Shown piece by piece: positions 1-26,424 of a DNA stretch of 26,424 nucleotides (within the stretch, counting starts at the first letter, position 1; each line of letters starts with the position of its first letter). The translations under genes and the position numbers were made by a program. This DNA is from a virus. A model generated the notes under the pieces. The model was not told the origin of the DNA. It ran no database searches and saw only the letters and a program-made list of their open reading frames with translations. Where the stretch lies: positions 1 through 26,424 of IMG/VR virus record IMGVR_UViG_3300030099_004984. One strand, written 5' to 3'.

Positions 1-172
1 CTGATGATGCTGCACCACCAATGCCAACCCCTGCTGTAGATAAAAACAAAATACTATTGTTACCCTCGCCATCTGTTATCTGTTGTCCTGTAGAAGATAA
101 TACTGTATTAGCACTTGTTTTTAAAAGCCCTACATATGTTACCGATATTTGAGTATTAGTTAATGCTGCCAT
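1..172 (-). CDS. Phage structural protein, N-terminal part (runs off window)
   Basis: The reading frame opens with ATG at 172-170 and stays open to the window edge, giving about 57 residues that begin MAALTNTQISVTYVGLLKT. The segment is rich in Ser, Thr, Gly and Asn and includes GQQITDGEGNNSILFLST and GVGIGG. This style is usual in phage fibre or other virion surface proteins that start with a short beta-rich domain. The gene follows the portal and connector genes after a 69-base gap, which fits a late structural protein. No Shine-Dalgarno site precedes the start, only an A-rich stretch. The C-terminal part is outside the window, so the product cannot be named more exactly. Confidence 0.7.
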   Translation of the reverse strand, partial: MAALTNTQISVTYVGLLKTSANTVLSSTGQQITDGEGNNSILFLSTAGVGIGGAASS

Positions 173-241
173 TTACAATTTTTTTTAAGTACACTATTAA
201 TTTTTGTACGTTTTTATTTTTAGGTTTACTTTTTCTTTTTC

Positions 242-751
242 TCATAATACCCAACCATTAAACAAAGCATCTTTGTCAGGATCAATGTCATCATTGGTGT
301 TGCTTGTATATTCTGGAAATAGTGACTGATTAAAACTCATATAGTCAATAAATCTTCTTGTGTAATATTCTGCAATATTTCTCTCTTTAGCTATTAAAAA
401 ATCTACTTCACTTTTTGAGACTGTTTCTGCATTTTCGCTTGTATGTTTAAATACACCACCATTTTTTATTTGATATGCTGCGAATGGTAAATAGTCGACC
501 ATAGCAAAATGTATTAACATAGGTTGTATAAAATCTGTTACAAGTGATAAATAATTACCTGATAAACTTGCACCGCCTACACCCGCAATATCATTACTAA
601 TTTTATTATATAAGTCAGTACCTAAATAGTTTCTTATATGTATCTCTTGAGCAATTTTTATAAATTGTATAAACTTATCTGTATCTACATTACCATCTAA
701 TATAGAGTTCTGTACCAATTGCTTTCTAGTAATAAATAATGCTGTCGCCAT
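242..751 (-). CDS. Probable head-tail connector (adaptor) protein
   Basis: This 169-residue protein lies three bases downstream of the portal gene. It begins MATALFITRKQLVQNSILDG and has helical segments around residues 25-50 (FIQFIKIAQEIHIRNYLGTDLY) and 65-95. The pattern of an N-terminal helix, IR.YLGTDLY and a C-terminal YYTRRF.DY stretch resembles the DUF6712-type head-tail joining proteins of Bacteroidota phages, which play the role of HK97 gp6. The assignment rests on recalled family resemblance and on position next to portal. In the virion it would sit below the portal ring and link the capsid to the tail. It could instead be another small head completion protein. Confidence 0.6.
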   Translation of the reverse strand: MATALFITRKQLVQNSILDGNVDTDKFIQFIKIAQEIHIRNYLGTDLYNKISNDIAGVGGASLSGNYLSLVTDFIQPMLIHFAMVDYLPFAAYQIKNGGVFKHTSENAETVSKSEVDFLIAKERNIAEYYTRRFIDYMSFNQSLFPEYTSNTNDDIDPDKDALFNGWVL

Positions 752-754
752 TTT

Positions 755-2482
755 TTAATTTTTTCTCCAATAATTATTTCTTGCAGATGCTATTTGTGCC
801 ACTTCTGGTGGATTAACATCAAACCTTGCATCTTTTTTTTCGTTTCTAGGCAAAGCACTAATTATTTTTCTAGCTCTACCAACTGTTATCTTTTTATTAT
901 TCTTTTTTAAATATATTCTACGCATCCAATAATGTGAACAATTTACACCGCCTTTATAAAGCCAAATATTATATCCCTCGCCTTTTGCATCTGCTGGGCT
1001 AAGATCAACATTAGCTTTGCTTGTCTTGTCAAGATCTTCTTTACGATATACTTTATTTGCTGCCATCATTTTTTGACAAAAATCTCTAGATTTACCTTCT
1101 GTAGATCTACCAGCTGTGTAAACATATCTTATTTTAAATATACTTGTATCTTGACTGCTTTTTTTTCTTGCATCTCCTGTTATTACACTAGCAAACTCAA
1201 AATAATTATTTATTTCTGTTTCATCTTCAAACGCTGGTTGCTCATCTAATAACAACCAATTATCATCAATTTCTTCTCCTTTACTAATGATCAAATCTGC
1301 TAAGTCGTTTGCTTCTTGAATACTTAAAGAAACATTTTTTAAATCTTGTTTAACTCCGGTTTCTTCTTCTTTTGTCTGTTGATCCTCTACATTTTCTAAA
1401 TCTGTAAATTCAAGTGGTTGTAAAGTTTTAAAATATAAATTTAACGTGATATTGTTATATGATAATATTTTATCAAAATGATCTATTAACAAATTTTGAA
1501 AAGGCCTTATAACTGTGTTATCCATTAATATTGATGCTGTTTTTAATTCATCAGCATTGTTACCTAATCCTGTTTGATCTTTTATACCTAACAGCATAGG
1601 GCTAACAACTCTGTGTGATACCATTATTTTTTTGGTACTTTCTTCGCTTAAAAACTGATATTGGTTATGTGCATCAGATAATTGTACAGGATCAATATTT
1701 GCTTGACTTTCTGCATTATCATTAAATGCAAGTATAAATTTTCCTGCATTACTGCTACCACTAAATTTTTGGTATATTCTTTGCTCAATAAGTTCCCTTT
1801 CTTCTTCGTTTGGCACACCATTGTTAAAGTTTATTAACATACTTGGTGCTAAACCATTCATTATATTATTTAAATGATAATTGCTAACTTCTTCTTCAAG
1901 CTCTGCATATTGTAGACCACCTTGATAATCTACAGGACTATAATAAAAAAATCCTGCCCTATAAGGTTTTATGTACATAATCTCTAAATTTTCTCTGCTC
2001 ATACCAAAAGCTGGTATTTTCTTCAAAACCGTATTCGGTTTTACTTTGTCCCAGTCAGCAGCGTAATAATATGCTTTTATTTCGCCATCTTCACTTTTTT
2101 CTGCTCTTAAAGTTTCAACCGGCATATGCTCTAATCTAGCTATTTTACTTCTGTCTTGCGAGTAAATAATTTGTACTGCACATTGTCCCATAAGTTTGAG
2201 ATCGTAACACAATTTTCGAACACAATCATTATGAAATAAAACTTTCATTTGTGCATACTCGTTGGGTTTACGTGATGAATCAGTTGCATCTAAACCTTTA
2301 CCATAAATCATTTCGCTTATGCCATTTATTATAGCATTATTTGTAGGACTACCGTTATAGCGATCAATTAAGTATTGGAAATACATATTATCTTCGCCAT
2401 ATTGTATGTAATCTTTATTTTTAATTTCTGTTATTACAGGGCTTGTGTATGTGCTTAAATTTACAATTCTTAAATCACTCAT
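755..2482 (-). CDS. Portal protein with C-terminal Cys/His extension
   Basis: This 575-residue protein carries the features of a phage portal: an N-terminal region with IQYGEDNMYFQYLIDRYNGS, a middle region with HMPVETLRA and KPYRAGFFYYS, and a helical region with SHRVVSPMLLGIKDQTGLGN, typical of the portal stem and wing. It forms the dodecameric DNA entry channel at one capsid vertex and the docking site for terminase. About residues 449-575 form a separate domain with YTAGRS, DFCQKMM (C469) and GGVNCSHYW (C515, H517), which resembles the C-terminal region of Mu gpF-like minor head proteins and may be a fused head morphogenesis domain. No separate minor head protein is visible. Its start overlaps the upstream stop as ATGA. 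Confidence 0.85.
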   Translation of the reverse strand: MSDLRIVNLSTYTSPVITEIKNKDYIQYGEDNMYFQYLIDRYNGSPTNNAIINGISEMIYGKGLDATDSSRKPNEYAQMKVLFHNDCVRKLCYDLKLMGQCAVQIIYSQDRSKIARLEHMPVETLRAEKSEDGEIKAYYYAADWDKVKPNTVLKKIPAFGMSRENLEIMYIKPYRAGFFYYSPVDYQGGLQYAELEEEVSNYHLNNIMNGLAPSMLINFNNGVPNEEERELIEQRIYQKFSGSSNAGKFILAFNDNAESQANIDPVQLSDAHNQYQFLSEESTKKIMVSHRVVSPMLLGIKDQTGLGNNADELKTASILMDNTVIRPFQNLLIDHFDKILSYNNITLNLYFKTLQPLEFTDLENVEDQQTKEEETGVKQDLKNVSLSIQEANDLADLIISKGEEIDDNWLLLDEQPAFEDETEINNYFEFASVITGDARKKSSQDTSIFKIRYVYTAGRSTEGKSRDFCQKMMAANKVYRKEDLDKTSKANVDLSPADAKGEGYNIWLYKGGVNCSHYWMRRIYLKKNNKKITVGRARKIISALPRNEKKDARFDVNPPEVAQIASARNNYWRKN

Positions 2483-2874
2483 ATTATAATATAATCGTTA
2501 TCATTCATTGCTGCTTGGCTATCTGTTGTATATTGTCCACTATTTATATCATAGTAATTATTGTTAGATTGATTTATTGTTTGATCTGTAACAAAAATTT
2601 TATCTTTATATAGTAATGTATTACTAGTTCCAAAAACACTAAGGTCATAAAATCTACCCTCTTTTAATATTGTATTACTATCTGAATCAACGTATCCTGA
2701 TCCTTGATTTATAATACTTATAAAATTATTTGCAGTAAAGCTTGTGTTAACACTTGTATATGTAAAGCTCTTATTTGTGCTATTATCTCTTACAACAATA
2801 TTATCTACTGCACTAAATTGTCTTGGTATGACTTTTAATGTTTGACCTGTTGGACTTGTTGTCATAATCTTCAT
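2479..2874 (-). CDS. Small phage structural protein, function unknown
   Basis: The start is placed at the ATG at 2874-2872 (MKIMTTSPTGQTLKVIPRQF), because the upstream extension would need a TTG start and would run through a terminator and a promoter-like element. The resulting 131-residue protein is beta-rich, with a SVTYT-like core, EGRFYDLSVFG near residue 80 and a C-terminal NDNDYIII. The domain style (FYDL followed by LYKDKIFVT) recurs in small virion proteins of Bacteroidota phages as I recall them, but I cannot name a function. It lies between the tail-tube-like gene and portal and overlaps the portal start by ATGA. It appears to begin a new transcription unit containing portal and connector. 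Confidence 0.65.
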   Translation of the reverse strand: MKIMTTSPTGQTLKVIPRQFSAVDNIVVRDNSTNKSFTYTSVNTSFTANNFISIINQGSGYVDSDSNTILKEGRFYDLSVFGTSNTLLYKDKIFVTDQTINQSNNNYYDINSGQYTTDSQAAMNDNDYIII

Positions 2875-2886
2875 ATTTATATAACA
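2871..2886 (-). promoter_or_regulatory. Shared late-gene start element (copy 1)
   Basis: On the minus strand this reads TGTTATATAAATATGA and includes the ATG of the small structural gene. The same element, differing only at two A/T positions, covers the starts at 7258 and 14868. It is preceded by ACTTTG, close to the Bacteroidota -7 box, so it is probably the initially transcribed region of a promoter with a very short leader. It follows a terminator directly. Confidence 0.5.
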
Positions 2887-2906
2887 AAGTAAACATAAAT
2901 ATTTGT

Positions 2907-2935
2907 AAAAAAAAAGAGGGCTATAAGCCCCCTTT
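2907..2935 (-). terminator. Rho-independent terminator
   Basis: The minus strand carries AGGGGGCT, a three-base loop TAT and AGCCCTCT (one G-T pair), followed by a run of nine T. It lies just after the stop of the tail-tube-like gene at 2958 and before the next promoter element, so it ends the transcript from the capsid side. Confidence 0.85.
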
Positions 2936-2957
2936 ACATTCAAAAACCATAACTCAT

Positions 2958-3482
2958 TTACGCATTTGGATCAATTGGTGATGAAGCGTCATCAGTTGGT
3001 GCTGATGCACAGAAGAATGGTGGGTTTGTTTCTTGCGCAGTCAATACTAATGTAAATCCTGACAAGTCACCCATTGCTGCCCCTGATACTATCGTACCAC
3101 CTGTAACGTCACAACCGTGAATTTTTCCTAATAAGAAAGCATTACCGTTATAATCTTGCACTACAACTTGTGGTCTACCGTGAGCTAGTAATTTAATTTG
3201 CTCTTGTGTAGCCTTGTCTAAAAATTGTAATGTTAAATTAAGTGTACTTTCGTAAAAAGTTGTTCCATTTTCCCTTGATGAGTTTATGGCTGTTTCTAAA
3301 GAAGAGTTACCTTTTAAATCATATCGAAAAAAATCAACAGACCCATCAAGAGTAACAGAACCATCTGCTGCTATTGCTAGATCTCTTGTTGTATTATTGT
3401 AGTTTGAGAAAAATACAAATCTTAATCCACCTACACCTGATTTACAAGCTAAAGCTCTTCCATTTGTTATATTACAAGCCAT
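2958..3482 (-). CDS. Virion structural protein, tail-tube-like candidate
   Basis: This 174-residue protein begins MACNITNGRALACKSGVGGL and contains DLKGNSSLETAINSSRENGT (about 56-75), LAHGRPQVVVQDYNGNAFLL and a C-terminal GDLSGFTLVLTAQETNPPFF. The mixture of beta strands and the closing GDLSGFTL..T..E..PP motif is typical of a conserved virion protein in Bacteroidota phages, where I would expect either the major tail tube subunit or a capsid-associated protein. It follows the major capsid gene, separated by a hairpin, and is followed by a strong terminator, which fits a protein made in high amounts. No other candidate for the major tail protein is seen in the window. The exact role is an inference. 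Confidence 0.65.
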   Translation of the reverse strand: MACNITNGRALACKSGVGGLRFVFFSNYNNTTRDLAIAADGSVTLDGSVDFFRYDLKGNSSLETAINSSRENGTTFYESTLNLTLQFLDKATQEQIKLLAHGRPQVVVQDYNGNAFLLGKIHGCDVTGGTIVSGAAMGDLSGFTLVLTAQETNPPFFCASAPTDDASSPIDPNA

Positions 3483-3495
3483 ATTTTAAATTTTT

Positions 3496-3529
3496 AAAAA
3501 AAGGCAGATGGATTAACACCCACCCTTTT
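3496..3529 (-). terminator. Hairpin terminator or attenuator after capsid gene
   Basis: On the minus strand AAAAGG(G)TGGGTG pairs with CATCTGCCTTTT across a TTAATC loop, with one bulged G and a few G-T pairs, and is followed by a T run. It lies 13 bases after the capsid stop. It may be a partial terminator that lowers expression of the downstream gene relative to capsid. Confidence 0.65.
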
Positions 3530-3541
3530 AATTAAACACTA

Positions 3542-4438
3542 TTACGAATATAGTACAATATCAGAGCCAATGCCGTGCTGTACACCTGCACTACCTCTTA
3601 ATACTACTCTTACATTTTGACTTCCGTCAATGTCCGCCATATCAATTAACTTAACTTCTTGCCAGTCGTTTAATAGACCAGTACCAAAAAATAAGTTTGA
3701 TGCTTCTGCTGCAACCATTTTGTCATTACCAAGTCCGGGTGCAGTAAATAGTGGGATACCTTGAAAGTTCATCTCTGTTTTACCAACGTTATATAATTCT
3801 CTATAACCTAATGCTGCTTGTGCTTGAACATAAAACTTAGCTGCACTTGTAGGAATATAAATTTTTACATCTTCTTTTCCATACACCGCTCCAGGTATTG
3901 CATCGACAACTTTTCCTAACTCTGCAACAATATTTGATGCTGATAAAGTTGTACCTGATACATCAACAACATCACTGTCCGCTGCTAATAATGCTTGAAA
4001 GCCATTGAACTCTCCTGCATTTGCTGTTGCACCTTGCCAAATGTTTTGCTCTACCTTTTCTGCTACTTTAGCTGCAACTTGTGCAATCATAAAATCAGAA
4101 AATCTTTTTGGTAAATTGTCATACTGACTGAATCCCATACTTTGTGCGTCCCAATCTTGTCTAAAATCTTTTTTACAAAGTTGTAGATTTACTTGGAACT
4201 CCTCAGGTTGTAGTATTCTTTCAGTTAAAGTTACATTTGAAGTTGGGTCAAAGTCACAAGAAGCATCTTTTAAAATGCTGTTCATAGATAACTTTTTGAT
4301 CACTTCTTTGAACTTAATATTGGGTTTTATTGTAACCCCCCCTTGTGATAACGTAACACCACTTAATAATGCTGCTGCTATATACTCACCAGCAAATTCG
4401 CCTGCATAAGTAGTTGTTATCGAAGTTGTAGTCGCCAT
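3542..4438 (-). CDS. Major capsid protein, HK97 fold
   Basis: At 298 residues, this protein fits the size and layout of an HK97-fold major capsid protein after proteolytic maturation or with a short N-terminal arm. Visible features are the acidic and Q-rich central region (LTERILQPEEFQVNLQLCKKDFRQDW), a helix IAQVAAKVAEKVEQNIWQG typical of the spine helix, an A-domain segment KIYIPTSAAKFYVQAQAALG, then NFQGIPLFTAPGLGNDKMVA and a C-terminal beta segment ending GSDIVLYS. It would assemble the icosahedral shell around the scaffold. It lies downstream of the scaffold and decoration genes and upstream of a hairpin terminator. Confidence 0.88.
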   Translation of the reverse strand: MATTTSITTTYAGEFAGEYIAAALLSGVTLSQGGVTIKPNIKFKEVIKKLSMNSILKDASCDFDPTSNVTLTERILQPEEFQVNLQLCKKDFRQDWDAQSMGFSQYDNLPKRFSDFMIAQVAAKVAEKVEQNIWQGATANAGEFNGFQALLAADSDVVDVSGTTLSASNIVAELGKVVDAIPGAVYGKEDVKIYIPTSAAKFYVQAQAALGYRELYNVGKTEMNFQGIPLFTAPGLGNDKMVAAEASNLFFGTGLLNDWQEVKLIDMADIDGSQNVRVVLRGSAGVQHGIGSDIVLYS

Positions 4439-4464
4439 ATCTTTATTTCTTTTTATTTAATTAA

Positions 4465-4881
4465 TTATAATTCTCCAACTGTAATAGATGAAGCTGCATT
4501 ACCATTACCTTGTAGATAATAGTTTGTGCCATCAGAATGTATTTCTACATAATCTCCGATACTTTCTGCATCATCTTCAAACGTTACTCTGTCTACTGCA
4601 TCAGCTTCAACAATTGCACCATTCACAATTACACCACCATTCATAACATCTCTGTTATCAGCCGGTGTTTGTATTACGAAGTCAGTTGAAAATGCTGCTG
4701 CTACAACAAATTTTGCTTTCCAACCTGCTGTTGGTGCAGGTAGTGTTACTGTATAACCAGTTCCAGATATTCTGAAAACTTTTCCAGAATCTGATAAATT
4801 TAATGAGCCTGTTGCTGTAACTGTTTCATAGTCGTCAAACATTCTCATTACATCATCGCTTACGTGCGTTAATACTGCCAT
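4465..4881 (-). CDS. Probable capsid decoration or head-fibre protein
   Basis: This 138-residue protein is beta-rich: after a helical start (MAVLTHVSDDVMRMFDDYE) it has LSDSGKVFRISGTGYTVTLP, a Trp-containing strand GWKAKFVV and a C-terminal GDYVEIHSDGTNYYLQGNG. The motif of a Ser/Thr-rich beta sandwich ending in DGTNYYL.G is common in phage capsid decoration and fibre proteins. The gene lies between scaffold and major capsid, where decoration genes are often found. It presumably binds the outer capsid surface. I do not recognise a specific named family, and a minor tail fibre role cannot be excluded. Confidence 0.65.
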   Translation of the reverse strand: MAVLTHVSDDVMRMFDDYETVTATGSLNLSDSGKVFRISGTGYTVTLPAPTAGWKAKFVVAAAFSTDFVIQTPADNRDVMNGGVIVNGAIVEADAVDRVTFEDDAESIGDYVEIHSDGTNYYLQGNGNAASSITVGEL

Positions 4882-4895
4882 AATTATTTTAATTT

Positions 4896-5477
4896 TTATT
4901 TATTACTTATAGTTTCCATTACTCTATCTAGAGTAGATTTTGTTCTCGCACCTGCAAATTTGAATTTAAACTCAGATTTATTACTATCTGGGCTATGTTT
5001 AATTGGTTCAGTTGCCGGTGTTTTACTCATCTCTACTGCAATTTCAGTAGCTATCTGAGATGACATTTCTTCTTTGTCTTTGTCTTTTGTATCCATCATT
5101 TCTTCGATAGTTTTTTTAAGATCGTCCATTTCTTTACGAAATTCCTCTCTTGTAACGTATCTCATTTCATCTTTATCATCCATTTTTTTATCATTTTCTT
5201 TTTCATCTTCTTTGTCTTTTTCATCTTCCATATAAGACTCAATCAATTCAGAAATTATGCCCTCTTCAGTTACTTCAAGTCCTCTACCATCTTCTAGTTG
5301 GTATTCGCCAACTGGTAGTGGGATCTTTTCATCTTCTGACAAAATAAAAACCTCTTTGCCAGTTTCAAATGTTTCTGCTTCTAAAACAGTTCCATTTTCT
5401 AAATTTAATTTTTCTAGTTGTATATCTTCCATACCTAGTAAATTTTTAATTTGAGACAATAATTCTTGTGATTTCAT
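4896..5477 (-). CDS. Probable scaffolding protein
   Basis: This 193-residue protein has two parts. Residues about 25-80 form a small folded domain with LENGTVLEAETFETGKEVFI and IPLPVGEYQLEDGRGLEV. Residues about 84-140 are extremely charged (many D, E and K) and predicted to be coiled coil, ending in a basic-aromatic tail KSEFKFKFAGARTKSTLD. A folded N-terminal domain, a charged helix and a short basic C-terminus fit a scaffold that copolymerises with capsid and is removed by the protease. The gene sits between protease and capsid, the usual place for scaffold. The ENGT.LEAE..E.G...F domain is a recurrent one in Bacteroidota phages. Confidence 0.75.
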   Translation of the reverse strand: MKSQELLSQIKNLLGMEDIQLEKLNLENGTVLEAETFETGKEVFILSEDEKIPLPVGEYQLEDGRGLEVTEEGIISELIESYMEDEKDKEDEKENDKKMDDKDEMRYVTREEFRKEMDDLKKTIEEMMDTKDKDKEEMSSQIATEIAVEMSKTPATEPIKHSPDSNKSEFKFKFAGARTKSTLDRVMETISNK

Positions 5478-5522
5478 ACTTAATTAACAACAAGTATGAT
5501 ATTGTTTGCATTTAAGGAATAT

Positions 5523-5696
5523 TTACCCTGTAGTTGATCCTATACCTTGAGCTCTTAAAGAGCCATCGCAACATTCGATACGATAGGTTTCTTCATCCCA
5601 ACATAGACAAGCTCTGCGACCACCTCTAGGGCTAGCGTGTTTTCCGTATGAAATGTTTATATATTTATTTTTGTAGTTTCTTTTGTGCCTGTACAT
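5523..5696 (-). CDS. Small Cys-rich virion-associated protein (57 aa)
   Basis: Reading the gap after the protease gene reveals a 57-residue protein starting with ATG at 5696-5694 in a TAATG overlap with the protease stop. It begins MYRHKRNYKNKYINISYGKH and contains SPRGGRRACLCWDEETYRI followed by ECCDGSLRAQGIGS. The motif GGRR..LCWD...Y..ECCDGS..AQGIG recurs, as I recall, in short proteins next to phage structural genes, where it often includes two vicinal Cys. Four Cys residues (C30, C32, C42, C43) could bind a metal. No function is known to me. The compact overlap and the sensible composition support that it is real. Confidence 0.75.
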   Translation of the reverse strand: MYRHKRNYKNKYINISYGKHASPRGGRRACLCWDEETYRIECCDGSLRAQGIGSTTG

Positions 5697-7258
5697 TACT
5701 TACTGCTTTTGGGGTGTTTTTTTGGTAGTAGGTCATTATCTTGTTTGTAAGCTTTATTTTGTGGTCTGCCATTTTTTACAAGATACATATATGCGTTGAC
5801 TCTGGCGTGTGCCCACTGTGAGGCACTTCTGACTCTTGGACTGCTACTTGTGTTGAATGCACCTAATCCTCTTTGAAAAACTGCTGACAATTGTCCTATT
5901 GTAACGCCATAACCTAATTTATCTTTATAACGCTTGTTAAAATTGTCTACTTTCTTTTGTAAAGCTTCTCGATCTTTTGCTGTAACCTTTGCCCCTGTTC
6001 GGCCTTTGGCAGAACCCCTAGCTGTACCTTGCCCTTTCGGGTTTGTATTTTTTCTACTGCCGGGAGCCTTTGGACTTTTCACTATACCACCTCTTGGCCC
6101 TACCTTTGCATATTTACTTTTTTTTACACATTTACCATCTTTTTTTACGAAACCCTCTGGACATTTTTTGTCATATAGTTTGTGTTTTTCACAAGGCATA
6201 TACCATATCTGACCCTCAAAATCGTGTGTGTGTATACCCTCACAACCTATATCTCCTGCTATTTTCTCAGCCATTTCTTTTGTGCTATATCCTAATCTAT
6301 CGTTTATTATGGCAAAATCGTCATTTATTTTCTGACTTGTAAGTTCTAGTTCGCCTAGTTTTTTTAATTTACTTTTTGCCCAACTTTTAGCTGATAAACC
6401 ACCCCATAATAAAAAAGATATAGTACCACAAGCTTGTTTGTCTTCTGGTTTGTAGTATGCTTCTGCTCGTGATAGATAGCTATATAATCTTTTTATTGTT
6501 GTTACACTTAATTTTTCTTTTGCTACCAATTGTCTAGCACGATTTTTTCCAACTAAGGTGGCACATTTATTATTGACTTTTTTATTTAATTCAATACCTC
6601 GCCTTGCATTATTAATTGCTGCTTGTGGATAATCGTTATAACTTTCTAGTGTAACTTTTTCACTAAATAGTTTTCTTACAGCATCAAGTATTTCTTCGCT
6701 TTCTTGTTCTTTAAGATCCTTTGCATCTGCCTGTTTTGGTTTTTCCATTTTATCAGCAAAATAACCTTCAACTGAAAAACCTTTTACTTTTCCTGTTTTC
6801 ACATATTCGTTCCAAACTTCATCATTATTAACTTTAATAGCACCCATCCACGTACCAACAGGAACATTCATATTATACTTTCTAGATTTGTCGTGTACCT
6901 CGTCCTCTACCAGCCAACTTTCCACAAGTGTTAATCCTTTAATACTATGTTGATGCTCTATTGTAGATTTACTTTGATTTCCTTTCATCAAAAAACCCTC
7001 TGATGCTTTTCGTACTGTTTCACGTGAAAAATAAATATAATACTCATCCTCCTGATTTTTACGGTAAATGGGTTTATTGGGAATAAGTAGTGGCCCAAGT
7101 AATATACGCTTTTCTTTGTCGACTTCTGCTAATTTAATTTCTTGATGATTTTTAAGAGCAATAAAATCTTCTTCAATTGCTGGGTTTTCTACAACAGATA
7201 TTGCTTCAATACCTGCAAGTTCATCAAATTCATCTATTACTAATTCTACTATTCTCAT
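5696..7258 (-). CDS. XkdF-like prohead protease fused to additional phage domains
   Basis: The first ~170 of 520 residues match the XkdF-like serine protease family (Peptidase_S78_2): VVENPAIEEDFIAL, KRILLGPLLIPNKPIYRK, EHQHS (H102/H104), LVESWLVEDE, GTWMGAIKV and KGFSVEGYF (candidate nucleophile S162). It would cleave scaffold and capsid arms inside the prohead. Further segments follow: 207-305 with YPQAAINNARRGIE and CGTISFLLWGGLSAKSWAKSK; 335-380 with HTHDFEGQIWYMPCEKH and the Cys-pair motif CPEGFVKKDGKC; a Gly/Lys/Arg linker; and 430-515, resembling DUF5824 (LGYGVTIGQLSAVFQRGLGA, QWAHARVNAYMYLVKNGRPQ). These normally occur in other virion proteins. The start coincides with the shared late element. 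Confidence 0.82.
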   Translation of the reverse strand: MRIVELVIDEFDELAGIEAISVVENPAIEEDFIALKNHQEIKLAEVDKEKRILLGPLLIPNKPIYRKNQEDEYYIYFSRETVRKASEGFLMKGNQSKSTIEHQHSIKGLTLVESWLVEDEVHDKSRKYNMNVPVGTWMGAIKVNNDEVWNEYVKTGKVKGFSVEGYFADKMEKPKQADAKDLKEQESEEILDAVRKLFSEKVTLESYNDYPQAAINNARRGIELNKKVNNKCATLVGKNRARQLVAKEKLSVTTIKRLYSYLSRAEAYYKPEDKQACGTISFLLWGGLSAKSWAKSKLKKLGELELTSQKINDDFAIINDRLGYSTKEMAEKIAGDIGCEGIHTHDFEGQIWYMPCEKHKLYDKKCPEGFVKKDGKCVKKSKYAKVGPRGGIVKSPKAPGSRKNTNPKGQGTARGSAKGRTGAKVTAKDREALQKKVDNFNKRYKDKLGYGVTIGQLSAVFQRGLGAFNTSSSPRVRSASQWAHARVNAYMYLVKNGRPQNKAYKQDNDLLPKKHPKSSK

Positions 7259-7270
7259 AATTATATAACA
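7255..7270 (-). promoter_or_regulatory. Shared late-gene start element (copy 2)
   Basis: The minus strand reads TGTTATATAATTATGA and spans the protease start codon at 7258. It matches the elements at 2871-2886 and 14865-14880 except for the two central A/T bases. It is preceded by TAAAA rather than a TTTG box, so promoter strength may differ. It marks the switch from tail to head genes. Confidence 0.45.
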
Positions 7271-7289
7271 TTTATTTTATTAATTTTTG

Positions 7290-9254
7290 CTATCCTAAAC
7301 TGCTTTCTTGTACTATATTTCTCTCTAATCCTTGTGCGGTTGTAACATCACCAGCTACAACAAATGCTTTTACCGGCTGTTGTTTTTGTGCTGTGATGGT
7401 TTGTGCCAATTGATTTTCAGGTGCTGCCCCAACAATATTAAAACTTGGTGCTGCTGTTTGTATTTGTGGAACATCAATACCCACCGATCCACCGCCACCA
7501 CTTGCACCTGCACTTGATGCAACAGATTTTGTTTTACTTACAGCTGATTTAACTGCGCTAATTACAGCAATAGCTTGAGCTGCATATGCTATTATTAATG
7601 GTATGTTTTGTGGAAAACCTGCTTTTAATGTTTCACTTGCACCTGTTGCTACATTACTACCTGCTTTAGCACCATCAACAGTTGCTTCGGTAGATGCTTG
7701 TTGTGCTTTTAATAATGTCTTTTTAACTTCCATTATATTTTCTTTTGCAGCTAATATTGTTTTTGCTACTAGTATTGCTTTTCCTAATCTACTTTCCTCC
7801 CCTGCAAGTTGTACTGCTGTATTAAATGTCTTTTCTCGAATTGCAATTTTTTGCTGTTCAATAGCTTTTATCTTATTAGCTCTATTTTGTTCATCTTCTA
7901 ATATTGCTTTTGATATTTGAGCATTAAAAAATTTAGTCGCTTCTATTTTTTGTGCATCAGTTGCTTTTAGATCTTCCAACTCTTTTAAACCCCTTTCTTT
8001 TTGTCTTATTGCTCTTTGTTCTGCTGATAAATCTTCTGCATCTTCGTTAAGTTTTCTAAATTTATCTCTGATATTTTTAATAGCTTCTTGCCTTTTTGCT
8101 TCATCTGCGATTGCTTTTGTTATTGCATCTGCTATTTTTTTATTTTCCTTATCGGCTTCTGCTTTATCTTCCTGATCGATTTGATTTAAAAACTGATCAC
8201 GCCTGTTTTTTAATTGTCTTAATTTTTTTTCAGTTTCAGAAATAGCCTTATCTCCCTCTTCATCAACACCTGTAAATATTGATGCTGCTATACTTGCACC
8301 AGCACCACCGACCTTATCAGCTAAACCAAAATCTTTACCAAAAAAAGCACCTATTTTATCTAAACCTGTTGCAAGTTTTTCAATCGGTATTAAAACAAAA
8401 TTCAATATTCCAGTTAAAATAACTCTATTTCTACGTGCTGTCTCTATTTGTTGTTTTCTTAATGTCTCTTGAGCCTGCAATTGTGCTTCTAATGCAGTGA
8501 TTGTTTCATTTGTTTGCTGTATTTTTAGATCTCTGATTTCTTTTTCAGTTTTGCCTTGCCTTTTTAATGTGGCTTCTGTTTCTGAAATATTTTTAAATTG
8601 ATCTTCTGATGCTGTTACAATTTTTGCTGCTTCTTCTGCGGCCTTTTTTTGTTCTTGGTTAACGCCTGTTAGTGCTTCTTTTATTTTATCAAAGTTAGCG
8701 ACTAAAGTACCCACCAAAACTACTAATGCACCAATACCTGTAGATATTAAAACCTTTTGAAAAATTGATAGACTTGCTGTTGCTACTTTTATACCACGAC
8801 CTAAGCTTAAAAATAATTTACCAAATGATTGAAACTGTAGTGATAAACCACCTGTTATTTTGCTTAATCCTGTACTTACATCTCTGTTTTTTAAAAGCGT
8901 TTCGTTAAATTGTGCTGCTTTAATTGTACCGGCTGATACTGCTTTTGTGTTTAATTTTCTTTGTACCCTTGCAGCGTTTAATTCATCTTTTAAAAATTTT
9001 AAATCTGCCCTTTGTTGTTCTAGTAATTGGTTTTCTCTTATTAATTTTGACTCAAACCTCATTTTTTCGCTACCACTCCCTGCTTCTGCCAAGGCATTTT
9101 TATATTCCACTACCCTTTGGTTAGTTTTAGCTAGTTCTTGTCTTTGTATAGCAACATTAAGCGTTAATTCCTCAACCGAATCGCTTGTCAGTTTTATTTC
9201 TTCTCTTGCTTTTTGAGCATTTACAGAAACATTTATTTTTGCTGGTGTTGCCAT
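7290..9254 (-). CDS. Tape measure protein
   Basis: This 654-residue protein has the typical make-up of a tape measure: long charged helices and coiled coils (about 20-120, 215-270 and 330-500) interrupted by hydrophobic segments at about 165-187 (LISTGIGALVVLVGTLVANF), 275-295 and near 545-565 (LIIAYAAQAIAVISAVKS), and an Ala/Lys/Glu-rich composition. It would set tail length and pass into the host envelope at infection. The C-terminus (PSFNIVG, ENQLAQTI, QPVKAFVVAGDVTTAQ, RNIVQ.SSLG) is a signature I associate with tape measure or related virion proteins of Bacteroidota phages. At 654 residues the tail would be of moderate length. Confidence 0.8.
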   Translation of the reverse strand: MATPAKINVSVNAQKAREEIKLTSDSVEELTLNVAIQRQELAKTNQRVVEYKNALAEAGSGSEKMRFESKLIRENQLLEQQRADLKFLKDELNAARVQRKLNTKAVSAGTIKAAQFNETLLKNRDVSTGLSKITGGLSLQFQSFGKLFLSLGRGIKVATASLSIFQKVLISTGIGALVVLVGTLVANFDKIKEALTGVNQEQKKAAEEAAKIVTASEDQFKNISETEATLKRQGKTEKEIRDLKIQQTNETITALEAQLQAQETLRKQQIETARRNRVILTGILNFVLIPIEKLATGLDKIGAFFGKDFGLADKVGGAGASIAASIFTGVDEEGDKAISETEKKLRQLKNRRDQFLNQIDQEDKAEADKENKKIADAITKAIADEAKRQEAIKNIRDKFRKLNEDAEDLSAEQRAIRQKERGLKELEDLKATDAQKIEATKFFNAQISKAILEDEQNRANKIKAIEQQKIAIREKTFNTAVQLAGEESRLGKAILVAKTILAAKENIMEVKKTLLKAQQASTEATVDGAKAGSNVATGASETLKAGFPQNIPLIIAYAAQAIAVISAVKSAVSKTKSVASSAGASGGGGSVGIDVPQIQTAAPSFNIVGAAPENQLAQTITAQKQQPVKAFVVAGDVTTAQGLERNIVQESSLG

Positions 9255-9385
9255 TTAATTTCTTTTTTTAATAATTTATAACCATCCTTAATATTTTCCG
9301 GTAACTTGTATTTGCCTTGGGCTATTCTAATATTCTCAGTTTCCCCATTTGCAAACTCTAACAAATCTAAAATGTTAATAATCAT
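9233..9385 (-). CDS. Small protein between tail genes (50 aa), unknown
   Basis: A 50-residue reading frame links the large tail protein and the tape measure. Its ATG (9385-9383) overlaps the upstream TGA as ATGA and its end overlaps the tape measure start by 22 bases. The product begins MIINILDLLEFANGETENIR and continues with a KYKLPENIKDGYKLLKKEIK helix-like part. The tight coupling on both sides and normal codon use suggest a real gene. Its position just before the tape measure is where tail assembly helpers are often found, but the chaperone itself is encoded at 14868, so no function can be assigned. Confidence 0.65.
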   Translation of the reverse strand: MIINILDLLEFANGETENIRIAQGKYKLPENIKDGYKLLKKEIKWQHQQK

Positions 9386-11970
9386 ACTTTATTTAGTAAT
9401 TCTAAACTACTTTTTCCTGTTTGTAGGTTTGTAGTTATTTTGTTAATAATAAACTCCTCATTAGATATAACAATAGTATCAGATAATTTATAATTTAAAA
9501 GAAAACTTTGTGGCAAAATTGCTTGAACTTTTACTAATCTTCTGTTATAGCTGAATATATCACTTATATATTCTCTATAAAATGATTTAAACAAAGTGTT
9601 TTCATCTATTTGACCTGTTACAAAAGGATTAATTTCTTGGCTAAAATTTAATGTTTGACTATCGGATGATGTTGTATAAGTTATTGTTATCGTTCCGCCT
9701 GTATCAACATCGCTACTAGCAAAAACACTATTTTTTATTACATTGTTTACTGTTGTGCTTGAATTATCTGCAACCACTACTGTTTGAGATGCATTATTAG
9801 TGTCTAAATAAGTAAATGTAACACTGCTACCTTCGTTGGCAACTGTTAATAGTACACTTGCTGTACCCTCTTGAAAGTTTGTAGGCCGGTTTATAGTATT
9901 TAAACTATCAGGTGTTCCAACACCACCGCCATTAAACATTTGTATAGGAGTTGATGATACGCTTGTATTTTTTCTTAAAAATAATAAAGGTTTTCCAATC
10001 GTTGGACTTTGATTATCGTCCACAAAATAACCAAAACCTATATTTGTATCTAGACCATCATTATTATTCTTTAATCTTTCAAAAAGCATTTTTTCATAAG
10101 GCACTTTTATAATATAATCTTGACCCCTGTTTAATCTTGGATCTCTACCGCTACCGCTTGTATCACTTGCTTTAACAGCACCATATTCTCTAGAATTTAA
10201 TTTATTATAGAAAAATGCACTAAAAGTTTTAGGATCTTCAAACGTAAACTCAATGTCGTTGAAAGGTACGCTAAAGTCACTCTGGCTTTCATCTATTACA
10301 ATAAAATCAGTTATATCTCTTGTAGCACCACCTAAATAAAAGCTGTCTAATGTCTGAACTTTAATTTGACTAAATGTACTGCTTGACACGTCATTGTCTA
10401 CAAATGCAGTTAAATTAAATGTTTTAAATAAACCTGTTAAAAAATTTAATATTTTCATATCAGGTATTTGATCTGATATATAAATAGTGTCAACAACAGA
10501 ATCTGGGGAAATGTTACCTGCGCTAATGGTTAGTTCTCTTGGTGTTTGCTGATCTTTAATTAATATTTTAGTAAATGTCATACCATAAGTTAAGTTCAAA
10601 CTTGTTTCTGTTGTTTCAATAACAAACTCAATATTATGCTGCTCGTTTGTCAAAGATAAACCCTCATTTTCAAACTCAAATTCAAGTATAGTATTAGTTG
10701 TACCTGATACGTGCGCTAACTCTGCAACCACCTCATTTGTACCTGCTTTTCTGAATCTTGCTGTAAATTTTTTTGTATTTACCGATGGGGTCACAACCCA
10801 TTGAATTTTCATTTTTTCAATATTTTGAAATTGATTTAAAATACAAGTTTGGAATCTAAATATACCACCATCAAAAACCGGCATAAAACCTGTAAAGCTA
10901 TTTTGTGGGTTTTGTGTTATATCGTTGTCAAAAAATTCCAACACATCTCCTGTAAAGCTTTGTATTTTGTCTACTACAATTAAATTTGTGCTTGTTTCAT
11001 TTGATGGTGTAACCCCTATTTCTCCTTTGTTTCTGTGTAACCACATATATAAATTTGAAAAAAATCCTGTTTCTTTAAAAAAATCATCAGTAAACTTAAT
11101 ATCTATTTCGTTATCTTGTTCTATAACTTTTATTATATCAATAATTCTTATTGCTGGTTTTAAATCTGTAAACTGAAAACCTTTTGTTGCACCCAATCTT
11201 TCTGTATTTCCTGAACCTGAATCTGACTGATTACCACTAGCGAACAAGTTTCTTGTTGTATCGCTTCTTGCCTGTGTTGTTAGAACACCGCCTTGAGCAT
11301 TTGAACTATCATAAATAAATCTTTGAGTGTGTGATATCAAAGGGTATATAATATGAGGTACTGATACTGTTTGGCCATTTAAAACCGATACAAAACTTTC
11401 TAAGCCTTGTTTTACTCTTGTTACATCATAGTCGTGGTTAAATTGCGAAAAATCTAAACTACTCAGTTTTCTATCTTTTACACGATCTTTCAGCTGTATT
11501 GTTTGCCCATAAAAAGTTATATTATAACTATATGGTACATTATTTTTTAATTTTACACCATTCATAACTATGTATCCTGCTCTAAAAGGTTTGTAGTTTA
11601 ATTCTAGTATAGCATCAAGTTTCGAGTTGGCATCAAATATACCATTTGGAATCGCATCGCTGATTAGGTCTCTACGATAATAATGTTTAAATAATTTGTT
11701 GTTAACACTACTTGCCGGTAGATTGAATGTTTTACTAAAATCTGTAAATACTTTTTTTATGTCACGAATATCTTGAATCGTTTGTGTAAGTGTGATCTGC
11801 TCATCTTCAAACAAATCTAAATGCTGAAAATTAATATCGGTGATTAAATTTATTTCATTCCATATTCTAAATGTATTTTCCCATAATGTATCTGTTAAAT
11901 TCCAAATATCTGGATTTGGATCTGGGCTATCTAATAATATGCTTGGTACTGCTAAACCTACTTGGTTCAT
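9382..11970 (-). CDS. Large tail or baseplate protein
   Basis: This 862-residue protein contains a conserved block at about 55-180 with LTQTIQDIRDIKKVFTDFSK, then NKLFKHYYRRD, ELNYKPFRAGYIVMNGVKLK and YNITFYGQTIQLKD. I associate that block with large tail proteins of marine Bacteroidota phages. The remainder is beta-rich, with segments typical of phage baseplate or tail-tip proteins and an inserted Ser/Thr/Val-rich stretch around 700-770 that looks like an Ig-like domain. The C-terminal LNYKLSDTIVISNEEFIINK resembles a tail-hub beta element. It probably belongs to the distal tail and host contact structure. It begins in a TAATG overlap with the previous gene. Confidence 0.65.
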   Translation of the reverse strand: MNQVGLAVPSILLDSPDPNPDIWNLTDTLWENTFRIWNEINLITDINFQHLDLFEDEQITLTQTIQDIRDIKKVFTDFSKTFNLPASSVNNKLFKHYYRRDLISDAIPNGIFDANSKLDAILELNYKPFRAGYIVMNGVKLKNNVPYSYNITFYGQTIQLKDRVKDRKLSSLDFSQFNHDYDVTRVKQGLESFVSVLNGQTVSVPHIIYPLISHTQRFIYDSSNAQGGVLTTQARSDTTRNLFASGNQSDSGSGNTERLGATKGFQFTDLKPAIRIIDIIKVIEQDNEIDIKFTDDFFKETGFFSNLYMWLHRNKGEIGVTPSNETSTNLIVVDKIQSFTGDVLEFFDNDITQNPQNSFTGFMPVFDGGIFRFQTCILNQFQNIEKMKIQWVVTPSVNTKKFTARFRKAGTNEVVAELAHVSGTTNTILEFEFENEGLSLTNEQHNIEFVIETTETSLNLTYGMTFTKILIKDQQTPRELTISAGNISPDSVVDTIYISDQIPDMKILNFLTGLFKTFNLTAFVDNDVSSSTFSQIKVQTLDSFYLGGATRDITDFIVIDESQSDFSVPFNDIEFTFEDPKTFSAFFYNKLNSREYGAVKASDTSGSGRDPRLNRGQDYIIKVPYEKMLFERLKNNNDGLDTNIGFGYFVDDNQSPTIGKPLLFLRKNTSVSSTPIQMFNGGGVGTPDSLNTINRPTNFQEGTASVLLTVANEGSSVTFTYLDTNNASQTVVVADNSSTTVNNVIKNSVFASSDVDTGGTITITYTTSSDSQTLNFSQEINPFVTGQIDENTLFKSFYREYISDIFSYNRRLVKVQAILPQSFLLNYKLSDTIVISNEEFIINKITTNLQTGKSSLELLNKV

Positions 11971-13109
11971 TATCGTATGGTGTTAAGTTTATCAAAAGCA
12001 AAATTAAAATTTATAGTATAGTTTGCAAGCTTGTCATTTAAACTCGTCTGAAAAGTTACTTGTTTATTTTCCGGAATTACAGGCAGATGTTTGTTGTCTT
12101 TAAATATCCAGCACCTTGGTGTCATCAATAGTTCTTCTATAACTTGATTATAGCTGTCATTTACATATCCTGTGTTTAAAATAATATTTTCTCTACTAGT
12201 GATATTTCTTGTTTTATATTGCGCATTGTTTATCGAATATGTAGCACCGGTTGTTAGAGTGTTTGCCTTATATTCTTCTCTATTTATATTTATGCTTTCT
12301 ATCGATTTTAAAAAAAAGTTTATACGCTGTAATGCCCCAAATCTATTAACAAAAATGACAGGTATATTGTCAAACTTCTGGCAAGTTTGTTCTTCTACTT
12401 TTATTGTTTCTGTGCTACCGCCTGTAACCACGTCAACACTTGTTAAACTAGCTGTTGTACTTGTTGCATATTCAATAGCTGTGTTTGTTGTGTCAATTCC
12501 TGTTCCAACTGTTACACTTGATATTGTTGTACTACCATTTTTAAAATTAACTGTAGTTGCACCTGTTAATGTATCTGCACCTGAATTAACACTTAAATTA
12601 GCTAGCACAGGTATTTTCAAGATCTCTTGACTTTCTCTAAATATAGTATCGTTAGACATCAATTTTGTGGTGCTTCCCTTGAATGTACTTAATGATAGTG
12701 TTGTGTTATTGTTGGTTTGTGTTTCTGTTGTGAAACCATCTTCAAAATATCCAACGCCATCAAAAGCTAACATATTTGTTGTGATTGCATCTAATGCAGT
12801 ACCGGCTGTGTTTCTTGGGGTTGCTACTGTTTTAACCCAAACATTAAGGCCATTGTTACCAAATGAACCACTAAAGCTGTATTCAATAAAATCTTTGATC
12901 AGTTCGCCAATTTCAAATATTACAAAATTATTATTAGAAACTTCGTTTTTCCTTAATTGATAAGTTAAACTTGGGCTTGTTTGATATGTACCTGTATATA
13001 TTGATATATCGAGATTGCAGTCAGCAAGAGCATTTGCTTCTGTTCCGCCACCATCATTTGCTACCTTTATATATACTGGTGTGTTAATATTTATTTTAAA
13101 TATTGCCAT
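11970..13109 (-). CDS. Tail structural protein, beta-rich
   Basis: This 379-residue protein has an N-terminal beta domain (MAIFKININTPVYIKVANDG through about 160), a Ser/Thr/Val/Gly-rich insertion at about 170-235 and a conserved C-terminal half with IPVIFVNRFGALQRINFF, RNITSRENIILNTGYVND and an ELLMTPRCWIFK motif. The FVNRFGALQ..FF signature is one I associate with distal tail proteins next to the large tail protein that follows here. The pair probably forms the tail tip. Its first bases overlap the gp10-like gene and its stop overlaps the next start as TAATG. A more exact role cannot be read from sequence alone. Confidence 0.6.
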   Translation of the reverse strand: MAIFKININTPVYIKVANDGGGTEANALADCNLDISIYTGTYQTSPSLTYQLRKNEVSNNNFVIFEIGELIKDFIEYSFSGSFGNNGLNVWVKTVATPRNTAGTALDAITTNMLAFDGVGYFEDGFTTETQTNNNTTLSLSTFKGSTTKLMSNDTIFRESQEILKIPVLANLSVNSGADTLTGATTVNFKNGSTTISSVTVGTGIDTTNTAIEYATSTTASLTSVDVVTGGSTETIKVEEQTCQKFDNIPVIFVNRFGALQRINFFLKSIESININREEYKANTLTTGATYSINNAQYKTRNITSRENIILNTGYVNDSYNQVIEELLMTPRCWIFKDNKHLPVIPENKQVTFQTSLNDKLANYTINFNFAFDKLNTIR

Positions 13110-13662
13110 TATTTTTTGCTGTTATTATTTTTATCTCTGTTATAAAATCCTCTCCGTATGCTTTCGCTAACTGATCAGGTAGTTGTTTAAAATATTTTTT
13201 AAATGGTAGTGTAAAAAATAATGATGGTTGTAAACCTTTTATAAATATGCTTTTTGCAATTAAAAAAACTAATGTTTTTCTCGGTATAAACCTACCTCTA
13301 TTATCGCGTACTAATTTGCTTAAACCTTTTTTCCTTACAACCCATTTGTCCAATGGGCCTGTTGGTGGCATACCTTTCAAACCTCTTTTGCCACCTTTTG
13401 ATGTGTATCTAAATTTTCTTCCGTATAATTCTTTGCCCTCACTTCTACCGCCTTTTACACCCTCGACACCAGCATCAACAAATTTGCCGTAACCCTCCAT
13501 AAAAAATGTAATTAAACTTTCGCCTAATGTAATTTTTTCTTTTGATCTTATGCTGTTTACTAAAGTGCCTGTAACTTTATCTTTACTTGCATTTGCTTTT
13601 GCTTCTGTTACAACCTGTCTTGCAAATTTTTGTATAACTTCTGTTACCTTTTGTAGTTTCAT
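13096..13662 (-). CDS. HK97 gp10-like tail completion protein
   Basis: The start is set at the ATG at 13662-13660 (MKLQKVTEVIQKFARQVVTE), which forms a TAATG overlap with the tail terminator gene; two extra codons upstream would need TTG. The 188-residue product has the gp10-type layout: an amphipathic N-terminal helix, then GTLVNSIRSKEKIT and FFMEGYGKFVDAGVEGVKGG, where Y.kFVDaG is the conserved core. Next comes a basic loop with RYTSKGGKRGLKGMPP and a C-terminal helix. Members of this family act at the head-tail junction or in tail completion in siphoviruses. The unusually long basic insertion after VKGGRSEG is an oddity of this copy. Confidence 0.75.
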   Translation of the reverse strand: MKLQKVTEVIQKFARQVVTEAKANASKDKVTGTLVNSIRSKEKITLGESLITFFMEGYGKFVDAGVEGVKGGRSEGKELYGRKFRYTSKGGKRGLKGMPPTGPLDKWVVRKKGLSKLVRDNRGRFIPRKTLVFLIAKSIFIKGLQPSLFFTLPFKKYFKQLPDQLAKAYGEDFITEIKIITAKNNGNI

Positions 13663-14132
13663 TAGCAAATGTTTATATCGTTATCAATTAATATATCCAT
13701 TGTTGCCACCCATCCGGCTACTTCGTTTTCAAATCTATCGAAAAATGGCTCACAATTAACAACCCCATCAAGCTGATACTTTTCTGTATATAAAGTACCG
13801 CTTCTCAGTAACTCTATTAATTTGTTTGCAACAGCTAATTGTGTATTTAATATATCGTGTTCATTATTATTTCCTATAAAAATATCACTTGTCTCATCTT
13901 TACTTTGATCTACAATATCCATACAAATAACACTTATATTGAATCTAAGTACTTGTTCTTCTTGTGTTACATTGTTTACAATTATATGACTGAGTGGATA
14001 AATTGTCTGTTTTGCAAGATCAATTTTTGTAATATCTCCTGTTGTAACGCTATTTACATTTTCATCTGCTAACAAAGTATCACGTATTGTTGTTGTTATT
14101 AAATAAAAACCTCTAACTCCTATATTGCTCAT
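13662..14132 (-). CDS. Probable tail terminator protein
   Basis: This 156-residue protein begins MSNIGVRGFYLITTTIRDTL and has strands around 55-70 (YPLSHIIVNNVTQEEQVLRF), a segment DIVDQSKDE followed by a disordered NNNEHD loop, a helix LNTQLAVANKLIELLRSG and a closing strand GWVATMDILI. The order of a helix, a strand with N..tee...rFni, a helix with vaNKLi..L, and a final vaGW.at..I is that of tail terminator or completion proteins (lambda gpU-like fold), which cap the tail tube at the head end. It follows the tail chaperone and precedes gp10-like. Its ATG overlaps the stop of the frameshift reading frame as ATGA. Confidence 0.65.
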   Translation of the reverse strand: MSNIGVRGFYLITTTIRDTLLADENVNSVTTGDITKIDLAKQTIYPLSHIIVNNVTQEEQVLRFNISVICMDIVDQSKDETSDIFIGNNNEHDILNTQLAVANKLIELLRSGTLYTEKYQLDGVVNCEPFFDRFENEVAGWVATMDILIDNDINIC

Positions 14133-14868
14133 TTTAAACTTTTATTTATTTGTCGTTGTTCAAGTTCATTTTTTTCTTTTATAAATTCCAAAGCATACAA
14201 ACATTCGTGCATATTTAATTTAATGATATCTTTGTACTTTGTAATATCTCCTTTAGCGAGTGCATAAATTGACTGATACCAGCCCCACCTAGTTCCGAAG
14301 TTTGCAATTGCTGAAAGGTTGCCATCTCCTCCGGACTCAAATAAGCCAGAATATTCCTGCTCAAGTCGTTGCCTAAATTGTAAAAAAAAACAATACTACT
14401 AAATACAACATCAAGAGGAACTTGTTTCATATATAAAAATTCCCCACCCTTGTATTTATCTATTATATATCGATCGCTATGTTTTTGTAATACAGGCCTA
14501 TATAAAACTCCCATTGCTTTGTGCATATTTTCCCAATCCTTAAAGTAGGTATCTAAATCAACATATTCGCCAAAAGTCATTTCATCTAGGTTTGGTATAA
14601 AACCATATTTTATTTTATCCATAGTGAAATGCCTGATTAGGTGTTTTGTATCTTGTTCAAATATCTGTGTTAGTTTTTTTGAAATTTTATTTATATGTGT
14701 CATTTTGTACTCATAAATATTTCCGTATGGTACTTTACAAAATATTTCTATCATTTTTGATCCTAATACCATTTGATCCTTTTCATTTTCTTGGAACTTG
14801 ATAAACTTTTGATATTGCTCTAAACTAATATCGTTTAAATTATCCGGTATACTTATTTGAATCCTCAT
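14129..14868 (-). CDS. Tail assembly chaperone, long form by -1 frameshift (246 aa)
   Basis: The zero-frame gene (14868-14215) contains a run of nine T at 14390-14382 read GTT TTT TTT TAC. A -1 slip on T_TTT_TTT (14389-14383) enters a frame that stays open through 14129, adding 84 residues after F162 for a product of 246. The extension begins LQFRQRLEQEYSGLFESGG and contains FGTRWGWYQSIYALAKGDIT and a coiled tail ending KNELEQRQINKSLK. This is clearly protein-like, with the RWGWYQSIY.LA.GD signature I associate with tail-chaperone extensions. The last 27 codons also have their own ATG at 14212. The design mirrors lambda G/GT: short form plus rare extended form binding tape measure. Zero frame also encodes sensible protein, so 14215-14383 is dual-coding. 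Confidence 0.78.
14215..14868 (-). CDS. Tail assembly chaperone, short form
   Basis: The zero-frame protein is 217 residues: MRIQISIPDNLNDISLEQYQ, then KFIKFQENEKD, a helix KMIEIFCKVPYGNIYEYKMT, LTQIFEQDTKHLIRHFTMD, GFIPNLDEMTFGEYVDLDTY, YRPVLQKHSDRYIIDKYKG and a helical end finishing LKEILQSTKISLN. LDEMTFGEYVDLD is a hallmark of a family of small phage proteins located just before tail genes, which I take as gpG-type chaperones that keep the tape measure soluble. The gene starts a transcription unit just after a terminator, with a -7 box TAAATTTG and the shared late element. The interpretation is strengthened by the frameshift extension described separately. Confidence 0.75.
   Translation of the reverse strand: MRIQISIPDNLNDISLEQYQKFIKFQENEKDQMVLGSKMIEIFCKVPYGNIYEYKMTHINKISKKLTQIFEQDTKHLIRHFTMDKIKYGFIPNLDEMTFGEYVDLDTYFKDWENMHKAMGVLYRPVLQKHSDRYIIDKYKGGEFLYMKQVPLDVVFSSIVFFYNLGNDLSRNILAYLSPEEMATFQQLQTSELGGAGISQFMHSLKEILQSTKISLN
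14382..14390 (-). other. Slippery site for -1 ribosomal frameshift
   Basis: Nine consecutive T on the coding strand are read in zero frame as GTT TTT TTT TAC, providing the heptamer T_TTT_TTT of the canonical X_XXY_YYZ form. Slipping back one base leads directly into the long -1 frame. I did not find a convincing downstream pseudoknot by eye. Confidence 0.65.
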
Positions 14869-14886
14869 AAATATATAACAAATTTA
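14865..14886 (-). promoter_or_regulatory. Late promoter -7 box and shared start element (copy 3)
   Basis: The minus strand reads TAAATTTG (14886-14879), an exact TAnnTTTG box, running into TGTTATATATTTATGA, which contains the ATG at 14868. The expected transcription start leaves only about six bases of leader. No TTTG at the -33 position is evident because the terminator T run occupies it. Confidence 0.55.
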
Positions 14887-14899
14887 TAGATATTTTTTT

Positions 14900-14929
14900 A
14901 AAAAAAAAGGTAGCCATTTCTGACTACCT
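14900..14929 (-). terminator. Rho-independent terminator with GAAA loop
   Basis: The minus strand forms a nine-pair stem AGGTAGTCA / TGGCTACCT closed by a GAAA tetraloop, followed by a run of T. It lies about 50 bases after the stop of the small gene at 14978 and directly before the promoter of the tail block. Confidence 0.88.
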
Positions 14930-14977
14930 ATCAAACAACTAACACAATTATAAAAACTTATACCTATGAAAAAAACC

Positions 14978-15100
14978 CTATTTTGTTAGCTGTTTATCTT
15001 TTTTATTAAAAGGTTTACTTGGATATTCTTTACTTAGAATAAATTTAAAGTACTCCTTTTTACTCACAAATTGTTTTTTTATTGGGTGTAAATATTTCAT
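14978..15100 (-). CDS. Small basic protein (40 aa), unknown
   Basis: This 40-residue reading frame starts with ATG at 15100-15098, overlapping the upstream stop as ATGA. It encodes MKYLHPIKKQFVSKKEYFKF and a Lys-rich tail ending KDKQLTK. It is the last gene before the GAAA-capped terminator. The coupling to the previous gene and its place at the end of an operon make it likely to be translated. The composition is strongly basic (many Lys), so it might bind nucleic acid, but no family is recognised. Confidence 0.6.
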   Translation of the reverse strand: MKYLHPIKKQFVSKKEYFKFILSKEYPSKPFNKKDKQLTK

Positions 15101-15240
15101 TTATTTTTTTTTACAAGTATATTTCCTTCTAAATCGAGTATTGTGTAATTATGTTTTAACAATAACTCAATAGAGTTCTGTATTGCTTTCGCTTTTTGCT
15201 GCATTCTATATGTTTCAAATATTTCGTTACTTATTGGCAT
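15097..15240 (-). CDS. Small protein (47 aa), unknown
   Basis: This reading frame begins with ATG at 15240-15238 inside the end of the previous gene and stops at 15097 in an ATGA overlap with the next. The product starts MPISNEIFETYRMQQKAKAI, continues as a helix and ends YTILDLEGNILVKKNK, which looks like a short helix followed by a beta hairpin (TILD.EGNI.V). The helix-hairpin design is common in small phage host-takeover proteins, but no function can be given. Support comes from its size fitting the gap exactly and from the overlapping starts and stops. Confidence 0.6.
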   Translation of the reverse strand: MPISNEIFETYRMQQKAKAIQNSIELLLKHNYTILDLEGNILVKKNK

Positions 15241-15394
15241 CTCTTATTATAACATTTTTATTTATAAAATTTTTATATTTTTTAATCATTTCTTGCTTTT
15301 CTTTAGTTGAATTTACAAATTTAGGTATTGATAACCAATACTTTGGATCTTTTTCTGCAAAAAACTTCTTTAATATCCATCCTAATACTTTCAT
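15227..15394 (-). CDS. Small basic protein (55 aa), unknown
   Basis: The start is taken as the ATG at 15394-15392 (MKVLGWILKKFFAEKDPKYW), which overlaps the previous TGA as ATGA; the longer frame would need a TTG start. The 55-residue protein is basic, with an N-terminal amphipathic helix and WLSIPKFVNSTKEKQEMIKK in the middle. It overlaps the next gene by 14 bases. No family is recognised. The aromatic, positively charged first helix might associate with membrane or nucleic acid; that is a guess. Confidence 0.55.
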   Translation of the reverse strand: MKVLGWILKKFFAEKDPKYWLSIPKFVNSTKEKQEMIKKYKNFINKNVIIRDANK

Positions 15395-15612
15395 TCTTTT
15401 GTGACCATTGGTTTTAACATCATACCATCTTCTGCTATATTTATTTGTATTTGTGTGCCATTGAAACAACAAGGTATGTCTTTATCTAACTCGTAACAAG
15501 TTCTGTCGTTTGGGTTCCAAACAAATATCCTTTCACTTGCCATTTCTAATAAATTTATAAGATCTTCGTTCGATAATTTATTATATGTATTCAATAATTC
15601 TTTAGTGTCCAT
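15391..15612 (-). CDS. Small protein (73 aa), unknown
   Basis: The ATG at 15612-15610 (MDTKELLNTYNKLSNEDLIN) was chosen because it gives an 11-base overlap with the preceding gene, in line with neighbours; an ATG at 15660 would overlap by 59 bases. The 73-residue product has an N-terminal helical hairpin (about 3-30) and a C-terminal part with FVWNPNDRTCYELDKDIPCC and QIQINIAEDGMML. Three Cys lie near the middle. No family is recognised. It belongs to the run of small genes between terminase and the tail block. Confidence 0.6.
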   Translation of the reverse strand: MDTKELLNTYNKLSNEDLINLLEMASERIFVWNPNDRTCYELDKDIPCCFNGTQIQINIAEDGMMLKPMVTKE

Positions 15613-15952
15613 AGTATGGATTAGTTTGATATTTAGGCTTACCATCCCATAAATAAGCATTGCTATATGAGTTTATATTAATGCTTGGATCGTTAGAATC
15701 TCTATAATATTTGATCCTACATAAAAATTCTTTACCAATATTTTTTGATGGAAGATATGGAACTACTGCATCGTGATATTGATCGCTTTTTTCATCTACT
15801 CTTTTATTTTCTAAACAAGCAAACATTGCACTTGATTTACCTATTTTTTTTATTACAACATAATAATCTATGTTAGTTTGATCGTAACCCCAAGATCGAT
15901 AGAATATATCCCCAACCTTTATATTTTCGTTATTATATTTATATCTTTGCAT
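15602..15952 (-). CDS. Conserved phage protein (116 aa), unknown function
   Basis: The protein begins MQRYKYNNENIKVGDIFYRS and contains VGDIFYRSWGYDQTNIDYYV, then a middle part with VVPYLPSKN and a C-terminal YLWDGKPKYQTNPYYGH. The combination of a VGDIf..SWGYdQTNvd.Y strand start and a closing WDGKP.Y.T...GH is, as I recall, a widespread small phage and mobile element protein of beta-barrel type whose role is not established. It is encoded between two other small genes with short overlaps on both sides (14 and 11 bases). It may help in host takeover or DNA metabolism, but this is not shown by the sequence. Confidence 0.7.
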   Translation of the reverse strand: MQRYKYNNENIKVGDIFYRSWGYDQTNIDYYVVIKKIGKSSAMFACLENKRVDEKSDQYHDAVVPYLPSKNIGKEFLCRIKYYRDSNDPSININSYSNAYLWDGKPKYQTNPYYGH

Positions 15953-16220
15953 AAGGTATTCTAGAATTTAACATTGCATTAATTTTTTCTTCTTGTGTTC
16001 CAATATATTTACCACAAGTAGGATAACATTCGGTAGTTACAATTGTACCCTTTTTATATTTTTTCTTTTTCAAAATAATATCATTTTCAAGGGGGTATGT
16101 TTTTCTGCCTTGGTAGCCCATAATATCACGATCGGGTTTATCAATACTTATCGATCCAATATATTTACCGCGTATTCTATAATCGACAAAGTAGCCAATA
16201 ATTTCAAAAGGATTTTTCAT
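15939..16220 (-). CDS. Small protein (93 aa), unknown
   Basis: This is the first gene of the unit driven by the promoter at 16238-16268. The product starts MKNPFEIIGYFVDYRIRGKY and continues with GYQGRKTYPLENDIILKKKK and TECYPTCGKYIGTQEEKINA. It is basic with an N-terminal beta sheet and a C-terminal helix; the Cys pair in TTECYPTCGK could bind metal or form a disulfide. No family is recognised. It overlaps the next gene by 14 bases. The leader before its ATG is A/T-rich and lacks a Shine-Dalgarno site. Confidence 0.6.
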   Translation of the reverse strand: MKNPFEIIGYFVDYRIRGKYIGSISIDKPDRDIMGYQGRKTYPLENDIILKKKKYKKGTIVTTECYPTCGKYIGTQEEKINAMLNSRIPYAKI

Positions 16221-16237
16221 ATTTATATTTATTTATT

Positions 16238-16268
16238 CAAATATAATAAATTAAATGCAAACTTCAAA
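16238..16268 (-). promoter_or_regulatory. Bacteroidota-type promoter
   Basis: The minus strand has TTTG (16268-16265), a 19-base spacer and TATATTTG (16245-16238), an exact match to the Bacteroidota -33 TTTG and -7 TAnnTTTG pattern. The start codon of the gene at 16220 follows 17 bases later. It lies in the 51-base gap after the large terminase gene. Confidence 0.75.
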
Positions 16269-16271
16269 ATA

Positions 16272-17429
16272 TTATCTTATTGCATATCTTCCGAAGTTAG
16301 GTTTGCTCAATATTGAATAAGTGGCATAGCGTACTGCATCTGTAATGTGGTTGTGATTATCTTCCGGTGTATTTGTTAATTTACCGCTGCGATCTTCTTT
16401 CCATTTATAATTTCTAAACTCTTGTATAGCATTTACACTATCTTTATGTATGTATATTTTATATCTTTTTAATAAATCTATGCCTGCATTGACAGAATCA
16501 CGCCCTTTTAAACTAGGCCTTATTCTCCAACCCATTCTTCTTAATTCTTCAATTGTTCTTGGCTCGCTACTATCTGCATAAATGATTTGATCTGTAACTA
16601 CTTCTTTTAATTTTCTATGTATATCGTTGGTTGTCATCATATTGCGGTATAAATATTCTTTTATATATAAATTAAAATCTTTTATCCAAACACCAACAAG
16701 AGAAGTAGGATCATTTGTAAAGCCAAAATCCATACCCATTGCTATAAATTTTGCATCTTCCGGTAATGAAGTAAACTCATAATAATTAAATATAACTGCT
16801 TTACTAACACCCTTTTCGCCCAAACCATATATTTGCCAATATTGTTCATCAGTATATTTTAGCCTTTCTATTTCATCGACTAAAGTTTTTTCTAAAAATG
16901 GGTTATCTAAATAATTTGTCTTTAAAAAACTTGCATCATCTCGTGGTATCACATTATCGTAAATCCAATGATATTCTTCACTTGGGTTATAATCTAATAT
17001 TATTTTTTCGCTTGTTCTAAATAATAATTGCTGCCAATCTTCGTAGTACAATTCATTAGCTTCATTGATGAATAATAGGTTTCGTTTTCTACCTCTAACT
17101 TTAACAGGCTGATCCAAACTAATAAACTCAATAAGATTACCAAATAAAGTATATTCCGAGCTTGATTTATTGTGTTTATCCTCATCATAAATATTGTGTA
17201 ATTTTAGAATAGTTAAAAAATCTCTAAGAACAGTTGCCCTAAGTGCAGGAAAAGTTTTACGACATACAGTAATAACTTTTTTATTATTTCGTAAACAATA
17301 ATAAAAGATAATAAAAAGAAGAATATTATACGTTTTTCCACTTCTGGTTCCCCCTTGGTTAATTATTATTTTTTTATCTGTATTAACAAGGTGTTTAAAA
17401 ACTACATTACTCTGTATTTTTATTTGCAT
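16272..17429 (-). CDS. terL: Terminase large subunit
   Basis: This 385-residue protein is a PBSX-type (Terminase_3-like) DNA packaging motor. The ATPase domain has Walker A GGTRSGKT at 26-33, the CRKTF motif near 56-60 and Walker B LLFINEAN at 118-125 with catalytic E123. The C-terminal RNase H-like nuclease domain carries MGMDFGFTNDPTSL (D234), IIYADSSEPRTIEEL (D286) and HITDAVRYA (D364), the three acidic residues that bind metal. It docks on the portal, hydrolyses ATP to pump DNA and cuts the concatemer. Its length is near the short end for the family. The start lies inside the end of the small subunit gene (23-base overlap). Confidence 0.95.
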   Translation of the reverse strand: MQIKIQSNVVFKHLVNTDKKIIINQGGTRSGKTYNILLFIIFYYCLRNNKKVITVCRKTFPALRATVLRDFLTILKLHNIYDEDKHNKSSSEYTLFGNLIEFISLDQPVKVRGRKRNLLFINEANELYYEDWQQLLFRTSEKIILDYNPSEEYHWIYDNVIPRDDASFLKTNYLDNPFLEKTLVDEIERLKYTDEQYWQIYGLGEKGVSKAVIFNYYEFTSLPEDAKFIAMGMDFGFTNDPTSLVGVWIKDFNLYIKEYLYRNMMTTNDIHRKLKEVVTDQIIYADSSEPRTIEELRRMGWRIRPSLKGRDSVNAGIDLLKRYKIYIHKDSVNAIQEFRNYKWKEDRSGKLTNTPEDNHNHITDAVRYATYSILSKPNFGRYAIR

Positions 17430-17763
17430 CTAGTATTTCTATTTTAACATCAGTGGGTATACCATCAGCACCAGTGATCTCTTGCCTTTCTACATATCCT
17501 CTTTTTTTCCCTTTTGTTTTTAATAAAAATATTGTAGCTGCTGTTGATCCATCTTGTATTTGTTTGTGTAATTGGCTTTCAGCAAAATCCAATGCAACAT
17601 TTTCAATCTCTTTTACTTTTGTTGCAAACTCTTTGTCATCATTGCAATAATTATAAAAAGTTGTACGGCCTATTCCAACTTGTTTACAGGCTGTTGTAAC
17701 AACACCTAAAGATTTTTCCAAAGCATCGAGCAACCCTTTTTTTATGTGTTCACTTTTGTTCAT
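17407..17763 (-). CDS. terS: Terminase small subunit
   Basis: This 118-residue protein precedes the large terminase gene with a 23-base overlap. It has a predicted N-terminal helix-turn-helix at about 19-45 (GVVTTACKQVGIGRTTFYNY), a central helix (EFATKVKEIENVALDFAESQ) and ATIFLLKTKGKKRGYVERQE, the tail end common in small terminases of the PBSX or Terminase_2 type. It recognises viral DNA and loads the large subunit. Its start overlaps the dioxygenase stop by four bases (ATGA), tying packaging genes into the same operon as the modification cassette, which suggests that DNA is modified before packaging. Confidence 0.85.
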   Translation of the reverse strand: MNKSEHIKKGLLDALEKSLGVVTTACKQVGIGRTTFYNYCNDDKEFATKVKEIENVALDFAESQLHKQIQDGSTAATIFLLKTKGKKRGYVERQEITGADGIPTDVKIEILDANKNTE

Positions 17764-18635
17764 TTTTTTTCTACTTTTTTTCTATAATCTCGTGCCTCTA
17801 CAACTCGTTTCTCTAATTTTTTTAAATGCTCTGGATCTAATCTGTTTATTTCCCTCTGCATTTTTTTTGTCCTTATTCTTGCAATTTCTTCATCTACCGT
17901 TAGGCATTGCCACATTCTCTCTAAAGAATAATATACGATACTATATCGATAGCTGTCTTTGTGTCTATATTCAATTGGGCTAACACCGTGTAATAAATCT
18001 TGCCCATCAAAAATTGTTAAAGAATTATCAGCAACTTCTAATGATATATCAAGCTCAGGTATCACCAAGTGTCCGCCGTCAACATCTCCTTTAAACACTA
18101 TCATATTGCTGTAAACTTCTTTAAAATTGCCACTATCATAGTGGTATTTCAGCTGATTATTTTTGTTCACTATTCCACTTGTAAAAACACTATTGCTTAT
18201 AACCCATTGCTTTTTTACATTTTTTGTTACTTTTTCTTTATGCTCATTATAAGTTTGTGGAAAAAACTCGCTATAAAATTTACATACTTCTTTTGCAAAC
18301 CTAGTGATTACAAAATGTTGTTTCGGATGATCATATCCCATACCACTTGCACTACAATAATCGTGTTTATTTTCTTGCCTTGGATTATAGCCAAAAATTC
18401 TGCTTGTGTTTACAAGACCGTGAGTTCTTTTGCCTTTTAAATATGAAATAGTTTTAACTGCCCATCTGACATCAACAGGTTTTTTTGGCAAAATTCTGTA
18501 TAACAAGATCGGCTTATTATTATGATATATAATTACATCATCTTTAATGTGTGTAGATACGTCTGATAGTCTAGCTGTTCTTCTAATGTAGTCATTACGG
18601 TCAATAGGTTTTCTGTTAATATTTATTCTTCTCAT
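17760..18635 (-). CDS. JBP1/TET-type 2-oxoglutarate Fe(II) dioxygenase
   Basis: This 291-residue protein has the double-stranded beta helix layout of phage TET/JBP oxygenases. Visible are SRIFGYNPR (78-86), DYCSASGM (92-99), VFTSGIVNKNNQLKYHYDSG (150-169) with iron ligands H165 and D167, NMIVFKGDVDGGHLVIPELD (177-196), SLTIFDGQDLLHGVSPI (205-221) with the third ligand H216, and SYRYSIVYYS with the 2-oxoglutarate-binding R230. A basic helical tail follows. Such enzymes hydroxylate the methyl group of 5-methylpyrimidines in DNA, giving hydroxymethyl bases for further modification. The flanking glycosyltransferases support that role. The actual substrate, 5-methylcytosine or thymine, cannot be read from the sequence. 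Confidence 0.88.
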   Translation of the reverse strand: MRRININRKPIDRNDYIRRTARLSDVSTHIKDDVIIYHNNKPILLYRILPKKPVDVRWAVKTISYLKGKRTHGLVNTSRIFGYNPRQENKHDYCSASGMGYDHPKQHFVITRFAKEVCKFYSEFFPQTYNEHKEKVTKNVKKQWVISNSVFTSGIVNKNNQLKYHYDSGNFKEVYSNMIVFKGDVDGGHLVIPELDISLEVADNSLTIFDGQDLLHGVSPIEYRHKDSYRYSIVYYSLERMWQCLTVDEEIARIRTKKMQREINRLDPEHLKKLEKRVVEARDYRKKVEKK

Positions 18636-19342
18636 CTAATCAATCTAATATGACTGCCTTTTGGCTGATTTGGTTTGTCTGCTATAATAACATTTTTGGG
18701 AAACAGTTTTAGCATTATTTGAATTTCTTTCATTTTTTGCTTTAATCTTTTTTGCACACTACCCAAACCACCATCTGTATATCTTTCAAAATCTAAAAAA
18801 TGAGTGTTAACTATTAAATTTTTTGTGTTTTTTTTCATATGATAAACACTTGCATAATAATCAGGTATACAACCAATTTCGGGATGAAACAAAAATTCTG
18901 TTTTTTTTATAGCACAACACCTTGTATCGACTAAACCAAAATAGCTGTAAGCACTTTTTACATAAAATGCATTACCTGTTGCACACATACCTACAAATTC
19001 AATTCCAATTTCATCTGCTTTTTTAACAGTTTCTTTTAGTTTATTTAAAACTTCTTTTACAGAGCAATCCACAAAATCATATTTTAAATCATTAAATTTT
19101 TTACCACCTATTAAATCATCGCTTAAAAAAATACACCATTCGCCATATTTAAGAGTTTTCAATGCGTAATTAAAATTGTTTTGTATACCGGTAGGAAGAT
19201 CTGTTTGTATTATTGTAGCTTGTTTCGATATGTTTTTAAATTTATGTGCGTTTTTATGGCATAATATTGTGTGAGGTTCTTCAATTTTCATTGAGGTTGT
19301 ACTTGTTTCATATCGATCATAATACATTAAAAATATTTTCAT
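18632..19342 (-). CDS. TET-associated glycosyltransferase
   Basis: This 236-residue protein begins MKIFLMYYDRYETSTTSMKI and has the GT-A style Rossmann pattern: PHTILCHKNAHKF, TGIQNNFNYALKTLKYGEWC, then IFLSDDL with the acidic pair D75-D76 for metal and nucleotide sugar, followed by VGMCATGNAFYVKSAYSYFG, H153, PDYYASVYH (D161) and a C-terminal RYTDGGLGSVQKRLKQK and NQPKGSHI. The layout matches, from memory, TET-associated glycosyltransferases (TAGT), which add sugars to hydroxymethyl bases made by phage TET enzymes. It overlaps the dioxygenase by four bases (ATGA), which makes a joint function likely. The sugar donor is unknown. Confidence 0.75.
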   Translation of the reverse strand: MKIFLMYYDRYETSTTSMKIEEPHTILCHKNAHKFKNISKQATIIQTDLPTGIQNNFNYALKTLKYGEWCIFLSDDLIGGKKFNDLKYDFVDCSVKEVLNKLKETVKKADEIGIEFVGMCATGNAFYVKSAYSYFGLVDTRCCAIKKTEFLFHPEIGCIPDYYASVYHMKKNTKNLIVNTHFLDFERYTDGGLGSVQKRLKQKMKEIQIMLKLFPKNVIIADKPNQPKGSHIRLIR

Positions 19343-19920
19343 TTGTTTTTGTATAGTTTCATTAAATATAGAAATACTTCTGTATTATCTTCTAAACCCT
19401 CTTTGTCTCTTAAATCTACAAGGTCTTTTATTATATTCTCATAATCTTGTGAGTTAAAATATAGTGTAATCTGTTTTACTTTTGCATTTATGTATGTATC
19501 TAACTCTTCATCAAATACATCTCGATCAATGTCAGGCTCTTTGTCCTCATCAAAATATATTTTTGGTAGGTCAAGACCCCATTCTGATAAATCTTTGATT
19601 TCCCATTCATTTGCTAATATATCCCAATCCCACTCTCCAAAACTGCTGTTGTCTTTTATAATAAATTCATCTTCTTGTTTTGGTGTAAGGTTTTTTGCTT
19701 GTACAATCCATACCTGTTTTTGTCCTGCTTCAACAGCAGCTTTATATCGCATATTCCCACCTAAAATTAAATTATTTTCATTCACTACAATAGGTCTTAA
19801 TTTCATCATTTCCGGAAAATCTTTTATGCTTTTAACAAGCTTCTCAAATTTATATCCTTTAATAATTCTTGGATTGTTTGCATTTTCTTTTACATCAGCT
19901 ATGTTTACTTTTTTTATCAT
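19339..19920 (-). CDS. ParB-like nuclease-domain protein
   Basis: This 193-residue protein has an N-terminal ParB/sulfiredoxin-type domain: NANNPRIIKGYKFEKLVKSI, FPEMMKLRPIVVNE, LILGGNMRYKAAVEAGQKQV (GGNMR at 54-58) and ED.FIIKDNSSFGEWDWDIL. A 60-residue acidic C-terminal part follows, with DEELDTYINAKVKQITLYFN. In many mobile elements this domain stands before or is fused to a DNA methyltransferase, and it also accompanies phage TET cassettes. It may guide modification to sites, act as an NTP-using clamp, or have nuclease activity. Here the usual methyltransferase partner is missing; the next gene is the TET-associated glycosyltransferase. Overlaps with both neighbours are four bases. Confidence 0.8.
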   Translation of the reverse strand: MIKKVNIADVKENANNPRIIKGYKFEKLVKSIKDFPEMMKLRPIVVNENNLILGGNMRYKAAVEAGQKQVWIVQAKNLTPKQEDEFIIKDNSSFGEWDWDILANEWEIKDLSEWGLDLPKIYFDEDKEPDIDRDVFDEELDTYINAKVKQITLYFNSQDYENIIKDLVDLRDKEGLEDNTEVFLYLMKLYKNK

Positions 19921-20627
19921 TTGAAAGTTTTATGTGTTTTTAAATTTTTATTAACAGTGTTTAACCAGCTCCCACTTACAAAATTTTCCATAAAATAATC
20001 ATTTTTTTTTAATTTATGCCATTTATTGTTTGTTTTGTTTTTATAATAAAATTTAGTGTAAATCAGTTTTTGTGGTTTATAACTTGGCATTACTTTGTTT
20101 AAAAACTTTGTTAAAAATCTTGGCCCTGTTGTTTGCAATACGAATCTTGCAGGCCAAACATTATATATTTGAATTTTCATTTTATCATTATAATTATCTA
20201 TCATCTCTGATAAAAATATTTCAAAACCTTTCCAGCCTTTGATACAACCAAAAAAGTCATTGCTTATTTTTTCTGTTTTTGATAAATGTGAAAAAGTGTG
20301 AAAAAAAAATTTTTGATTTATTAGGGGCTTAAAATTTTTAATCACAACCATATCAAGATCGGTGTAAATACCACCTTTTAAATAACAAATAGCATACTTC
20401 ATAAAATCAATTCTTTGTATATCAAATTTTAAATTATTATAAAAATTATAATATTTTGGCATTTGTTTTTTTATAAGTTTATCGCATTGTTTTTCAGTCC
20501 ATAATTTATATTTAAAATCATTATTAATTTTTAAATGTGAATATCGACTTTTTTTAAATAATTCTATATCATCAATTTTTTTGTTTTGTATATTAAAAAA
20601 AATTTGATGTATTTTTTTTGGTATCAT
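19917..20627 (-). CDS. GT32-like glycosyltransferase (DXD type)
   Basis: This 236-residue protein opens with MIPKKIHQIFFNIQNKK, the typical start of DXD sugar-transferases (Gly_transf_sug, OCH1-like). It shows KLWTEKQCDKLI, IQRIDFMKYAICYLKGGIYT and the metal-binding D90-L-D92 in YTDLDMVVIKNF. Later come DFFGCIKGWKGFEIFL and TTGPRFLTKFL, then a C-terminal SGSWL. It transfers a sugar from a nucleotide donor. Being locked between the exonuclease and ParB genes with ATGA overlaps in the TET cassette, it could add a second sugar to the modified base. Alternatively it could modify host or virion surface glycans. No membrane segment is seen. Confidence 0.82.
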   Translation of the reverse strand: MIPKKIHQIFFNIQNKKIDDIELFKKSRYSHLKINNDFKYKLWTEKQCDKLIKKQMPKYYNFYNNLKFDIQRIDFMKYAICYLKGGIYTDLDMVVIKNFKPLINQKFFFHTFSHLSKTEKISNDFFGCIKGWKGFEIFLSEMIDNYNDKMKIQIYNVWPARFVLQTTGPRFLTKFLNKVMPSYKPQKLIYTKFYYKNKTNNKWHKLKKNDYFMENFVSGSWLNTVNKNLKTHKTFK

Positions 20628-21418
20628 AATTTTCCTCGTAAAGTATAGCTATCAATGTCTGCTCCATCAATAAAAAATTGTACGTATCTTGATATTGCTT
20701 GATATGTTTTTTGTTTTCCTGATAAATAAAACTCCTCGGTGCATTCGATGATACCAATATCTAAACTCCCTTTGTCAATAACTAAAAAATAAAATTTATC
20801 ATAACTGATATTAAATAATTTGCAATAAATATATACTTGAACATCATAGTTCAATTTGTAAGGACTACCGGCAGCAAACCTTTTATCATAATCCCATAGC
20901 GAAATATCCATTGTAGTTTTTAAATCTACTACACGATCTTTGCACCATACATCTGCCTTTGCACGAAAAGGTAAACCATTTATAATACCTATTTTTGGCA
21001 CCTCATATTCGCATTTTGTGAGTAGTTTCATTGCTTGTTCGTTTCTATAGATCGCATCTTGCAATCTTTCTGTTTCAGATCTTTCTTTTGCAGTAAATAC
21101 CATATCTTTATTTTTCGCAGCTTCTTTAAATTTTTTTGTGTTTCTAGTTTGAACATTAACAAAAGTTTGCTGAGCAAATTTTTCAGGCTCTAAAACAGCA
21201 CAGTGCAATAGCCAACCGGTTTTCATTGATGGTGTCATAGGTTGTGCATTATTTGTGATATATTTGTATTTCTTTGGGCTTTTTATTAAATGTTTAATCG
21301 AAGAACTACTTAGTGCTGTTTTGCCTAAATAACCATAATAAAAATCATCATCTATCATTTTTTTTTCTAAATCGCTCACTTCCCAAGTTTGCGAATCTAA
21401 TAGTGTTATTTGCTTCAT
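20624..21418 (-). CDS. RecE-like PD-(D/E)XK exonuclease
   Basis: This 264-residue protein fits the DUF3799/exonuclease VIII-like family. It has YYGYLGKTALSSSSIKHLIK then SPKKYKYI (28-54), MKTGWLLHCAVLEPEKF with G68 and H72, FRAKADVW (D156), VVDLKTT (D165, K167) and YDVQVYIYCKLF (Q194), which together form the metal-dependent nuclease site. The enzyme digests one strand of duplex ends to provide single strands for phage recombination with an annealing protein. The longer start at 21418 is preferred since the SSS..K motif follows a conserved-looking N-terminal stretch, though it overlaps the upstream gene by 71 bases; an ATG at 21358 is possible. Confidence 0.85.
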   Translation of the reverse strand: MKQITLLDSQTWEVSDLEKKMIDDDFYYGYLGKTALSSSSIKHLIKSPKKYKYITNNAQPMTPSMKTGWLLHCAVLEPEKFAQQTFVNVQTRNTKKFKEAAKNKDMVFTAKERSETERLQDAIYRNEQAMKLLTKCEYEVPKIGIINGLPFRAKADVWCKDRVVDLKTTMDISLWDYDKRFAAGSPYKLNYDVQVYIYCKLFNISYDKFYFLVIDKGSLDIGIIECTEEFYLSGKQKTYQAISRYVQFFIDGADIDSYTLRGKL

Positions 21419-21644
21419 TTAATTTATTTTTTAAATCTTGTATTTCTTTATTATATTTTGCTTGTTGCTCATAATATTGATCTTTTAAAATATTATGTTC
21501 AATTTTTAGCATATGTGTGTACGTATACATTTGATTTATGCATTTGATTTTATTATGAATTTGCTTGGTTTTTTTTTGATCGTGTTCTTTTATTAGAATT
21601 TGTGCAATAAAATTAAAAGCTGCTTCAAATATTAAAAATTGCAT
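21348..21644 (-). CDS. Small coiled-coil protein (98 aa), unknown
   Basis: The protein begins MQFLIFEAAFNFIAQILIKE and has long helices: a hydrophobic first helix, then a Lys/Glu-rich coiled coil (KIEHNILKDQYYEQQAKYNK to EIQDLKNKLNEANNTIRF) ending in a basic tail. It is the first gene after the -7 box at 21661. Its last 71 bases overlap the exonuclease start. The partner role with the exonuclease is suggested by the overlap only. No family is recognised. Confidence 0.55.
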   Translation of the reverse strand: MQFLIFEAAFNFIAQILIKEHDQKKTKQIHNKIKCINQMYTYTHMLKIEHNILKDQYYEQQAKYNKEIQDLKNKLNEANNTIRFANLGSERFRKKNDR

Positions 21645-21660
21645 ATATATTTATTTTATA

Positions 21661-21668
21661 CAAAAATA
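21661..21668 (-). promoter_or_regulatory. Candidate promoter -7 box
   Basis: The minus strand reads TATTTTTG, matching TAnnTTTG, in the 39-base gap after the nuclease gene, preceded by a T run and followed by A/T-rich leader and ATG at 21644. The same T-run plus TATTTTTG string occurs at 25307. No clear TTTG is found at -33. Confidence 0.5.
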
Positions 21669-21683
21669 AAAAAAAAATTTAAC

Positions 21684-22097
21684 TTAATTAATATTAGTGA
21701 TGATAGCATCTGTTTCATTAATTAAATAGCAAGTTTTCATAATTTTTTTACTTTTCCACAAAGTTGTTTCAGGACACCATAATCTTGTAGTTTCTTTTAA
21801 TTGTAGTTTATTTAACCAAAATAAATAATTGGCTTTAGGATCGTTAACAAAATATAGTTTGACAATATCATCTGACATAGCCATCAACTTTTCGTACTTA
21901 TATTTTTCAATCAATTTTTTTTTATAGTAATCATTTCTAAATTTCATTTCAATAACACACTCAAAACCTTTTGGTGTATATCCTCTTGCATCATAGTGTT
22001 CATATTGATTTTCACTCCATACAAGATCCCATCCCATTATGTTAAATATTGCGACTACTGCTTTTTCCCATTTGTGTATTTTATTTATTTCAGACAT
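21684..22097 (-). CDS. PD-(D/E)XK nuclease-like protein (137 aa)
   Basis: The protein starts MSEINKIHKWEKAVVAIFNI and has a compact nuclease-like core: W..E...HYDARGYTPKGFECVIEMKFR, in which D36, E50 and K52 have the D-(E)xK spacing of restriction-like endonucleases. The stretch KKKLIEKYKYEKLMAMSDD could be the following helix, then LYFVNDPKANYLFW. Such small folds serve as Holliday junction resolvases or VRR-NUC-type nucleases. A role in recombination or branch cleavage before packaging would fit its place between replication and exonuclease genes. The family assignment is by motif only. Confidence 0.65.
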   Translation of the reverse strand: MSEINKIHKWEKAVVAIFNIMGWDLVWSENQYEHYDARGYTPKGFECVIEMKFRNDYYKKKLIEKYKYEKLMAMSDDIVKLYFVNDPKANYLFWLNKLQLKETTRLWCPETTLWKSKKIMKTCYLINETDAIITNIN

Positions 22098-22291
22098 TCG
22101 CTAACTTCTTTTATCCACTGATTAATCCTTTTTGCATTACAGCTACAGAAGTTAGGCTCAAAATACTTATGTTTCATATATTTTGAGTGTAAAGCACACA
22201 TCACTTGAAAATCTTCATAAACCATTTCATTTTTTAAACTTGATGCGATTTTATGCCATACCTTACGATCTACAATTTTATCTTGTTCCAT
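22085..22291 (-). CDS. Small Cys protein (68 aa), unknown
   Basis: This protein begins MEQDKIVDRKVWHKIASSLK and contains EDFQVMCALHSKYMKHKYFE followed by PNFCSCNAKRINQWIKEVSE. The C..H, CSCN arrangement may bind a metal such as zinc. The short length, helical C-terminal part and strongly conserved-looking CSCN motif suggest a small DNA- or protein-binding factor. It overlaps the upstream 41-residue gene by 22 bases and the next gene by 13 bases. No known family could be named. Confidence 0.6.
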   Translation of the reverse strand: MEQDKIVDRKVWHKIASSLKNEMVYEDFQVMCALHSKYMKHKYFEPNFCSCNAKRINQWIKEVSECLK

Positions 22292-22395
22292 TTTTTACGC
22301 CTTTCATCGCACCCACAATTTGGGTAAATTTTTTTCCAAATATATCTTATGCCTGTATATTTTGTTATGTAATAAACTAAATCACCTAATCTCAT
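22270..22395 (-). CDS. Small Cys protein (41 aa), unknown
   Basis: The ATG at 22395-22393 overlaps the end of the sigma-like gene. It encodes 41 residues beginning MRLGDLVYYITKYTGIRYIW, followed by KKIYPNCGCDERRKKWNKIK. The pattern LGDlv...TK.TGI.....K....CGCDeR...wN is recurrent in Bacteroidota phage and prophage genomes as a tiny protein of unknown role. The CGCD pair may bind metal. It fits the gap between two genes with 14- and 22-base overlaps, which supports translation. Confidence 0.72.
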   Translation of the reverse strand: MRLGDLVYYITKYTGIRYIWKKIYPNCGCDERRKKWNKIKL

Positions 22396-22873
22396 TTTTT
22401 AAAATATTTTTTACTTTGTTATAAGTTCTATATAAACTATAATAACTGATTTTACTTTGTCTGCTTAATTCTTTTATGCTCATACCTCCCTCAATTATAC
22501 GATAAACTTTGGCATCATACCAAAACATTTCATCTAATTTTTTGTTTATACGAACGTAAGTTTTTTCTATATTTCGATCAATGTTATTTGTTTTTTTTAA
22601 TTTGTACAAATAATCATCTATATTAATAACATTAATTTTAGCTTTTTTTATTTGTAAATTAATTGTCATATGCCTTAAACATTGATAAATGTAAAAATAA
22701 TTTATATCTCCTTTATAGCTGATGTCTTTTCCCTCGTCAATATATTTGATTATTCTGATATACATTTCCTGAACGAGATCTTCGGCGTAATCTTTCAAAC
22801 CAAAAGATTTTACAATCTTGATCCAATCACTATGTCTATCTGTTAATTTTTTTTTTAATTCAGAAGGGTGCAT
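22382..22873 (-). CDS. Sigma-70-like RNA polymerase factor or related regulator
   Basis: The ATG at 22873 (MHPSELKKKLTDRHSDWIKI) is used because four upstream codons would need a TTG start. The 163-residue protein has a region-2-like part at about 20-60 with KDYAEDLVQEMYIRIIKYID, which is the Y..D.vQE.yirl pattern of core-binding helices, and a C-terminal HTH at about 118-160 (VYRIIEGGMSIKELSRQSKI followed by SYYSLYRTYNKVK) like sigma region 4. It would direct host RNA polymerase to phage promoters. The family is common in Bacteroidota phages as a small divergent sigma factor. It follows the helicase-like gene with a 14-base overlap. Confidence 0.75.
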   Translation of the reverse strand: MHPSELKKKLTDRHSDWIKIVKSFGLKDYAEDLVQEMYIRIIKYIDEGKDISYKGDINYFYIYQCLRHMTINLQIKKAKINVINIDDYLYKLKKTNNIDRNIEKTYVRINKKLDEMFWYDAKVYRIIEGGMSIKELSRQSKISYYSLYRTYNKVKNILKNEIR

Positions 22874-23774
22874 TAATTTGTTCAACTAATGCTAAATTTA
22901 GTGTTTTTTTACCATTAATCTCAAAGCCCACATTATTTTTAATGCTTTTCATCATTATTGGGTTTTCAATTGGTGTAGGTCTGCCGCCGGTGTCATTGTC
23001 TTTTATTTTTCTTACGTGTATATAATTATTCATCCAATCAGTAGGGTGTTGTATGTATCGGTGTATTACAAGAAAATCATCAGCCCTGTTTACAAATTTT
23101 CCGCCACCTTCAACATCACTTGCTAGTGGTGGTATTGGGTGTCCTGCATATTCGTGCTGTATTGGGTGTTTTATTCTAAGTGCGTTTGTGGCTGCGTGAG
23201 TTGTTAGCCATATACTTATATTATTTCTTTTGCAAAATAATCGCATTTCGCTTGTTGCTTCATAATCATATTCGTGTCCATTTAATCCCTGTAATATATC
23301 ACGATCCTTAACTAAACTATTATAAGGATCAATCAAAAAGCCATCATAAGCCCAAGCCTGTTTTACTGCTTCTGCAAATTTAATTAATTGTTTATATGTG
23401 TAAAGCTCAGATGTGTCAACAAATTTAAAATGGTCAAATATAAACTGACAATGTTGATCAAATTTATCAGTTGTAATTTTGTTTATAGGTCTACTATCTA
23501 AAAACTCAATTAATTTTTTTATTATAGTATGAGGATCATTTTCGCTACTAAAAACAAGCCATTTTAATTTATGTTTTAATGTATATAACAACATTAAAAA
23601 TAAAGTTATTGTTGTTTTTCCGGTGTTCGCGTGTCCTAATATTAAATTAAAATTTCCTTTTTTAAATCTAAAATATTCATCTATTTCCGGTAAATCTAAT
23701 TTATAACCCTCGTGTAGTGTTCCTTTTCTTATTTTTATTATTTTGTCAACTTCATCATCATAATTTATTAGCAT
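22860..23774 (-). CDS. DnaB/RecA-type replicative helicase ATPase
   Basis: This 304-residue protein is a RecA-fold ATPase similar to the C-terminal domain of DnaB-like helicases. It has KGNFNLILGHANTGKTTITL with Walker A 47-55, LVFSSEND (73-80) in the position of the catalytic E79, Walker B DGFLIDPYNS with D149, and SIWLTTHAAT (sensor-like H193). Later come PPLASDVEGGGKFVNRADDF and IHVRKIKDNDTGGRP, with R and K residues that could form finger contacts to neighbours. It lacks a primase or N-terminal DnaB domain, so it may be a stand-alone ring helicase or a recombinase-like motor. It probably unwinds the replication fork. A 21-base gap follows the upstream gene. Confidence 0.82.
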   Translation of the reverse strand: MLINYDDEVDKIIKIRKGTLHEGYKLDLPEIDEYFRFKKGNFNLILGHANTGKTTITLFLMLLYTLKHKLKWLVFSSENDPHTIIKKLIEFLDSRPINKITTDKFDQHCQFIFDHFKFVDTSELYTYKQLIKFAEAVKQAWAYDGFLIDPYNSLVKDRDILQGLNGHEYDYEATSEMRLFCKRNNISIWLTTHAATNALRIKHPIQHEYAGHPIPPLASDVEGGGKFVNRADDFLVIHRYIQHPTDWMNNYIHVRKIKDNDTGGRPTPIENPIMMKSIKNNVGFEINGKKTLNLALVEQINAPF

Positions 23775-23795
23775 TCAACTAAAATATAAAAATTT

Positions 23796-24065
23796 TTAAA
23801 ATGGCAAATCTTCTCGGTCAGGGTTATGTTCTGATGCTGTTACTTCTTCTTTTGGTTTATAATTATCAAGCTTAAAATATTGCTTATCTTTTGATTTTGC
23901 AGTACATAAACAAAGATTTACATAACCTTTGTCGTTTGCTAATTTTTCAAGCCTAACTAATTCTTTTCTTAATGTTGGTATATGAACTGATATATTGCTA
24001 TCAATCCAATCGACCTTTGTTGGCTTGGGAAATAATCCACTTATAAAATCTATTTTATTATCCAT
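23796..24065 (-). CDS. Small phage replication-region protein (89 aa)
   Basis: The ATG at 24065 (MDNKIDFISGLFPKPTKVDW) is chosen since the longer frame would begin at TTG and overlap more. The 89-residue product has ISVHIPTLRKELVRLEKLAN followed by GYVNLCLCTAKSKDKQYFKL and an acidic tail DREDLPF. The order FiSGLfpkp......d.is..I....L...L.....g..nl.l..sk..k.Y..ld.wkp is common in small phage proteins next to single-strand binding or helicase genes. The acidic C-terminus ending DLPF is like that of SSB proteins, which use it to recruit partners. An accessory role in replication is inferred. Confidence 0.62.
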   Translation of the reverse strand: MDNKIDFISGLFPKPTKVDWIDSNISVHIPTLRKELVRLEKLANDKGYVNLCLCTAKSKDKQYFKLDNYKPKEEVTASEHNPDREDLPF

Positions 24066-24444
24066 TGTATACGTAATTTTCAAATTTTCTTGCTGTTTGT
24101 AATCTAATCTCTATTTCTTGATCGTAATTATTCATATTGATCGGTCCGTGTATATCGGTAGATCTATTTAAACTACTTTGTCTAATAATGTACTTTTGCA
24201 CATCATCTTTTGGATTGTTATAATTGTTCGTTGTTTTTATAGGCATAAGTTTTGCTTTGTTTTTTGCTTGATCAAGATTATAATTAACCTCATCTCCAAC
24301 ATTGTAAGTTAATTCTTTAGTTGTGAACACATTAGGATTGTGACCATTTGCAAATTGAACTACATATTTATTCATTATTGCACCATCTTTTGTGTTAAAA
24401 CTTTCTTTTTTTATTATTGATTTAATTGTACTTGTATATTCCAT
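24058..24444 (-). CDS. OB-fold-like ssDNA-binding candidate (128 aa)
   Basis: The protein starts MEYTSTIKSIIKKESFNTKD and runs as a beta barrel-like series: KDGAIMNKYVVQFANGHNPN, VFTTKELTYNVGDEVNYNLD, then a linker and VQKYIIRQSSLNRSTDIHGP. The pattern of strand-GDEV.Y.l and a C-terminal IirQSSLnRA-like helix is common to small OB-fold-type proteins in Bacteroidota phage replication blocks, where a single-strand binding role is plausible. It sits just upstream of the helicase pair. The fold is suggested by pattern only; no conserved aromatic DNA-binding set is proven. Confidence 0.55.
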   Translation of the reverse strand: MEYTSTIKSIIKKESFNTKDGAIMNKYVVQFANGHNPNVFTTKELTYNVGDEVNYNLDQAKNKAKLMPIKTTNNYNNPKDDVQKYIIRQSSLNRSTDIHGPINMNNYDQEIEIRLQTARKFENYVYNG

Positions 24445-24446
24445 AT

Positions 24447-24569
24447 TTAAACTTTAAATTTTTTTGCTAATTGTAATATTTCTTTTTTATCTTCTTTTTG
24501 ATTATATGCTTCCGTTCTTAAAAGCCAATATAAATATTCACTATCTTTTTTGCTAATTTCTACAATCAT
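24447..24569 (-). CDS. Small helical protein (40 aa), unknown
   Basis: This reading frame fills the gap between the OB-like gene and the HTH gene. The ATG at 24569-24567 gives MIVEISKKDSEYLYWLLRTE, then AYNQKEDKKEILQLAKKFKV, 40 residues ending two bases before the next start. The product is likely two helices, charged. Codon use resembles that of neighbours. No family is known. The remaining 38 bases upstream contain no further gene. Confidence 0.58.
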   Translation of the reverse strand: MIVEISKKDSEYLYWLLRTEAYNQKEDKKEILQLAKKFKV

Positions 24570-24607
24570 AATTTTGATATACTTGTATATTTGATTTTGC
24601 TGATATA

Positions 24608-24844
24608 TTAATTTAAAATTGTGCCATCGTTTAAAATTATTGTACCAACCGGTAGTTTTTTAAACATTTCTTCTTTTATATCATTGCTTGAGTAAACTTT
24701 TGCCGGTATTCCATATTTGCAAATTATTTTACCAATTGGTTGTACTTTATGTTTTTTTAGTACATTACTAATTTTCCAAGGTGTTACATTGTATATTTCA
24801 CTTAGATCTTTTTGTGTGTAATATTGTTTATTCATATTTATCAT
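24608..24844 (-). CDS. HTH DNA-binding protein (78 aa)
   Basis: The protein begins MINMNKQYYTQKDLSEIYNV, with an excisionase/MerR-type helix-turn-helix at about 9-32 (YTQKDLSEIYNVTPWKISNV then LKKHKVQPIGK), followed by a beta wing (GIPAKVYSSNDIKEEMFKK) and a C-terminal ILNDGTILN hairpin. Such small HTH proteins act as phage regulators or as DNA-bending recombination factors. It starts in an ATGA overlap with the coiled-coil gene upstream. Target sites are not known; the nearest promoter is at 25307-25338. A repressor, activator or excisionase role are all possible. Confidence 0.68.
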   Translation of the reverse strand: MINMNKQYYTQKDLSEIYNVTPWKISNVLKKHKVQPIGKIICKYGIPAKVYSSNDIKEEMFKKLPVGTIILNDGTILN

Positions 24845-25050
24845 TTTTTTATTTTTTTTGAGTTAAAATATTCTTCGTTTGTTCTATCGTGTATTATTTC
24901 ATCTTTGGCCGATAGTAGCCTTACTTTTATTTGTTCATCTCTTAATTGATCTTTTAATCTTCTATTTTCTAATTCATAATTAATATTTTCTTTTAGAAGT
25001 TTTGTTTTATCTTTTTCTAATTGATCAATTCTAGCTAATAAAAAATCCAT
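24841..25050 (-). CDS. Small coiled-coil protein (69 aa), unknown
   Basis: The protein begins MDFLLARIDQLEKDKTKLLK and is almost entirely a charged coiled coil (residues 5-45) with heptads IDQLEKD..KLLKENI..ELENRRLKDQL, ending in a basic tail. It probably dimerises. It lies immediately upstream of the HTH gene (ATGA overlap) and one base after the previous stop. It might partner with the HTH protein. No family can be assigned. Confidence 0.55.
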   Translation of the reverse strand: MDFLLARIDQLEKDKTKLLKENINYELENRRLKDQLRDEQIKVRLLSAKDEIIHDRTNEEYFNSKKIKK

Positions 25051-25051
25051 A

Positions 25052-25294
25052 TTATTTATTTAAATGTATTTCTAATGTTTGATTTTCTAGATCTTCAATA
25101 TAGTCATCGTGTAATAAATCTGTAATATCTATATTGTCTTTATATACTTTATTTATAGTGGTATGCTCGTATGTACCTGTACCATTGAAGTAATCTAATT
25201 CTGCTTCTATAAATGTATATTCTATTGTAATATGGCTGTTAAAAAATTTTAAATCAGCAATATGTTTTGAAGTATTTGATTTTATCATATTCAT
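25052..25294 (-). CDS. Small phage protein (80 aa), unknown
   Basis: This gene is the first of the unit driven by the promoter at 25307-25338. The product starts MNMIKSNTSKHIADLKFFNS and has ITIEYTFIEAELDYFNGTGT and VYKDNIDITDLLHDDYIEDL, an acidic, mixed alpha/beta protein. The sequence IEaElDYf.GT....... ...ID.t.Ll..dyiedl is reminiscent of small uncharacterised phage proteins that begin early regions. An ATG two codons downstream is an alternative start. The function is unknown. Confidence 0.58.
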   Translation of the reverse strand: MNMIKSNTSKHIADLKFFNSHITIEYTFIEAELDYFNGTGTYEHTTINKVYKDNIDITDLLHDDYIEDLENQTLEIHLNK

Positions 25295-25306
25295 ATTTAT
25301 TTAAAA

Positions 25307-25338
25307 CAAAAATAAAAAAAAAAATTGATATAAGCAAA
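25307..25338 (-). promoter_or_regulatory. Bacteroidota-type promoter
   Basis: The minus strand shows TTTG (25338-25335), a 20-base spacer with a T run, and TATTTTTG (25314-25307), fitting TTTG-N19/20-TAnnTTTG. The ATG at 25294 lies 12 bases further. The -33 box touches the hairpin described next, so termination and initiation are packed together. Confidence 0.7.
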
Positions 25339-25362
25339 TAAGGAGACCGAAGCCCCCTTATT
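25337..25362 (-). terminator. Terminator-like hairpin with UUCG loop
   Basis: The minus strand has AATAAGGGGGC, the very stable TTCG tetraloop and GTCTCCTTATT, an 11-pair stem with two G-T pairs. It lies 28 bases after the NinG-like gene. The T run starts only about 14 bases after the stem, so efficiency is uncertain. Confidence 0.65.
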
Positions 25363-25390
25363 CTAAATAAATATAAATACAACACTTACC

Positions 25391-25783
25391 CTATGAATAG
25401 GGTAGTTGAAGATTGAATTTTTGATATTTCTGTATCATTAATTCGAGATCAAAATTATTAAATTTTTTTGTATTTCTTGCTAATAAAAACAAATTTTCTG
25501 CTGTATTTGGGCTAATCATATTTAATTTTAATCCAAATTTATACTGTTCACCGGATTTAAACATATTGCATCCAACACATTGTACTTGACAATTATCTTC
25601 ATTCCATCTTGTTGAATAATGTTTACGTGATTGGAAATGACCGCATTGCATTTTTTTCCAGTGATCTTTTTTTCCGCAAGTAAAACATTCAACATAGCCT
25701 TTTTGATCGGCAGTTCTTCTTCTTATATATTCGCTGAATACTTTGTCAAGTTTTTTTATTAATGATTTTCTTGAAGTTTTCAT
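25391..25783 (-). CDS. ninG: NinG-like recombination protein
   Basis: This 130-residue protein has the NinG/Rap make-up: a basic N-terminal helix (MKTSRKSLIKKLDKVFSEYI), Zn-type ECFTCGKKDHWKKMQCGHFQ with C33, C36, C47 and H49, then SRKHYSTRWNEDNCQVQC and GCNMFKSGE with C69 and C72, an HNH-like beta-beta-metal fold. Lambda NinG (Rap) is a Holliday junction or flap-structure endonuclease that aids Red recombination. The C-terminal third is helical. It is shorter than lambda NinG (about 204 residues), so it may lack the C-terminal domain. It is followed by a terminator-like hairpin. Confidence 0.85.
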   Translation of the reverse strand: MKTSRKSLIKKLDKVFSEYIRRRTADQKGYVECFTCGKKDHWKKMQCGHFQSRKHYSTRWNEDNCQVQCVGCNMFKSGEQYKFGLKLNMISPNTAENLFLLARNTKKFNNFDLELMIQKYQKFNLQLPYS

Positions 25784-25814
25784 TTTGCTAAATAAAAAAT
25801 TTTTTTATATTAAA

Positions 25815-25866
25815 ATATATATACTTATATATATATATACTTATATAAATATATATACTTATATAA
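25815..25866 (-). repeat. AT-only tandem repeat with three TATAAGTATATA copies
   Basis: Between the NinG-like and basic-protein genes the minus strand has three copies of about TATATAAGTATATATAT, with ACTT/AAGT marks spaced 16 and 18 bases apart. Apart from the C or G in each mark, the tract is only A and T. It could be an easily melted site, an operator array or a slippage product. Confidence 0.6.
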
Positions 25867-26001
25867 TCATCTACCTTGACCTCGGTATCTTTTTTTATAA
25901 TTTTTACTATTTTTTACTTTGCTAGATTTTGTTTTGGAGTGAATGCCTTTTCGCTTTCGGCTTTTGGATTTATAAACTTGTACCTTTAATTTACGAGCCA
26001 T
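25867..26001 (-). CDS. Small very basic protein (44 aa)
   Basis: The reading frame starts with ATG at 26001-25999 and encodes 44 residues, MARKLKVQVYKSKSRKRKGI then HSKTKSSKVKNSKNYKKRYR ending GQGR. More than a third of residues are Lys or Arg. The motif KSKSKRKGIHSK.KTS.......NYKK.YRGQGR recurs in short proteins of marine phage genomes, where it is unannotated. The charge suggests nucleic acid binding or DNA charge compensation. The gene overlaps the end of the membrane protein gene by 11 bases. It precedes the AT repeat. Confidence 0.7.
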   Translation of the reverse strand: MARKLKVQVYKSKSRKRKGIHSKTKSSKVKNSKNYKKRYRGQGR

Positions 26002-26122
26002 TTTTTGTGATATAATATAATAAACAACCGCTTTTATAAGCCAATAAAAAAAACAATATTATATGATAAATGTTTAAATGCGACTCACCGCATATTCCTA
26101 ATAAGTGTTCAAATAGTTCCAT
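25991..26122 (-). CDS. Small membrane protein (43 aa)
   Basis: The ATG at 26122-26120 opens a 43-residue frame, MELFEHLLGICGESHLNIYH then IILFFLLAYKSGCLLYYITK NGS. It has one hydrophobic segment (about 18-38). The start MEhLLGiCGE.H is a motif I recall from small phage proteins near holins of Bacteroidota phages. It follows the holin-like gene with a two-base gap and overlaps the next gene by 11 bases. It may belong to the lysis cassette or help anchor a complex at the inner membrane. Confidence 0.7.
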   Translation of the reverse strand: MELFEHLLGICGESHLNIYHIILFFLLAYKSGCLLYYITKNGS

Positions 26123-26124
26123 AA

Positions 26125-26424
26125 TTATTTTTTAAATATACTTGTAGCTTTTTCAGTTGTACGACCACCAAAATAAGCTAAAACTACTGCCATCATTACT
26201 TTTTCAAAAGTATCATTCCATACCTCGTTGATGTGAAAGGGAATATCATCTACACTATCTAATATACCAGCAAATGAAAAAATAACAATACACCAAACTA
26301 AAACCATAGGTCTAACATTTTTACTTAACCAACTATCACTTGAAGCGTCTGCTTGCCATCTTTGTGATACCGCTTCTAACTCTTTATTTTGTTGATCGTA
26401 AATAAGCTGTTGTAAGGCTATTTT
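26125..26424 (-). CDS. Holin-like membrane protein, C-terminal part (5' end outside window)
   Basis: The frame is open from the right window edge, so the known C-terminal 99 residues begin KIALQQLIYDQQNKELEAVS and continue with QRWQADASSDSWLSKNVRPM. Two membrane segments follow, VLVWCIVIFSFAGIL and VMMAVVLAYFGG, ending GRTTEKATSIFKK. A charged amphipathic part, D..SDSWLSKN.RP, two hydrophobic helices and FG.R..EK are typical of the 3TM-type phage holins (Holin_3TM or GTA holin). It would form pores that release the endolysin. The missing N-terminal part should hold further residues. An internal ATG at 26307 is not the real start because the upstream frame is coding-like. Confidence 0.78.
   Translation of the reverse strand, partial: KIALQQLIYDQQNKELEAVSQRWQADASSDSWLSKNVRPMVLVWCIVIFSFAGILDSVDDIPFHINEVWNDTFEKVMMAVVLAYFGGRTTEKATSIFKK

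Follow-up and report, generated by a model that had tools for sequence, protein, structure and literature searches.

Gene layout of the locus

The window, by which we mean the whole 26,424-base IMG/VR virus record IMGVR_UViG_3300030099_004984, carries its late genes on the minus strand. One of these genes contains a run of nine T's, at which a second open frame, offset by −1, would join it and carry the protein past the zero-frame stop codon. The features of the locus and its neighborhood are as follows.

14215..14868, minus strand: zero-frame gene, 217 amino acids, putative G-like short product, stop codon at 14217-14215; residues 1-162 are common to the short product and the predicted fusion
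14382..14390, minus strand: run of nine T's, codons 160-163, read GTT TTT TTT TAC in the zero frame
14389-14383, minus strand: in-phase heptamer T_TTT_TTT inside the T9 run
14398-14396 to 14131-14129, minus strand: −1 frame, open from stop to stop
14129..14383, minus strand: −1 extension, putative T-like domain, 84 codons plus stop, reached only via a slip
14215..14382, minus strand: dual-coded stretch, 168 nt, equal to 55 zero-frame sense codons plus stop
14129..14214, minus strand: single-coded end of the −1 extension, where the −1 third-position change rate climbs after the zero-frame stop
13662..14132, minus strand: next gene, 156 amino acids, phrog_30964 (function not known), whose first 4 nt overlap the end of the extension
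13096..13668, minus strand: HK97 gp10-like or neck protein candidate, phrog_5 "tail completion or Neck1 protein" (E 1.4e-3)
7290..9254, minus strand: tape measure protein, phrog_24676 "tail length tape measure protein" (E 6.7e-11)
16272..17429, minus strand: large terminase subunit, upstream context, Terminase_3C (E 2e-22) and Terminase_3 (E 3.1e-21)

We checked base by base the coordinates that a first-pass annotation, made from the sequence alone, had given for the zero-frame gene, the T run, and the −1 frame, and all of them were correct. Its count of 56 dual-coded codons holds for the 168-nt overlap when the zero-frame stop is included with the 55 sense codons. A slip on T_TTT_TTT joins residue 162 to LQFRQRLEQEYSGLFESGGDGNLSAIANFGTRWGWYQSIYALAKGDITKYKDIIKLNMHECLYALEFIKEKNELEQRQINKSLK (84 residues) to give a 246-amino-acid fusion, in which the 84-residue −1 extension would take the place of the last 55 residues of the short product. 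A normal gene call reports the 217-residue protein and misses these 84 residues, as the first-pass annotation had said, and the comparative tests below support that view. The AT-rich window has 12 A/T homopolymers of nine or more, so the T9 run alone carries little weight and it is conservation that counts.

Four genes separate the tape measure gene from the frameshift gene. By position, the gene at 13662..14132 sits where a neck or tail-terminator gene would be found, and the protein encoded at 13096..13668 also matched PF04883, below the cutoff of that family. The 520-residue product of 5696-7258 (minus strand) resembles a protease in its N-terminal part (phrog_34096, phrog_15223), has a long basic C-terminal part, and is a candidate fused head protease. 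Upstream, the gene at 17760-18635 (minus strand) encodes a 2OG-Fe(II) oxygenase domain of the Tet_JBP type (Pfam E 7.6e-13), which may point to base modification; a 2OG-Fe(II) oxygenase is also present in the cultured phage P12024L (P12024L_26). A glycosyltransferase with a DXD motif (19917-20627, minus strand; PF04488, E 1.1e-13) and a ParB_N-like gene (19339-19920) lie near each other and near the oxygenase gene, and the three form a possible DNA- or surface-modifying set. Finally, the open frames at 21348-21644 and 20624-21418 (minus strand) share about 70 nt, which include a homopolymer of nine (21358-21366).

Conservation of the slip site and the −1 frame

We collected relatives of the locus from IMG/VR contigs, Bacteroidetes MAG contigs, and a cultured Nonlabens phage. 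For the first scan, we used the zero-frame protein as the query and took the best 80 loci, at 39 to 100% identity; in all assessable loci the −1 frame was open across the overlap and the +1 frame was closed over most of the region. Scans that used the extension, the homologue from cultured P12024L, and a divergent alignment as queries enlarged the collection to 386 loci, 317 of them distinct after removal of duplicates. Each scan was made up of its best 80 matches, and some pattern sets contained the slip-site peptide; a scan with the WGWY motif, whose pattern lacked the slip-site peptide, gave the same result. At least 599 IMG/VR stretches encode a relative of the extension.

Among the matches listed, the extension lay in the −1 frame relative to the zero-frame domain in 316 of the 317 distinct loci. 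The T run at the junction had nine T's in 277 loci, 10 in 38, and 12 in 2, that is, at least nine in 317 of 317, and a run of 7 or 8 was found in none of them. T_TTT_TTT was in phase at every locus with a −1-frame extension (316/316), the codon before the two Phe codons was always GTT, CTT, ATT, or TTT (316/316), and both Phe codons were TTT in 632 of 632 cases. Elsewhere in the same genes, GTT accounted for 41% of Val codons and TTT for 71% of Phe codons. The extension alignment was conserved from the slip site onward and not upstream, with the consensus FFLxFRxRL...FGxKWGWYQSIYALAxGDITRFExITKL..HxCLxxLxFxKEKNELE. One locus (L363) has a T10 run whose extra T merges both domains into a single open frame, either as a natural fusion or as an assembly error.

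The first-pass annotation had proposed a T_TTT_TTT slippery site with a hidden −1 frameshift and had named relatives with a broken −1 frame or without the T run as grounds for giving it up. The relatives keep the site, with the T run in all 317 distinct loci and the −1 frame open. Comparative data thus move the predicted −1 frameshift in this tail gene from plausible to well supported.

Selection on both frames in the overlap

We re-drew synonymous codons across the overlap in 56 diverse relatives, with 1,000 draws. No zero-frame stop was observed, versus 190.6 expected in total (minimum of 164 in the 1,000 draws), and the reverse randomization in the same number of relatives gave 262.2 expected −1-frame stops, versus none observed. 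The open frames in the overlap are therefore not a product of chance. The +1 frame had 2 to 10 stops in each of the 56 relatives.

A second analysis compared C/T differences at the −1-synonymous third positions of Phe, Tyr, His, Asn, Asp, and Cys codons in 60 disjoint pairs; these sites are the second positions of zero-frame codons and are unable to make a stop. Such sites differed in 9.9% of cases in the overlap, versus 21.5% in the single-coded extension and 27.7% upstream (P of 1.7e-6 and 1e-22, respectively). By parsimony, −1 third-position changes per site rose from 10.1 to 28.4 right after the zero-frame stop. The A/G sites of Lys, Gln, and Glu codons showed no depletion in the overlap relative to the single-coded extension (15.5% versus 17.9%; P of 0.34); the zero frame is thus partly, not fully, under selection. 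Selection on it was also uneven, being strongest in the first ~14 codons past the slip site and in the last ~14 and weak over FGxKWGWY.

The codons of KWGWY and LAKGDI yield zero-frame motifs such as NGDG and SLKEIL, which had prompted the idea that the zero-frame tail is a shadow of the −1 protein. We dropped this idea, given the absence of zero-frame stops and the twofold depletion at C/T sites. The comparison of synonymous change rates between frames that the first-pass annotation had suggested was thus made in relatives, where −1-synonymous sites change less inside the overlap, and its statement that both frames appear selected is borne out by zero stops in either frame and the twofold C/T depletion. 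As judged from these patterns, the 55 codons in the window are truly dual-coded, with purifying selection on both frames.

The number of zero-frame codons past the slip site is 55 in the window, mostly 53 to 66 in relatives, and 79 to 88 in a derived clade (L081, L183, L198, L277, L286, L378, and L381), in which almost the entire extension is dual-coded; part of that clade shares zero-frame ends such as PNWEYGSALPTLLTSD. At the other extreme, the zero-frame tail ends 7 codons past the slip site in L140 and after 16 to 25 codons in the P12024 group (L082, L166, L167, and L168), in each case with an intact −1 extension. The zero-frame tail is thus dispensable in some relatives.

Cultured phages and likely hosts

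The cultured Nonlabens phages P12024L (genes 40/41) and P12024S (genes 38/39) have a CTT TTT TTT TAT slip site and a homologous −1 extension. Their zero-frame protein is homologous to that of the window, with about 30% identity over the matched part, and has 25 codons past the slip site, compared with 55 in the window. P12024L_41 (JQ823123.1 24473-24640) and P12024S_39 (JQ823122.1 23663-23830) are annotated as separate hypothetical genes starting from ATG, and the frameshift is not recognized in the annotation of either record. P12024L_41 and P12024S_39 are instead the end of the −1 extension of the preceding gene.

A tblastn search of cultured phages with the extension gave no match. In a bacterial genome collection, there were three extension matches, two on contigs of a Winogradskyella MAG and one in a Bacteroidetes MAG. 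These matches, together with the flavobacterial host of the cultured phages, make Bacteroidetes the likely hosts. The phages with this frameshift would then make up a marine and freshwater lineage that probably infects Bacteroidetes.

Mechanism of the frame change

The extension has no usable start codon, and the fusion must therefore come from a change of frame at the T run. Our best explanation, and a fairly probable one, is a G/GT-type tail assembly chaperone made via −1 ribosomal slippage at T_TTT_TTT. Normal reading would give a product of 217 residues and a one-base backward slip a product of 246 residues with the same N terminus. When the ribosome slips, both tRNA-Phe molecules would re-pair with UUU one base back. 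The slip rate would be low, as is typical of phage tail genes that lack a structured stimulator, so that the short product would be the major one and the fusion the minor one. Many copies of the short form would coat the tape measure protein, and the few copies of the fusion would recruit the tail tube protein. We infer the slippage itself, together with its ribosomal nature, its rate, and the chaperone function. That the slippage is ribosomal is, in our judgment rather than by computation, likely.

The tail chaperone fusions of lambda, P2, L5, and HK97 are made by ribosomal frameshift (PMC5009743, PMC5313236). In 40 relatives, RNA folding over the 70 nt downstream of the site was no stronger than in shuffled sequences (mean z of 0.09). 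A ribosomal slip on U_UUU_UUU requires nothing more, and many tail chaperone frameshifts likewise have no downstream stimulator (PMC3091744, PMC5009743).

The fusion could also come from programmed transcriptional slippage, with RNA polymerase adding one U on the T run of nine or more in some transcripts; this would yield the same 246-residue protein, residue for residue. The length of the run speaks for the polymerase, in that all 317 loci have at least nine T's and never 7 or 8 when a heptamer would suffice for the ribosome, and published bacterial thresholds are T runs above 8 (PMC3711429) or 9 A or T (PMC5009743). The lack of downstream RNA structure and the AT-rich genome point the same way. 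However, the second-base T of the first codon is matched by T in 100% of sequences at about 15 further hydrophobic columns, and the −1 frame requires the T past the heptamer for Leu/Phe, as A or G there would in many cases give a stop codon. Protein constraint can therefore account for both extra T's, and T9 rather than T7, once compared with the other hydrophobic columns, is not decisive as proof of transcriptional slippage. In addition, the run length varies (9, 10, or 12) while the frame is kept, and a change in run length would strongly alter polymerase slippage. In the literature searched, we found no tail chaperone made in this way. We regard transcriptional slippage as possible but not the likely source of the fusion.

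A bolder reading, somewhat doubtful in our view, is that RNA polymerase slippage on the invariant T run of at least nine sets the chaperone ratio and that a lineage-specific C-terminal segment of the short product, 55 to 88 residues long, has been overprinted on an older T-like domain in a large marine and freshwater lineage.

Identity of the protein

The zero-frame protein of the window matched phrog_32199 (function not known) with an E value of 1.1e-17. All the zero-frame homologues scanned matched this family too, and several of them also matched phrog_166 "tail protein" weakly (6/27, E of 1e-2 to 1.7e-4). AlphaFold2 modeled the zero-frame protein with a mean pLDDT of 75.7, with the C-terminal 27 residues below 50. 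Predicted proteins from P12024S and numerous uncultured Caudovirales matched the model; weaker matches were to two proteins that carry the name tail assembly chaperone, among them A0A8S5V8Z8 (prob of 0.97, E of 0.04). A weak fold match to Flavobacterium phage 6H was also seen. The model of the extension was of low confidence (pLDDT of 62), and a fold search with it named no function. Pfam and NCBIfam gave no match to a tail chaperone family, and PDB sequence and fold searches gave no useful match. The first-pass annotation had suggested a profile search of the extension against tail-chaperone T domains; hhalign against lambda G and T as single-sequence templates gave probabilities of 0.5 and 0.1, neither significant, and the comparison with both was negative.

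The gene lies between the terminase genes and the neck genes in a packaging, neck, and tail block. This is not the usual, though not obligatory, place of a tail chaperone gene between the major tail protein and tape measure genes, as the tape measure gene is four genes further downstream. Nevertheless, −1 frameshifts giving two products in the late region of long-tailed phages are a hallmark of tail chaperones (PMC5009743), and a tail assembly chaperone is our best reading of this gene, which we hold with good confidence from the two-product architecture in the late region and not from homology. The name given in the first-pass annotation therefore stands as an inferred function to which the phrog_166 and fold matches lend weak direct support, for a gene that has no detectable lambda G/T homology and does not adjoin the tape measure gene.

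The frameshift may be real and the protein not a tail chaperone but another two-product protein of neck or head morphogenesis. The place of the gene, after the terminase block, before the neck genes, and apart from the tape measure gene, would suit such a protein, as would the lack of direct homology to known chaperones and a single confident family whose function is not known. We nonetheless consider this unlikely, given that a two-product −1 frameshift in a late region is typical of tail chaperones (PMC5009743) and that the weak matches are to a "tail protein" family and to folds named tail chaperone.

Internal start and sequencing error

The extension might be a small gene in its own right, with a start codon of its own and coupled to the gene upstream, as the annotation of P12024L_41 and P12024S_39 from an ATG in the −1 frame would suggest. 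In the window, the extension has no ATG, GTG, or TTG before codon 58 of 84, and an ATG within the first 35 extension codons was found in only 7 of 311 relatives. Conservation, moreover, sets in at the slip site, which precedes any start of this kind. Given the missing start codons in the window and the rarity of an early ATG in relatives, we rejected an internal start as very improbable.

An indel in the T run of a gene with one true frame, or a pseudogene, has next to no probability even though homopolymers are error prone and L363 with its T10 run has both frames fused into one, as 316 of 317 distinct loci keep the frames apart, both frames are selected in the overlap, and more than 300 separately assembled contigs agree with the two cultured, separately sequenced phages, which disposes of the single-base error that the first-pass annotation had named as a possible refutation.

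Implications

The locus belongs to a widespread and so far unannotated frameshift family that includes two cultured phages besides the IMG/VR stretches, and its dual-coded stretch is far longer than in textbook cases. In the training set of the predictor PRFect, the mean distance from slip site to stop is 26 nt (PMC10885494). Predictors of programmed frameshifting trained on short overlaps are likely to miss such sites, and gene callers truncate the protein. The step from an overlap of 16 to 25 codons in the P12024 group to 53 to 88 codons in the rest offers a natural series for the origin of overlapping coding, and the invariant run of at least nine T's poses a clean choice between ribosome and RNA polymerase.

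Comparison with known systems

Thermus dnaX and Shigella mxiE resemble the window gene in having a homopolymer of about nine and a fusion of two frames. They are not phage tail genes, and RNA heterogeneity has been demonstrated for them (PMC3711429, PMC5009743).

Closer in kind is the E/E+E' pair of P2, a tail chaperone made by a −1 shift on a T-rich heptamer and, like the window gene, without a predicted downstream hairpin (PMC3091744). The P2 heptamer is the mixed T_TTT_TTG, whereas the site in the window lies in a homopolymer of nine, and P2 has about 6 zero-frame codons past the site (record annotation), versus 55 in the window.

With lambda G/GT, the window gene shares two products with a common N terminus, a −1 shift late in the short gene, an extension domain, a location in the late structural region, and the lack of an obvious stimulatory structure. 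Lambda slips at G_GGA_AAG and the window gene at T_TTT_TTT in a T9 run, and lambda G/T immediately precedes the tape measure gene, whereas four genes intervene in the window. The lambda G/GT arrangement therefore describes the locus correctly in kind, but the proportions differ, with 5 zero-frame codons past the slip site in lambda and 55, conserved, in the window. Unlike in lambda and P2, the short form of the window gene has its own conserved C-terminal tail atop the T-like domain. The finding is well supported as a real frameshift of a kind known from tail genes, with an unusually long dual-coded region that is under selection.
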